Assembly: GCA_003567315.1 (NCBI GenBank)
Contig: PWZT01000057.1
Coordinates: 1-64,000, forward strand
DNA length: 64,000 bases
Source of the DNA: Paracoccaceae bacterium
GTDB taxonomy: Bacteria; Pseudomonadota; Alphaproteobacteria; Rhodobacterales; Rhodobacteraceae
Direction of reading: 5' to 3'
Both the position numbers and the translations under genes were made by a program. Shown here piece by piece: positions 1 to 64,000 of the stretch (the stretch's first letter is position 1; each line of letters begins with the position of its first letter). Under the pieces are notes generated by a model. The model was not told the DNA's origin. It saw only the letters and a program-made list of their open reading frames with translations, and did no database searches.

Positions 1-2
1 CG

Positions 3-422
3 TCACAGCGTCTCTTTCACGATCAGGCGGAGCTGTTTCTCGGCCTTGCCCATCCGGCTGGCAAGCCGCGTCATCTGCGCGCGCATCTCCTGCATGTTGC
101 GCAGCAACGATTGCGCGTCCTTGGCCAGATCCTCGGCGCTGACGGGTTCGGGCACGCCCTCGCCCTCGCCGGTCAGCAACCAGCGGATCGAGACATTGAG
201 CAGCCCCGCAACCATCTGCAACTTGTTGGCGCGCGGCTCGGCGGTGTCGTTCTCCCAGCCCTGCACGGTCTTGAGCTTGACGCCCAGACGGCGCGCCAGT
301 TCGGACTGGCTCATGCCCTGCGCGTCGCGTGCCGCGGTCAGGCGGTCACCGAATGTCGCGTGATCTCCCGAATACCAATCGGTTGCATCCTGTCCGGTAT
401 CGGAGGTCGTGTTTTCCGTCAT
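3..422 (-). CDS. XRE-family helix-turn-helix transcriptional regulator
   Basis: C-terminal part of ORF 3..1313(-), starting at MTENTTSDTG (start codon 420-422). HTH motif GDRLTAARDAQGMSQSELARRLGVKLKTVQGWENDTAEPR. The upstream part of the ORF is antisense to the aminotransferase gene. Confidence 0.85.
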   Translation of the reverse strand: MTENTTSDTGQDATDWYSGDHATFGDRLTAARDAQGMSQSELARRLGVKLKTVQGWENDTAEPRANKLQMVAGLLNVSIRWLLTGEGEGVPEPVSAEDLAKDAQSLLRNMQEMRAQMTRLASRMGKAEKQLRLIVKETL

Positions 423-443
423 CTCGCTTCCTTGTGGATTTGA

Positions 444-1715
<1,272 letters not shown>

Positions 1716-1721
1716 GCGTCA

Positions 1722-1741
1722 GGGGCGCGGTCACGCGCCCC
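1722..1741. terminator. GC-rich hairpin between convergent genes
   Basis: GGGGCGCG-GTCA-CGCGCCCC, perfect 8-bp stem immediately 3' of the aminotransferase gene. Confidence 0.55.
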
Positions 1742-1746
1742 CGCTT

Positions 1747-4515
1747 TCATTCGGCAGCGACTGCCTCACCCACCGCTTCTACCCGCACGGCCGCGAATTT
1801 GAACTCGGGGATCTTGCCGTAAGGATCGAGCGCCGGGTTGGTCAGGATATTCGCCGCCGCCTCGACAAAGGCGAAGGGCAGGAACACCATATCGGGGCTC
1901 ACCGACCTGTCCTCGCGCGCCATCAGCGTGATGCTGCCGCGCCGCGTGGTCAGGCGCACCATCTCCCCCGGCGCCACACCCAGACGGCGCAGGGTCGCAG
2001 GGTGCAGCGAGCAGTTCGCCTCCGGCTCCACCGCGTCAAGCACATGCGAGCGCCGTGTCATCGCCCCCGTATGCCAATGCTCGAGCTGGCGGCCTGTCGT
2101 CAGCACCATCGGGTACTCGGCATCGGGCAATTCATCGGGCGGAATGACATTGGCTGGCGTGAATCGCGCCCGCCCGCCTGCGCGCGGGAAGGCATCGGCA
2201 AAGACAATCGGCTGGCCCGGATCCTCGGGCGAGAGCGAGGGGTAGGTCACGGCATTTTCGCGCTCCAGCCGCTCCCATGTGATATTGTCGAGGCTCTTCA
2301 TCCCCTGCTTCATCTCGGCAAACACCTCGCGCGGATGGCTGAACCCCCAGTCGAGCCCCAGCCTGCGCGCAAGCTCCACCGTGATCGCCCAATCCTCACG
2401 CGCCGCGCCGGGTGGCGGCACTGCCGGACGGCCCATCTGCACCTGGCGGTTGGTGTTGGTGACTGTGCCGGTTTTCTCGTAAAACGCCGCAGCCGGCAGG
2501 ATCACATCGGCGTAATTCGCAGTTTCGGTCAGGAAGATATCCTGCACCACCAGATGCTCGAGCTTGGCCAACGCCTCGCGCGCATGGGCTACATCGGGGT
2601 CCGACATCGCCGGGTTCTCGCCCAGAATATACATCCCCCTGATCTCGCCCGCATGGACAGCATCGAGGATCTCGGTGACCGTCAGCCCCTTCTCTGCCGA
2701 AAACTCTGCCCCGCCCCAGAGCGCGCTGAAATGACCGCGTAAAGAATCATCCGCAACGCTCTGATAATCGGGCAGAAACATCGGGATCAGCCCGGCATCC
2801 GAGGCGCCTTGCACATTGTTCTGCCCGCGCAGCGGATGCAGCCCGGTGCCCGGACGCCCCACTTGCCCGCACATCAGCGCAAGGCTGATCAGGCAGCGCG
2901 AATTGTCCGTGCCATGGATATGCTGCGAAATCCCCATGCCCCAGAAGATCATCGCCGCCTTCGCGCCTGCGAAATCACGCGCCACCGCGCGCAGGGTCTC
3001 GGCATCGATGCCGCAGACCGGGGCCATCTTCTCGGGCGTGAAATCGGCCAGATGGGCGCGCATCGCCTCCCAGTTCTCGGTCATCGCCTGAATATACTGG
3101 GTGTCGAACAGCCCTTCTTCCACGATCACATGCATGATCGCGTTGAGCATCGAGACATCCGCCCCGGGCTTGAATTGCAGCATATGCGTGGCAAACCGCT
3201 TGAGCGCCTGCCCGCGCGGGTCCATCACGATCAGCTTGCCGCCGCGCTTGCTGAATTGCTTGAAATAGGTCGCGGCCACCGGGTGATTCTCGATCGGGTT
3301 CGCACCGATCACGATCGCCACATCGGCATTCTCGATCTCGTTGAAGGTCGCGGTCACAGCGCCCGAGCCCACATTCTCCATCAGCGCCGCCACGGAAGAC
3401 GCATGGCACAGCCGCGTGCAGTGATCGACATTGTTGTGCCCGAAGCCCTCGCGGATCAGCCGCTGAAAGAGATAGGCTTCCTCATTGGAGCATTTCGCGC
3501 TGCCGAACCCCGCAACCGCCTTGCCACCATGCTGGTCGCGCAAGCCGCCCAGACCCTTGGCCGCGGCCTCCAGCGCCTCATCCCAACTGGCCTCGCGGAA
3601 CACTTCGCCCCAGTTGCCGGGGTCCACATTCAGCCCCTTCTCCGCGCCGTCGTGCCGGATCAGCGGTTTCGTCAGCCGGTGCGGGTGGTGGATATAGTCA
3701 AAGCCGAAGCGCCCCTTCACGCAAAGCCGCCCTTCATTCGCAGGCCCGTTGATGCCCTCGACATAGACGACTTTGTCCTCCTTGACCTTCAGGCTCACCT
3801 GACAGCCCACCCCGCAGAAGGGGCAGACCGATTTCACTTCGCGGTCGAAATCGCGGCTATCGCCCTGCTGCGTGTCGTCGAGCACAGTCGCCGGCATCAG
3901 CGCGCCCGTGGGGCAAGCCTGCACGCATTCGCCACAAGCCACACAGGTGCTCACACCCATCGGATCATCGAAATCGAACACCGGGTAGGCATCATGCCCG
4001 CGCCCGGCCATACCGATCACGTCATTGACCTGCACTTCGCGGCATGCCCGCACGCAAAGCCCGCACTGGATGCAGGCATCGAGATTGACCCGCATCGCCA
4101 CATGGCTGTCATCCAGCAGCGGGATGCGCTCGGCCTCGAGCGTCGGATACCGGCTCTCGCTCAGCCCCACGGCCTCGGCCATGTCCCACATATGGCTCGA
4201 GCGGTCATGCGACGCGGCGCGCTCGGGCTGGTCGGCGAGCAACAACTCGACCACGGCCTTGCGCGCCGTCTTGGCGCGGGTCGTATCGGTATGCACGACC
4301 ATGCCCTCGGCGGGCTCCCGGATGCAGGACGCGGCCAGCACGCGCTCGCCCTCGATCTCGACCATGCAGGCACGACAATTGCCATCGGGCCGGTAACCTG
4401 GCGCAGGTTTGTGGCACAGATGCGGAATGACCAGCCCGCGCCCATGCGCGACCTCCCAGATGGTCTGGCCCGGCTCGGCAGTGACCTCGCGCCCGTCGAG
4501 TGTGAATGTGATCAT
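1747..4515 (-). CDS. fdsA: NAD-dependent formate dehydrogenase alpha subunit (molybdopterin oxidoreductase with N-terminal 2Fe-2S/4Fe-4S domains)
   Basis: 922 aa; N-terminal ferredoxin-like domain, CIQCGLCVRACREVQ and CVACGECVQACPTGAL clusters, CPFCGVGCQ, active-site motif NNVDHCTRLCHASSVAAL, molydopterin-binding C-terminus. Confidence 0.9.
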   Translation of the reverse strand: MITFTLDGREVTAEPGQTIWEVAHGRGLVIPHLCHKPAPGYRPDGNCRACMVEIEGERVLAASCIREPAEGMVVHTDTTRAKTARKAVVELLLADQPERAASHDRSSHMWDMAEAVGLSESRYPTLEAERIPLLDDSHVAMRVNLDACIQCGLCVRACREVQVNDVIGMAGRGHDAYPVFDFDDPMGVSTCVACGECVQACPTGALMPATVLDDTQQGDSRDFDREVKSVCPFCGVGCQVSLKVKEDKVVYVEGINGPANEGRLCVKGRFGFDYIHHPHRLTKPLIRHDGAEKGLNVDPGNWGEVFREASWDEALEAAAKGLGGLRDQHGGKAVAGFGSAKCSNEEAYLFQRLIREGFGHNNVDHCTRLCHASSVAALMENVGSGAVTATFNEIENADVAIVIGANPIENHPVAATYFKQFSKRGGKLIVMDPRGQALKRFATHMLQFKPGADVSMLNAIMHVIVEEGLFDTQYIQAMTENWEAMRAHLADFTPEKMAPVCGIDAETLRAVARDFAGAKAAMIFWGMGISQHIHGTDNSRCLISLALMCGQVGRPGTGLHPLRGQNNVQGASDAGLIPMFLPDYQSVADDSLRGHFSALWGGAEFSAEKGLTVTEILDAVHAGEIRGMYILGENPAMSDPDVAHAREALAKLEHLVVQDIFLTETANYADVILPAAAFYEKTGTVTNTNRQVQMGRPAVPPPGAAREDWAITVELARRLGLDWGFSHPREVFAEMKQGMKSLDNITWERLERENAVTYPSLSPEDPGQPIVFADAFPRAGGRARFTPANVIPPDELPDAEYPMVLTTGRQLEHWHTGAMTRRSHVLDAVEPEANCSLHPATLRRLGVAPGEMVRLTTRRGSITLMAREDRSVSPDMVFLPFAFVEAAANILTNPALDPYGKIPEFKFAAVRVEAVGEAVAAE

Positions 4516-4518
4516 GGC

Positions 4519-6210
4519 TCAGATCTCCTGCGGGAAATGTTTCATAACAAGCCGGATCGGGTTCGGCGCCGCCTGCCCCAGCCCGCAGATCGAGGCGTCC
4601 TGCATCACCATGCACAGCTCCTCCAGCAGCGGCTGGTCCCAATGCTCGGCCTGCATCAGCTTCACCGCCTTCTCGCAACCCGCGCGGCAGGGGGTGCATT
4701 GCCCGCAGCTCTCATCCTCGAAAAACCGCAGCATGTTCAGCGCCGCATCGCGCGCGCTGTCGTGATCCGACAGCACCACGACCGCCGCCGAGCCGATGAA
4801 TGTCCCATGCGGCTGGAGCGTGTCGAAATCGAGCGGGATGTCATCAAGGCTTGCGGGGAGCAGCCCCGAGGACGGCCCGCCCGGCTGATAGGCCTTGAGC
4901 ACATGCCCCTCGGCCATCCCGCCCGCAGCGGCAATCACATCGCGGATGGTCGAGCCTGCGGGCAGCAGATACACGCCGGGTTTCGCCACCCGCCCCGAGA
5001 CCGAATAGGAGCGCAGCCCTTTGCGGCCATTATGTTCGATTTGTGACAGAATCTGCGGCCCATCGCGGCAGATCCGGGCCACCCAATGCAGGGTTTCTAC
5101 ATTATGCACCAGCGTCGGCTGGTCAAAGATCCCGACCTGCGCGACGTAGGGCGGGCGATGACGCGGTAGCCCGCGCTTACCCTCGATCGACTCGATCATC
5201 GCCGATTCCTCGCCGCAGATATAGGCCCCTGCCCCGCGCCGCAGCTCGATATACCCCGGCGCCACCAGCCCTGCCGCCTCCAGCGCCGCGATCTCGCGGC
5301 GCAGGATTTCCAGCACTGCCGGATACTCGTCGCGCATGTAGATATAGCAGCGCGCCGCCTCCACGGCCCAGGCCGCGATCAGCATGCCTTCCAGCATCAG
5401 ATGCGGCGTGCGCTCCAGATAGTAGCGGTCCTTGAAGGTGCCGGGCTCACCCTCATCGCCATTGACGGCCAGATAACGCGGCCCGGGATTGGCGCGTACG
5501 AACCCCCATTTCTTCCCTGCGGGGAAGCCCGCCCCGCCAAGCCCGCGCAGCCCCGAGGCAAGCACCTGCTCCTGCACGTTTTCCCAATCGCCACCCTCAC
5601 GCAACTCCGCCAGCGCGCCATAGCCGCCCTCGGCCTGATAGGTCGCAAGCGTCTGGTAATCGGGCAGATGCGCATGGGTATCGCCCGCCGCAATCGCGGC
5701 CGCGACCTTTTCGGGCGTGGCATGGTCGATATGGTTATGGCCGAGCTCCAGCACCGGCGCCGTGTCGCAGCGCCCCATGCAGGGGGCGCGCAGCACCCGC
5801 ACCTGCGCCGGGTCCATGCCCTGCTCGAGTGCCTCGAACAGCGCCTCCGACCCAGCGAGTTCGCAGGACAGCGAGTCGCAGACCCGGATGGTCAGCGCAG
5901 GCGGCGGGGTCTCGCCTTCCTTGACCAGATCGAAATGCGCATAGAAGGACGCCACTTCCCAGATCTCGGCCATGGACAGGCGCATCTCATGCGCGAGCGC
6001 GCGCAGATGACGCGCGGAAAGATGGCCATATTCATCCTGAATGAGATGCAGAAACTCGATCAGCAGATCACGAGCCCGCGACCGCGACCCCAAAAGCGCC
6101 TGCACCTCTGCGAGGGCGTCATCCTCATATTGCCGCCCCTTGGGCCGGTTGCGCCCCTTGCCGCGCCCGGATTTCCAGACCCCGTTGCCATTGCCCTGAT
6201 CAAGCGCCAT
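4519..6210 (-). CDS. Formate dehydrogenase fused gamma-beta subunit (NuoE-like + NuoF-like domains)
   Basis: 563 aa; NuoE-like thioredoxin-fold N-terminus (IRVCDSLSCELAGSEAL...APCMGRCDTAP) followed by NuoF-like FMN/NADH domain (GLRGLGGAGFPAGKKWGF, NGDEGEPGTFKDRYYLER, ICGEESAMIESIEG) and ESCGQCTPCRAGC Fe-S site; 3 bp upstream of fdsA. Confidence 0.88.
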   Translation of the reverse strand: MALDQGNGNGVWKSGRGKGRNRPKGRQYEDDALAEVQALLGSRSRARDLLIEFLHLIQDEYGHLSARHLRALAHEMRLSMAEIWEVASFYAHFDLVKEGETPPPALTIRVCDSLSCELAGSEALFEALEQGMDPAQVRVLRAPCMGRCDTAPVLELGHNHIDHATPEKVAAAIAAGDTHAHLPDYQTLATYQAEGGYGALAELREGGDWENVQEQVLASGLRGLGGAGFPAGKKWGFVRANPGPRYLAVNGDEGEPGTFKDRYYLERTPHLMLEGMLIAAWAVEAARCYIYMRDEYPAVLEILRREIAALEAAGLVAPGYIELRRGAGAYICGEESAMIESIEGKRGLPRHRPPYVAQVGIFDQPTLVHNVETLHWVARICRDGPQILSQIEHNGRKGLRSYSVSGRVAKPGVYLLPAGSTIRDVIAAAGGMAEGHVLKAYQPGGPSSGLLPASLDDIPLDFDTLQPHGTFIGSAAVVVLSDHDSARDAALNMLRFFEDESCGQCTPCRAGCEKAVKLMQAEHWDQPLLEELCMVMQDASICGLGQAAPNPIRLVMKHFPQEI

Positions 6211-6233
6211 GCCATGCCCTCCGCATATACAGC

Positions 6234-6303
6234 GCCACGCGTGCCAAAGCTGCCACGCGTTTGCAATATCATTTATCCGTCATTCGATAGAAAATATCTA
6301 TCG
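6234..6303. promoter_or_regulatory. Candidate operator region upstream of the fds operon
   Basis: 9-nt direct repeat GCCACGCGT (6234-6242 and 6252-6260) plus inverted repeat CGATAGA-AAATA-TCTATCG (6285-6303), 25-95 bp upstream of the fused FdsGB start. Confidence 0.4.
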
Positions 6304-6305
6304 CG

Positions 6306-6379
6306 CTTCATCTTGCAAAAAAATACTCGCCGGGGTGAAACCAGCCCCCTGGGGGCTGGTGAGGGGGCGGCAGCCCCCT
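6306..6379 (-). repeat. Dispersed 3'-end element, copy E (hairpins + GAGTATTT..GCAAGATGAAG on minus strand)
   Basis: Plus strand: CTTCATCTTGCAAAAAAATACTCGCCGGGGTGAAA then CCAGCCCCC-T-GGGGGCTGG and GGGGGC-GGCA-GCCCCC hairpins; directly 3' of the RluA-family gene. Confidence 0.65.
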
Positions 6380-6389
6380 TCTTGCGCTC

Positions 6390-7040
6390 TCAAAACGGCA
6401 CTGGCGCCGAAATTGTGATCCCCCGCCCGCCATCGGGGTGGCGCAGGCGCAGGCTCTGGGCATGCAGCATCAGGCGCGGATGCTCTGCAGCACTGCCCTG
6501 CGCATAGAGCGGATCGCCCAGTATCGGATGCCCCAGCGCCAGCATATGCACCCGCAACTGGTGGCTGCGCCCGGTCAGCGGGCTCAGCCGCAGGCGCGAG
6601 GCCCCCTCCTCGTGCCGGATCAGCGTCCAGTCGGTCTGCGCGGGCCGCCCCGTTTCATGACAGACCATCTGCCGGGGGCGATTGGGCCAATCCACTGTCA
6701 GCGGCAAATCCACGCGGCCTGCGCGCTCGGCCACTTCGCCATGGACCCGCGCGATATAGATCTTGCGGGTCTGGCGCTTTTCGAATTGCAGCCCGAGATG
6801 GCGCTGCGCATGCGGGCTGCGGGCGAAGACCATGACCCCGGATGTGTCCAGATCCAGCCGGTGCACCAGCAGGATCTCGGGAAAGCCGCGTTGCAGCCGC
6901 GCAAGCAGGCAATCGGCGCGGTCCGCCCCCTTGCCGGGAACCGAGAGCAACCCTGCGGGTTTGTCCACGAAAACAAGTTCGTGATCCTCATGCAGGATAA
7001 CCGGGTCTCCGGCTGGCGGCGCGTAGATGAACTCGTCCAT
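6390..7040 (-). CDS. RluA-family pseudouridine synthase
   Basis: HRLDLDTSGVMVFARSPHAQRHL active-site motif; start MDEFIYAPP. Within ORF 6390..7076. Confidence 0.9.
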   Translation of the reverse strand: MDEFIYAPPAGDPVILHEDHELVFVDKPAGLLSVPGKGADRADCLLARLQRGFPEILLVHRLDLDTSGVMVFARSPHAQRHLGLQFEKRQTRKIYIARVHGEVAERAGRVDLPLTVDWPNRPRQMVCHETGRPAQTDWTLIRHEEGASRLRLSPLTGRSHQLRVHMLALGHPILGDPLYAQGSAAEHPRLMLHAQSLRLRHPDGGRGITISAPVPF

Positions 7041-7119
7041 GCGTTCGCATGTGCCGATTGGGGCGGGGTTTTGCAAGTGGCACGGCGCCGGGCCGACGCT
7101 CTCGGCGACCCGGATGCGC

Positions 7120-7752
7120 CTAGAGCGACTGCTGCACTGCGAGAATGTCGTTCTGAAAGGTCGGGGAATCCCTGTGCAACTCGATGGTCTGCACGCCGGG
7201 AAACTCCGCGAATTCGCGCATCAGGCTGTGCGGGAACATGCTGCCGCGCAAGCCTTGCGTGGGCGGCAATTGTCGCAGGACCGAGGATGTCGCCGCCGCG
7301 CAGCGCGCAGGCGGCACTGGCCCGGTCTGCAAGGCCAGCGCGATCGCCTGCTCGGCGACATCGGCCGCCACTTCAAGCCGCTGTACGACAGCATGATGCG
7401 TATCGCGCACATGGCTGGCGAAATAGGACGCGCCCGCGATCGGTGTCATGCCGAAATGCACATCATTGCGGATCGGGATCGTGTCGAGCGTCCAGCTTCC
7501 AGCCGGGTCGAACACCACGCGCTCGCTGCCATTGATGAAAAGCGCCGAATGATCGCCGCGCCCGGTATCGTTATGCACGATGGTCACGAGCATCAGTTCG
7601 GGCGTGCCGCCATGCTGGTAGCGTGCCGCCTCGATCTCGGCATCGCTGGCCCAGTTCTGCTGGGCGCAACCCGCCGCGATGAACAGAAAGGCAAGCAGGC
7701 TGAAGACACGCAAGATGCCGCCCGCTTTGCCGGTGCCGGAGATGACGCCCAT
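7120..7752 (-). CDS. Hypothetical lipoprotein
   Basis: N-terminal hydrophobic segment and lipobox LFIAAGC; remainder unrecognised. Confidence 0.65.
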   Translation of the reverse strand: MGVISGTGKAGGILRVFSLLAFLFIAAGCAQQNWASDAEIEAARYQHGGTPELMLVTIVHNDTGRGDHSALFINGSERVVFDPAGSWTLDTIPIRNDVHFGMTPIAGASYFASHVRDTHHAVVQRLEVAADVAEQAIALALQTGPVPPARCAAATSSVLRQLPPTQGLRGSMFPHSLMREFAEFPGVQTIELHRDSPTFQNDILAVQQSL

Positions 7753-7780
7753 GAACCTGCTTTCGTTGAAAAGGGCGCGC

Positions 7781-7921
7781 TCAGGCGTTTGTCAGGGCGA
7801 GGAAAATCAGCACGCCAATGCTGATCGCAGCACCCCAGATCGTCCAGCGGATGAAACCGGCAAAGGTTTTTTCCTGCTCGGAAATATCCATCGTGCCGTG
7901 CTTGTGCTCTTTGTCTGCCAT
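7781..7921 (-). CDS. aa3-type cytochrome c oxidase subunit IV (small single-TM protein)
   Basis: Not in the supplied ORF track. My translation of the minus strand gives MADKEHKHGTMDISEQEKTFAGFIRWTIWGAAISIGVLIFLALTNA*, matching the bacterial aa3-type subunit IV pattern (..MDISEQEKTFAGFIR + one TM helix). Confidence 0.88.
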   Translation of the reverse strand: MADKEHKHGTMDISEQEKTFAGFIRWTIWGAAISIGVLIFLALTNA

Positions 7922-8130
7922 AACGCGCTCCTGACTGCGGGACTTCCTCTCTCCGATAGCCGATCACCGGGCGGCTGTCACCCCTGTTGGAGCGTCTTCA
8001 GGCAAGACGTGAACTCACGGCCCTGCGCCCCGCCATCCGTCGCATCGTGATCGAAGCGGCCGAACCGAAAGCGACCGCGTCGCACCGCATGGACCCGGCC
8101 CCGATCAGCACAGCATAGCCGATACGACCC

Positions 8131-8197
8131 TGCGCGCCTCGCCTTCATCTTGCCCAAAATACTCTCGCCGAAGGCAGCGCGCCATCAGGCGCGCTTC
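8131..8197 (-). repeat. Dispersed 3'-end element, copy A
   Basis: GCGCGCCTCGCCTTCATCTTGCCCAAAATACTCTCGCCGAAGGCAGCGCGCCATCAGGCGCGCTTC; 2 mismatches to copy B over about 68 bp. Confidence 0.8.
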
Positions 8198-8323
8198 TCT
8201 CCAGACAAGGGCAGATGCCATCCAGACGGCGCGCTGTCCCAACTGCAACGCGTCAATGCCTCTGCTTGACCAAGTAGCCCGCCAGCCACACCGAGCGGGC
8301 GGTCAGGCCATGCCCGCACCATG

Positions 8324-9367
8324 TCAGATCGCGCGCCAGACCCAGATGCCTTCGGCATCCTCCACGCGCTCTGCCTTGCCCTGCGCGACAAGGTGGTTGA
8401 GATGCGCCACAGCCTCGACCAGCGCGAGACCATAGGTGCCGTCCGTGATCTCGCGCTTGAAGATCGGCGCGAAACACTCCGAGGCCCGGCGCGGCTGGTC
8501 GAGATGCGCCAGCAGACGGCGCAAAGCGCCGTGGTGATTCTCGATCTTCTGGCGCAGGCGGAAGGGCAGCCCGGTGAAGGGCAGCTTGTGCCCCGGCAGC
8601 ACCAGATGATCGGCGCGGGCAAAGCCCTGCAACCGGGCGCAGCTTTCGAGCCAGTCCGCGACCGGATCGGCCTCGGGCTCGGTCGCGTAGACCCCGAGAT
8701 TGGGCGAGATCGAGGGCAGAAGCTGATCGGCGCCGAGCACCAACGGGCAATCGCGGCTCCAGAGTGTAACCTGATCGGGCGCATGGCCCTGCCCCAGCCG
8801 CACGTCCCACTCGCGCCCGCCTGCGCGCAAGGTGCCCCCCTCGCGCAGATTGTGAAAGCCCAGCGGCAGGGGGGCCACGACATCCGCGAAGTTGAAGGGC
8901 CGCTCTGACAGCCGTTTGGCGAGGATCGCAGGGTCCATCCCGGATTTGCGCCAGAATGCGGCGGTCTCGGGCAAGGGGCGGTCCTGCTCATCAAGCACCA
9001 GCATGCGCGCGAACAGCCACGCGGTGCGGCTGGTGAAAAGCTCCGCCCCGCCAGCCTGAAACCAGCCTGCAAGCCCGATATGGTCGGGGTGGTGGTGGCT
9101 GGCGATCACGCGCCGCACCTGCTTGCCGCGCAGCGGACCCCCGAGCAGCTTGACCCAGATGCCGCGCGTGCGCGTGGTGTCGAAGCCGGTGTCGAAAACA
9201 GTCCAGCCATCGCCATCGTCAAGAATATAAACATTGACGTGATCGAGCGCCATCGGCAGCGGCAGCCGCGCCCAGAACACCCCTTCGGCGATTCGGGTGA
9301 CCGTTCCTTCCTCGGGCGCTTGCTCGAACGGGTAGCGCAGGGTCGTAGCCTCGCCCCCGTCCATCAT
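8324..9367 (-). CDS. MBL-fold metallohydrolase
   Basis: ASHHHPDHIGLAGWF metal-binding motif, LGQGHAPDQV, LPGHKLPFTGLP. Confidence 0.9.
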   Translation of the reverse strand: MMDGGEATTLRYPFEQAPEEGTVTRIAEGVFWARLPLPMALDHVNVYILDDGDGWTVFDTGFDTTRTRGIWVKLLGGPLRGKQVRRVIASHHHPDHIGLAGWFQAGGAELFTSRTAWLFARMLVLDEQDRPLPETAAFWRKSGMDPAILAKRLSERPFNFADVVAPLPLGFHNLREGGTLRAGGREWDVRLGQGHAPDQVTLWSRDCPLVLGADQLLPSISPNLGVYATEPEADPVADWLESCARLQGFARADHLVLPGHKLPFTGLPFRLRQKIENHHGALRRLLAHLDQPRRASECFAPIFKREITDGTYGLALVEAVAHLNHLVAQGKAERVEDAEGIWVWRAI

Positions 9368-11070
9368 GCCGCAAGCTCGTCATCGCTGAGCGCATAGAGC
9401 CCTTCCGCCCCCGCGCGCACCTGCGCCAGCAGCCCCAGATGCTCGGGCAGGATCCGCAGGATGAACACCCCCGCCAGCGCCTTGCGCGCGTCATCCCCGG
9501 CCTGCGCGGCCTTGAGGTGGTAATGCGCGCCCAGCACCCGCGCGAAGGCGCGCAGATAGGCGCTCGCACCCGCGAAACGCTCGGTCATGTCCTGCGCGAC
9601 CATCCATTCGGTGCATTCGCGCAAGGATTCTGCTGCCTGCCAGACTGGCTCTGCGAGGTCGGGCAGCTCCGCGCGCGCGGCTTCGGCGTTGTCCTCGACC
9701 TCCTGCAACAGCCGGAACGCGGCCTCGCCCCCATCCATCATCTTGCGCCCCACCAGATCCATGGCCTGAATGCCATTGGTGCCCTCATAGATCGCCGTCA
9801 CCCGCACGTCACGCAGGAATTGCGCGGCGCCGGTCTCCTCGATGAAGCCCATGCCGCCATGCACCTGGATGCCGTCGCTCGCCACCTCGATCCCGATATC
9901 GGTGCCATGCGCCTTGGTGATCGGCGTGAGCAGTGCCGCGCGCGCGGCCCAATCGTCGGTTCCGGTCGCTTGGGCCATGTCGATCGCCACCGAATTGGCG
10001 AGCGCAATCGCGCGCACGGCAAAGACCTCGGCCTTCATCTGCGCGAGCATCCGGCGCACATCGGCATGCTGGATGATCGCGCCCGAGCCGCTGACCGGGG
10101 TCTTGCCCTGCTTGCGGTCGCGCGCATAGCCCAGCGCGTGCTGATAGGCGCCTTCAGCCACACCGATCCCCTGCACGCCGACACCAACGCGGGCGTTGTT
10201 CATCATGGTGAACATCGCCGCCATGCCCTTGTGCGGCGCGCCCACAAGCCAGCCGGTCGCGCGATCATATTCCATGACCGCCGTGGGCGAGCCATGCAGC
10301 CCCATCTTGTGCTCGAGGCTCACCACCCGCACGCCATTGCGCGCCCCGGGCTTGCCATCGGCATCGGGCAGATATTTCGGCACCATGAACAGGCTGATAC
10401 CGCGCGTGCCCGGCGCGCCATCGGGCAAGCGCGCGAGCACCAGATGGCAGACATTGTCGGTGAAATCATTGTCGCCCCAGCTGATGTAAATCTTCTGGCC
10501 GGTAATCGCATAGCTGCCGTCATCATTGGGCTCGGCCCTGCTGCGCAGCGCACCGACATCGCTGCCCGCCTGCGGCTCGGTCAGGTTCATCGTGCCTGTC
10601 CATTCCCCGGAAATCAGCTTCGGCAGATAGCGCGCCTTGAGCGCGTCGGATGCATGATGCTCCAGCGCCTCGATCTGGCCCTGCGACATCAAGGGCGCGA
10701 GTTGCAGCGACAGGCAGGCCGAGGACATCATGTCATTGACCGCCGTCGCCAAGGTCTGCGGTAGCCCCATGCCCCCATGCGCAGGGTCCGCGGCGATGCC
10801 CAGCCAGCCCCCCTCTGCGATCTGGCCGTAAGCTTCGGCAAAACCGGGCGAAGTGCGCACGACACCGTTTTCAAGCCGCGCCGGATGCTGGTCGCCCACG
10901 CGCTGCAACGGCGCCAGCACTTCCTCGCAGAGCCGGCCTGCCTCGGTCAGGATCGCCTGTGTCACCTCCGGGCTCGCCTCGCTGAAACGGTCGGTGGCGC
11001 AGACAGCGTCGTATCCAACGACATGATCAAGGAGAAAGCTGACATCGTTCAGCGGTGCGCGATAGGGCAT
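9364..11070 (-). CDS. Acyl-CoA dehydrogenase (large, DmdC-like family)
   Basis: MPYRAPLNDVSFLLDHVVGYD start; GTMNLTEPQAGSDVGALRSRAEP, QVHGGMGFIEETGAAQFLRDVRVTAIYEGTNGIQAMDLVGRK. Within ORF 9364..11178. Confidence 0.9.
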   Translation of the reverse strand: MPYRAPLNDVSFLLDHVVGYDAVCATDRFSEASPEVTQAILTEAGRLCEEVLAPLQRVGDQHPARLENGVVRTSPGFAEAYGQIAEGGWLGIAADPAHGGMGLPQTLATAVNDMMSSACLSLQLAPLMSQGQIEALEHHASDALKARYLPKLISGEWTGTMNLTEPQAGSDVGALRSRAEPNDDGSYAITGQKIYISWGDNDFTDNVCHLVLARLPDGAPGTRGISLFMVPKYLPDADGKPGARNGVRVVSLEHKMGLHGSPTAVMEYDRATGWLVGAPHKGMAAMFTMMNNARVGVGVQGIGVAEGAYQHALGYARDRKQGKTPVSGSGAIIQHADVRRMLAQMKAEVFAVRAIALANSVAIDMAQATGTDDWAARAALLTPITKAHGTDIGIEVASDGIQVHGGMGFIEETGAAQFLRDVRVTAIYEGTNGIQAMDLVGRKMMDGGEAAFRLLQEVEDNAEAARAELPDLAEPVWQAAESLRECTEWMVAQDMTERFAGASAYLRAFARVLGAHYHLKAAQAGDDARKALAGVFILRILPEHLGLLAQVRAGAEGLYALSDDELAA

Positions 11071-11195
11071 CTCGAGGCTCCTTTGATTTCGGGCGGACGG
11101 CTCACTTGGCAAGCACGGCGCTTCCCCGTAAGAGGTCTTGGCCTTCAGATAGCGGATCAACGCGCTTTCGAGAACCAAAACGCGGCGTCACAACC

Positions 11196-12170
11196 ATGCC
11201 AGAGCCTGCCAGAGCGACCGAGATCCTGCCCGCCGATGAGCACGGCATCGCGCGGGCCGCGTCCCTGTTGCGGGCCGGGGAGCTTGTCGCCATGCCCACG
11301 GAAACTGTCTATGGCCTTGCGGGCGATGCGCGTAATGCTGATGCGGTCGCGCGCATATTCGCGGCCAAGGGGCGGCCCGCGCATAACCCGCTGATCGTGC
11401 ATCTGGCGCGGATGGAGGACGCGACCAAGATCGCTGACTTGCCGCCCGCCGCCACACGCCTTGCCGCGCACTTCTGGCCCGGTCCGCTGACGCTGGTCGC
11501 ACCGTTGCGCGCGGGGCATGGGCTTGCACCGGCGGTGACAGCAGGGCTGCAAACAGTGGCGCTGCGCCTGCCCGCCCATCCGCTCGCGCGCCGCCTGCTA
11601 CAGGCTTTCGGTGGCCCTCTCGCCGCGCCCTCGGCGAATCCTTCGGGTCGCATCAGCCCGACCACAGCGGCGCATGTGACCGCCGGGCTGTCGGGGCGGA
11701 TCGCTGCCGTGCTCGATGGCGGACCCTGCCGTGTGGGGCTGGAATCGAGCATCATCGGCTTTGAAGGGCCGCGCGCGGTGATGCTGCGCGAAGGCGGGGT
11801 CAGCCGCGAAGATGTCGAGGCCGTGCTTGGGGAGGCGCTGCAGGCGCGCGATGCCGCGCAGATCACCGCGCCGGGCCAGCTTGCCTCGCATTACGCCCCG
11901 CGTGCGCGCCTGCGGCTGGATGTGCGCGACCCCGCGCCTGACGAATTCTGGATCGGCTTCGGGCCCGACTGCCCCGGCGCGGCACTGTCACTCTCGGAAA
12001 GCGGCGATCTGGCCGAGGCAGCAACGCGGCTCTTTGCCGTGCTGCATGAGGCCGACACCCGCGCCGACTGCATCGCTGTGGCGCCTGTGCCCGAGACTGG
12101 GCTGGGCATTGCGATCAATGACCGGCTGCGCCGAGCGGCGGCGCCGCGCGGGCCAGTGAAGGGGGCTTGA
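11196..12170 (+). CDS. L-threonylcarbamoyladenylate synthase (Sua5/YrdC family)
   Basis: MPTETVYGLAGDARNADAVARIFAAKGRPAHNPLIVHL and SANPSGRISPTTAAHV. Confidence 0.93.
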   Translation: MPEPARATEILPADEHGIARAASLLRAGELVAMPTETVYGLAGDARNADAVARIFAAKGRPAHNPLIVHLARMEDATKIADLPPAATRLAAHFWPGPLTLVAPLRAGHGLAPAVTAGLQTVALRLPAHPLARRLLQAFGGPLAAPSANPSGRISPTTAAHVTAGLSGRIAAVLDGGPCRVGLESSIIGFEGPRAVMLREGGVSREDVEAVLGEALQARDAAQITAPGQLASHYAPRARLRLDVRDPAPDEFWIGFGPDCPGAALSLSESGDLAEAATRLFAVLHEADTRADCIAVAPVPETGLGIAINDRLRRAAAPRGPVKGA

Positions 12171-12186
12171 GGGACTGCCGTACCGT

Positions 12187-12211
12187 CGCCATTGGGATTG
12201 AACCAATGGCG
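12187..12211. terminator. Hairpin between convergent tsaC-type gene and dapD
   Basis: CGCCATTGG-GATTGAA-CCAATGGCG, perfect 9-bp stem; no T tract. Confidence 0.35.
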
Positions 12212-12291
12212 CCACAATAGCGACCCCCCTGCTTGGAGCGGCTGACGGCCCCTTGAAAATCCCCATGCGTATTTCTCGGCCAGATGAAAGG

Positions 12292-13122
12292 TCAGTCGCG
12301 CAGAAGCTCATTGATGCCGGTCTTGGAGCGGGTCTGGGCGTCCACGCGCTTGACGATCACGGCGCAGTACAGGTTGATCCCGTTTTTCGACGGCATCGAG
12401 CCCGACACCACCACCGAATAGGGCGGAACTTCGCCATAGGTGACGGCGCCGGTTTCGCGGTCCACGATCTTGGTGGATCTGCCGATGAACACCCCCATGC
12501 CCAGCACAGAGCCCTCGCGGATGATGCAGCCCTCGACCACTTCCGAGCGCGCGCCGATGAAGCAGTTATCCTCGATTATGGTGGGGCCGGCCTGCATCGG
12601 CTCGAGCACACCACCAATGCCCACACCGCCCGAAAGATGCACCCCCTTGCCGATCTGCGCACAGGAGCCGACCGTGGCCCAGGTATCGACCATCGTGCCG
12701 CTATCGACATAGGCACCGAGATTGACGAAGGACGGCATCAGCACCACGCCCGGCGCGATATAGGCCGATTTGCGCACCACTGCATTGGGCACGGCGCGAA
12801 ACCCGGCGGATTTCCAGCGATTCTCGCCCCAGCCCTTGAACTTGCTGTCCACCTTGTCCCACCAGCCGCTGCCCTGCGGCCCGCCGCTCTGGGGTTCCAT
12901 ATCCTTGATCCGAAAGCCCAGCAGGACGGCCTTCTTGGCCCATTGATTGACATGCCAGTCCCCGTTTTCGCGCCGCTCCGCCACGCGCAACGCGCCAGTG
13001 TCAAGCGCGTCCAGCGTGGCCTCGATCGCCTCGCGCGTGGCACCGCCAGTAGCGGGCGTGATCGTGTGGCGCGCTTCCCAGGCGCTCTCGATGGCGGTTT
13101 CCAAGGCGGCTGTGTCGGTCAT
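12292..13122 (-). CDS. dapD: 2,3,4,5-tetrahydropyridine-2,6-dicarboxylate N-succinyltransferase
   Basis: Left-handed beta-helix acyltransferase; [79 protein letters not shown]. Confidence 0.95.
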
Positions 13123-13204
13123 TCGGCGGGCTCCATCGCTCTGGTCATTGGCTGCGCTTCGCTATAGCCTCGCAATCCATGCGGCGCAATCGGGGAGGAC
13201 CACA

Positions 13205-14023
13205 ATGAAGGATCAGCACAAGCCCAGACCATTCCCGGATGCGCAGGAGGACATGCGCTACTGGGATGAGACCCCCGATACCGACCAGACGCGCCACCCG
13301 GCCTATCGCCTGGCCTACGCCGATGCCGATTTCATGCTGCGCGACGAATTGCGCCCGGTGCGGTTGCAGCTTGAATTGCTCAAACCCGATCTGCTGATGA
13401 GTGAGCGCGGCATCAACTCCACCATCGTCATGTTCGGCGGCGCGCGCATCCCGCGCCCCGAGGACGCAGACCAAGCCCGTACACCCACGCTCGCAGGGCT
13501 TGCGCATTTCTACGATGTCGCGCGTGAATTCGCGCGGGTGATGACGCTGCGCTCGGTGCAGAGCTACGGGCGCGAGGATGTGATCGTCACGGGCGGCGGC
13601 CCCGGCGTGATGGAGGCAGGCAATCTCGGCGCGAAAGAAGCGGGCGGCGTCTCCATCGGGCTCAATATCGTGCTGCCGCATGAACAGGCCCCGAACAGCT
13701 ATGTCACGCCGGATCTGTGTTTCAATTTCCACTATTTCGCGATCCGCAAGATGCATTTCCTGATGCGCGCGAAGGCGATCACGGTCTTTCCCGGCGGGTT
13801 CGGCACGCTCGATGAGTTGTTCGAGACCCTGACGCTGATCCAGACCGAACGCATGCACAAGATGCCGTTCATCCTGTTCGGGCGCGCGTTCTGGACCCGG
13901 ATCATCAACTGGGACGCGCTGGCCGAGGCAGGCACGATCAGCCCCGAGGATCTCAAGCTGTTCCATTTCGCAGAAACCGCCGAGGAAGCCGTGGCGATCA
14001 TCGACGGGTTCGAGGCAGAATGA
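13205..14023 (+). CDS. LOG-family (TIGR00730-like) Rossmann-fold protein
   Basis: VIVTGGGPGVMEAGNLGAKEAGG and FPGGFGTLDELFETLTLIQT motifs (PGGxGTxxE). Confidence 0.92.
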   Translation: MKDQHKPRPFPDAQEDMRYWDETPDTDQTRHPAYRLAYADADFMLRDELRPVRLQLELLKPDLLMSERGINSTIVMFGGARIPRPEDADQARTPTLAGLAHFYDVAREFARVMTLRSVQSYGREDVIVTGGGPGVMEAGNLGAKEAGGVSIGLNIVLPHEQAPNSYVTPDLCFNFHYFAIRKMHFLMRAKAITVFPGGFGTLDELFETLTLIQTERMHKMPFILFGRAFWTRIINWDALAEAGTISPEDLKLFHFAETAEEAVAIIDGFEAE

Positions 14024-14089
14024 GCGCCAGTGCCGGGGCGCCGGATTTCGTCTTTACTCTGCGCGAGAATCTTTCTACACAGCGCGCGT

Positions 14090-14165
14090 GCCCCTATAGC
14101 TCAGCTGGTAGAGCAACTGATTTGTAATCAGTAGGTCCGCGGTTCGAGTCCGTGTGGGGGCACCA
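14090..14165 (+). tRNA. tRNA-Thr (anticodon TGT)
   Basis: GCCCCTATAGCTCAGCTGGTAGAGCAACTGATTTGTAATCAGTAGGTCCGCGGTTCGAGTCCGTGTGGGGGCACCA; cloverleaf stems pair, encoded CCA, anticodon loop TTTGTAA. Confidence 0.97.
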
Positions 14166-14281
14166 TCCGAATACACGATCAGACTGTCGCGACTTCACTG
14201 GCGCCAACACGCACGGCCTCTGGCCAAGGGCGCGCGTCCGGGCTATCACAGGCGCATCCCTGATCATGACCGAGGACCGCC

Positions 14282-15964
14282 GTGGACCCGAATTTCGCCT
14301 CAATCTTCTATGAAATCGCGCTTCTGGTCCTGCTCGCGGCGGGTGTGGGCTTTATCGGGCTGTTGCTGCGCCAGCCGCTGGTCGTGGCCTTCATCGCGGT
14401 CGGTGTGCTGGCCGGGCCGGATGCGCTGGGGCTCGTCTCCTCGGTCGATTTCATCGAGACGCTGAGCCAGATCTCCATCGCGGTGCTGCTCTTCCTTGTC
14501 GGGCTCAAGCTCGATGTGAACCTTGTGCGCAATCTCGGCAAGGTCGCGGTCGCAACGGGCCTTGGACAGGTCACCTTCACGGCGTTTTTTGGCTTCCTGA
14601 TCTGCCTTGCGCTGGGGATCGACCCGGTCACATCACTCTATATCTCGGTCGCGCTGACGTTCTCTTCGACCATCATCATCGTCAAGCTGTTGTCCGACAA
14701 ACAGGAAATCGGCGCGCTGCACGGCAAGATCGCGCTCGGTTTCCTGATCGTGCAGGACATCTTCGTGGTGCTCGCCATGGTCACGCTCTCGGCCATCGGG
14801 GTGGGTATGGGCGAGGAAACCGGCGGCGTCTGGGAGGTCGCGCAGGTCTTTCTGGGCGGCGCAGTGATGGTGGGCGCGGTCATGCTCTTCATCCGCTATG
14901 TTGCCGACCCGCTTCTGAGCCGTGTCGCGCGCTCACCTGAATTGATGGTCATTTTCGCTGTCGGTTGGGCCGCGAGCCTTGCGGCACTCGGCGATGTGCT
15001 GGGCTTTGGCAAGGAGCTCGGGGGGCTGCTCGCGGGTGTCTCGCTCGCCTCCACCGAGTTTCGCGAGGCGATCAGCTCGCGCCTCGCCTCCCTGCGCGAC
15101 TTCCTGCTGCTGTTCTTCTTCATCAATCTCGGTGCCGGGCTGCAACTCTCGACGCTGGGCGACCAGATCGGCCCGGCCGTAGTGCTCTCGCTCTTCGTGC
15201 TGATCGGCAACCCGCTGATCGTGCTCGCGATCATGGGCTTCATGGGCTATCGCAAGCGCACGGGCTTTCTTGCCGGTCTGACCGTGGCGCAGATCTCTGA
15301 ATTCTCGCTCATTTTCATGGCCATGGGCATCACCATCGGCCATGTCGGCAATGAGGCGATGGGGTTGGTCACGCTGGTTGGCCTCGTGACCATCGCGCTG
15401 TCGGTCTACATGATCACATGGTCGCACAAGCTCTTCGAAATGTGCGAGCCGTTTCTGGGAATATTCGAACGGCGCCATGCCCATCGCGAGGCGGAGGATA
15501 CAGTCGGTGCGGCAGATACGCGCGGCCATGATTTCATCATTTTCGGGCTCGGTCGCTATGGCTGTCGGATCGGGGAGCGGCTGAAGGAAAAGGGCTACCG
15601 CGTGCTGGGCATCGACTTCGATCCCGAAGCGCTCGTGAACTGGCGGCGCATGGGGATGGATGCCAGCTATGGCGATGCAACCGATCCCGAATTCGTGGCG
15701 CATCTCGATCTGTCGGGGGTGGAAGCCGTCGTCTCGGCGGTGCCGCGCGACCGAGGCGCGCTGACAGAAGCCGACCCGCAGCACGCGCTGCTACACGGGC
15801 TGCGCTCTGCCAACTACACGGGCCGCGTCTTCCTGTCGGTACAGAAAGTGGCCGAGGCCGAGGAGCTCCTGCATCAGGGCGCGAGCGTGGTGCTCAAGCC
15901 CTTCGATGATGCGGCCGATTATGCGGTCCGGCAACTGACCAAGACAGCCGAGCAAACCACCTGA
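14282..15964 (+). CDS. Cation:proton antiporter (KefB/YbaL-type) with TrkA-N domain
   Basis: Multi-TM N-terminal antiporter domain; C-terminal HDFIIFGLGRYGCRIGERLKEKGYRVLGIDFDPEAL NAD-binding domain. Confidence 0.9.
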   Translation: MDPNFASIFYEIALLVLLAAGVGFIGLLLRQPLVVAFIAVGVLAGPDALGLVSSVDFIETLSQISIAVLLFLVGLKLDVNLVRNLGKVAVATGLGQVTFTAFFGFLICLALGIDPVTSLYISVALTFSSTIIIVKLLSDKQEIGALHGKIALGFLIVQDIFVVLAMVTLSAIGVGMGEETGGVWEVAQVFLGGAVMVGAVMLFIRYVADPLLSRVARSPELMVIFAVGWAASLAALGDVLGFGKELGGLLAGVSLASTEFREAISSRLASLRDFLLLFFFINLGAGLQLSTLGDQIGPAVVLSLFVLIGNPLIVLAIMGFMGYRKRTGFLAGLTVAQISEFSLIFMAMGITIGHVGNEAMGLVTLVGLVTIALSVYMITWSHKLFEMCEPFLGIFERRHAHREAEDTVGAADTRGHDFIIFGLGRYGCRIGERLKEKGYRVLGIDFDPEALVNWRRMGMDASYGDATDPEFVAHLDLSGVEAVVSAVPRDRGALTEADPQHALLHGLRSANYTGRVFLSVQKVAEAEELLHQGASVVLKPFDDAADYAVRQLTKTAEQTT

Positions 15965-16000
15965 AACGACGGCTGGTTTCTTGCCTGCTCGCGCTCAGCC

Positions 16001-16069
16001 GGCGCGCCTCGCCTTCATCTTGCCCGAAATACTCTCGCCGAAGGCAGCGCGCCGTCAGGCGCGCTTCTC
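16001..16069 (-). repeat. Dispersed 3'-end element, copy B
   Basis: GGCGCGCCTCGCCTTCATCTTGCCCGAAATACTCTCGCCGAAGGCAGCGCGCCGTCAGGCGCGCTTCTC. Confidence 0.8.
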
Positions 16070-16112
16070 CGTTTCGGAGTGCAAAGCCCTTGGCCCGCGC
16101 TTTGCGCAAGAA

Positions 16113-16185
16113 AGCGCCCTCGGGTCGCACCCTCCCACCCGCCCCTGCACGCCCCGAGGGCGCTGCCCTTGCCTGCGGCAAGGGC
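16113..16185. terminator. Double hairpin downstream of the TRAP operon
   Basis: AGCGCCCTCGGG...CCCGAGGGCGCT (12-bp stem) followed by GCCCTTGCC-TGC-GGCAAGGGC (9-bp stem). Confidence 0.5.
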
Positions 16186-16209
16186 GGGCGGATTGGTCCA
16201 GCGCGGCGG

Positions 16210-18237
16210 TTATGTCGCGCGCGCCTGCTGGCGCGCGCGCATCCAGTTCAGCCCGAGGATCGCGACCAGCACCGCAGCGCCGGCAACCTCAACTGTCAGA
16301 TCCGGCCAGAACAGCGCCGCGACAGCCGGAATCGCGACCACGCGCGAGACTGGATCCATCGGCCCGAACAGCCAGCCTTCGATCACTGACGCGAAAGCCA
16401 CCAGCCCCAGCATGGCCGTGAAGCCTGTCCAGAGCACGATCGGCAGCGGGCCGCCATAGATGATCTCGGGGTTGAACACCATGAAGAGCGGGATGAGATA
16501 AAGCCCCTTGGCGAATTTCCACGCCTGGACGCTGGTCTCCATCGGCTTGGCCCCGGCCACCGCCGCGCCCGCGAAGCCCGCAAGCGCAATCGGCGGCGTC
16601 ACATTGCTGTCCTGCGAATACCAGAACACCACCAGATGCGCGATCAGCAGCGGGATGCCGAACTCGTTATGCAGCGCCGGGCCCACCAGCACGATCAGCA
16701 CGATATAGCTGGCCGTCACCGGCAGCCCCAGCCCGAGGATCAGCGAGGCGATCAGCACCAGCCCCAGCGCGATCACGATATTGCCGCCAGAGAGCGCGAT
16801 CATCATCGACGAGAATTTCAGCCCCAGCCCGGTCAGCCCCACGACGCCCACGATGATCCCCGCGACCGCACAGGCGATGGACACGGCCACTGCGTTGCGC
16901 GCGCCCAGCTCGAGGCTCTCATAGATCATCCGCAGCCCGCGCATCAGCGAGTCCCGGAGGCGCGCGCCGGTGATCGGGCCATCGGCATACAGCACCCAGA
17001 GCCCGCGCAGCCCTGCCACCCCGATCACGGCAATGATCGCCCAGAAGCCCACGCGCATGGGCGAGATATTGTTGACCAGCAGCCAGACCAGAAGCAGCAG
17101 CGGCACGATGAATTGCCAGCCTGCCTTCAGCACCTGCCGTACGATCGGCAATTCAGCCGGCGACATGCCGCGCATGCCCTGTTTCATCGCGACGAGATGC
17201 ACGAAGAGATAAACGGTCCCGAGATAGAGGATCGCAGGGAAGATCGAGACCATCACGATCTCGATATAGGGCACTTGCGTGTATTCCGAGATCAGGAACG
17301 CGCCTGCCCCCATCAGGGGCGGCGTGATCTGCCCGCCGGTGGAGGCCGCGGCCTCGATGCCGCCCGCCTGTTTGGGCTTGTAGCCCAGCCGCTTCATCAG
17401 CGGGATGGTGAAGGAGCCGGTCGTGACCACATTGGCAATCGCCGAGCCCGAGATCGAGCCCATGCCCGCGCTTGCGATGACCGAGGCCTTGGCAGGCCCG
17501 CCCGGTTTGCGCCCGGTCGCGGCGAAGGCCAGATCGATGAAGAATTTGCCCGCCCCGGTCTTTTCCAGAAACGCGCCGAACAGCACGAACATGAACACGA
17601 AGGTCGCCGCCACCCCCAGCGGTAGGCCGAAGATCCCCTCCTGCCCGAGATAGAGCTGGCCCACCAGCCGGTCCGTATTCGCGCCGCGATGCGAGAGCAC
17701 CCCCGGCATCCACTCGCCCAATCCCGGCAGCGCTCCGCGCGCGCCTGCAAGCGCGTAGAGGATGGCAATCGCGCCGATGATCGTCATGCCAAGGCCCACG
17801 GCGCGGCGGCTTGCTTCCAGCACTGCGACAGTGCAGACGATCCCCATTATGATGTCGGTCTGCGTCCACCAGCCTGCCCGCGCGATGATCGCGTCGAGGT
17901 TCCAGATGATATAGAACCCACTCAGAAACCCGGCGGTGACGAAACCCGCATCGATGATCCAGCCCAGCACCCCGCGCGGGCGGGTCTGGCCGAAGACCGG
18001 AAAGATCAGGAAGGCCAGCACCAGCACGAAGGCCAGATGCGTCGGGCGCTGATAAAACAGGCCCAGCGGCTGGATGCCTGCCGTATACATCTGAAACAGC
18101 GACAGCGACACCGCCACGGCCGAGATCAGCCACAGCACCGGGCGCGGCTGCATCGCATCAGCCGAGCGCAGGCTTGTCGGGATCACCCCGCCCTCGACCT
18201 TGCCATCCTTGAGAGGGTCTGTGTCAGTGATGCTCAT
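16210..18237 (-). CDS. TRAP transporter fused permease subunit (4TM/12TM, TAXI type)
   Basis: 675 aa; VASAGMGSISGSAIANVVTTGSFTIPLMKRLGYKPKQAGGIEAAASTGGQITPPLMGAGAFLI; LGLGLPVTASYIVL. Confidence 0.95.
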   Translation of the reverse strand: MSITDTDPLKDGKVEGGVIPTSLRSADAMQPRPVLWLISAVAVSLSLFQMYTAGIQPLGLFYQRPTHLAFVLVLAFLIFPVFGQTRPRGVLGWIIDAGFVTAGFLSGFYIIWNLDAIIARAGWWTQTDIIMGIVCTVAVLEASRRAVGLGMTIIGAIAILYALAGARGALPGLGEWMPGVLSHRGANTDRLVGQLYLGQEGIFGLPLGVAATFVFMFVLFGAFLEKTGAGKFFIDLAFAATGRKPGGPAKASVIASAGMGSISGSAIANVVTTGSFTIPLMKRLGYKPKQAGGIEAAASTGGQITPPLMGAGAFLISEYTQVPYIEIVMVSIFPAILYLGTVYLFVHLVAMKQGMRGMSPAELPIVRQVLKAGWQFIVPLLLLVWLLVNNISPMRVGFWAIIAVIGVAGLRGLWVLYADGPITGARLRDSLMRGLRMIYESLELGARNAVAVSIACAVAGIIVGVVGLTGLGLKFSSMMIALSGGNIVIALGLVLIASLILGLGLPVTASYIVLIVLVGPALHNEFGIPLLIAHLVVFWYSQDSNVTPPIALAGFAGAAVAGAKPMETSVQAWKFAKGLYLIPLFMVFNPEIIYGGPLPIVLWTGFTAMLGLVAFASVIEGWLFGPMDPVSRVVAIPAVAALFWPDLTVEVAGAAVLVAILGLNWMRARQQARAT

Positions 18238-18722
18238 GGCTCGCCCGGTCCGTCTGTGTGTGGAAATATCAGTGAAAGCTGCGCGCGCTGCGACGGCGCA
18301 AGACGTGACAGCGCGAGGGTTTCTCCGCCCGCGCTGAGCCGATGATCGACCGCCAGCGCGCCGATCCGCAGATCGAGCGCATTGGCCGTCATCGGCGCGT
18401 CGATATCCTCGATCCAGTAGCCGCCGCCCTTGGCCGAGACCAGATGCCCGCGCCCGGCGGTTTCTCCCAGCCCGGCGGCGAAATCATGCAGATAGCTGCG
18501 CACCAGCACCAATTGCCCGTCCCTGTTCTCGAAACAATCCGCCACGGCCCCGCCGGTCACCGAATGCGCCCAGTGCAGACAGGCCTCGCGCCCTTCCGGC
18601 AAGGGGAGCGCGCCCAGCACATCGCCCTCTGCCAGCGTGACCTGCAACACGGGCTCGGCCTGCGCTGCGCTCGATAGAAAAAGGGCGGCCAGTATCAGCC
18701 GCCCTCCTGTTGCCCGCCTCAC
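18234..18722 (-). CDS. DUF1850-type secreted protein
   Basis: Signal peptide; CLHWAHSVTGGAVADCFE pattern; overlaps the TRAP permease start by 4 bp, the usual genomic context. Confidence 0.8.
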   Translation of the reverse strand: MRRATGGRLILAALFLSSAAQAEPVLQVTLAEGDVLGALPLPEGREACLHWAHSVTGGAVADCFENRDGQLVLVRSYLHDFAAGLGETAGRGHLVSAKGGGYWIEDIDAPMTANALDLRIGALAVDHRLSAGGETLALSRLAPSQRAQLSLIFPHTDGPGEP

Positions 18723-19678
18723 GGACGCTGGTGGTCCTGCACGGTCATGCCGATCTCTTCCAGATAGCGCAGCGCGCCGGGGTGGAAGGGGATCGGGGTC
18801 GAATCAATCGAGAATTCCGGCGTGGTGTCATTGGCCGCCGGGTGGATGGCGATCAGATCCTCCACATTCTCGTAGATCGCGCGCACGATGTTATAGACCA
18901 GCTCTTCATCCATATCCTCGTGCGCGATCATCACATTCGGGGTCGAGATGGTCTGCACGGGCTCATCGACCCCGTCATACATGCCCGCACGCAGTGTGTA
19001 GGGCGCGAAGGTCGGCTCCACCTCGATCGCATTGGCGATTTCCTCGTCGCTCATCGGCACGATCGCAATCGAGCGCGTGGTCGCAAGGTTCATGATCGAG
19101 GAGGTGGGCGGACCCACACTCCAGAACCCGGCGGCAATGTCGCCATCGCGCAGCGCATCGGCGGTCTCGTTGAAGTTCAGCCGCTCGGGCGAGAAATCGT
19201 CATAGGTGATGCCATTGGCCTCCAGCAGCGTTTGCGCGCTGACTTCGGTGCCCGAGCCCGGTGCGCCCACGGACACACGCTGCCCGCGCAGATCCTCGAG
19301 CGAGGTGATGCCGCTATCGGCCAGCGTCACGAGCTGCACGGCATTGGGGTAGATCGACATCAGCGCGCGGATCTCATCGACCTGCCGCCCCTCGAAGGCG
19401 CCTTCGCCGTGGAACGCCTGATAGACAGTATCGGCCAGCGCCAGCGCCAGATCACTGTCGCCACGCGAGACCAGCGCCACATTCTCGACCGAGGCCCCGG
19501 TCACTTCGGCGCTGCCGGTGGCACCCTCGACATGGTTGTTGATAACCTCGCCCACGCCGCCGCCATAGGGGAAATACACCCCGCCGGTGCCGCCTGTCGC
19601 GATGGAGAGATCCTGCGCCGAGGCAGGCATTGCGGCAAATGCCGCCGCAGCCGCGAAAGCGGCGAATCTGTAAGTCAT
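18719..19678 (-). CDS. TAXI-family TRAP transporter solute-binding protein (copy 1)
   Basis: Start MTYRFAAFAAAAAFAAMPASAQ; QDLSIATGGTGGVYFPYGGGVGEVIN...; 319 aa. Confidence 0.95.
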   Translation of the reverse strand: MTYRFAAFAAAAAFAAMPASAQDLSIATGGTGGVYFPYGGGVGEVINNHVEGATGSAEVTGASVENVALVSRGDSDLALALADTVYQAFHGEGAFEGRQVDEIRALMSIYPNAVQLVTLADSGITSLEDLRGQRVSVGAPGSGTEVSAQTLLEANGITYDDFSPERLNFNETADALRDGDIAAGFWSVGPPTSSIMNLATTRSIAIVPMSDEEIANAIEVEPTFAPYTLRAGMYDGVDEPVQTISTPNVMIAHEDMDEELVYNIVRAIYENVEDLIAIHPAANDTTPEFSIDSTPIPFHPGALRYLEEIGMTVQDHQRP

Positions 19679-19796
19679 GGTATCCTCCCAGGATTTGATT
19701 TCATTGGCTCGAAGCATATTCAAGCTAGACGGCACGAAAGTATGGCGCAACTGATTTTCTGCGCCATACGAGAGGCTCGCAGCCGTCATGCCCGGG

Positions 19797-20756
19797 TCAG
19801 GGGCGCTGATGATCCTTGAGTTCCGCGCCCTGTTCTTCGAAGAACCGCGCAGCACCGGCGTGGAACGGAATCGGGTTGGCATCGACGCTGAAGCCGATGC
19901 TCATGTCATTGGCCACCGGATGCACGGCAATCAGCGCTTCCTGCTGCTCGAACAGGGTCGAGACGATGCTGTGGACCAGATCCTCATCCATCTCGGCGCT
20001 GGCGATCAGCAGGTTGGGATTGGCAATGGCCTGCACATCCTCTTCCATCCCTTCATAGAGCCCCGCAGGCAGTGTGAAGGGCGCAAAGGTCTGATCGGCC
20101 TCCAAAGCGGCGGCGACCTGGTCTTCCGTCAGCGGCACCATGGCGATATTCCGCGTGGTCGCCAGATTCATGATCGAGCTTGTCGGCAGGCCCACGCTCC
20201 AGAACCCGGCTGCGATATCCCCGTCGCGCAGCGCGTCGGCGGTCTCGTTGAAGTTCAGCCGCTGGGCGTTGATGTCGTCGAAAGTGATGCCATTGGCTTC
20301 CAGCAACATGCGGGTGCCGACTTCAGTGCCCGAGCCCGGCGCGCCGACCGACACACGCTGCCCGCGCAGATCCTCGATATTCGAGATGCCGGAGTCCGCG
20401 AGTGTCACGATCTGGATCGCCGTTGGGTAGAGCGCGGCCAGCACACGCAGATCCTCGATCTGCCGCCCCTCGAAATCGCCCAGCCCGTTGAAGGCCTGAT
20501 AGACGACATCGGCCGATGAGATGGCGATATCGCTGTCGCCGCGCGCGATCAGCGCCACATTCTCGACCGAGGCGCCGGTCACTTCCGCGCTGGCGCTCAC
20601 GCCCTCGATATGGCTGTTGATGATCTCGGCCATGCCGCCGCCGAGCGGGAAATAGACGCCGCCGGTACCACCGGTCGCGATGGAAAGATCTTGTGCCTGC
20701 GCAGGAACTGCCAGCATGAAAGCGGCAACGCCAAGTGCCGCGGCTCTGTGGGTCAT
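19797..20756 (-). CDS. TAXI-family TRAP transporter solute-binding protein (copy 2)
   Basis: Start MTHRAAALGVAAFMLAVPAQAQ; QDLSIATGGTGGVYFPLGGGMAEIIN...; 319 aa, strongly similar to copy 1 along its length. Confidence 0.95.
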   Translation of the reverse strand: MTHRAAALGVAAFMLAVPAQAQDLSIATGGTGGVYFPLGGGMAEIINSHIEGVSASAEVTGASVENVALIARGDSDIAISSADVVYQAFNGLGDFEGRQIEDLRVLAALYPTAIQIVTLADSGISNIEDLRGQRVSVGAPGSGTEVGTRMLLEANGITFDDINAQRLNFNETADALRDGDIAAGFWSVGLPTSSIMNLATTRNIAMVPLTEDQVAAALEADQTFAPFTLPAGLYEGMEEDVQAIANPNLLIASAEMDEDLVHSIVSTLFEQQEALIAVHPVANDMSIGFSVDANPIPFHAGAARFFEEQGAELKDHQRP

Positions 20757-20984
20757 GGATAACCTCCCTAGGTTGTTTTTCTGGTTCGGATCAAGCGATC
20801 CGCGATGTATGTAGTCACCGATCAGGCCATACGCAAGTTTGTTGCGCAGGGCGGTACGGCGCAGATCCCAAGTTTCGCATATGCCTTGAAAACAAGCGGA
20901 TGGCCCCGGGCTGTCCTTGATCAAGCGCAATTCCAGCGCGTCGCAAATGTGTTACAATCCCGAACTGGAGGAGGAGGATCGACC

Positions 20985-21260
20985 ATGATCAACGAGAATG
21001 ACATTCTGGACATGACCTGTCTGACCCGCGCGCAGATCGACGCGATTGCAACACATGAGCATATCGACACTGTCAGCGCGGCGGAATTGGGGGAATACAT
21101 GATGCATATACATCATGGCCCGCAGAAAGTGCAGAAGATGATCTGCGAGGATATCGCAGAGGCGCTGCATCATGATGATCTGCCGACGGCAAAGGCGCTC
21201 TACAAGGCGCTGAAAGAGTTTCTGGCCGAGCACCCCGAGGCGCTGCGCGGCAATATCTGA
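20985..21260 (+). CDS. Conserved hypothetical protein (91 aa)
   Basis: MINENDILDMTCLTRAQIDAIATHEHIDTVSAAELGEYMMHIHHGPQKVQKMICEDIAEALHHDDL...; purine-rich RBS GGAGGAGGAGG upstream. Confidence 0.75.
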   Translation: MINENDILDMTCLTRAQIDAIATHEHIDTVSAAELGEYMMHIHHGPQKVQKMICEDIAEALHHDDLPTAKALYKALKEFLAEHPEALRGNI

Positions 21261-21344
21261 GTGCGTGGCGCGATGAAGTGGGGCGTGACGCGTCGAGATG
21301 GCGCAGCGCGCATTCTGACGGGCATGCGTGCTGTCCGCGCGGAA

Positions 21345-21397
21345 AGCGCGCCTGACGGCGCGCGGCCATCGGCGAGAGTATTTGCGGCAAGGTGAAG
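21345..21397 (+). repeat. Dispersed 3'-end element, copy C
   Basis: AGCGCGCCTGACGGCGCGCGGCCATCGGCGAGAGTATTTGCGGCAAGGTGAAGGC; hairpin GCGCGCC/GGCGCGC then the conserved tail. Confidence 0.7.
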
Positions 21398-21456
21398 GCA
21401 GAGCGCGCAGGGTGATATCGGCTGGCGCGGGCTGACCGGGATAGTTTATGCGCGGT

Positions 21457-21768
21457 TCAGTGCGTCCAGACCTGCCGACGGTTGGGAGCGAAGTTTTCCG
21501 CATAGCCGCCGGGGCGCAGGTTCGGCCGTCGCTGCTTGGGTGTGATGACGATGTAATCGATCCCGTGCGCGCGGGCATAGTCTTCGGCGGCTTTCTGGTC
21601 GTCGAAGCGCAACTGGACCTGCGAATCCATATCGCCCGAGCTGGTCCAGCCCATCAGCGGGTCGATCTTGCGCGCCTGCGCGGGCGAAAATTCCAGCACC
21701 CACTGCTTCGTCTTGGCCGTGCCGGATTGCATCGTACTTCTGGCAGGGCGATAAATGCGGGCACGCAT
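21457..21768 (-). CDS. NDUFS4-like ETC complex I subunit
   Basis: [29 protein letters not shown]...[37 protein letters not shown]...NRRQVWTH. Confidence 0.92.
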
Positions 21769-22034
21769 GGCAGACCTCCTCGATCACTTGCGGCTGTTAT
21801 GGGGAAAAAACACGTAGCGCGCAAGGCTTGCGGTGCAGGGTGCAGACAGGAAAGGGTCGGCCGAAAGGAGGGAACGAGGAGTAAGTCTTCCGCACCGGGC
21901 TTTTCCTGCCTGCGGCTCTGAAACTAGGACCACGACCCCATCGCGGCAACAAATTTTGCATCAGGGATGCATGTTAAATTGCCGCAGCGCTGCCCTTGCG
22001 TCGAAACCTGCGCTCCCACAGGCGGGAGACAGCG

Positions 22035-22637
22035 TCAGACCAGCTCCTCCGACGGGATGATCGGGAAGAACACACCGCCGGACCACAGCCCGAACCAGCG
22101 CGCGCCATCATGTTCCTGATGATCGCACAGCTCCACCAGCCGATAGAAACTCTTGCGGTCGATCAGCGCCTCGAGCTCCGCGCGGATCATCACATAAGGC
22201 GCAGGCTCTCCCGTTTCGGGGTCGCGCTCCACCCGCAGCGGATGCGACGCACCCGCCTCGGCCTCATCGCCCACATTGGTCACGAAGATCAGCCGCTGCG
22301 CCTGCCCGTCGCCCACGACGCGGAAATCCACCGCCACGAAAGGCGCGTCATCCACGGTGATCCCAACTTTCTCGACCGGGGTCACAAGGAAGTATTTCCC
22401 GTCCTCGAGTTTCAGGATCGTGGAGAACAGCCGCACCAGCGCGGGCCGTCCGATGGGTGTGCCCTGATAGAACCACGTCCCGTCGCGCGCGATCCGCATG
22501 TCCAGATCCCCGCAGAAAGGCGGGTTCCATTTGTGCACTGGCGGCAGCCCCTTGCCCTTGGATGCAGCAGTCGCCGCCTGCGCCAGCGCATCCGCCGAAG
22601 GTGTCACGCTATTTTGTTCACTCATGAATTTTGCCAT
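22035..22637 (-). CDS. DUF1285-type protein
   Basis: GLPPVHKWNPPFCGDLDMRIARDGTWFYQGTPIGRPALVRLFSTIL; start at 22637 or 22625. Confidence 0.82.
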   Translation of the reverse strand: MAKFMSEQNSVTPSADALAQAATAASKGKGLPPVHKWNPPFCGDLDMRIARDGTWFYQGTPIGRPALVRLFSTILKLEDGKYFLVTPVEKVGITVDDAPFVAVDFRVVGDGQAQRLIFVTNVGDEAEAGASHPLRVERDPETGEPAPYVMIRAELEALIDRKSFYRLVELCDHQEHDGARWFGLWSGGVFFPIIPSEELV

Positions 22638-22714
22638 TGGCTGCCCATGCGATATGTCTCAGGATATCAGATAGGCAGTCTGCGGCAAATTTCACCCATC
22701 GCGAAGGAGCGCTC

Positions 22715-23722
22715 ATGAGCACCGATACTGACCTGATCGCCGAGATCGAATCTCTGGGCGCGCAACTCGCCGAAGCGCGCCAGAGCATCAACCGCCGCTT
22801 CATCGGGCAGGATAACGTGGTCGATCTGACCCTGACCGCCATGCTCTGCCGCGGCCATGGTCTGCTGATCGGGCTGCCGGGTCTGGGCAAGACGCGGCTG
22901 GTGGATACGCTCTCGACCGTGATGGGGCTCAAGGGCAACCGCATCCAGTTCACCCCCGATCTGATGCCTGCCGATATCCTGGGCTCCGAAGTTCTGGATG
23001 TGGCCGAGGATGGCAAGCGCGCCTTTCGCTTCATCGAAGGCCCGATCTTCTGCCAGCTTTTGATGGCCGACGAGATCAACCGCGCCTCGCCCCGCACGCA
23101 GGCCGCACTGTTGCAGGCAATGCAGGAAGGCGAGGTCACGGTTGCTGGCGCGCACCACCAGCTTGAAAAGCCCTTTCACGTGCTCGCCACCCAGAACCCG
23201 ATCGAGCAGGAAGGCACCTACCCCCTGCCCGAAGCGCAGCTTGACCGCTTCCTTGTGCAGATCGATGTCGCTTATCCCGACCGCGCGACCGAGCGCGACA
23301 TCCTCATCGCCACCACCGGCGAGAGCGAGGGCGCTGCGCATGCGGTCTTTTCGGCGGAAGACCTCTTGGCCGCGCAGAACCTCCTGCGCCGCATGCCGGT
23401 GGGCGAGACTGTGGTAGAAGCGATCCTCGATCTCGTCCGCGCCTGCCGCCCAGAAGAGCCCGAGGCGCATCCTGCCGTGAAGGACGCGATAAGCTGGGGC
23501 CCCGGCCCGCGCGCAGCACAGGCGCTCATGCTCACGGTCCGCGCGCGGGCTCTGCTCGAAGGCCGCCTTGTGCCCTCGATCGAGGATGTGGCTGCGATGG
23601 CCCGCCCGGTGCTGTCACATCGTATGGCGCTCAGTTTCGCGGCCCGCGCGCGCGGCGAAAGCCTTGGCGCGATCATCGACCGCGTGGCCGCTGCCGCGAC
23701 CGATATGGAGGCCGCCGCTTGA
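22715..23722 (+). CDS. MoxR-family AAA ATPase
   Basis: GQDNVVDLTLTAMLCRGHGLLIGLPGLGKTRLVDTL; ADEINRASPRTQAALLQAMQEGEVTV. Confidence 0.95.
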   Translation: MSTDTDLIAEIESLGAQLAEARQSINRRFIGQDNVVDLTLTAMLCRGHGLLIGLPGLGKTRLVDTLSTVMGLKGNRIQFTPDLMPADILGSEVLDVAEDGKRAFRFIEGPIFCQLLMADEINRASPRTQAALLQAMQEGEVTVAGAHHQLEKPFHVLATQNPIEQEGTYPLPEAQLDRFLVQIDVAYPDRATERDILIATTGESEGAAHAVFSAEDLLAAQNLLRRMPVGETVVEAILDLVRACRPEEPEAHPAVKDAISWGPGPRAAQALMLTVRARALLEGRLVPSIEDVAAMARPVLSHRMALSFAARARGESLGAIIDRVAAAATDMEAAA

Positions 23723-24597
23723 GCACCCCCGCCGAGCTACGCACCCGCGCAGAGGCGCTGGCCGCGCCGCTTCCGGCGCTGCTGGCGCAGGCGGAAAAAC
23801 TCTCCGCCTCGGTCCTGCCGGGCGCGCATGGGCGCAGGCGTGCAGGCACAGGCGACGAGTTCTGGCAATACCGTCAGGCGACCTCTTCGGATGCAGGCGC
23901 GCGGATCGACTGGCGCCGCTCGGGCCGCTCGGACGTGCATTTCGTGCGCGAAACCGAATGGCAGGCCGCGCAGGCCATCACGCTCTGGGTGGACCGCAGC
24001 CAGGCGATGCAGTTCAGCGGCCACAAATCCCGCGCGCCCAAATCCGAACGCGCCCGGCTGCTCGCGCTCGCGCTTTCGGTGCTGCTGCTCAAGGCCGGCG
24101 AACGCGTCGGCCTGATGCCCGACCTGCCTGCCCGCGCGGGTCGCGCGCAGCTTGACCCACTCGCGCTTGCGCTTAGCGACGCCGAGGATGGCAGCGATTA
24201 CGGCGCCCCACCCCTGAGCATCCTGCCCGCGCATTCGCAGGCCGTGTTCCTGTCGGATTTTCTGGGCGACCCCGAGCCTGTGCAAGAGGCCGTGGGCCGC
24301 GCCGCTGATCGCGGTGTGCGCGGCGCGCTGGTGCAGGTGCTCGACCCGGCGGAAGAGGAGTTTCCCTATCAGGGCCGCTCGATCTTTGAATCGATGGGCG
24401 GCGTGCTGCGCCATGAGACGCTGCGCGCGAATGATCTGCAGGCGCGCTATCGCGACCGGCTGGCCGAACGCAAGGACATGCTCGCCGCGCTGGCCCGCGT
24501 GACCGGCTGGCAGGTGCTCACGCATCATACTGGCCAGCCTGCCGCATCGGCGCTGATGTGGCTCTGGCAAGAGCTTGACGCAAGACGGGGGCGCTGA
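23719..24597 (+). CDS. DUF58 domain-containing protein
   Basis: GTGDEFWQYRQATSSDAGARIDWRRSGRSDVHFVRETEWQ; TTG start overlapping the moxR stop. Confidence 0.9.
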   Translation: MSTPAELRTRAEALAAPLPALLAQAEKLSASVLPGAHGRRRAGTGDEFWQYRQATSSDAGARIDWRRSGRSDVHFVRETEWQAAQAITLWVDRSQAMQFSGHKSRAPKSERARLLALALSVLLLKAGERVGLMPDLPARAGRAQLDPLALALSDAEDGSDYGAPPLSILPAHSQAVFLSDFLGDPEPVQEAVGRAADRGVRGALVQVLDPAEEEFPYQGRSIFESMGGVLRHETLRANDLQARYRDRLAERKDMLAALARVTGWQVLTHHTGQPAASALMWLWQELDARRGR

Positions 24598-27356
24598 TGT
24601 TCACCCTCGGCCCCCTCGGCTTCGCCACCCCCGCGCTGCTCGCGGGCCTGATCGCGCTGCCCGTCCTCTGGTGGCTCTTGCGCGCCGTGCCGCCCGCGCC
24701 AGTGATCCGCCGCTTTCCGGGCGTGGCGCTGCTGATCGGGCTGAAGGACGAGACCACAGAGACCGACAAGACCCCGTGGTGGCTCCTGCTTTTGCGCGCA
24801 TTGGCCGTGGCAGCGCTGATCATCGGCTTTTCCGGCCCGGTGCTCAACCCGCAGGCGGCGCGCGATGGTACGGGGCCGATCCTGATCGCGCTTGATGCAA
24901 GCTGGGCGAGCGCGCGCGACTGGCCGCGCCGCATCGCCCGCGCTGAGGAAATCCTCGCCGAAGCGCAGCGCGCTGACCGGCCTGTGGCCGTGGTGCCGCT
25001 GACCGACCTGCCCGCAGGCGAATCCCCGTTCCGCGCAGCCGATTTCTGGTCCGAGCGCGTCCCCGGCCTCACCCCCGCGCCGTTCACCGCGGAGCCGGAC
25101 GCGCTGGAAGCCTGGCTCGACACCCTGCCCGAGAGCTTTGACACTTACTGGATCTCCGACGGGCTGGAGCATGATTATCGCCCCGCGCTCAGCGACGCCC
25201 TGCAAGCGCGCGGCACGCTCACAGTGTTCGAAACCTCGCGCGCGCCCCTTGCGCTCGCCCCGCCCGAATTGCGCGAAGGCGTGGTCACTCTGACCGCGCA
25301 TCGCCCCGAGGGCCTGCCTGCGCAGGAGATCGAGATCACCGCGACAGGTCGCGATCCCGCAGGCGTCGAGCGAATGCTAGCCAGTGGCATCACGGAATTC
25401 GACAGCGACGCGACCACGGCGCAGTTGGAACTGACCCTGCAACCCGAATTGCGCAACCGCATCACGCGCTTCCAGATCGCGGGCACGCGTAGCGCGGGCG
25501 CTGTGGCGCTGACCGATGACGCGCTGCAACGGCGCAAGGTGGCGCTGCTGACCGGGCGCGAGGGGCGCGAAGGGCTCGACCTGCTCTCGCCCTTTTTCTA
25601 TCTGCGCCAGGCGCTGGAGCCTGTGGCCGAGCTGATCGAAAGCCCCTCGGTCGATGATCTGCTGCTGACCTCGCCCGATGTGCTGATCCTTGTCGATATC
25701 GCGCAGCTTGGCGAGGTCGAATCCGCGCAGATACTCGATTTCGTCAATGATGGCGGGCTGCTTCTGCGCTTCGCCGGGCCGCGCCTCGCGGCCTCCGATG
25801 TCGCCCGCGCCGAGGAAGACCCGCTTCTGCCTGTGCGGCTGCGCATCGGCGGGCGCACTGTGGGCGGCGCGATGAGCTGGGGCGAGCCGCGCACGCTGCG
25901 CGAATTTTCCAGCGATTCGCCCTTCGCCGGGCTCTCGATCCCCGGTGATGTGAGCGTGACCGCCCAGGTACTCGCCCAGCCCGACCCGATGCTGTCGGAC
26001 CGCACCATCGCAGCGCTTGCTGATGGCACGCCGCTGGTCACGCGCAAATTCTCGGGCGACGGGCAGGTGGTGCTGGTCCATACCACGGCCAATGCCGAAT
26101 GGTCCTCGCTGCCGCTCTCGGGCCTTTTCGTTGAAATGCTCGAACGCCTCGCGGTTTCCACCCGCCCCGCCGCCCTCTCGCAAGAGGCGCTGGCGGCGAC
26201 ATCATGGCAGATCGAGCGCGCGCTCGATGGCTTCGGACAAGTGCTGGACGCCAGCGACCGACCCTCGATCGAGGGCGAAAAATTCGCCTCCGGGCGTTTC
26301 AGCGCGACCATGCCGCCCGGGGTCTATAGCAGCGCGGCAGGCAGCGTCGCGCGCAATATCGGCACGCCCGAGATGACGCTCGCGGCGGCCACATGGCCCG
26401 CATCCGTGCAGGTCGAGCGCGATGCCGTGGCGGTTGAACGCGATCTGACAGCAATCTTTCTCACGCTTGGACTAGGGGTTCTCATGCTCGATATTCTCGC
26501 CGCGCTCTGGGTCTCCGGCCGGTTGCGCGGGGCCACGGCTGTGCTCGCACTTGGCCTGATCGGCCTGAGTGGCCAGCCCGCGCAGGCCGAAAGCGACGAT
26601 GACCGCCTCGCGCTGCAAGCCACCAACGCGGTCGTGCTGGCGCATGTGCTCACGGGCGATTCGCGCGTCGATGACATGGCGCGGGCGGGGCTCGAAGGGC
26701 TCAGCCGCGTGCTCTATGCCCGCACCTCGGTCGAGCCCGACCCGCCCATCGGCGTCGATCTCGAGCGCGACGAGCTGACCTTCTTTCCCTTCCTCTACTG
26801 GCCGATCACTGAAAACACGCCCATCCCGTCGGATGCTGCCTATTCCCGGCTCAACCGCTATCTGCGCGGCGGCGGGATGATCCTGTTCGATACCCGCGAT
26901 GCCGAGCTTGCGGGCCTTACCCGCACCACGCCCGAGGCGCGGCGGCTGCAGGCCATCGCCCGCCCGCTCGACATCCCGCCGCTCGAGCCTGTGCCCGAGG
27001 ATCATGTCCTGACCCGCACCTATTACCTGCTGCAGGAATTTCCGGGCCGCTATACGGGCCGCGATGTCTGGGTCGAAGCCGCGCCCGCCGAGGCCGAACG
27101 CGCCGAGGGCATGCCCTTTCGCAACCTCAATGACGGGGTGACGCCCGTGATTATCGGCAGCCATGACTGGGCCGCCGCCTGGGCCGTGGATGAAAGCGGG
27201 TCGCCCAAAGTCCGCCTCGGCATGGGGGTGAGCGGCGAGGAGCAGCGCGAGATGGCCTATCGCTTCGGGGTGAACCTCATCACCCATGTGCTGACCGGCA
27301 ACTACAAATCCGATCAGGTGCATGTGCCCGCGCTTCTCGAAAGGCTCGGCCAATGA
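24597..27356 (+). CDS. DUF4159 protein with BatA-like N-terminal membrane domain
   Basis: 919 aa; N-terminal FATPALLAGLIALPVLWWLLRAVPP; C-terminal DUF4159-like region (FPFLYWPI...YLRGGGMILFDTRD). Confidence 0.88.
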   Translation: MFTLGPLGFATPALLAGLIALPVLWWLLRAVPPAPVIRRFPGVALLIGLKDETTETDKTPWWLLLLRALAVAALIIGFSGPVLNPQAARDGTGPILIALDASWASARDWPRRIARAEEILAEAQRADRPVAVVPLTDLPAGESPFRAADFWSERVPGLTPAPFTAEPDALEAWLDTLPESFDTYWISDGLEHDYRPALSDALQARGTLTVFETSRAPLALAPPELREGVVTLTAHRPEGLPAQEIEITATGRDPAGVERMLASGITEFDSDATTAQLELTLQPELRNRITRFQIAGTRSAGAVALTDDALQRRKVALLTGREGREGLDLLSPFFYLRQALEPVAELIESPSVDDLLLTSPDVLILVDIAQLGEVESAQILDFVNDGGLLLRFAGPRLAASDVARAEEDPLLPVRLRIGGRTVGGAMSWGEPRTLREFSSDSPFAGLSIPGDVSVTAQVLAQPDPMLSDRTIAALADGTPLVTRKFSGDGQVVLVHTTANAEWSSLPLSGLFVEMLERLAVSTRPAALSQEALAATSWQIERALDGFGQVLDASDRPSIEGEKFASGRFSATMPPGVYSSAAGSVARNIGTPEMTLAAATWPASVQVERDAVAVERDLTAIFLTLGLGVLMLDILAALWVSGRLRGATAVLALGLIGLSGQPAQAESDDDRLALQATNAVVLAHVLTGDSRVDDMARAGLEGLSRVLYARTSVEPDPPIGVDLERDELTFFPFLYWPITENTPIPSDAAYSRLNRYLRGGGMILFDTRDAELAGLTRTTPEARRLQAIARPLDIPPLEPVPEDHVLTRTYYLLQEFPGRYTGRDVWVEAAPAEAERAEGMPFRNLNDGVTPVIIGSHDWAAAWAVDESGSPKVRLGMGVSGEEQREMAYRFGVNLITHVLTGNYKSDQVHVPALLERLGQ

Positions 27357-29422
27357 CCGGATGGGAGAACATCATCTTCGCGCCAAGACTCGACTGGCCG
27401 ATCCTTGCAATCATCGCGGTCTTCGCTGCCCTCATGGTGGCGCTCGCGCTCTGGCAGGGGTTGCGCGGCTGGTGGCTGCGCGGGCTTGCTGCGTTTGCGC
27501 TTCTGGCCGCGCTCGCCAACCCGTCGTTGCAATCGCAGGATCGCGAAGGGCTGTCGGATATCGCGCTTGTGGTGGTGGATGAAACCGCCTCCAACCGCAT
27601 CGGCGCACGCAGCGACCAGACCGAGGCGGCGCTCGCGCATATCGAGGGCGAACTCGACGCGCTCGGGAATGTCGAGACGCGTATCGTCACCCTGCCCGAT
27701 GGTCCGGGCAATGCCGGGACTGAGCTGAACACGGCCCTTGCCGAGGCGCTGGCCGATCTGCCGCGCGACCGCCTTGCGGGCGTGTTCGCCATCAGCGACG
27801 GGCAGGTTCATGACGCGCCGCTGCAAACCCCCATCCCGGCGCCGTTTCATCTGCTCAAGACCGGCGAATCCGACGATTGGGACCGCCGCCTCATCATCCG
27901 CAACGCGCCCGCCTATGCGATCCTCGGCGAGCCGGTCACGCTCACGCTGCGGGTCGAGGATCAGGGCGCGGTCCCGCCCGATGAAGACGGTTTCGCGACG
28001 CTGAACTACGCGATCAATGGCGGCGAGATGATGCAGGCCAGGGTCCCTGTGGGCGAGGATATGGAGATCTCGGTCACGCTCGATCAGGGCGGCATGAATG
28101 TGCTGCAATTCGAGCTTGATGAGGCGGAGGGCGAGCTGACCACGCGCAACAATGCCGCCATCGTGCAGATCAACGGCGTGCGCGACCGGCTCAGCGTGCT
28201 GCTGGTCTCGGGCGAGCCCAATGCCGGGCAGCGCACATGGCGCAACCTGCTGAAATCCGACCCGGCGGTGGATCTGGTCCATTTCACCATCCTGCGCCCG
28301 CCCGACCGCCATGACGGCGTGCCGGTCAATGAGCTTTCGCTCATCGCCTTTCCCACCCGCGAACTATTCGTGGAGAAGATTGACGAGTTCGACCTGATCA
28401 TCTTCGACCGCTACCGCCGCAGGGGTATCCTGCCCAACAGCTATTTCGCCAATATCGCGCGCTATGTCGAAGAGGGCGGCGCGCTTCTGGTCGTGGGCGG
28501 GCCTGAGCTGGCCAGCGCGGACAGCATCTGGCGCTCGCCGCTGGGAGATGTGTTTCCTGCCCGCCCGACCGCGCGGGTGATCGAGGAAGGCTATCACCCC
28601 GCCATCTCGGAGCTTGGCGCGCGCCATCCGGTGACCGCAGGGCTGGAGGCGTTGGCACCCCTGACCGAGGATGGCCCGGGCTGGGGGCGCTGGTTCCGCC
28701 AGATCGACCTCGAACCCGAACGCGGCCAGACAGTGATGACCGGGGCCGAGGATCGCCCGCTGCTGATGCTCGACCGCGTGGAAGAGGGGCGGCTGGCGCT
28801 GCTGGCCTCGGATCAGACATGGCTCTGGGATCGCGGCTATGAGGGCGGCGGGCCGCAGCTTGAGTTGCTGCGCAGGCTCGCGCATTGGATGATGGGTGAG
28901 CCCGATCTGGAAGAAGAGACGCTGACCGCGAGTGCCGAGGGCAACCGCGTGACGGTGCTGCGCCGCAGCCTGCAGGACGAGGTCGGCGAGGCCACTGTCG
29001 AGGCGCCCGATGGCGAGAGCTTCACGCTCGATCTTACCGAGGACGCCCCGGGCGAGTTTCGCGCGCGCTTCGATGCGCCCGAGATCGGGCTTTACCGGCT
29101 GCGCGAAGGCGATCTGGAAAGCGTGATCGCGCTTGGCCCGCAAGCGCCGCGCGAATTCGAGGAAACGATCGCGACATCCGACAAGCTGCGCCCGCTGGTC
29201 GACGCCACACGCGGCGGGATCATGCGGGTGGAGGAGGAACTGCCTGAATTGCGGCTGGTGCGGGAGGGTCGCGCGGCGGCCGGCCGCGGCTGGCTGGGGC
29301 TCACCCCGCGCGAGGCCTATCTCACCCAGGATGTGCGCACGGCCGCGCTGCTCCCGGGCTGGGCGTGGCTTCTGCTGGCGGCCAGTCTCGCGCTGGGGGC
29401 ATGGCTGCGCGAGGGGCGGTGA
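27353..29422 (+). CDS. Membrane protein with glutamine-amidotransferase-like domain
   Basis: 689 aa; TM segments at both ends, FDLIIFDRYRRRGILPNSYFANIARYVEEGGALLVVGGPE; overlaps upstream CDS by 4 bp. Confidence 0.85.
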   Translation: MTGWENIIFAPRLDWPILAIIAVFAALMVALALWQGLRGWWLRGLAAFALLAALANPSLQSQDREGLSDIALVVVDETASNRIGARSDQTEAALAHIEGELDALGNVETRIVTLPDGPGNAGTELNTALAEALADLPRDRLAGVFAISDGQVHDAPLQTPIPAPFHLLKTGESDDWDRRLIIRNAPAYAILGEPVTLTLRVEDQGAVPPDEDGFATLNYAINGGEMMQARVPVGEDMEISVTLDQGGMNVLQFELDEAEGELTTRNNAAIVQINGVRDRLSVLLVSGEPNAGQRTWRNLLKSDPAVDLVHFTILRPPDRHDGVPVNELSLIAFPTRELFVEKIDEFDLIIFDRYRRRGILPNSYFANIARYVEEGGALLVVGGPELASADSIWRSPLGDVFPARPTARVIEEGYHPAISELGARHPVTAGLEALAPLTEDGPGWGRWFRQIDLEPERGQTVMTGAEDRPLLMLDRVEEGRLALLASDQTWLWDRGYEGGGPQLELLRRLAHWMMGEPDLEEETLTASAEGNRVTVLRRSLQDEVGEATVEAPDGESFTLDLTEDAPGEFRARFDAPEIGLYRLREGDLESVIALGPQAPREFEETIATSDKLRPLVDATRGGIMRVEEELPELRLVREGRAAAGRGWLGLTPREAYLTQDVRTAALLPGWAWLLLAASLALGAWLREGR

Positions 29423-29429
29423 GCTACCG

Positions 29430-29635
29430 CCGCCCCCTGCTTGCAAACAGCCCGCCCACCCAACCCTCGTGGCGCGCCCGTTCCGGGCGCTGACTCGCTG
29501 TTTGCAAGCAGAGGGCGGGAAGCGAACGCGCTGAGCGTGGCCCCGCCCGCGAGCGGCAAGCAAGCGCCCGGAACGGGCGCGCAGCGAGGGTCGGGCGGGC
29601 GGGCCGGTCGCGGGCGGGGCCGCGCTCAGCGCGCC
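29430..29635. repeat. Interleaved inverted-repeat cluster
   Basis: a 29437-29450 / a' 29498-29511; b 29452-29491 / b' 29563-29602; c 29524-29557 / c' 29603-29635. See findings. Confidence 0.9.
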
Positions 29636-30519
29636 ACGTCGAGACTGCCCAGAAACGCCATCACTGCGCGGGTGGTCACCTGGGGCGCGGTGTCGGGGAA
29701 GAAATGCCCGCCCGGCACGGCCTGCACGCGCATATCCGCGAGCCACGGCGCCCAGCTTGCCCCAACATCATATTCCCGCGCCATCACCCCATCTGCCCCG
29801 AAGAGCACCAGCGCCGGGCAGTGCAGCTTGCGCCCCAGATCGGCTTCATCCAGCGCAAGATCATGCGCAATCGCTGCGCGATAATCCTGACACATGCCGA
29901 AAATCACCTCCGGCCTGCGCCACGCCGCGCGATAGGCCGCGATAGCCTCGGTCGCGAAATCCGAGAGCTGCGCCCCGCCCCAGCCCAGCAGGCAGCTCTC
30001 GAAGAAATAATCCGGATCCGCCGCAATCAGCCGCTCCGGGAAGGGATGCGGCTGCGCCAGAAAGAACCAGTGGTAGTAGCTCTTCGCTACCGGATAGCGC
30101 AATTCGCTCAGAAGGAGATGCGTGGGCACAATATCCATCAGCGTCAGGCTCGCGACCCGGTCAGGTGCGTCCAGCGCCATGCGATGCGCGACACGCGCGC
30201 CCCGATCATGGCCCACAAGATGAAACCGCTCAAAACCAAGGCTGCGCATCAGCGCAAGCTGATCGCCGCCCATCGCACGGAAACTGTATGGCGCACAGTC
30301 CTCCGGCCCCTCCTGCCCCGCCACCGCCGAAGCGCCATAGCCGCGCAAATCCGCCATGACCACAGTGAACTGCGCCGCCAATTCAGCCGCAATCGGCCGC
30401 CACATCTCGCGTGTCTGCGGAAAACCGTGGAGCAACAGCACCGGAGGGCCAGAGCCGCCGATGCTGTAGGCGATCTCGACCCCATCAAGCACGCGCACAT
30501 CATTGCGAAACATATCCAT
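29626..30519 (-). CDS. Alpha/beta hydrolase (haloacetate dehalogenase-like)
   Basis: LLLHGFPQTREMWRPIA, DLRGYG, LVGHDRGARVAHRMALD, GGHFFPD. Start MDMFRNDV. Confidence 0.88.
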   Translation of the reverse strand: MDMFRNDVRVLDGVEIAYSIGGSGPPVLLLHGFPQTREMWRPIAAELAAQFTVVMADLRGYGASAVAGQEGPEDCAPYSFRAMGGDQLALMRSLGFERFHLVGHDRGARVAHRMALDAPDRVASLTLMDIVPTHLLLSELRYPVAKSYYHWFFLAQPHPFPERLIAADPDYFFESCLLGWGGAQLSDFATEAIAAYRAAWRRPEVIFGMCQDYRAAIAHDLALDEADLGRKLHCPALVLFGADGVMAREYDVGASWAPWLADMRVQAVPGGHFFPDTAPQVTTRAVMAFLGSLDVAR

Positions 30520-30561
30520 GCGGCCCACAGTCGGGCAGGGATGCGAGCGCGTCAAGCGCGC

Positions 30562-30918
30562 TCAGCGCAACCGCAGATCGGCCTGATCACCCGACCCCTG
30601 ATCGGAGATGAAGCGCAACGTGTTCCCGTCGCGCAGCACCAGCTGGCAGTTATAGGGATCGCCCGATTGCCCGAATTCCAGCGTGCGGCAGAAATAGCCG
30701 TTGCGCCATTCCCACTCGCCGCCCACATTCATGCCAAAGCCGCGCCCGGTGATCTCGCCCTCCGGCAGGACCTGCAAGCGCACGCCGAAACGCGTCAACT
30801 CGCGCCCTTCCACCAATGCCCGGAAATTCGCTTCCTCACGGACTGGCTGGAAATCGGCCAACGCCGGAGTGGCCGACATCACCACTGCTATGCCCATAAC
30901 CAGTAATTTACGCATCAC
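30562..30918 (-). CDS. Hypothetical secreted protein
   Basis: Signal peptide MMRKLLVMGIAVVMSATPALA; 118 aa. Confidence 0.65.
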   Translation of the reverse strand: MMRKLLVMGIAVVMSATPALADFQPVREEANFRALVEGRELTRFGVRLQVLPEGEITGRGFGMNVGGEWEWRNGYFCRTLEFGQSGDPYNCQLVLRDGNTLRFISDQGSGDQADLRLR

Positions 30919-30985
30919 ACACCTCGTTCAGAGATATCAGTGGGAGGTACGCATCCTCCCCGCCACTGGATCACAATTCCCGGTC

Positions 30986-31798
30986 TCAGCCGCCAAGCCC
31001 CAGCACATCGAGCATCGAATACTCGCCCGGCCCCTGCCCCTGCAGCCACAGCGCCGCGCGCAGCGCCCCGCGCGCGAAGAGCGCCCGGTCCGAGGCCACA
31101 TGGCGCAGCACGACCCGCTCGCCTTCGCCCGCGAAGATCACATCATGCTCGCCGATGTAATCCCCGCCGCGGATCGCGTGAAACCCGATCGCGCCCGCGG
31201 CCCGCGCGCCGGTGATCCCATGGCGCCCGCGATCCGCCACATCCGCAAGCGCGACCTCGCGCCCCGACGCTGCCGCCTCGCCCAGCATCAGCGCCGTGCC
31301 CGAGGGCGCATCGACCTTGTGGCGATGATGCGCCTCCACGATCTCGATATCGTAATCCGCGCCCAGCGCGCTTGCGACTTGCCGCGTAAGCCCCATCAGC
31401 AGGTTCACGCCAAGGCTCATATTCCCCGCCCGCACGATCCGCCCGGTCTTGCCCGCCTCAGCAATCGCCGCCAGATCCTCGTCGGAAAACCCGGTCGTGC
31501 CGATCACATGCGCAACGCCTGACGCCGCCGCCCGCTCGGCCAGCGCCACCGACACTTGCGGGGCCGTGAAATCGATCACCGCATCGGCCTCGCTTAGCGC
31601 CGCATCAAGATCGTCGCGCACGATCACCCCGCGCTCGACCCCGCCCATGGCGCGACCCAGATCCTGCCCGACCCATCCATGACCCGCGCGCTCCACCACA
31701 GCCGCGAGCACGGCCAGATCGCTCTCCTCGACCAGCCGCACCAGCATCTGCCCCATCCGTCCAGAGGCCCCCATCACTGCAATCCGGACCATTGCCAC
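30986..31798 (-). CDS. dapB: 4-hydroxy-tetrahydrodipicolinate reductase
   Basis: [59 protein letters not shown]. Confidence 0.95.
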
Positions 31799-31895
31799 AC
31801 CTCACCCAGTCACATTTCCGCGTCTCCTTAGCGAGGGCGGCGGAAAATGGCAAAGCCTCGTTGCGCGGGGGGCTGCTTTCCCATATTGCACCTGT

Positions 31896-32318
31896 ATGGG
31901 AAACAAACGCTTCGAGTCCGGCCGCGGGCCATCGCAACGCCAGCTTCGCGTGGGCGAGCTGATCCGGCGCACGCTGTCGGATGTGCTGGCGCGCGGCGAT
32001 GTGCATGACCCCGACCTCGACCGCGTGGCGATCACGGTCAGCGAAGTGCGCACCTCGCCCGATCTGAAAATCGCGACCGCTTTCGTGATGCCGCTGGGCG
32101 GCGAAGGCCAACAGGGCGCGCTGGCTGCGCTGCGGCGCAACAAGGGCGAGCTGCGCCATCTCGTTTCGCGCGAATTGACGCTGAAATTCGCCCCCGATCT
32201 GCGCTTCCAGATCGATGAGAGCTTCGACCGGGTGGACGAAACCCGCCGTCTGCTGCAGGAGGATCGCGTGCAGCGCGACATTGCCACAGGTCAAGAGGAT
32301 GACACGGATCGCGCTTAA
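31896..32318 (+). CDS. rbfA: Ribosome-binding factor A
   Basis: RQLRVGELIRRTLSDVLARGDVHDPDLDRVAITVSEVRTSPDLKIATAFVMPLGG; RFQIDESFDRVDETRRLL. Confidence 0.93.
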   Translation: MGNKRFESGRGPSQRQLRVGELIRRTLSDVLARGDVHDPDLDRVAITVSEVRTSPDLKIATAFVMPLGGEGQQGALAALRRNKGELRHLVSRELTLKFAPDLRFQIDESFDRVDETRRLLQEDRVQRDIATGQEDDTDRA

Positions 32319-33054
32319 TCTGGCCGCGCTGCTGGCCTTCCTGATCCTCGCTGTCCCCGCGCAGGCCACCTGCGAGCGCACCGACTACAAGGATGCGAGC
32401 TTCACCCATTGCACGGCCAAGGCCGGTGATGATCTGCGGCTCTTCCTCTATTCGAGGGACGATCAGGTCTATGGCAATTTCCGAAATATCGACGACGCGC
32501 TGGCGCGCGAGGGCAAGAAGCTCGCCTTCGCGATGAATGGCGGCATGTATCATGCTGATCGCAGCCCGGTCGGGCTCTATATCGAGGATGGCGCGGAAGT
32601 CTCGCAGATCGTCACGCGCGAGGGGCCGGGTAATTTCGGGCTGCTGCCCAATGGCGTGTTCTGCATCAAGCCGGATCGCTTCGTGCTGATCGAGAGCCTG
32701 AGCTTCGCATCTGACCGCCCCGAGTGCCGCCATGCCGCGCAATCAGGGCCGATGCTGGTGATCGACGGGGCCTATCACCCGCGCTTCATGGAGGGCTCGG
32801 AGTCGCGGCTGATCCGCAACGGGGTGGGCGTGTCCGCCGATGGGCGCCGCGCGGTGTTCGTCATCGCCAACACCCCGGTCAATTTCCACGAATTCGCGCG
32901 GTTTTTCCGGGAGTATCTGGGGCTGCCACAGGCGCTCTATATCGATGGCAACGTCTCGCGCCTGCATGCGCCGGAACTGCGCCGGTCGGATTGGGGCACG
33001 CTTCTGGGCCCGATCGTGGGCAAGGTTGTTGACGCCAACCGGCCCAGCAATTAG
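32299..33054 (+). CDS. Phosphodiester glycosidase (NAGPA-like) family protein
   Basis: Signal peptide; [22 protein letters not shown]...[12 protein letters not shown]-like region; [11 protein letters not shown]. Confidence 0.85.
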
Positions 33055-33086
33055 CACGCGCGCACACTCACAACAGCGAGGGCAAT

Positions 33087-33995
33087 ATGGGACGCAAGCG
33101 CAAGGGCCGCGCGATTTCGGGCTGGCTGGTGGTGGACAAGCCTGCGGGCGTGACCTCGACCGCCATCGTCAACAAGGTTCGCTGGGCGCTTCAGGCGCAG
33201 AAGGCGGGGCATGCGGGCACGCTCGACCCGGCAGCAACAGGCGTGCTGGCCGTGGCCCTGGGCGAGGCCACCAAGACCGTGCCCTACATTACCGATGCGC
33301 TGAAATGCTATCGTTTCATGGTCCGGCTGGGGCAGGCCACCACCACCGATGACGCCGAAGGCGCGGTCATCGCGACCGCCGAGACCCGGCCCACCGATGC
33401 CGAGATCGAGGCCGCGCTCGCGGGCTTTCGCGGCGAGATCGAACAGGTGCCGCCGCAGTTTTCTGCCGTGAAGGTCGAGGGTGAGCGCGCCTATGACATT
33501 GCCCGCGCGGGCGAAGAGATGGAGCTTGTCGCCCGCCCGCTCTGGGTCGAGAGCCTCGAGATCATCGCGCGTCCCGATCCCGATCATGTCGAGTTGGAGA
33601 TGGTCTGCGGCAAGGGCGGCTATGTCCGCTCCATCGCCCGCGATCTTGGCGACGCGCTTGGCTGTCACGGCCATGTCGCATGGCTGCGGCGCACATGGTC
33701 CGGCCCGTTTGACGCCAGCGAGGGGCTCAGCCTCGCCCAGATCGAGGCGCTGGCCCACGACCCCGCGCTGGATACGCATCTGCGCCCCGTCGAGGCCGGG
33801 CTCGCTGATCTGCCGGAGTTGCCCGCCACCCCCGAAGGTGCGGCGCGGCTGCGCAATGGCAATCCCGGCATGGTGCTGGCGTCTCAGGCAGCGTATGGCG
33901 ACGAGGCCTGGGCGAGCTATCAGGGCCGCCCTGTCGCGGTCGGCATCTACAAGGCGGGCGAGTTGCACCCGAGCCGCGTCTTCAACCTCGCCTGA
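33087..33995 (+). CDS. truB: tRNA pseudouridine(55) synthase
   Basis: [46 protein letters not shown]. Confidence 0.95.
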
Positions 33996-34543
33996 TGGAG
34001 GCGCACGTCATCACCCGCCGCCATGTGAAGGGCGACGCGCCCTCGGTCGCGGTCTATTCCCCTTGCGAGCACTACCGCTACCTGCTGACGCGCGAATGGG
34101 CACCCGCGCAGGGCCGCGCGCTTTTCATCATGCTCAACCCCTCCACAGCGACCGAGGTGCAGAACGACCCGACTGTGGAGCGCTGCGAGCGCCGTGCCCG
34201 CGCGCTGGGCTTCGGGGCGGTCCGTGTGTGCAATATCTTCGCCTTCCGCGCCACTGACCCGCGCGTGATGCGCGCGGCGCCCGATCCCATCGGCCCGCTC
34301 AACGACAAGGCCATCGCAGAGAGCGCCCCCTGGGCCGATCAGATCATCTGCGCCTGGGGCACGCATGGCGCGCATCTCGCGCGCGGCCCGGCGGTCGAGG
34401 CGCTTTTGCGCGCCACAGGCCGGCCGCTCTGGCATCTGGGGCTGTCCAAGGCAGGCCACCCGAAGCACCCGCTCTATATCGGCTATAGCGTGCAGCCGCA
34501 GCCCTGGCTCACGCCTCCGACAGCGCGACCTTCATGCCCGTGA
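33995..34543 (+). CDS. DUF1643 domain-containing protein
   Basis: [62 protein letters not shown]. Confidence 0.88.
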
Positions 34544-35018
34544 CCTGATAGATCACCTCGCCATCGGCCTCGACGATCCCGTCGGCCACGCCCATGGTCA
34601 GCCGCCGTGACTGCACCGCCTTGGTGAAATCCACCTTGTAGGTCAGCATCTTGCGATCCGGGCGCACCATGCCGGTGAGCTTCACCTCGCCCACGCCCAG
34701 CGCGTAACCGCGCCCCTGCCAGCCGCGCCAGCCCAGATTGAACCCGGTCAACTGCCACAACCCGTCGAGCCCCAGACAGCCCGGCATGATCGGATTGCCG
34801 GGGAAATGGCACTCGAAGAACCACAGCTCGGGATGAATGTCGAACTCGGCCACGACATGACCCTTGCCATGCAGCCCGCCATCGTCCGAGATATCGGTGA
34901 TCCGGTCCATCATCAGCATTGGCGGCTCGGGCAGCTGCGCATTGCCGGGGCCGAACAACTCACCGCGCGCACAGGCCAGCAGCGCCTCTTTATCGAAAGA
35001 CCTTGGATATTGCGACAT
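34509..35018 (-). CDS. fabA: 3-hydroxyacyl-ACP dehydratase/isomerase
   Basis: [61 protein letters not shown]. Confidence 0.95.
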
Positions 35019-35118
35019 CGGCTCCTCCTGCGAAGTTTGCCCCCTCTAGCACTCACCCCGCCAGACTGACAAGCCCGCAGGCGCCGCGCTGTGTGCGGGC
35101 GGGTACCCGAAAGCAGGG

Positions 35119-35142
35119 CAGCGCCTGCCTGGACAGGCGCTG
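35119..35142. repeat. Hairpin in fabA-irr intergenic region
   Basis: CAGCGCCTG-CCTGGA-CAGGCGCTG, perfect 9-bp inverted repeat. Confidence 0.4.
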
Positions 35143-35225
35143 ACGCAACAGGGCGCGGCCGCCGCCCCCTTAGCTGCGACTCATTTTCATTTGAAATCCG
35201 GGGCGTTCATCCTTTATATAAGCAT

Positions 35226-35666
35226 ATGATGGATACGAGTTTCGCAGCCCTCGACGACACTGCCCTGCAAAAGGGCAAAGCGTGGCTCGCGCGTGCGAAG
35301 GTACGCCCGACCAAGCAGCGCAGTTCGCTGGCCGCGCTTCTGGTGGGCGATGGTGAAAACCGCCATGTCACCGCCGAAGGGCTCTTCCTCGCTGCGAAAT
35401 CGAGCGGCGAAGCGGTGTCACTGGCCACTGTCTACAACACGCTGCGCGCCTTCTGCGATGCCGGGCTGATGAACGAGATCACAGTGGACGCCACGCGCTC
35501 CTATTTCGACACCTGCACCGAAGATCACCCGCATTACTTCTGGGAAGACAGTCAGGAACTGACCGACGCGCCTGCGGGCGAGGTCGCTTTCTCGCGCCTG
35601 CCCGACCCGCCGCAAGGCTCGGAAATCGCGCGGGTCGATGTCGTCATCCGCCTGCGCCGCAAGTAA
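35226..35666 (+). CDS. irr: Fur-family iron response regulator Irr
   Basis: WLARAKVRPTKQRSSLAALLVGDGENRHVTAEGLFLAAKSSGEAVSLATVYNTLRAFCDAGLMNEI...EDHPHYFWEDSQEL. Confidence 0.92.
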   Translation: MMDTSFAALDDTALQKGKAWLARAKVRPTKQRSSLAALLVGDGENRHVTAEGLFLAAKSSGEAVSLATVYNTLRAFCDAGLMNEITVDATRSYFDTCTEDHPHYFWEDSQELTDAPAGEVAFSRLPDPPQGSEIARVDVVIRLRRK

Positions 35667-35669
35667 GGC

Positions 35670-36533
35670 TCAGGCCGGGCGCATCCGGCGCAGCATCACC
35701 AGATTGGAAACCAAGAGCACGGCGATCACGATGGCCCCGCCCATCAGCGCCCAGCGGCCCGGGTTCTCGCCGATCACATACCAGACCAAGAGCGGCGCGA
35801 AGATCGATTCCAGCAGGATCAGCAGCGACACTTCGGCCGAACTCAGGTAGCGCGGCCCCAGCACCATCAGCCCCGCCGCGCCCGCGATAAACGCCCCATG
35901 CGCCAGAAACAGCGGCCAGTATTCCGCCAGCGGCGCCACCACATCCACGAACAGCCCCATCAGGCAGGCCGCCCCAAGCAGCGCCACCGGCACCGCTGGC
36001 AGCATTGAGCGCGCGCGCAAACCCCTCACCGCTGTCAGCGCGGCCGCGAAGAGGCAGGCCACCATCAGCGCCACCAGATCGCCCTGCCAGCTCGCCCCAA
36101 CCGTCGCGCCCGACCCCCAGAGGATCACCCCGAGCCCCACGAACACGCCCCCCATCGTCCAGACCATGCGCGCGGAAATCGGCTCGCCCAGAAAGATGCG
36201 GCTGAAAATCGCGGCAAAGACCGGCATCGCGGCCAGGATAAAGACCACATTCGCCACGCTGGTCAGCGACACCGCGAGCACGAAACCGGGCGCCGAGACC
36301 CCGAAGAACACGATATAGGCCCAAGCCTTCGGCCCCGCCCGCAGCGCCGAGCCCACCGCGCCTGCCCCCTCGCGCAGCAGCACGAAGGCGAGGATCAGCC
36401 CGCCCGCGATCAGCCCGCGCCAGAAGGCAATCGCCAGCACCTCGGCCTCGATCAGCCGCACAAACAGCGAATCCGGGACCAGAAACAGCACCCCCAGCGT
36501 GGTCAGCAACAACCCTTTGAGATGATCCGACAT
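35670..36533 (-). CDS. EamA/DMT-family transporter
   Basis: MSDHLKGLLLTTLGVLFLVPDSLFVRLIEAEVLAIAFWRGLIAGGL; about 10 TM helices. Confidence 0.9.
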   Translation of the reverse strand: MSDHLKGLLLTTLGVLFLVPDSLFVRLIEAEVLAIAFWRGLIAGGLILAFVLLREGAGAVGSALRAGPKAWAYIVFFGVSAPGFVLAVSLTSVANVVFILAAMPVFAAIFSRIFLGEPISARMVWTMGGVFVGLGVILWGSGATVGASWQGDLVALMVACLFAAALTAVRGLRARSMLPAVPVALLGAACLMGLFVDVVAPLAEYWPLFLAHGAFIAGAAGLMVLGPRYLSSAEVSLLILLESIFAPLLVWYVIGENPGRWALMGGAIVIAVLLVSNLVMLRRMRPA

Positions 36534-36620
36534 GCCCCTCCACGTGCCTGCGCGCGGCGCGGGCTTTTCTTTTGCCGCGCGATCTGAGCAGATTGCCCCA
36601 TCCGCTGCAAGAGGCCCGCC

Positions 36621-36980
36621 ATGATCCACGCGCTCACCCTGATCCTCGCCTGCCAACTCGCGGGCGAACTTGTCACCCGGCTTTTCGGCCTGCCGGTCCC
36701 CGGCCCTGTCTTCGGCATGGCGCTGCTTTTCGCGCTGATGCTCGGCTCGGGGCGGCTGGCCGCCCGCGTCACTCCCACGGGCGAGGGCATCCTGCGCCAT
36801 CTCTCGCTTCTGTTCGTGCCCGCCGGTGTTGGCGTTGTGGGCCATCTCGCGGCACTTGGCGCGCACGGCATCGGTCTGGCGCTCGCGCTGGTCCTCTCGA
36901 CTGTGCTGGCGCTGGCCATCGGTGCCGCCGTGTTCGTGGGCGTGAGCAAGCTCATCGGCAAGGACGCTAGCGATGCATGA
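36621..36980 (+). CDS. CidA/LrgA family protein
   Basis: ALTLILACQLAGELVTRLFGLPVPGPVFGMALLFALML; followed by LrgB partner. Confidence 0.9.
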   Translation: MIHALTLILACQLAGELVTRLFGLPVPGPVFGMALLFALMLGSGRLAARVTPTGEGILRHLSLLFVPAGVGVVGHLAALGAHGIGLALALVLSTVLALAIGAAVFVGVSKLIGKDASDA

Positions 36981-37698
36981 TTTCGCCGATATCTGGTCCT
37001 ATCTGACCGAAACCCCGCTCATCTGGCTCACGGCCACGCTGATCGCCTATCTGATTGGCGACCGCATCGCCGAGGCCGCAGACCGCGCGCCACTCGCCAA
37101 CCCCGTCCTGATCGCGGTGGTGCTGCTCGCGGGGCTCCTGTGGCTGACTGACACCAGCTACACGCAGTATTTCGAGGGCGCGCAATTCGTCCATTTCCTG
37201 CTCGGCCCCGCCACAGTCGCGCTCGCCATCCCGCTCTGGCAGCAGCGCCACGCGGTGCGCCAGACGCTCCTGCCGATCATGGCCGCGCTTGTGGCAGGTT
37301 CCGCGACGGCTGTGCTCTCTGCGCTCGCCATCGGGCATGCGATGGGGCTGACCCCGGAACTCATGGCCACGCTCGCGCCCAAGAGCACCACTGCCCCGGT
37401 CGCGCTCGGCATCTCCGAGCGCCTCGGCGGCTCGCCCACTCTCGCGGCCGTGCTGGTGATCCTGACCGGCATCATCGGCGCGATTGTTGTGACCCCGCTC
37501 ATGAACGCGCTGCGCATCCGCGACTGGCGCGCGCGCGGATTTGCCGTGGGGGTGGCCGCGCATGGTATCGGCACCGCTCGTGCCTTTCAGGTGAACAAGC
37601 AGGCGGGCGCGTTTGCGGGCATCGGCATGGCGCTCAACGCGATGCTGACCGCGCTGCTTGCGCCTTGGGCGCTAGCGGTGTTTGATCCCACGGGTTGA
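36973..37698 (+). CDS. CidB/LrgB family protein
   Basis: QFVHFLLGPATVALAIPLW; APKSTTAPVALGISERLGGSPTLAAVLVILTGIIGA; GVAAHGIGTARAFQ. Confidence 0.92.
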   Translation: MHDFADIWSYLTETPLIWLTATLIAYLIGDRIAEAADRAPLANPVLIAVVLLAGLLWLTDTSYTQYFEGAQFVHFLLGPATVALAIPLWQQRHAVRQTLLPIMAALVAGSATAVLSALAIGHAMGLTPELMATLAPKSTTAPVALGISERLGGSPTLAAVLVILTGIIGAIVVTPLMNALRIRDWRARGFAVGVAAHGIGTARAFQVNKQAGAFAGIGMALNAMLTALLAPWALAVFDPTG

Positions 37699-37805
37699 TG
37701 GTGCGATCCTTTCGCAGGAATGGAAAGAAGCATTATGGGCTAAGTTCGTCACGGAAGCGCTACGCTGAGGAATTGAGCCGCCATTGTTCCGAGCACAATG
37801 GTCGC

Positions 37806-38132
37806 GCGGGATCGAGCACCGGCTGACCAAGCCGAACCACCCGTGGAGTTCCGAGGATCAGAAAACGATCCGGGGATCGTTTTCCCGAGGGACGGCGAGG
37901 TCGAGAGGATGAACCGCACGATCAAGGACGCAACCGTCAAGCGCTACCACTACGACTGCCACGACCAGCTCCGGGCGTATCTCGCCGACTTCCTTGCCGC
38001 CCATAACTTCGCGCGCAGGCTCAAGACCCTGAACGGCCTCACACCCATGACTACATCTGCAAGGTCTGGGCTTCAGATCCAGACAGAGCCATCGTCGCGC
38101 CGATCCACCAGATGCCGGGACTGAGCGCCTAG
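37806..38132 (+). pseudogene. Decayed IS481-family transposase C-terminal fragment with palindromic insertion
   Basis: GIEHRLTKPNHPW in frame 2, then GEVERMNRTIKDATVKRYHYDCHDQLRAYLADFLAAHNFARRLKTLNGLTP in frame 0, then (Y)DYICKVWASDPDRAIVAPIHQMPGLSA* in another frame: at least two frame disruptions and no N-terminal domain. Confidence 0.85.
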
Positions 38133-39352
38133 CGGCGCGATGCCGTCAGCACGGGCAAATGCCCTGCGAGCAGGATCAACATGCCATCGCGGGCAAGCGC
38201 GAAGCTGGTGGAGACTTCGAGCGCATCGAGAAACCGCAATTCCATATTCTGCTTGTGCGCCGGGCAGGCAATCCGTGTTGTGCCCAATTCGGTAAAAGCC
38301 AGCGTCCCTTCTTCGACCATTGCCATGCCAACATAGCGATTGCATGTGCCACGCCCGGAGATCTGCGTGTCGGCGATTTGCAGCGTTATGGGCGGCATGG
38401 TGTCGCCGTTCATGGCAAGCGGACGGCCGAAAATGCTCTTTACATGCCAGCTTTCCCCATCGATCAGCCGAAGCGGCGAGCCGGCGCAGCCGTCGCGTGA
38501 CACATCAAGCCCCTCATGCACCAGTGTCGCGGAAAACGGATAGGGCAGCCCGCGTGCGTCAAGCTCGCAGCGGTCTTCGCGGATCGTCAGGCGAAGCTCT
38601 TCATTGTGGATCGTGATCGCCCCGTCGCGCGGTGCCTCGAAGCTCAGATCCGTTGCGCGCAAAGCCTCTTCTTCATGTCCGGGCGGGTCGATCAGCGCCT
38701 CTTCCAGACCCATTGCCATGCGCCAGCTCTGGTCGCGGGCCTGGACCTCCAGCGGCAGGATCGGGCGGAACAGGCTGGGCTGGCACAGGGTTGCCTCGCG
38801 CTCGGGTGCGGTCAGTTCCGCATCATTGCCCTCAAGGCGGAACACGGCACCCTCCTCAGCGCGGAAGGTGTCGGCTCCGGCTTCATCTTCCTCCATTCGC
38901 CAGATACCATCCGCATTTTGCAGGTGCAGGGCGTTGTCTTGATGAGTGATCCGCAGGGTGTCCTCGTTATCGCAGACCCAAAGATCGTGGAAGCCAAGCG
39001 CAAGGCGCGCGCGCAGGACCAGCCTCGGCCCATTTGCTGCGCGGTCGGAAATCGGCGTGATCTGGCTTTGCAGGGTCACGCGGCCTCCGTCGATCAGCCC
39101 GGCCTGAATCGTGGCGGCTGCGCGCGGAAGAGGCGGCATCTCCACATGCAGGGAGCGTTCGCCCATTTCGAGATCCTTGCGCAACGCAAGGACCTGATTG
39201 CCCTCGATATCGCGTACGACCAGCAAGGCTTCGGCGCGCGCGCTGACATTACCCTCCCAGCTGAGTTGTGCCCCCTCCGCTTGCGCATGCCCCATTTGAG
39301 GGGCGAGGATCAGGGCAAGAATTACAGCGGCGCAACGCATCGGACTCTCCAT
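38129..39352 (-). CDS. Secreted YbaY-like/META (HslJ-like) domain protein
   Basis: Signal peptide MRCAAVILALILAPQMGHAQA; N-terminal beta-rich YbaY-like repeat; C-terminal SGRGTCNRYVGMAMVEEGTLAFTELGTTRIACP META pattern. Confidence 0.8.
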   Translation of the reverse strand: MESPMRCAAVILALILAPQMGHAQAEGAQLSWEGNVSARAEALLVVRDIEGNQVLALRKDLEMGERSLHVEMPPLPRAAATIQAGLIDGGRVTLQSQITPISDRAANGPRLVLRARLALGFHDLWVCDNEDTLRITHQDNALHLQNADGIWRMEEDEAGADTFRAEEGAVFRLEGNDAELTAPEREATLCQPSLFRPILPLEVQARDQSWRMAMGLEEALIDPPGHEEEALRATDLSFEAPRDGAITIHNEELRLTIREDRCELDARGLPYPFSATLVHEGLDVSRDGCAGSPLRLIDGESWHVKSIFGRPLAMNGDTMPPITLQIADTQISGRGTCNRYVGMAMVEEGTLAFTELGTTRIACPAHKQNMELRFLDALEVSTSFALARDGMLILLAGHLPVLTASRR

Positions 39353-39423
39353 CGACGGATGCGCCCGTGGATAAGCCAACCATCGCTATTGCGGCAACAA
39401 CAATCGCGTGAGTGGGCCCGTTC

Positions 39424-39987
39424 TCAGGCGCGTTCCGAATACTCGAAGGTTTCGGTATTGACGACAATGTCTTCATCCGGACCGACAAAGGGCGGCACCA
39501 GAACGCGCACCCCATTGTCGAGCACGGCGGGCTTGAAACTGTTCGCGGCTGTCTGGCCCTTGACCACTGGCTCAGTCTCCACAACCTTGCAAACGACCTT
39601 CTGCGGCAACGCCATGTTCAGCGCCTCTTCGCCGTAATACTCGACCGTCACGGTCATCCCGTCCTGAAGGAAGGGTCGGCGCTCCCCGAGAAGATCGACA
39701 TCGAGTTCCACCTGATCGAAGGTTTCCGTGTCCATAACCACTAGGCGGCCATCGGCTTCATAGAGGAATTGCTGGTCTTTCTGCTCGAGCCGCACGCGCT
39801 CCACCTTGTCATCGGAGCGGAAGCGCTCGTTGAGCTTGCGCCCGTCGCGCAGGTTCTTCATCTCGACCTGTGCAAACGCCCCGCCCTTGCCTGGTTTCAC
39901 ATGGTTGACCTTGACCGCGGCCCAGAGCCCGCCATCATGCTCCAGAACATTACCGGGGCGTATCTCGTTACCGTTGATCTTAGGCAT
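39424..39987 (-). CDS. efp: Elongation factor P
   Basis: [49 protein letters not shown]. Confidence 0.96.
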
Positions 39988-40034
39988 GAGGTGACCTTGC
40001 TGTGCGCTTGATACATGAGTTTAAGCTCCTATAT

Positions 40035-40059
40035 CCCGTACGGGTTTCTTGCGCAAGAA
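40035..40059. promoter_or_regulatory. Two adjacent perfect palindromes in efp-divergent intergenic region
   Basis: CCCGTACGGG (40035-40044) and TTCTTGCGCAAGAA (40046-40059). Confidence 0.45.
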
Positions 40060-40197
40060 CAGCATATGGGCGGCATTTGTTTCAAGCTATGCTCTTTGTG
40101 CATGGGTGGTATGCCTTATAAGCGTAGCGAATCACATGGCAAAACGCGTATGCAGGCTCGACCGGTGGATGCAAGACCAAGAATAAAGGACGACAGA

Positions 40198-40527
40198 ATG
40201 TTTGACGCTGCGGATGGAACCGCATTCACGCACGAACAAGGCGCGCGCGCTCGCAAACTCTTTGCGGCAGTGGTGCTGGCTGCGCTCGATGATGCGATTG
40301 CCGACGACAAGAAATTCGGCAACGGGCCCGAGCAGATTGCGCGCTGGGCACGGTCGCGCGATGGGCGCGAAGTGCTGAGCTGTGCCGGGATCGACCCGAA
40401 CGAACGGGTCGTGGCCGGGTTGATGGAATTTGTCGCGAAAGGTGTGCGCACCTCTGTCGCGCTGTCGCGCGAGGAAAGCGAGCGGCGCAACGCGGCTGCG
40501 GCAGCGGCGGAAGTCGCTGCGGCCTGA
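40198..40527 (+). CDS. Conserved Rhodobacterales protein (DUF6280-like)
   Basis: FTHEQGARARKLFAAVVLAALDDAIADDKKFGNGPEQIARWARSRDGREVLSCAGIDPNERVVAGLM. Confidence 0.78.
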   Translation: MFDAADGTAFTHEQGARARKLFAAVVLAALDDAIADDKKFGNGPEQIARWARSRDGREVLSCAGIDPNERVVAGLMEFVAKGVRTSVALSREESERRNAAAAAAEVAAA

Positions 40528-40543
40528 GACACCAGACTTCATG

Positions 40544-40586
40544 ACGAAAAGGCCCTGCGTCACGCGCGGGGTCTTTTCGTTTTTTC
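40544..40586 (+). terminator. Rho-independent terminator
   Basis: ACGAAAAGGCCCTGCGT-CACG-CGCGGGGTCTTTTCGTTTTTT; stem followed by T tract. Confidence 0.85.
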
Positions 40587-40597
40587 TGCGCCGGGCG

Positions 40598-41194
40598 TCA
40601 GCTCGCGACCTCCAGATATTCGGCCAGAAACTCAAGCCTGTCCTGCCCCCAGAACCGCGCCTCTCCCACCACGAAGAACGGCACGCCGAACACACCATCG
40701 GCGATCGCCTCTTCCAGATTGCGCGGATAGATCTCGGCCCCCTGCAGCATGCCGCTGAAGGCGATGGACGGGTCGAACCCGGCCGCTGTGAGGCACGCGC
40801 GGATGACCTCGTCCTCGGCGATATTGCGGTCTTCTTCCCAGCAGGCCCGGGTCAGGCCGCTGACAAGGGCGGCCATATCGCCACCGCCCGCTTCTTGCGC
40901 AGCGATGATGGCATAGGAGGCGGGCGCGGGGTTGGTCGGAAAATAGGCCGGTTGCAGCTTCATCGGCAGGCCCAGCCGCTTTGACCAGCGGTCGAGTTCC
41001 TGCAGGCGGTAGGCCTTGCGGCTCTTATGGCGCTCGGCCAGAACCTGCCCGCCTGTGCGGGGAAACAGCGATGTGGGGTCGATGGGCTTGTATCGCAGGC
41101 GCGCGCCAGCGGCGCGGGCGATCTCGGCGGGTCGGGTGCCCGCCATATGGACCCAGGGCGAAATCGGGCTCAGATAGTAATCGATCTGCGTCAT
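40598..41194 (-). CDS. 2-hydroxychromene-2-carboxylate isomerase (DsbA-like)
   Basis: [63 protein letters not shown]. Confidence 0.9.
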
Positions 41195-41285
41195 CGGCAG
41201 CTCCTTGCAGCAAGCGGGCAGTTTGCAAGACGCTACCTCGGTGGTAAGCGGTGTCAACTCAAGCGAATCCCCGAAGGATGGCCCG

Positions 41286-42302
41286 ATGATCGACCGCTCC
41301 GAACCCAAGCTCATTGCCGGAAACTCCAACGGGCCGCTTGCGAAGGCCATCGCGCGGCGCATGACATTGCATCGGGGCATGTCCTTCTCGCTGGTCGATG
41401 CGCGGGTCGAGCGGTTCAATGACGGCGAGGTTTTTGTCGAGGTGTTCGAGAATGTTCGTGGCGAGGACATGTTCATCATCCAGTCCACCTCCAAACCGGC
41501 CAATGACCATCTGATGGAGCTGCTGATCATCGCCGATGCGCTCAAGCGCTCTTCCGCGGCGCGGATCACCGCCGTCATCCCCTATTTCGGCTATGCGCGC
41601 CAAGACCGCCGGACCAAGGCGCGCACGCCGATCTCGGCCAAGCTGGTCTCCAACATGATCACCCAGGCGGGGATCGAGCGCATCCTGACGCTTGATCTGC
41701 ACGCCGCCCAGATCCAGGGGTTTTTCGATATTCCGGTCGATAACCTCTATGCCGCGCCGGTCTTTGCGCTGGATGTGATGCACCATTTCAACGGGCGGCT
41801 TCAGGATGTCGTCATCGTCTCGCCCGATGTTGGCGGTGTCGCCCGCGCGCGCGAGCTTGCCAAGCGGATCGGATGTGCACTCGCGATTGTCGACAAGCGC
41901 CGCGAAAAGCCTGGCGAAATCGCCGAGATGACCGTGATCGGGGAAGTGACAGGCAAGATCTGCGTCATCGTCGATGATATCTGCGATACGGCCGGCACGC
42001 TGTGCAAGGCTGCGGAAGTTCTCATCGAGGCGGGCGCCACCGAGGTGCACAGCTACATCACCCACGGCGTGCTGTCAGGCCCGGCGGTGGAACGGATCAC
42101 GAACTCGGTCATGAAATCGCTGGTCATCACCGATTCCATCGCCCCGACCGAGGCGGTTCAGGCCGCCCCCAATATCCGCATCGTGCCCACAGCGCCAATG
42201 TTCGCGCAAGGGATCCTGAACACATGGAAGGGCACGTCGGTCTCATCGCTTTTCGATACCGAGACGCTCATGCCCATCTATGAAGGGTTTTACGGCTCGT
42301 GA
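41286..42302 (+). CDS. prs: Ribose-phosphate pyrophosphokinase
   Basis: [68 protein letters not shown]. Confidence 0.95.
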
Positions 42303-42306
42303 GGCG

Positions 42307-42648
42307 TCAGTCCTTCGGCTGATCTGGCTCGCGGCGTTCCGCGCGCCTCTTGCGATCCGAAGGCGGCAGCGACTCGAGCGAATCGAAATCATTGATGTCG
42401 CGCCGGGTCTGGCGGCGGTGCTTGTTCCAGCGCGAAAAGCCCAGCCAGACCGCAAGCCCGACACTCGCCCAGATCAACGCCTGCAGCGCAAGGGGCAATC
42501 CCGGCACCAGCCAGACCACCAGCGCCACGACTGCCGCGCCAAAGGCGAAGCCGAGCGCGACATAGGCCGTCGTCATCATCTCCACCGCCAGCAGGACCGC
42601 CGCGATCAGGCCCCAGATCATCCAGTCGGGCAGGGCAAACAGGTCCAT
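42307..42648 (-). CDS. NfeD-family protein
   Basis: Three TM segments, IWGLIAAVLLAVEMMTTAYVALGFAFGAAVVALVVW; next to the SPFH gene. Confidence 0.82.
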   Translation of the reverse strand: MDLFALPDWMIWGLIAAVLLAVEMMTTAYVALGFAFGAAVVALVVWLVPGLPLALQALIWASVGLAVWLGFSRWNKHRRQTRRDINDFDSLESLPPSDRKRRAERREPDQPKD

Positions 42649-42652
42649 CGGC

Positions 42653-43507
42653 TCAGATTTCCTTCAGGATCGCGGCTGCCTCGCGGAAGGCGTTGGACGG
42701 CCCACCCGGCAGCATGATCAGTTTCGCATTGTCGGATTTCGACAGCCCCTCCAGCGCCTCGACCTGCATCCGCGCGGTCTGGAAGGTCAGCGCCTCGCGC
42801 GCGTTCTCACCCTCCAGCGAGGCGGCGATGGCGCGGTTGGCCTCGGCATTGGCATCGGCAATGGCACGGATCGCATCGGCCTTGCGCTGCGCCTCGTAAA
42901 GCTCGGCATCGGCGGCCAACTCTGCCGCGCGGCGCTGGCCTTCGGCGCGGGTGATCGCCGCGCGCCGCTCGCGCTCGGCGGCAAGAACCTCCGCCATCGC
43001 CTTCTGCGTGGTCTCGTTGAGTTTGACATCGGTGATTTCCGAGCGCGAGATGCGGATACCATAAGTCTGGCCTGCATCCTCCAGCGCTTCCAGCAGCGCC
43101 ACATTGAGCGAGCCACGGTCGGATTGCACCTGATCGAGTTCCACCTTGCCCAATTCCGAACGCACCAGCGATTGCACGAGCCCGATCACCAGATTGTCGA
43201 TATTATTGACGCGGAACACCGCCGCCTCGGGGTTCTCGATCCGGTAAACCACCAGGAGCTGCGCGCCAAAGACCACGTTATCGGCCGAAACCACTTCGAG
43301 CGAAATATCGTTCAGAACCTGATCATTGACCGGCACCTTGGAATGCACCCGGTCAAGGAAGGGCACGATCACATTCACCCCTGCATCCAGCGTGCGGTGA
43401 TAGGCCCCGAGCCGCGTGACAACATAGTTTTCCGATTGCGGCACGATCTTGAGGCCCAGAAGGACCACCAGAACAATCACCACGACAATCGCCAGAATGA
43501 GTTCCAT
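42653..43507 (-). CDS. SPFH-domain stomatin-like protein (QmcA family)
   Basis: GLKIVPQSENYVVTRLGAYHRTLDAGVNVIVPFLDRVHSKV; QTYGIRISRSEITDVKLNETTQKAMAEVLAAERERRA. Confidence 0.93.
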   Translation of the reverse strand: MELILAIVVVIVLVVLLGLKIVPQSENYVVTRLGAYHRTLDAGVNVIVPFLDRVHSKVPVNDQVLNDISLEVVSADNVVFGAQLLVVYRIENPEAAVFRVNNIDNLVIGLVQSLVRSELGKVELDQVQSDRGSLNVALLEALEDAGQTYGIRISRSEITDVKLNETTQKAMAEVLAAERERRAAITRAEGQRRAAELAADAELYEAQRKADAIRAIADANAEANRAIAASLEGENAREALTFQTARMQVEALEGLSKSDNAKLIMLPGGPSNAFREAAAILKEI

Positions 43508-43570
43508 CAGCTACCTCGTTCAAATGCTGTGCGCGATTGTGCGGCGGGACGCGCCGCGCGACAAGCGAAA

Positions 43571-44797
43571 TCAGGCGGTTTCCTCTCCGGCCACCCGCCG
43601 CGAGAGCAGCATCAGCGACAATGCCACGCTCGCACAGAGGATCATCCCGAAAATCAGCGGCAATGGGGTGCCGTCATAGGCCAGCGAGATCGGTAGCGCG
43701 ATCATGACCGATCCCATGGTCGAAAGCGACATCACCACGGATGACCCGATCCCGGCCATATGCCCCAGCGGTTGCAGCGCCAAGGCGTTGAGATTGCCGA
43801 AGGTCAGCCCGATGGAAAAGAAGGCCGTGCACATGAAGGCGAAGAAAAGCGCGAAATCCCACGGCGCGGGCAGGCCCAGCAGCATCAGCCCGAGGAAAAA
43901 CACCGACACGCTCGCTTGCCACAGAAAGGCCAGGGTCGCGATCCTGCGCATGCCGAAGCGCATCACGAGTTTCGCATTCACGATGCTCGCCGTGCCTGCG
44001 AATAGTGCCGTGGCGGCAAACCAGAAGGGGAAAGTCGCCGCGCGGTCATAGACATCGTCGAAGATCATCGGCAGGTTCGAGAGCCACGCGAAAAGCGGCG
44101 CGAAGGCGAAGGTCAGGGCCACGACATAGATCATCACGGCGGGGTTGGTCACGATCTCGACCAGCGCCGCCCAGATCACGCGCGGTCGGAGGGGGCGGCG
44201 GTTTTCGGGGGCGAGGCTCTCGGGCTGGCGGGTCATCAGCCAGAGCCCGGCGATGATCCCGAAAGCCACGAAGGCAAAGAAGATCATCCGCCAGTTCGAT
44301 ACCCACATGATCCCCGCCCCGATCGAGGGCGCGATGGCGGGCACCAGCACGAACAGCGTCATGATGATCGAGGTCACGCGTGCCATCGACCGCCCCGAAT
44401 AGAGGTCGCGCACCATGGCCGTGGCCACCACGCGCGGCGCGGCAGCCCCGAGCCCTTGCAGGAAGCGCGCGGCCAGCAGGCTTTCGATGGACCATGCCTG
44501 CATCGCCAGCACGGCGCCAGCGAGATAGAGCGAAATTCCCACCAACAGCACCGATTTGCGCCCGAAGGCGTCCGAGACCGGCCCGCAGACCAGCGTGCCC
44601 ATGCCCAGCCCGAAAACGAACGCAGTGATGACAAGCTGCCCGCGCTGGGGGCTTTCGGGCGAAAGCTCCTGCCCGATCAGCGGCAGGGCGGGCAGCATCG
44701 CATCGATGGAGAAGGCGACAGCGGACATCAGTAGCGCCATCAGCGCCACGAATTCGCCAAAGCGCAGCGGTTTGGTGGGGGAGAAGAGACGCATCAA
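43571..44797 (-). CDS. Bcr/CflA-type MFS efflux transporter
   Basis: ALPLIGQELSPESPQRGQLVITAFVFGLGMGTLVCGPVSDAFGRKSVLLVG; 12 TM. Confidence 0.9.
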   Translation of the reverse strand: MMRLFSPTKPLRFGEFVALMALLMSAVAFSIDAMLPALPLIGQELSPESPQRGQLVITAFVFGLGMGTLVCGPVSDAFGRKSVLLVGISLYLAGAVLAMQAWSIESLLAARFLQGLGAAAPRVVATAMVRDLYSGRSMARVTSIIMTLFVLVPAIAPSIGAGIMWVSNWRMIFFAFVAFGIIAGLWLMTRQPESLAPENRRPLRPRVIWAALVEIVTNPAVMIYVVALTFAFAPLFAWLSNLPMIFDDVYDRAATFPFWFAATALFAGTASIVNAKLVMRFGMRRIATLAFLWQASVSVFFLGLMLLGLPAPWDFALFFAFMCTAFFSIGLTFGNLNALALQPLGHMAGIGSSVVMSLSTMGSVMIALPISLAYDGTPLPLIFGMILCASVALSLMLLSRRVAGEETA

Positions 44798-45429
44798 CTC
44801 TGCGCCCCGGTCAATTCATCGATCACCTGCAGCCACAATTCGGTGGGCTGTGCGCCCGAGATGGCGTGGCGCGCATCGATGATGAAACAGGGCACGCCCT
44901 GAATGCCACGCGCCCGCGCATCGCGGTCGGCGGCGCGGATCATCTCGCAATCGGCATCGGACTCCAGAAGCCGCGCGACCATCGCCCGGTCCAGCCCGGC
45001 CTCGGTCGCAAGCGTGGTCAACTCATCACGCACACCCAGATCGCGGCCTTCCTGAAAATAGGCGCGAAAAAGCCGGTTCACCATCATGCTCTGCCGCCCC
45101 TCGAGCCCCGCCCAATGGATCAGCCGATGCGCGTCGAGCGTGTTGGGCACGCGCGTAATTCCGGGCAGATCGAGCGCGAGGCCGGTCGCCTCCGCCGCCT
45201 CGATCACTGGGCGATAAGCGTTCAGCACACCCTCATCGCCGCCGAATTTCAGCGCCATGTATTCGCCCCTGTCCATCCCCTCGCTTGGCATGTCGGGGTT
45301 GAGTTGAAACGGCTGCCAGCGGATCTCGAACGGATGATCGGGGCGCTGCTCCAGCGCGCGGTCAAGCCGCGCCTTGCCGATGAAGCACCACGGGCAGATC
45401 GGGTCGGACCAGATTTCGAGCGGGATCAT
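44794..45429 (-). CDS. DsbA-family oxidoreductase (FrnE-like)
   Basis: LEIWSDPICPWCFIGKARLDRALEQRP (CPWC); GIQGVPCFIIDARHAISGAQP. Confidence 0.92.
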   Translation of the reverse strand: MIPLEIWSDPICPWCFIGKARLDRALEQRPDHPFEIRWQPFQLNPDMPSEGMDRGEYMALKFGGDEGVLNAYRPVIEAAEATGLALDLPGITRVPNTLDAHRLIHWAGLEGRQSMMVNRLFRAYFQEGRDLGVRDELTTLATEAGLDRAMVARLLESDADCEMIRAADRDARARGIQGVPCFIIDARHAISGAQPTELWLQVIDELTGAQS

Positions 45430-46937
45430 GGCCGCACCTCCTCGAACCCTTCGCGCAGGCTGCGCCGCGAGAGCTTTCCATTGGCACCACGGGGCAGCGC
45501 CTCCATGTGCCGGTAAATGCGCGGCTGCTTGTAGCGGGCAAGTCGGGCGGCGGCGAATTCCATCAGCGTGGCTTCGGGCACGACCTCCGGCCCGGTGTAG
45601 AAGGCCGCGATCACACTCACCCCTTCACGCACGCTCACCTCCGCGCAGGCCACTTCGCGCAGCCCCGGATGCTCGGCCAGCGCGCGCTCCACCTCCAGCG
45701 GCGAGACGCGGAAACCGCCTGCATTCATCATGTCATCATCGCGCCCCAGATAGGTGATCGCGCCATCCGAGCCCATCTGCGCGCGGTCGCCAGTCAGGAA
45801 CCACGCGCCCTGCAGGGGCAGATCCGGCCCGTCCGACCCCAGATACCCCAACATCAGCCCCGGATCGCTGCGATGGATGGCGAGTATCCCCTCGGTGCCG
45901 GGCGCAACTGGCGCGCCATCGGCCCCCAGCACTGCGATCTGCCGCCCGGCCTGCGGATACCCCGCTGTGCCCTCCGGCGCGGGCCGCGCGGGGCTGGCCG
46001 AGACGAAGGTGGAGCATTCCGACATCCCCAGCGCCTCGTAAATCTCGAGCCCGGTCGCCGCGCGCCAAGCCTCGCGTGTCACCTCTGGCAGTTTCTCGCC
46101 CGCCGACAGCCCATGGCGCAGGCGCGGCAGATCGAGCTTGCGCCCGTCCTTGAGAAGCTGGCGGTAAACCCCCGGCGCAGCGGCGAAGATCGTGGCATCG
46201 AAGCGCTTGAGCATCAGCCCCAGTGGCGCGCCCGCAGCCGGGATCAGGGCTGTCGCGCCAATCGCCCAAGGGTCCATCAATCCAGTGCCCAGCGTATAGG
46301 TCCAGTTGAAGGCCCCGGCGTGGAGCATCCGGTCCTCGCGCGTCAGCCCGTACCAGCCCTCCCACATCATCCGCCGCGCCCAGATCGCGCGATGGGCATG
46401 GACGACCGCGCGCGGGCTGCCACCGCTGCCGGAGGTGTAGATAATGTAGCCAGGCCGCTCGGGGCTGCCCATATGCCACTCGCAGGGCGGCAATTCCTGC
46501 ATCCGGTGCAGCGCGGGTTGCGTGAGCACCGGGGCCGGGTGGTCGGGCAGCGCCACATCCTCGGCGCCGAGCACGAGGGCGGGGGCGACCTCCTGCGCGA
46601 TGCGGGTGATCTCGCGCGCGGTCAGTTGGGTCGAGGTCGGCACGGGCACCAGCCCCGCTGCGATCGCGCCCAGATAGGCGAGAGGAAAATCGACCGTATT
46701 GCCCAGCCGCATCAGCACGCGGTCACCGGGGGCAAGCCCTGCACGCAATAGCCCGCTGCCCGTGCCCCGAACGGCCGCGATCAGCCGGGCATAGGACCAG
46801 CGCTCGGCCCCGCTTGCGCGCAGCACCTGCAGCGCGATCTTGTCGGGCGTCTCGGCGCCTGCGCTCAGCACATACCGCGCCATATTGAAGGGCGCAGGCG
46901 GCGGCGCAAGCGGGGCAGGGTCGGTCACGGACAACAT
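45426..46937 (-). CDS. AMP-dependent acyl-CoA synthetase (benzoate-CoA ligase-like)
   Basis: YIIYTSGSGGSPRAVVHAHRAIWARRMMWEGWYGL; GMSECSTFVSASPARPAPEGTAGYPQAGRQIAVL; YKQPRIYRHMEALPRGANGKLSRRSLRE. Start MLSVTDPAPLAP. Confidence 0.9.
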   Translation of the reverse strand: MLSVTDPAPLAPPPAPFNMARYVLSAGAETPDKIALQVLRASGAERWSYARLIAAVRGTGSGLLRAGLAPGDRVLMRLGNTVDFPLAYLGAIAAGLVPVPTSTQLTAREITRIAQEVAPALVLGAEDVALPDHPAPVLTQPALHRMQELPPCEWHMGSPERPGYIIYTSGSGGSPRAVVHAHRAIWARRMMWEGWYGLTREDRMLHAGAFNWTYTLGTGLMDPWAIGATALIPAAGAPLGLMLKRFDATIFAAAPGVYRQLLKDGRKLDLPRLRHGLSAGEKLPEVTREAWRAATGLEIYEALGMSECSTFVSASPARPAPEGTAGYPQAGRQIAVLGADGAPVAPGTEGILAIHRSDPGLMLGYLGSDGPDLPLQGAWFLTGDRAQMGSDGAITYLGRDDDMMNAGGFRVSPLEVERALAEHPGLREVACAEVSVREGVSVIAAFYTGPEVVPEATLMEFAAARLARYKQPRIYRHMEALPRGANGKLSRRSLREGFEEVRP

Positions 46938-47004
46938 GCGCCCAGAGCTACGCCTGCACCCTGCCAGTTGCAAGCCTGACCTGAGCCGCGTAAAGGATTG
47001 CGCC

Positions 47005-47628
47005 ATGGCCTCTCACAGCGACCCCAGCCTTCTGAAAATCGCCCGCAATGGCAGCGGCACCGAGCCTGCGCAGCCGGTCGATCTGTCTGCACGCGTCCGT
47101 GATCTGCGCAAGGCGCGCGGCTGGACACTGGAACAGGCCGCGAAGGCCGCCGGCCTCGCGCGCTCCACGCTGTCGAAGATCGAGAACGGGCAGATGTCGC
47201 CCACCTATGATGCGCTCAAGAAACTCGCGCAGGGGCTCGAGATTTCGGTGCCACAGCTTTTCCCCCCGCCCGCGCGCCCCTCGGCCAGTGGCCGTATGGC
47301 GCTGACGCGCGCAGATGAGGGCATGGCCCAGCCCACGCCGACCTATGATCACCGCCTGCTCGCGGCGCAATTGACGGCGAAGAAGATGCTGCCCTATCAG
47401 GCCCGCATCCGCGCCCGCGACATGAGTGATTTCGACGGCTGGGTGCGCCATGGCGGTGAGGAATTTCTCTATGTCTTGACGGGAGAGATCCGGCTTTTCA
47501 CCGAATTTTACGCGCCGGTGGACATGAAACGCGGCGACAGCGCCTATTATGACGCCAGCATGGGCCATAACGTGATTTCGCTCTCACGCGAGGATGCGCA
47601 GATTCTCTGGGTCACATCGCTCGACTGA
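47005..47628 (+). CDS. XRE-family regulator with cupin domain
   Basis: LSARVRDLRKARGWTLEQAAKAAGLARSTLSKIENGQMSPTYDALKKLAQGLEISVPQLF; C-terminal cupin GGEEFLYVLTGEIRLFTEFYAPVDMKRGDSAYYDASMGHNVIS. Confidence 0.92.
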   Translation: MASHSDPSLLKIARNGSGTEPAQPVDLSARVRDLRKARGWTLEQAAKAAGLARSTLSKIENGQMSPTYDALKKLAQGLEISVPQLFPPPARPSASGRMALTRADEGMAQPTPTYDHRLLAAQLTAKKMLPYQARIRARDMSDFDGWVRHGGEEFLYVLTGEIRLFTEFYAPVDMKRGDSAYYDASMGHNVISLSREDAQILWVTSLD

Positions 47629-47659
47629 CCGCCGGGCGGATCTGCGCCAAGCCTGCCTG

Positions 47660-47681
47660 TTCATCTTGCCTTAAATACTCA
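47660..47681 (-). repeat. Dispersed 3'-end element, copy F (core only)
   Basis: TTCATCTTGCCTTAAATACTCA, 3' of lysine-tRNA ligase gene; no clear hairpin. Confidence 0.5.
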
Positions 47682-47712
47682 AATATAGCATCACGTCACT
47701 GCGTAAGGCCGT

Positions 47713-49344
47713 TCAGCGCGCAAGCTCGCCCGCAAGCCCCTGCTCGATCAGCCGCACGGTCCGCGCCACTCCGTAAAGCGCGATGAACGTGCCCCAGCGC
47801 GGCCCCTGGCTCGCGCCAAGCAACACCTCATAGAGCACCTTGAACCACTCGCGCAGATTCTCGAAGCCATGCGCCTTGCCGGTGTCGCGCACCACCGACA
47901 TGAACACCTCTTCGCTCAGCGCGTCATACGCGCTCGCATAGGCTTCAGGCACTGCACCCGTGGCCGCGATCTCGCGCAGCGCCTCTGCCAGCGCCTCGAG
48001 CGCCGCGCGCTCGGTCTCGGTAGGTGCGCGGTAGGCCAGTGTGGGTGCCACGAAATCGGCATAATAGCGCACGGCAAAGCCTGCGGCCTGATCGAGGTCG
48101 GGATGCGTCGCGGGATCGGCCTCGGGCGCGTATTGGCGGATGAAACCCCAGAGCGTTTCCTTCTCCTCCGCCCGCGCGACAGAGGCGAGGTTGAGAAGCA
48201 GCGAGAAGCTGACCACCATCCCCGAGGCGGGCACTTCGCCGCCATGGATATGCCAGACCGGGTTCGCCGCCTGTTGCTCGGGGCTCTGGTCGGGATAGGC
48301 GCGCAACTGCTGGTGATATTCGTCCACCGCCTTGGGGATCACATCCCATGACAGCCGCTTGGCGGTGCGCGGCTTGAGGAACATGTAATAGGACAGGCTC
48401 TCGGTCGCTGCATAGGTCAGCCATTCGTCAATCGTCAGCCCGTTGCCCTTGGATTTCGAGATCTTCTCGCCATTCTCGTCAAGGAACAGCTCATAGACAT
48501 AATGTTCCGGCTTCTTCCCGCCGAGGATCTCGCAGATGCGGTCATAGATCGGCGCATTGGTGGAGTGATCCTTGCCGAACATCTCGAAATCCACATCCAG
48601 CGCCGCCCAACGCGCGCCGAAATCGGGCTTCCATTGCAGCTTCACATTCCCGCCCGTCACCGGCAGGGTCCATTCGCGCCCGTCCTCGTCATCAAAGGTG
48701 ATCTCGCCCTTGACCCCGTCCACATGCTTCATCGGCACATAGAGCACGCGCCCGGTCTCGGGGTGGATCGGCAGGAAGATCGAATAGGTCTGCTGGCGTT
48801 CCTCGCGCAGCGATTTAAGCATGACCTCCATCAGCGCGTCATAGCGTTCGGCTGCGCGCAGCAGGACCTCATCAAAGCGTCCCGAGTTATAGAAATCGGT
48901 GGCCGAGATGAACTCGTACTCAAACCCGAACGTGTCCAGAAAGCGCCGCAGCCGGGCGTTGTTGTGATGGCCGAAGCTTTCATGGGTGCCGAACGGATCG
49001 GGCACCGAAGTCAGCGGCATCTGCAGATAGGCCCGCAGCGCGTCAGGGTCGGGCACATTTTCCGGCACCTTGCGCATGCCGTCCACATCGTCGGAAAAAC
49101 AGATCAGCCGCGTGGGGATATCGCTGATCGCCTCAAAGGCGCGGCGCACCATCGTGGTGCGCGCCACTTCGCCGAATGTGCCGATATGGGGCAGGCCCGA
49201 GGGGCCATAGCCGGTCTCGAACAACACATAGCCTTTCTGAGGCGCCTTGCCCTTGTAGCGCGCCACCAGCTTGCGGGCCTCTTCAAAGGGCCAGGCTTTG
49301 GATTTCAGGGCGGCATCGCGGAAGGCGGACATGGGCAGGGTCAC
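47713..49344 (-). CDS. lysS: Class I lysine--tRNA ligase
   Basis: [24 protein letters not shown] (HIGH-like) and [21 protein letters not shown] (KMSKS-like), class I LysRS architecture. Confidence 0.94.
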
Positions 49345-49445
49345 TTCTCTGTGGGGGGCCGATTGGCACAGCGCTTCCTATTGCCCCTCTCGGGCCGCGT
49401 CAATATTCTGCACGGCGGCATAGCTTTTGTGCGACAGGAGACAGG

Positions 49446-49868
49446 ATGACGCCCACCCCGCCATCGTTCACACCGCAGGACAGCCTCGTGGCGCTCATGA
49501 TCGCCGTGTCTGCTGCCGATATGGAGATCCACACAGCCGAGCTTGTGGCCATCACTTCGCTTGTCAATCACCTGCCGATCTTCGGGGATTATGACAGTGA
49601 CCGGATCAAGCCGGTCGCGCAGACCGTGTTCGACCTGTTCGAGGAAGATGACGGGCTCGATGCCCTGTTCGGCCTGATCCGCGAGAGCCTGCCCGAGCGG
49701 CTCCATGAGACTGCCTATGCGCTTGCCTGTGATGTGGCGGCGGCGGATGGCAAGCTCGCGCAGTCCGAGTTGCGGTTGCTCGAGGAAATTCGCCATGAAT
49801 TGCAGGTCGACCGCTTGCACGCGGCTGCCATCGAGCGCGGTGCGCGCGCGCGGCATATGAAGCTCTAG
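49446..49868 (+). CDS. TerB-family tellurite-resistance-like protein
   Basis: DSLVALMIAVSAADMEIHTAELVAI...ALACDVAAADGKLAQSELRLLEEIRHEL. Confidence 0.82.
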   Translation: MTPTPPSFTPQDSLVALMIAVSAADMEIHTAELVAITSLVNHLPIFGDYDSDRIKPVAQTVFDLFEEDDGLDALFGLIRESLPERLHETAYALACDVAAADGKLAQSELRLLEEIRHELQVDRLHAAAIERGARARHMKL

Positions 49869-49928
49869 CGCGACCGGGGGGCGCGGGATCACGCACCCAT
49901 GGGCAAGCGCCGGGCGATAGGGTATGCC

Positions 49929-51008
49929 ATGGCCATGACACCACAGATGCAGTTGCGCTACTGGGCCATTGCGGGGCTGGGCTTTCTGGCCCTGCTCTGG
50001 GCGCTCAGCGAGGTGCTGCTGCCTTTCGTGACCGGCGCGGCGATTGCCTATTTCCTCAACCCGCCTGTCATGCGGCTGGTGCGGGCGGGTCTGCCGCGGG
50101 TGCTTGCGGTTTCACTGCTGATGCTGGCGGCGATCGGGGCCGTGGTCCTGGCGGGGCTGCTGATCGTCCCGGCGGTTGTGGCGCAGGCCGTCCAGTTCTC
50201 CGAGGCCGCGCCCGATCTGCTGGAGGAGTTGCAGGCGGCCGTGACCGCGCGCTTTCCCGAGTTCGAAGGCTTGGAATCCGCGCTGCAAAGCTCGCTCGCG
50301 GCGATGGGCGAGACGATCCGCGACCGTGGCGGCGAACTGGCGCAAGGCGTGTGGCGATCCGTTTCGGGCATCGTGAGCTTTCTGATCTTCCTTGTGATCA
50401 CCCCGGTCGTGGCATTTTATCTGTTGCTCGACTGGCCGCGCGTGCTCGCGGGTGCGGATGATCTGCTGCCGCGCCAGCATGCAGATGTCATCCGCGATCT
50501 GGCAGCACAGATCGACCGCTCCATCGCGGGCTTCGTGCGCGGGCAGGTTACGGTGTGCCTAATCCTTGCGACATATTACGCGCTCGCGCTGGGCCTGTCG
50601 GGGCTGCAATTCGGGCTTGCCATCGGGGTCACGGCGGGGCTGATCTCCTTCATTCCCTATATCGGGGCGATTATCGGCGGGATACTCGCTATCGGGGTTG
50701 CGCTCTGGCAGTTCTGGGGAGAGCCGGGCAGCATCGCGATGATTGTTGCGATCTTCGCGGCCGGGCAGGTGCTGGAAGGCAATATCCTCGTGCCCCGCAT
50801 TGTCGGCAATTCGGTGCGCTTGCATCCGGTCTGGCTGCTTTTCGCCATTTCCGCCTTCGGGATGATGTTCGGCTTCACGGGCATGCTCGTGGCCGTCCCG
50901 CTGGCGGCTTCAGTTGCCGTGTTGGTCCGCTTCGGGCTCGCGCAATATCAGGCCAGCAGCCTCTATGGCGCGGCAGTGTCTCGCGACGATGAGGACCGGG
51001 AAGGATGA
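49929..51008 (+). CDS. AI-2E family transporter (PerM-like)
   Basis: Multi-TM; FLNPPVMRLVRAGLPRVLAV; GLISFIPYIGAIIGGILAIGVALWQF; NILVPRIVGNSVRLHPVWLLFAISAFGMMFGFTGMLVAVPLAA. Start at 49929 or 49935. Confidence 0.92.
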   Translation: MAMTPQMQLRYWAIAGLGFLALLWALSEVLLPFVTGAAIAYFLNPPVMRLVRAGLPRVLAVSLLMLAAIGAVVLAGLLIVPAVVAQAVQFSEAAPDLLEELQAAVTARFPEFEGLESALQSSLAAMGETIRDRGGELAQGVWRSVSGIVSFLIFLVITPVVAFYLLLDWPRVLAGADDLLPRQHADVIRDLAAQIDRSIAGFVRGQVTVCLILATYYALALGLSGLQFGLAIGVTAGLISFIPYIGAIIGGILAIGVALWQFWGEPGSIAMIVAIFAAGQVLEGNILVPRIVGNSVRLHPVWLLFAISAFGMMFGFTGMLVAVPLAASVAVLVRFGLAQYQASSLYGAAVSRDDEDREG

Positions 51009-51691
51009 GGGAGCCGCGCCAACTCCACATGCCTCTGGATTTGCCGGCAAGCCTGTCGCGCGAGAGTTTCGTTGCAGCGCCCTGCAACGCGACCGCGCTT
51101 GCGATGATCGACCAGCCCGACTGGCCCGATGGCAAGCTGGTGCTGACCGGGCCGGAGGGCGCGGGCAAGACGCATATGCTGCATATCTGGGCAGAGCGCG
51201 CCGGGGCCGCGCTGACGGATGGCGCATCGCTGGCGCAGGCTGACCCGGAGGCACTCGCATCGCAGGACCGCGTTGCAATCGACAATGCCGAGGCAGTCGC
51301 ATCCAGCGCCACCGCGCAGCAAAGCCTCTTTCATCTGCATAATCTTTTGGCGGCGCGGCAGGGACGGCTTTTGCTCGCGGCCCGTGCGCCGGTGCGGGAT
51401 TGGGGTCTGGCGCTGCCCGATCTCGCCTCGCGGCTGCAGGCGGCAACGCATGTGACGCTTGCCCCACCCGATGACACGCTGCTGGCGGCGGTTCTGACCA
51501 AGCTTTTCGCGGATCGGCAGATACGCGTCTCCGACGCGCTTATTCCGTTCCTGCTCGCCCGCATGGAGCGCTCGCTCGCCTATGCCCAAACTCTGGTCGC
51601 GCAGCTTGATGCAGAGGCGCTGGCCCGAAAAAAGCCTGTTTCCCGGGCACTTGCCGCGGATGTTATGAAAATGTCAATCAATTCACAGTAG
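51005..51691 (+). CDS. hdaA: DnaA-related regulatory protein HdaA
   Basis: LVLTGPEGAGKTHMLHIWAERAGAAL; IDNAEAV...LFHLHNLLAARQGRLLLAARAPV...DLASRLQAATHVTLAPPDDTLLAAVLTKLFADRQIRV. Confidence 0.88.
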   Translation: MREPRQLHMPLDLPASLSRESFVAAPCNATALAMIDQPDWPDGKLVLTGPEGAGKTHMLHIWAERAGAALTDGASLAQADPEALASQDRVAIDNAEAVASSATAQQSLFHLHNLLAARQGRLLLAARAPVRDWGLALPDLASRLQAATHVTLAPPDDTLLAAVLTKLFADRQIRVSDALIPFLLARMERSLAYAQTLVAQLDAEALARKKPVSRALAADVMKMSINSQ

Positions 51692-51774
51692 AGTGGCGCC
51701 GGGGAATCGCGCTTGTGTCAAATCCGGCGCGCTTCTAAGCTGTTACAAAGCTTTTTTTCGCGACGGAGATTGAA

Positions 51775-52719
51775 TTGCTGCGCCTTGTCACCGCCTTGAT
51801 GTCCTGTGGCCTTTTCGCCACTGCAGCGCTTGCGATCGACGCGCCATCGCGGAGCCTTTCAGGCGAAATTGTGGTTCTGGAGCGAATGGCGCTGCCTGAG
51901 GACACAGTCGTTATAGTCGATGTGACCACCGAAAAAGACGCAACTGTAAAAGGTTTGCGCCGTCTGACGCAAGAGGCGCAGAGCCCGTTTCCCTTCTCGC
52001 TCGATATCCCTGCCGATCAGCCTCTGGTCCTGCGCGTGGGCCTGCGCAGCATGGAAGATGCGCTCTGGATGAGCGAGCCTGTCCTGATCGAGGCAGGCGA
52101 AGACGCGGTCGATATCGGGTCGCTGCGGGCGCAGCGTCTGCCTCAGATGGGATTTGTCGGGCTGCTCTATTGCGGCAATCAGCTCGTCGAAACCGGATTT
52201 CTGCCCGACACGGTGCGCATCCGACTGAACGAGCAGGTCATGACGCTGGTGCCGCAACCGGCTGCATCAGGGGCGCTCTATGCCGATCCCGACAACCCCG
52301 CGACGACACTGCACATGAAGGAAGATGCGGCCCTGCTGCGCATTGATGGCGCAGAGCTTTCCGAATGCAGCCTGCGCCGCCCGGATATGGATATCACGCA
52401 AGGCGTGTGGAATGTCAGCGCCATCGAGGATGCGGCGGTGCTGTTTGCCTCGCGCACCGAACTGGTGTTCTTCCCGGATGGGCGCTTGAGCGCGAGTGTC
52501 GGCTGCAATCGCCTGATCGGCAATTATCGCCGACTGGGCGGTGTGCTCACTGTCGGAAGGCTTGCCAGCACCTTGATGGCCTGTCCCGATGGGCTGGGCG
52601 AACAGGAGGAACGCTTCAAGGCGATCCTGCCAAAGGTCGATGGCTATGTGCTTGATGCTGAAACCGGGAGGCTGACATTGACTGCCAAGGGGCGCGCTGT
52701 GCTGCGTGTGCGGAAATGA
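51775..52719 (+). CDS. Secreted YbaY-like/META domain protein (second paralogue in window)
   Basis: TTG start; signal peptide LRLVTALMSCGLFATAALA; LSGEIVVLERMALPEDTVVIVDV; C-terminal TELVFFPDGRLSASVGCNRLIGNYRRLGGVLTVGRLASTLMACPD META pattern. Confidence 0.85.
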   Translation: MLRLVTALMSCGLFATAALAIDAPSRSLSGEIVVLERMALPEDTVVIVDVTTEKDATVKGLRRLTQEAQSPFPFSLDIPADQPLVLRVGLRSMEDALWMSEPVLIEAGEDAVDIGSLRAQRLPQMGFVGLLYCGNQLVETGFLPDTVRIRLNEQVMTLVPQPAASGALYADPDNPATTLHMKEDAALLRIDGAELSECSLRRPDMDITQGVWNVSAIEDAAVLFASRTELVFFPDGRLSASVGCNRLIGNYRRLGGVLTVGRLASTLMACPDGLGEQEERFKAILPKVDGYVLDAETGRLTLTAKGRAVLRVRK

Positions 52720-52731
52720 CTGCGTTCAGGC

Positions 52732-54999
52732 TTGGGATATGATACTGCGATGCAGCGCTACCACCTCACGCCAACCTCTGCGAATGAGCCTGTGATGCCC
52801 GATGATCCACGCAGCCCCCTGATCGAGAATCTCTCGGCCGATTTTCTGAAGGCTGATTTCCCGCCGCCGGTGGAACTGGACGGTTTCGATCCCGAAGGCC
52901 CAGAGCGTTTTTTTAACCGCGAGTTGTCCTGGCTCGCGTTCAACTGGCGTGTTCTGGAAGAGGCGATGAACCCGCGCGTGCCGCTTCTGGAACGCGTACG
53001 TTTCCTGTCGATTTCGGCGACCAATCTTGACGAATTCTATACGGTCCGCGTGGCTGGTCTGCGCGAATTGGCGCGGGCCGGCAATACCACCCCATCGGAG
53101 GACGGACGCAGCCCGGCCCAGCAACTGGTCCTGATCCATGACGATGCGCGCCGCCTGATGGATTATCAGCAGCAGATCTGGGCAGTGCTGCGCCCGCTTC
53201 TCGCCGAGGCGGGGATCATCATCCTGTCGCATCATGATCTGATGCCCGAAGACCGCGCGTTTCTGAGCGCGCATTTTCTCGAGCATGTGTTCCCGGTGCT
53301 CTCGCCTCTCGCGATCGACCCCGCCCATCCGTTCCCTTTCATCCCGAATGCTGGCTTCTGTTTGGCGCTGGAGTTGCAGGACAAGCGCGGGCGCAAGCTC
53401 GACGCGCTGGTGCCCATTCCAAGCCAGATCGACCGTTTCGTGCGCGTCAGTTCCAACCCCATCCGGTTTCTGCCAATGGAGGAATTGGTCCTTGCCGAAA
53501 TGGACAGTCTGTTCCCCGGCTACAAGCTTCTGGGGTCCTGCACCTTCTCGGTGCTGCGCGATAGCGATCTGGAGGTCGAGGAAGAAGCCGAGGATCTGGT
53601 GCGGGAATTCGAGGTTGCGCTCAAGCGCCGCCGTCGCGGCGAAGTGGTGCGCATGAAAATCTCGGCCGGAGCGCCCCCTGCCTTGCGCGATGTGGTGATG
53701 GAAGAACTGGATGTGCCCGAAACCGATGTGATCGAAGTTAACGGGATCATGGGGTTTTCCACGCTTAAGGAGCTTGTGCTCGACGAGCGCGCCGACCTGC
53801 TCTGGCCCAGCTTCACCCCGCGCGTGCCCGAACGGGTGCAGGATCACGGCGGTGACATGTTCGCGGCGATCCGGCAGAAGGACATGCTGCTCCACCACCC
53901 CTACGAGACATTCGATATGGTGGTGCGCTTTCTGGAACAGGCCGCGCGGGACCCGGATGTTCTCGCGATCCGCCAGACGCTATATCGTACCTCGCGCGAC
54001 AGCCCGATCGTGGCCGCACTGTGCGAGGCCGCCGAGGCAGGCAAATCCGTGACCGCGCTGGTCGAGTTGAAGGCGCGGTTCGACGAAGCCGCGAATATTC
54101 GCCAGTCGCGCAGGCTGGAACGGGCGGGCGCGCATGTGGTATACGGCTTCGTGAATTACAAGACACATGCCAAGATCAGCACAGTCGTGCGCCGCGAAGG
54201 TGACCGGCTCGTGACTTACACCCATTGGGGCACCGGAAATTATCATCCGATCACGGCCCGGATTTACACCGATCTGTCGCTGTTCACCTGTGATGCGGCT
54301 CTGGGGCGCGACGCGACCCGGGTGTTCAACTATGTCTCGGGCTATGCCGAGCCCGAAAGCTTCGAAAACCTCGCCATTTCCCCGCTCACTCTGAAATCGC
54401 GCCTGATCGAGATGATCGGACATGAGGCAGACGCTGCGCGCGAAGGGCGCACAGCCCAGATCTGGGCCAAGATGAATTCCATCATCGATCCAGATGTGAT
54501 TGATGCGCTGTATGCCGCCAGTCAGGCTGGTGTGAAGATCAGCCTTGTTGTTCGCGGGATTTGTGGCTTGCGCCCTGGCATCAAGGGGTTGAGCGAGAAT
54601 ATTCGGATCAAGTCGGTTGTGGGCAGGTTCCTGGAGCACTCGCGGATCGTCTGCTTCGGAAATGGCTGCGCTCTGCCTTCAGATGCGGCGCGCGTTTTCA
54701 TCTCCTCGGCGGACTGGATGGGGCGTAATCTGGTGCGACGGGTGGAAACGCTCGTCGAAATTCTCAACCCCACAGTCAAGGCGCAGATCGTGCGGCAGAT
54801 CATGGCTGCCAATCTCGCCGATGAAGCACAAAGCTGGATCATACGCCCGGACGGTCCTGCCTGCCGTAGCCTTCCCGATGCGTCCTCGGACCGCCGCCTG
54901 TTCAATTGTCACCGCTTTTTCATGGAGAATCCGTCCCTCTCCGGGCGCGGTTCAGCGGGTGCTGACGATGTGCCGGCGCTGACGCATGCCGATGACTGA
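52732..54999 (+). CDS. ppk1: Polyphosphate kinase 1
   Basis: RFFNRELSWLAFNWRVLEEAMNPRVPLLERVRFLSISATNLDEFYTVRVAGL; FVNYKTHAKISTVVRREGDRLVTYTHWGTGNYHP. Start may be 52750 or later. Confidence 0.95.
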   Translation: MGYDTAMQRYHLTPTSANEPVMPDDPRSPLIENLSADFLKADFPPPVELDGFDPEGPERFFNRELSWLAFNWRVLEEAMNPRVPLLERVRFLSISATNLDEFYTVRVAGLRELARAGNTTPSEDGRSPAQQLVLIHDDARRLMDYQQQIWAVLRPLLAEAGIIILSHHDLMPEDRAFLSAHFLEHVFPVLSPLAIDPAHPFPFIPNAGFCLALELQDKRGRKLDALVPIPSQIDRFVRVSSNPIRFLPMEELVLAEMDSLFPGYKLLGSCTFSVLRDSDLEVEEEAEDLVREFEVALKRRRRGEVVRMKISAGAPPALRDVVMEELDVPETDVIEVNGIMGFSTLKELVLDERADLLWPSFTPRVPERVQDHGGDMFAAIRQKDMLLHHPYETFDMVVRFLEQAARDPDVLAIRQTLYRTSRDSPIVAALCEAAEAGKSVTALVELKARFDEAANIRQSRRLERAGAHVVYGFVNYKTHAKISTVVRREGDRLVTYTHWGTGNYHPITARIYTDLSLFTCDAALGRDATRVFNYVSGYAEPESFENLAISPLTLKSRLIEMIGHEADAAREGRTAQIWAKMNSIIDPDVIDALYAASQAGVKISLVVRGICGLRPGIKGLSENIRIKSVVGRFLEHSRIVCFGNGCALPSDAARVFISSADWMGRNLVRRVETLVEILNPTVKAQIVRQIMAANLADEAQSWIIRPDGPACRSLPDASSDRRLFNCHRFFMENPSLSGRGSAGADDVPALTHADD

Positions 55000-55271
55000 G
55001 CACGGATGCATTGCACCAGACCATTTTGCGCTCAAATGTTTTCATATGCTGTGGCCTTAAAGAGGTTCGTCTCGGAAAAGCTCGTTCACGAAGACAATCG
55101 AGGCGGCCAGAGCTTCCAGGGTAGTCGATGACAAGAACCTTGAGCGTGTTTGTGTTGACACCCGCTCATGGAGCTTGGATGGGGGCGTCGTCCCGGTGAT
55201 AAGGGGTGATGAGAAATTATCCGGGGATCATTTCAGCCACGGATGCGTAAAGCTTCAAAGCGATAGCTAAT

Positions 55272-55421
55272 CCGACCCATGCGCAACTCGGTGAGCGCGC
55301 GCGCCAGAAACTGGTCGCACTGGCACGCGAGGTGGGCATTGATCTGCGGCAGACCTACGCACTGCTCACCTCGCGCCTTGCACGGCAGGTCGGGCATTAT
55401 GCCGAGCGCGTCAGCGCTGCG
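55272..55421 (+). pseudogene. Transposase-like remnant
   Basis: THAQLGERARQKLVALAREVGIDLRQTYALLTSRLARQVGHYAERVSAASQRRL resembles a transposase segment (LRQTY..RLA.Q.G.YAHA-type); truncated on both sides. Confidence 0.5.
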
Positions 55422-55892
55422 TCACAACGGCGGCTGCGCGCCGGTTTCCTTGACCGCTTCCATCACGACATGCGTCGAGGTCGAGGTGACATGCGGCAAA
55501 TTGGAGATATGTTCTGCCAGAACGCGCCGGTATGACGCGATATCGCGACTGCGTACTTTCAGCAGATAATCGAACGACCCTGCGATCAGATGGCATTCCT
55601 CGATCTCGGGCACATTGCGCACCGCCTCATTGAACGCGCAAAGCGCAAGTTCGCGTGTATCCGACAGCTTGATCTCCACAAAGGCGATATGCGCGGCATC
55701 AATATGATGCGGATCGATGAGCGCACGATACCCAACAATCACACCCTCCTTCTCCAACCGGCGCAACCGGGCCTGTGCGGGCGACTTGGTCAATCCGATC
55801 CGATTGGCCAGTTCGGTCACGCTCATCCGCCCATCCACGGCAAGCTCGCGCAGGATCGCATGATCGAAACTATCCAGTTTGGTTTGGGCCAT
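55422..55892 (-). CDS. Lrp/AsnC-family regulator (PutR-like)
   Basis: LDSFDHAILRELAVDGRMSVTELANRIGLTKSPAQARLRRLEKEGVIVGYRALI; divergent from putA. Confidence 0.92.
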   Translation of the reverse strand: MAQTKLDSFDHAILRELAVDGRMSVTELANRIGLTKSPAQARLRRLEKEGVIVGYRALIDPHHIDAAHIAFVEIKLSDTRELALCAFNEAVRNVPEIEECHLIAGSFDYLLKVRSRDIASYRRVLAEHISNLPHVTSTSTHVVMEAVKETGAQPPL

Positions 55893-56006
55893 TTTCCCTC
55901 CATAGCGCTCTCGATTACTCTTTATCACTGAATTCTGTGGGAATTAAGGCTGAAAGCAATACTTGAATATGCAATCATGAGAGAAAGCTCCTGAGGAGGC
56001 ATTGAA

Positions 56007-59000
56007 ATGACCTTAGCCGTCCCAATTCCGCATGAAATCAGCCATCAAAGCCTGCGCGATGAAGCGACGTCCATGGAATGGGCGCAGGCGCAGGCCGCGC
56101 TCGAACAGGCGGAGCGTGAGAAGATCGCGCGCGACGCCGCCGAACTGGTGCGCGGCATCCGCAAGAGCGATGCGCCGGGGCTGATGGAGGTGTTTCTGGC
56201 CGAATATGGCCTCTCGACCGATGAAGGCATCGCGCTGATGTGCCTGGCCGAGGCGCTCTTGCGCGTGCCCGATGCCGATACGATGGATGAACTGATCGAG
56301 GACAAGATCGCGCCCTCGGATTGGGGCAAGCATCTGGGCAAATCCTCCTCAAGCCTCGTGAATGCCTCGACCTGGGCGCTGCTGCTCACTGGCCGCGTGC
56401 TCGATGAACGCGGGAAAAGCGCCGCACAGCTTCTGCGCGGCGCGATCAAGCGGCTGGGCGAGCCCGTGATCCGCACCGCTGTCGGGCGCGCGATGCGCGA
56501 GATGGGGCGTCAATTCGTGCTGGGCGAGACGATCGACAGCGCCATGAACCGCGCCAAGAGCCTCGAGGCGCGCGGCTACAGCTACTCCTATGACATGCTG
56601 GGCGAAGCCGCCCGCACCATGGCCGATGCCAAGCAGTATCACACCGCCTATGCGCGCGCGATCCGCGCCATCGGCCAGCGCGCCACGGGCAATGATATCC
56701 GCAGCAATCCCGGCATCTCGGTCAAACTCTCGGCGCTGCACCCGCGCTATGAGGTCGCGCAGCGCGACCGTGTGATGCGCGAGCTGGTGCCGCGGCTGCG
56801 CGAATTGGCGCGGCTGGCCTGCGGGCTGGGGCTGGGCTTCAATATCGATGCGGAAGAGGCCGACCGGCTATCACTCTCGCTCGAGGTCATCGGCGCAGTG
56901 CTGGCCGATCCGGCGCTTGAAGGCTGGGACGGCTTCGGCGTGGTCGTGCAGGCTTACGGGCCGCGCGCGGGTGATGTGCTCGACTGGCTGGAAGCGACCG
57001 CCGAGAAGCTGGACCGCAAGCTGATGGTGCGACTGGTCAAGGGCGCCTATTGGGACACAGAGATCAAGCGCGCGCAGGTGATGGGGCTCGATGGCTTCCC
57101 GGTGTTGACCAACAAGGTGGGCACAGATGTCAACTACATCGCCAATGCGCGCAAGCTGCTGCGCGCGCACAAGCGGCTCTATCCGCAATTCGCCACCCAT
57201 AACGCGCATACCGTCGCCGCGATCCTGCATATGGCCGAGGAAATGAGCGTGCAGCCCCTCGATTACGAATTCCAGCGCCTGCACGGGATGGGCGAGAAAC
57301 TGCACGACATCGTGCTGACCAAGAACGGGACGCGTTGCCGCATCTACGCCCCTGTCGGCGCGCATAAGGACCTGCTGGCCTATCTGGTCCGCCGACTGCT
57401 GGAGAACGGGGCGAATTCCTCCTTCGTCAACCAGATCGTCGATGACGCTGTGCCGCCCGAAGAGGTCGCCGCCTGCCCCTTTGCCGCGCTGGAGAGCCTG
57501 CCCAAGGGGCGCAACCCGAAACTTGCCACCGGGCCGGAGCTGTTCGGCAAGGGGCGCCGTAATGCGCGCGGCTGGGATCTGACCTGCGCGCGCGATCTGG
57601 ACGAGATCGAGGCGGCTCGCGCGCCTTTCGCGACAGCAGAGTTCAACGCCAAGCCGTTGATCGCTGGCACATTGCAGGATGGTGGTCCGCGCTATACCGC
57701 GCGCAACCCTTCGCGCCATGACGACACGCTTGGCGAGGTGGTTCAGGCGACCCCGGAGGATGTGAAAACCGCGCTGGAGGCCGCGCGTGCATGGGACGCG
57801 GATGCCAGCCTGCGCGCGCAGGTGTTGCGGCGCGCGGCGGATCTCTATGAGGAAAATTTCGGCGAAGCCTTCGCGATCCTTGCCCGCGAGGCCGGAAAAT
57901 CGCAACTCGATGCTGTGGGCGAGTTGCGCGAGGCGGTGGATTTCCTGCGCTATTACGCATCGCAGGCCGAGACGCTGAAAGCCCCGGCGCGCGGGGTCTT
58001 CGCCTGCATCAGCCCGTGGAATTTACCGATGGCGATTTTCACGGGCCAGATCGCGGGCGCGCTGGCCGCTGGCAATGGTGTGCTGGCCAAACCCGCCGAA
58101 CAAACGCCCTTCATCGCCTCGCTGGCAACACGCCTGCTGCATGAGGCCGGGGTGCCGCGCGATGTGCTGCAACTCCTGCCGGGCGAAGGCGCGACAGTGG
58201 GCGCGGCGCTGACCTCGGATCCGCGCGTTGCGGGCGTGGCCTTCACAGGCTCGACCGAGACCGCGCTGGTGATCCGGCGCGCAATGGCCAGGCATCTTGC
58301 GCCCGACGCGCCACTGATTGCCGAGACCGGCGGGCTCAATGCGATGATCGTGGACAGCACCGCGCTGCCTGAACAGGCCGTGCGCGATGTGCTGGCCTCG
58401 AGCTTTCAGTCGGCGGGGCAACGCTGCTCGGCGCTGCGCTGCCTCTATGTGCAGGAAGACATCGCCGAGGAGTTCAAGACCATGCTCTTTGGCGCGATGG
58501 ATGAATTGTCGCTGGGCGACCCGTGGCATCTTTCGACCGATGTCGGCCCGGTGATCGACAGCGAGGCTCATGCCCAGATCCGCGCCTATGTGGATCAGGC
58601 GCGCGCGGCGGGCCGTGTGCTGCATGAACGCGACGCGCCCGAGGGCGGGTATTTCATCGCGCCCGTGGTGATCGGTGTGGACGGGATCAAATCGCTCGAG
58701 CGCGAGGTGTTCGGGCCGGTGCTGCATCTGGCCACCTATCGCGCCGCCGATCTCGACAAGGTAATCGCGGATGTGAACCGAACCGGATACGGGCTGACAT
58801 TCGGGCTGCACACAAGGATCGACACGCGCGTGCAGCATGTGGTCGAGCGCGTGACGGCCGGGAATATCTATGTCAATCGCAACCAGATCGGCGCGGTCGT
58901 GGGCAGCCAACCGTTTGGGGGTGAAGGGCTGTCGGGCACCGGCCCCAAGGCTGGGGGCCCGCATTACCTGACACGCTTCACCAAGGGTGAAGACGCCGCA

Positions 59001-59393
59001 AAGCCCGCCGAGGTCACCGACATGCCCGGCCCGACCGGCGAGTCGAACCGGCTGCGCCATGTCAAACGCCCGCCGCTGCTGTGTCTCGGGCCAGATCGCG
59101 CGCAGGCCGAGGCGCAGGCCGCTGCGGTGCGCGCGCTCGGGGGTGAGGCGCGGATTGCCGAAGCGCAACCCGCTGATCTGGAGAAGATGGACGGGATTTC
59201 AGGCGTGCTTTACTGGGGCCCGGAGGCGGAAGCGCGCGCGCATGCCGAGGCGCTGTCGCGGCGCAAGGGGCCGATCCTGCCGCTGATCACAGGCAAGCCC
59301 GATGTCGCGCATGTGCTGCTCGAGCGTCACCTCTGCGTGGACACCACGGCCTCGGGTGGCAATGCGCAGCTTCTGGCCGCGATGGGCGGGTAG
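56007..59393 (+). CDS. putA: Bifunctional proline dehydrogenase / L-glutamate gamma-semialdehyde dehydrogenase
   Basis: 1128 aa; PRODH domain (GISVKLSALHPRYE, MVRLVKGAYWDTEIKRAQ) plus ALDH domain (SPWNLPMAIFTGQIAGALAAGNGVLAKPAEQTP, SFQSAGQRCSALR). Confidence 0.96.
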   Translation: MTLAVPIPHEISHQSLRDEATSMEWAQAQAALEQAEREKIARDAAELVRGIRKSDAPGLMEVFLAEYGLSTDEGIALMCLAEALLRVPDADTMDELIEDKIAPSDWGKHLGKSSSSLVNASTWALLLTGRVLDERGKSAAQLLRGAIKRLGEPVIRTAVGRAMREMGRQFVLGETIDSAMNRAKSLEARGYSYSYDMLGEAARTMADAKQYHTAYARAIRAIGQRATGNDIRSNPGISVKLSALHPRYEVAQRDRVMRELVPRLRELARLACGLGLGFNIDAEEADRLSLSLEVIGAVLADPALEGWDGFGVVVQAYGPRAGDVLDWLEATAEKLDRKLMVRLVKGAYWDTEIKRAQVMGLDGFPVLTNKVGTDVNYIANARKLLRAHKRLYPQFATHNAHTVAAILHMAEEMSVQPLDYEFQRLHGMGEKLHDIVLTKNGTRCRIYAPVGAHKDLLAYLVRRLLENGANSSFVNQIVDDAVPPEEVAACPFAALESLPKGRNPKLATGPELFGKGRRNARGWDLTCARDLDEIEAARAPFATAEFNAKPLIAGTLQDGGPRYTARNPSRHDDTLGEVVQATPEDVKTALEAARAWDADASLRAQVLRRAADLYEENFGEAFAILAREAGKSQLDAVGELREAVDFLRYYASQAETLKAPARGVFACISPWNLPMAIFTGQIAGALAAGNGVLAKPAEQTPFIASLATRLLHEAGVPRDVLQLLPGEGATVGAALTSDPRVAGVAFTGSTETALVIRRAMARHLAPDAPLIAETGGLNAMIVDSTALPEQAVRDVLASSFQSAGQRCSALRCLYVQEDIAEEFKTMLFGAMDELSLGDPWHLSTDVGPVIDSEAHAQIRAYVDQARAAGRVLHERDAPEGGYFIAPVVIGVDGIKSLEREVFGPVLHLATYRAADLDKVIADVNRTGYGLTFGLHTRIDTRVQHVVERVTAGNIYVNRNQIGAVVGSQPFGGEGLSGTGPKAGGPHYLTRFTKGEDAAKPAEVTDMPGPTGESNRLRHVKRPPLLCLGPDRAQAEAQAAAVRALGGEARIAEAQPADLEKMDGISGVLYWGPEAEARAHAEALSRRKGPILPLITGKPDVAHVLLERHLCVDTTASGGNAQLLAAMGG

Positions 59394-59470
59394 AGCGCCT
59401 CTCTATCGAGTTGCCGCGTCGCCGGTGCGGCAGCGCGCTGTCTGGAGTGAATATGCCCTGTCTCAGGGAT

Positions 59471-59537
59471 GAGCGCGCCTGACGGCGCGCTGCCTTCGGC
59501 GAGAGTATTTTGGGCAAGATGAAGTCAGGACGCGCAG
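59471..59537 (+). repeat. Dispersed 3'-end element, copy D
   Basis: GAGCGCGCCTGACGGCGCGCTGCCTTCGGCGAGAGTATTTTGGGCAAGATGAAGTCAGGACGCGCAG; reverse complement nearly identical to copies A and B. Confidence 0.8.
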
Positions 59538-59585
59538 CGTGTCAGCGGCTGGCGTAGACTGATCGGAAACGGGGAGAGACCCGCG

Positions 59586-60716
59586 CTATTCGGCGGCATG
59601 CTCCTGCGCGTGGGCCGCCTCGATCTCTTCGGCCTTGCGCTCCACCTGCTCGACGATGTGGTCTATCATCTGGTCGTTCGAGAGCTTGTGGCTCTGCTTG
59701 CCCGCAAGATAGACCATCCCCGAGCCCGCGCCGCCGCCCGTGAAGCCGACATCTGTCATCAGCGCCTCGCCTGGCCCGTTGACCACGCAGCCGATGATCG
59801 ACAGGCTCATCGGCGTCTTGATATGTGCGAGCCGCTCCTCGAGGACGCCCACGGTCTTGATCACATCGAAACCCTGACGCGCGCAGGAGGGGCAGGAGAT
59901 GATGTTGACCCCGCGATGGCGCAGGCCGAGTGATTTCAGGATCTCATAGCCGATCTTCACCTCCTCGACCGGGTCCGCCGAGAGCGATACGCGGATCGTG
60001 TCGCCAATCCCCATCCACAACAGATTGCCCAGCCCGATGGCCGATTTCACCGTGCCCGAGATCATGCCGCCCGCCTCGGTGATTCCGAGATGGATCGGCG
60101 CATCAGTCGCCTCGGCAAGCCCCATATAGGCGGCCGCCGACAGGAACACATCCGAGGCTTTCACGCTGATCTTGAACTCGTGAAAATCGTTATCCTCGAG
60201 GATGCGGATATGGTCGAGGCCGGATTCGATCATCGCCTCTGGGCAGGGTTCGCCATATTTCTCCAGCAGGTGCCGCTCCAGCGAGCCTGCATTCACCCCG
60301 ATGCGGATCGAGCAGCCATGATCGCGCGCAGCCTTGATGACTTCGCGTACACGCGCCGCATCCCCGATATTGCCGGGATTGATGCGCAGACAGGCGGCCC
60401 CCGCTTCCGCCGCCTCGATCGCGCGTTTGTAGTGGAAATGGATATCGGCGACGATCGGCACCGGGCTTTCGCGCACCACCTCTCGCAGGGCGCGGCTCGC
60501 GGCCTGGTCGGGCACCGAGACGCGCACGATATCCGCCCCGGCCTCCGCGCAGGCGAGCACCTGAGCGATTGTGGCGCGCGCATCGCCCGAATCCGTGTTG
60601 GTCATGGTCTGCACAGCAATCGGCGCCCCGCCCCCAACAGGCACCGCGCCCACCATGATCTGACGCGAAGTGCGACGGTCTATGTTGCGCCAGGGGCGAA
60701 TATGGTTGTGGTCCAT
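59586..60716 (-). CDS. ispG: (E)-4-hydroxy-3-methylbut-2-enyl-diphosphate synthase
   Basis: [88 protein letters not shown]. Confidence 0.96.
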
Positions 60717-60796
60717 CAGCGAAAGCCTTCAATGCAGTGTTGATGGAAATGTAAGCCAATAAGCCTGCCTCAGCAATGGCCGCACTGACACACACC

Positions 60797-60825
60797 GAAA
60801 AAGGCCCCCGCTCGGCGCAGGGGCC
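60797..60825 (-). terminator. Rho-independent terminator for the RodZ-like gene
   Basis: Minus strand GGCCCCTGC-GCCGA-GCGGGGGCC followed by TTTTT. Confidence 0.8.
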
Positions 60826-60862
60826 ATCATGCAAATCAGTGACAAAAAATGCCGCCGCGCAC

Positions 60863-62080
60863 TCAGTTTTCGGCTTCGGCCACAGCGATGAATTCGCGCA
60901 GGGCCTGATCGCCATCGAGATCCGCGAGTTCGAACCTCTCGGTCACCGCGTCGGGAGACAGGGCGACATTATCGACGACCTGCGCGCCCGGGGCTGTCGG
61001 CCCGAAAGGCTCGCCATTGACCAGCATGTAGACCGACCCGGAATTGCCCGCGCGCAATGTTGGCGGGATCTCGGATTGCGGCACAGCGTAGCGCTCGCCC
61101 GCGTCGAGCACCTTCTCGAACAACACGGTTCCATCCGCCCCGCGCACGCGAATCCAGCTTGGCCGCACAGCCAGCACCTCAACCGTCGGCTGGCCGTCCT
61201 GTGTTACGCGAACAGTGCCGGGCTCCGTCACATCGCGGTCAATCTCCGACAGCGCCATATCGATCGCAGAGCGTATGCTGGCGTCATTGTCTGCCTCAGT
61301 GTCGCGCAGATTGATCGCGGAGATCGGGCCGTCACGCGAAACCACTTCCGGCGTGTCCAGCGCCTGCGGCTGATATTCGCGCACAACGCCTTGCGCTGCC
61401 GACGCAACACGGTCCCGCGCTTCGCCAATGCGCAGCGCCGGTGACTCGCTGCTATTCGAGTCAGGGGCCGCAGCGCCCATGACAGGGTCAAGCTCTGCAA
61501 GCACCGAGGGCGACTGATCCGCAGGCGCAAGATTGACGCGCTGGACCTCTCGCATCACAACCCAACCGCCGAAGCTCAGCCCCACAACGAGGAGCAGCAT
61601 GACGGCGATGGACCCAATCGCGACCGGATCAATCCGCCGCCAGATCGGGTCTGGTTCCGTGGCCATGGCCGTCCGACCCAGAAGCCCCTGCCCCAGGTCA
61701 CGCTCAACGTTAACTGTATCGGTACGCGGCAAAGACGCTGCGTTGCGCTGAAGGTCCTTCGAAATCGCAAAGCCGGTTTCCGCGCAGAACTTAGCGTAGG
61801 ACCAATCCGGGTCCATCCCCAGATAGCGCGCATAGGAACGCACATAGCCTGCGACAAAGCTCGCAGCCTCGAATGCCGACAGATCCCCGGATTCGATCGC
61901 TGCGATGTAGGTCGCACGGATATGCAATTCGCGCTGCACGTCCAGCAGCGATTTGCCCAGTGTCGCCCGTTCGCCGCGCATGAGATCGCCCAGGCGCACT
62001 TCGTAATCATCGAAGCCCAACACTGACGAGGTATCTTGCGCCGAAGCTTCAGCTTTGGGCTTGTTGCCAAACCATTTCAT
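60863..62080 (-). CDS. RodZ-like HTH membrane protein with C-terminal DUF4115-like domain
   Basis: LGDLMRGERATLGKSLLDVQRELHIRATYIAAIESGDLSAFEAASFVAGYVRSYARYLGMDPD; TM region; C-terminal SWIRVRGADGTVLFEKVLDAGERYAVPQ. Confidence 0.88.
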   Translation of the reverse strand: MKWFGNKPKAEASAQDTSSVLGFDDYEVRLGDLMRGERATLGKSLLDVQRELHIRATYIAAIESGDLSAFEAASFVAGYVRSYARYLGMDPDWSYAKFCAETGFAISKDLQRNAASLPRTDTVNVERDLGQGLLGRTAMATEPDPIWRRIDPVAIGSIAVMLLLVVGLSFGGWVVMREVQRVNLAPADQSPSVLAELDPVMGAAAPDSNSSESPALRIGEARDRVASAAQGVVREYQPQALDTPEVVSRDGPISAINLRDTEADNDASIRSAIDMALSEIDRDVTEPGTVRVTQDGQPTVEVLAVRPSWIRVRGADGTVLFEKVLDAGERYAVPQSEIPPTLRAGNSGSVYMLVNGEPFGPTAPGAQVVDNVALSPDAVTERFELADLDGDQALREFIAVAEAEN

Positions 62081-62206
62081 CAGCCTGCCCTTTACCGCCT
62101 GTTTTGTAAGTCTCTACCCTGATCAAGCAGCCGCAGCTTTTTCATCTGCTGACCCCTTCACACAAGCATACTGGAAATAACAGGGATTTGAAGCTTTAAT
62201 GAAATC

Positions 62207-63451
62207 CTAAGCCGAAATTTCGGCGCGATTCAGCGCACAGTGCGCCCAGAGCCCATCCATTGCGCGCACGAGATCATCAATCATGCGTGGCGAATGCACG
62301 GGCGATGGCGTGAAGCGCAACCGTTCTGTCCCGCGCGGCACTGTGGGGAAGTTGATCGGCTGGACGTAGATCCCGTGCTGCTCCAGCAACATGTCGGAAA
62401 TATGCTTGCAATGCACGGGATCGCCCACATGCACCGGCACGATATGGCTGCCATGGTCGATGATCGGCATCCCCAGCCCGCGCAGGCGCATCTTCAGGAT
62501 GCGCGCGTTTTCCTGCTGCTTGTCGCGCAGATATTGCGCAGTCTTGAGGTAATCGACCGACGCCGCCGCCCCCGCCGCAACAGCAGGTGGCAGCGAGGTG
62601 GTGAAGATGAAGCCCGGCGCGTAAGAGCGCACGGCATCGCACATTTTCGCCGAGGCCGCGATATAGCCGCCCATCACCCCGTAAGCCTTGGCCAGCGTGC
62701 CATTGATAATGTCGATCCGCCCCATCAGCCCGTCACGTTCGGCCACACCCGCACCGCGCGGCCCGTACATCCCGACTGCATGCACCTCGTCGATATAGGT
62801 CAGCGCGCCGAACTCATCGGCGAGATCGCAAATCGCCTCGATGGGGCCGAAATCGCCATCCATCGAATAGATCGATTCGAACGCGATCAGCTTCGGCGCT
62901 GCAGGATCATCGGCTTCCAACAGCTCGCGCAGATGCGCGACATCATTGTGCCGAAAAATACGCTTCGCCCCACCATTGCGCCGCACGCCTTCGATCATCG
63001 AGGCGTGGTTGAGCGCATCCGAGTAGATGATCAGCCCCGGAAAGAGCTTGGGCAGCGTCGACAGAGTAGCGTCATTGGCGATATACGCCGAGGTGAAGAT
63101 CAGCGCGGCCTCTTTCCGATGCAGATCGGCCAGCGAAGCCTCAAGACGCTTGTGATAAACGGTCGTGCCCGAGATGTTGCGCGTGCCCCCCGAGCCCGCA
63201 CCCGTCGCATCGAGCGCTTCGTGCATGGCCGCCAGCACGACAGGCTGCTGCCCCATGCCCAGATAATCATTGCCGCACCAGACCACGATATCCTGCTGGC
63301 CACCATCCGGGCGCGTCCAGACAGCATGCGGAAAATGCCCTTTACGCCGCTCGATATCAATGAAGGTGCGATAACGGCCTTCATCATGCAGGCGATTCAG
63401 GGCCGTTTCGAGCGCAGCAGTATAATCCAAAGCCTTCTCCCTCGCAGTCAT
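62207..63451 (-). CDS. hemA: 5-aminolevulinate synthase
   Basis: [82 protein letters not shown]. Start [14 protein letters not shown]. Confidence 0.95.
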
Positions 63452-63545
63452 GCTCGGCTTGATGTCGATAGTGTCGACACATGTCGCAAATGCAAAGCAT
63501 CTCGCCGAGTTTGTCGACACCTACCTTCGTGCCACATCGTCAGCT

Positions 63546-63559
63546 TTGACCTATGTCAA
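63546..63559. promoter_or_regulatory. FNR/CRP-family binding site (FnrL-like) upstream of hemA
   Basis: TTGAC-CTAT-GTCAA perfect dyad, matching TTGAY-N4-RTCAA, about 95 bp upstream of the hemA start. Confidence 0.7.
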
Positions 63560-63612
63560 AATGGCCGCGATAACAAACCCGGGAGTACGTGACGCGTCGT
63601 CGCATTCGTCCC

Positions 63613-63993
63613 TCAACGTGCCGCTACCTCCAGCACGACAACACAGCTCTGCCCCCCCTGACGGGCCTCGTCACAGGCATCGGTCGCCCCTTCGCGTGCC
63701 GCCTCCGGGCTTTCCATACCCGACAGGGCGATCGCCGACTCGATCGGCGCACCGCCGCGGATGAAGCCTTCATCCGGCGCGACCGCCAGCGCGGAATAGC
63801 CGGGGCCTTCGGCGACAAACAGCGCAAGCGCCTCGGGGTTCTGGCCGACAAGCCGCAGCGTATCGACTTCCTCCTCGGTCAGGAAGGGATGCACGGTCAC
63901 CTGCACATCCGCACCCTCCAGCGCGTAGCTCTCCACGCTTGCCTGCTGTGCCAGCGCAGCGCCTGCCAGCCCCAGTGCCGCAAGACCGACCAA
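63613..63993 (-). CDS. Hypothetical secreted protein, probably truncated at the 5' end by the window edge
   Basis: Signal-like MVGLAALGLAGAALAQ; two cysteines (ACDEARQGGQSCVVVLEVAAR). Confidence 0.55.
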   Translation of the reverse strand: MVGLAALGLAGAALAQQASVESYALEGADVQVTVHPFLTEEEVDTLRLVGQNPEALALFVAEGPGYSALAVAPDEGFIRGGAPIESAIALSGMESPEAAREGATDACDEARQGGQSCVVVLEVAAR

Positions 63994-64000
63994 ACCGGAT

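Follow-up and report, generated by a model that had tools for sequence, protein, structure and literature searches.

Two inverted copies of a dispersed hairpin-forming DNA element between convergent genes of a Rhodobacteraceae genome

Results

The doublet between a 689-aa gene and a hydrolase gene

The stretch at positions 29430–29635 of the window (the whole 64,000-nucleotide stretch of DNA that was analysed, from genome G000) lies between two convergent genes and consists of two adjacent hairpin units that are inverted copies of one element. The only tRNA gene of the window, tRNA-Thr (TGT), is at 14090–14165. The features of the locus are the following.

27353–29422, plus strand: flanking gene of 689 aa, downstream of a BatA-domain gene, without a Pfam match of its own
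29430–29518, G-rich strand minus: unit 1, a class I element, beginning 7 bases past the stop codon of the 689-aa gene
29430–29451, no strand: left arm of the unit 1 outer stem (a), inverted-repeat pair I3
29451–29466, minus strand: four-GGG tract of unit 1, GGGTTGGGTGGGCGGG on the minus strand, read from the sequence; quadruplex predicted in the gquad-on fold
29474–29490, minus strand: inner hairpin P2 of unit 1, GCGCCCGTTCCGGGCGC in plus-strand reading, from sequence and folds
29497–29518, no strand: right arm of the unit 1 outer stem (a'), inverted-repeat pair I3
29519–29526, no strand: 8-nt spacer between the units, from the sequence
29527–29633, G-rich strand plus: unit 2, a class I element, from inverted repeats and the covariance model
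29527–29557, no strand: left arm of the unit 2 outer stem (c), inverted-repeat pair I2
29564–29580, plus strand: inner hairpin P2 of unit 2, GCGCCCGGAACGGGCGC, from sequence and folds
29588–29603, plus strand: four-GGG tract of unit 2, GGGTCGGGCGGGCGGG, read from the sequence; quadruplex predicted in the gquad-on fold
29603–29633, no strand: right arm of the unit 2 outer stem (c'), inverted-repeat pair I2
29626–30555, minus strand: convergent alpha/beta hydrolase gene, 309 aa (PF00561, E=1.9e-29)

The initial annotation had described three inverted-repeat pairs in the order a-b-a'-c-b'-c', with crossing helices, and this arrangement is indeed present. The a/a' pair lies where it was placed (29430–29451 with 29497–29518) and is 95% complementary over 22 nt; the complementarity of b and b', given as about 40 nt with a few mismatches, is real and forms part of a longer, 71-nt pairing of 29435–29505 with 29549–29619 (77%); c/c', announced as about 33 nt, pairs 29527–29557 with 29603–29633 (31 nt, 94%). 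As was also proposed, c' overlaps the end of the hydrolase gene: this right arm of unit 2 covers the last codons and the stop codon (29626–29628).

Six positions in the window carry an inverted repeat of at least 20 nt with at most one mismatch and a loop of 30–60 nt, while 20 first-order Markov simulations of the 64-kb window produced no such repeat. The folds of the units give z scores of –6.6 to –9.2 against dinucleotide shuffles, none of 200 shuffles folding as well. The inverted repeats at 29430–29635 are real and far beyond chance.

When quadruplexes are allowed (RNAfold with gquad on), each G-rich strand is predicted to form an outer stem, an inner hairpin and a quadruplex, and the two units are predicted to fold separately on both strands. 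The helices a/a', b/b' and c/c' cross because the copies have opposite orientations and hence complementary apices, and b is the reverse complement of b' because the units are inverted copies with a conserved apex. One interpretation in the initial annotation, a switching or pseudoknotted RNA built by these crossing helices, could appeal to the complementarity of b and b' and to the presence of the doublet in a second genome, G015 (L031). However, the inversion of a conserved apex already accounts for that complementarity, the units fold independently, so that no switch or pseudoknot is needed, and single units are the rule outside the doublet. We consider such an RNA extremely improbable and have dropped it in favour of two inverted copies of one element.

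A dispersed family with a conserved apex and locus-specific stems

A search of the same genome with the stretch also matched the doublet in reverse (71% over 29428–29624), and in related genomes the search brought up numerous single units, each about 80 bp long. The alignment of 28 units defines the architecture stem – AA – GC – inner hairpin – GC – GRGGGTGGGTGGGCGG – stem, in which stems of about 15–34 bp have a sequence that is locus-specific yet complementary. Elements are about 55–110 bp long and fall into two classes: the conserved class I apex is made of the inner hairpin P2 and GGGTGGGTGGGCGGG, whereas the class II apex is AAGGGTGGGTGGGTGG alone, without an inner hairpin. Four GGG tracts separated by short loops are conserved on one strand, the sequence signature of a G-quadruplex; the quadruplex itself is, throughout this work, a prediction by RNAfold with gquad on.

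A covariance model recognizes unit 1 at 29432–29515 on the minus strand (90.6 bits) and unit 2 at 29539–29622 on the plus strand (72.5 bits). It finds matches at E<=0.01 in 31 of the 37 genomes of this Rhodobacteraceae genus, and across 198 genomes of the order it matched one other genus, with 2 copies. The 20-nt core of class II, GCAAGGGNGGGNGGGTGGGC, has 76 exact matches in 14 of the 37 genomes, the reversed control giving 1. Some class II stems are shared (AAGCGCCCTCGG.., AGCGCCCGCG..) and the others are unique palindromes, near-perfect and 23–34 bp long; a search for third copies of class II arms in their own locus gave only chance-like matches of 8–12 nt. Three class II copies, with an identical apex and unrelated stems, were found in one further genus among 199 sampled genomes of the family. 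Beyond the genus, the elements are all but absent from the roughly 200 relatives sampled. The copy numbers given here are minimum values, since most genomes are fragmented drafts whose contigs often break inside palindromes. G015, with 77 covariance-model matches, has a large class II set built on one shared stem, AAGCGCCCTCGGGGCGTGC, and this set has the look of a recent expansion. All named records with class I elements are metagenome assemblies called 'Rhodobacteraceae bacterium', and their isolate names suggest a soda-lake origin. There is little doubt that the elements at 29430–29635 belong to a structured, dispersed family. In the searchable literature, which covers few subscription papers, we found no description of such quadruplex/palindrome repeats, and this family of hairpin-forming DNA elements appears to be previously undescribed.

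A third type of hairpin, AAGCGCCCGCGAGCGGGGCATGGGCGGGCGGGTGGGGCCCCCGAGCGGGCGCTTTT, whose loop holds a GGG tract and whose ends resemble those of a terminator, is dispersed in G001, G013, G011 and G015 at about 86–100% identity (in the downstream flank of L101, and at G013:C70:4602-4661, G001:C239:7045-7103 and G015:C107:3188-3253).

Pairing is maintained on the G-rich strand

In the family alignment 93% of the cells are paired, compared with 77% after shuffling, all slid controls are far lower, and 22 of 27 pairs have changed on both sides. At one orthologous locus followed in 20 species, pairing is 86% versus 71%, with 18 of 29 pairs changed on both sides; the covariation is therefore not an artefact of mixing paralogs, because the orthologous set alone provides these double-sided changes.

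The exceptions to Watson–Crick pairing are strand-specific. Read on the G-rich strand, the outer stems of 83 non-identical elements contain 47 G-T against 3 A-C mispairs, in addition to other non-Watson–Crick combinations; the ratio is 39:3 once duplicates are removed (p=6e-9) and 7:0 in the inner hairpin P2; the unoriented control hairpins, few in number, gave 3:4. A G-T pair on this strand is an A-C mismatch on the opposite one; what is constrained to pair is therefore the G-rich strand, whether in the form of single-stranded DNA or of RNA. A regional C-to-T mutation bias was rejected as the source of the G-T excess, as the flanks run the opposite way: in nine sister pairs, the flanks show 117 C/T and 167 A/G differences, against 15 and 5 in the elements (Fisher p=0.004).

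Two other readings meet these data. Quasi-palindrome correction, a hairpin-templated repair known in E. coli, might keep the arms complementary in place of selection, and the inverted apices found inside orthologous stems (see below) suggest that these palindromes recombine or extrude. Repair alone, however, explains neither the conserved apex nor the persistence of G-T but not A-C on one strand; we find it improbable as the sole cause, and it could contribute to the compensatory changes. Alternatively, the G-rich strand could be the functional product, as an antisense or independent small RNA, a reading in keeping with the RNA-like covariation and with the tolerance of G-T (G-U in RNA) and not of A-C. 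This we judge very unlikely: no Rfam family fits, the best match to the Rfam 15 covariance models reaching 39.5 bits for a gathering score of 124 and the others also lying far below theirs, and a fixed RNA would be altered by the inversion of the apex between orthologs, whose arms stay in place. A tRNA-like or other known RNA was rejected, as nothing relevant came from ARAGORN or Rfam.

Presence and absence of whole palindromes, and orientation of the apex

At the locus orthologous to that of the window, G015 carries the same doublet with paired stem changes, the G006 contig starts within the apex of the left unit, in G016 a left stem persists and encloses a decayed apex, a single unit is found at the hydrolase stop in G013 and G001, and G003 has an unrelated simple hairpin instead; no element is present there in G025, G032, G021 and others. 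Many orthologous intergenic regions lack the element and show no obvious replacement. The simple hairpins GTAGGGTGCGTGC..GCACGCACCCTAC form a family of their own (L066 in G003 at the window locus, L233 in G002, L234 in G035, L312 in G031) and fill the same intergenic sites at the window, L165 and L275 loci, as if hairpin families replaced one another at gene ends.

The clearest comparison is the L275 locus, where a 76-bp palindrome lies a few bases past the stop codon in G001 and G013, while the sequence of G033 and G006 runs on uninterrupted, with neither arm nor apex. No target-site duplication is visible between filled and empty sites at this locus, the only one clean enough to judge. G000 and G006 also have an empty site at the L270 locus, and none of the nine relatives compared at each locus carries the palindromes that G033 has at L163 and L162. 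Relatives differ in having or lacking entire palindromes. Insertion of a core into an existing terminator hairpin was rejected for the L275 and L270 loci, because their empty sites hold no palindrome, and so was synthesis of the palindrome from one local arm at insertion, because the empty L275 sites have neither arm; a one-arm-like sequence at the L166 locus of G001 had hinted at such an origin.

One option raised by the initial annotation, successive palindromic insertions, proves correct, but the insertion is not random: the stretch holds two copies, in inverted orientation, of a single element that is structured and dispersed. The absence of the doublet from relatives, combined with single copies elsewhere, had been put forward as a sign of random insertion of palindromic repeats; these observations do support insertion, but randomness does not predict the strong covariation.

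At four or five loci, orthologous stems carry the apex in opposite orientations. At the hydrolase stop, G013 and G001 have it opposite to G000 and G015 within comparable arms, which could result from a deletion joining two units. Flipped apices are also seen in single units (L090 vs L097/L098, L105 vs L124, L093 and L238 vs L242, L260 vs L321/L322). Some of the inversions could be assembly errors, as drafts often break inside the elements.

Position relative to genes

Positions were computed with gene calls from a simple codon-composition script, and distances are therefore approximate. In tandem gene pairs, class I stems mostly start 0–18 nt past the stop codon and class II stems 0–62 nt past it. 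In 38 of 45 tandem pairs (p=3e-6), or 34 of 41 when duplicates are crudely removed by gene size, the G-rich strand runs antisense to the gene upstream; this orientation is not absolute, the other 7 of the 45 being sense. One case was seen between divergent genes. At two loci at least (L260, L274) the element sits past a canonical intrinsic terminator and is thus not needed at these loci to end the upstream transcript.

The idea that these elements are ordinary intrinsic terminators with unusual loops agrees with their location after stop codons, where bacterial inverted repeats are in general concentrated (PMC13155455), with stems that in some cases start with AAAA and end with TTTT, and with the presence of another simple hairpin (GGTGCGTG..CACGCACC) at the same site in G003, G002 and G035. 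Like terminators, they have a GC-rich stem right after stop codons. However, the window units have no T-run beside their stems on either strand, and their loops are long (16–45 nt) and conserved; bacterial inverted repeats generally combine conserved arms with variable spacers of 4–5 bp (PMC13155455), the reverse of the conserved apex and variable arms seen here. Furthermore, wobble pairs lie on the mostly antisense strand, so that the mRNA copy would carry A-C mismatches, and some copies follow a real terminator. Ordinary termination is accordingly a rather improbable function for the family.

A copy kept at the end of the gene-transfer-agent cluster

Conservation is greatest for the copy that comes after the stop codon of the last structural gene (GTA_TIM, Rcc01698_C) in the gene-transfer-agent cluster. 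This gene was found in 33 genomes of the genus and is followed by a clear match to the element in 15 (13 at E<=2e-8, a contig-edge match in G012, and G013); 6 more genomes have weak matches at the same position, of which 5 show the full architecture when aligned, and the G025 copy has lost its G-tract. The copy is kept in about 20 species and all aligned copies have the same orientation. Carriage by phages was rejected: the sole class I match among IMG/VR viral contigs (L361) is a gene-transfer-agent contig that ends in the element. In several species two elements flank a small DUF7742 gene directly after the cluster (G000:C47:22771-22850 and 23146-23225, with equivalents in G020, G017 and G010).

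Discussion

The doublet at 29430–29635 is best described as inverted copies of a REP-like family whose G-rich strand would act as a roadblock or insulator at gene 3' ends, a statement to which we give, taken as a whole, a probability of about 60%. The family works like a REP element and falls outside the REP/RAYT, MITE and terminator groups as these are defined. As with the REP/BIME sequences of enterobacteria and Pseudomonas, its members are short, dispersed extragenic palindromes, found mostly just downstream of genes, singly or, as here, in inverted pairs. They differ from REP/BIME in having a conserved four-GGG apex and non-conserved stems, a length of about 55–110 bp, an apex that occurs both ways round in orthologous stems, and stem feet that differ from locus to locus in place of a conserved stem with a GTAG-like tetranucleotide foot. 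Most carriers also lack a RAYT gene: the PF01797 profile scores above cut-off in only 2 of the 37 genomes of the genus, and G000, G015 and G013 have no such gene, which led us to reject mobilization by RAYT. In the whole genus just two Y1-type transposase genes exceed the cut-off, at G001:C167:1080-1436 (L145) and G029:C406:2312-2647 (L146). Non-autonomous palindromic transposons (MITEs, IS200/IS605-derived elements) share with the family presence or absence as whole units and a hairpin on one defined strand, but here the arms differ at every locus, in place of constant terminal inverted repeats, no related transposase was found, and the one clean empty site lacks a visible target-site duplication. 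Finally, an intergenic quadruplex repeat of Xanthomonas and Nostoc, presented in the abstract of its description among short simple sequence repeats (PMC4692102), is likewise repeated intergenic DNA with a G-tract predicted to form a quadruplex; the G-tract here differs from it in being the apex of a covarying palindrome.

What the hairpin does is a more tentative matter. The G-rich strand, which in most cases is the template for transcription of the upstream gene, may be exposed as single-stranded DNA and fold into a quadruplex-capped hairpin, which would stall RNA polymerase and thereby insulate the 3' end of the gene. Such a roadblock or insulator is, with odds somewhat below even, the role that we find most likely, given that the strand under constraint mostly serves as template for the gene upstream; a role as simple terminator is argued against because a proper terminator precedes the element at two loci. 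The gene-transfer-agent copy would then be the most firmly domesticated one.

Nearly as likely as the roadblock, and doubtful in its own right, is a selfish, non-autonomous single-stranded-DNA element whose transposase has been lost or goes unrecognized: its G-strand hairpin would be recognized by a transposase acting in trans, and gene 3' ends would be tolerated targets. Selfish single-stranded mobile hairpins, past or present, suit most of the same facts, as the copies are dispersed, present or absent between relatives and matched by clean empty sites, the pairing is specific to the G strand, and the set in G015 is large. Against this, beside the missing Y1/RAYT gene in the window's genome and in the copy-rich G015 and G013, the sisters G001 and G013 have most class I copies in common, which makes frequent present transposition look unlikely, no near-identical donor was seen for class I or for unique-stem class II copies, and one locus is held in about 20 species in a single orientation.

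The roadblock reading can be extended to a new kind of strand-specific DNA device, in which quadruplex-capped palindromes insert at gene ends, the apex is fixed in sequence and flips in place, the long stems vary freely under template-strand pairing, and one copy was recruited ancestrally to mark where the gene-transfer-agent cluster ends and to block or gate transcription at that point; in this full form we hold it to be unlikely.

The family reverses the usual relation between arm and apex conservation (PMC13155455), and its strand-specific wobble reveals which strand is constrained. It therefore offers a natural test of the function of a quadruplex-capped hairpin on the template strand, and of the way in which palindromes evolve and flip, and the gene-transfer-agent copy provides a concrete locus where this could be tested in a cultured member of the genus.
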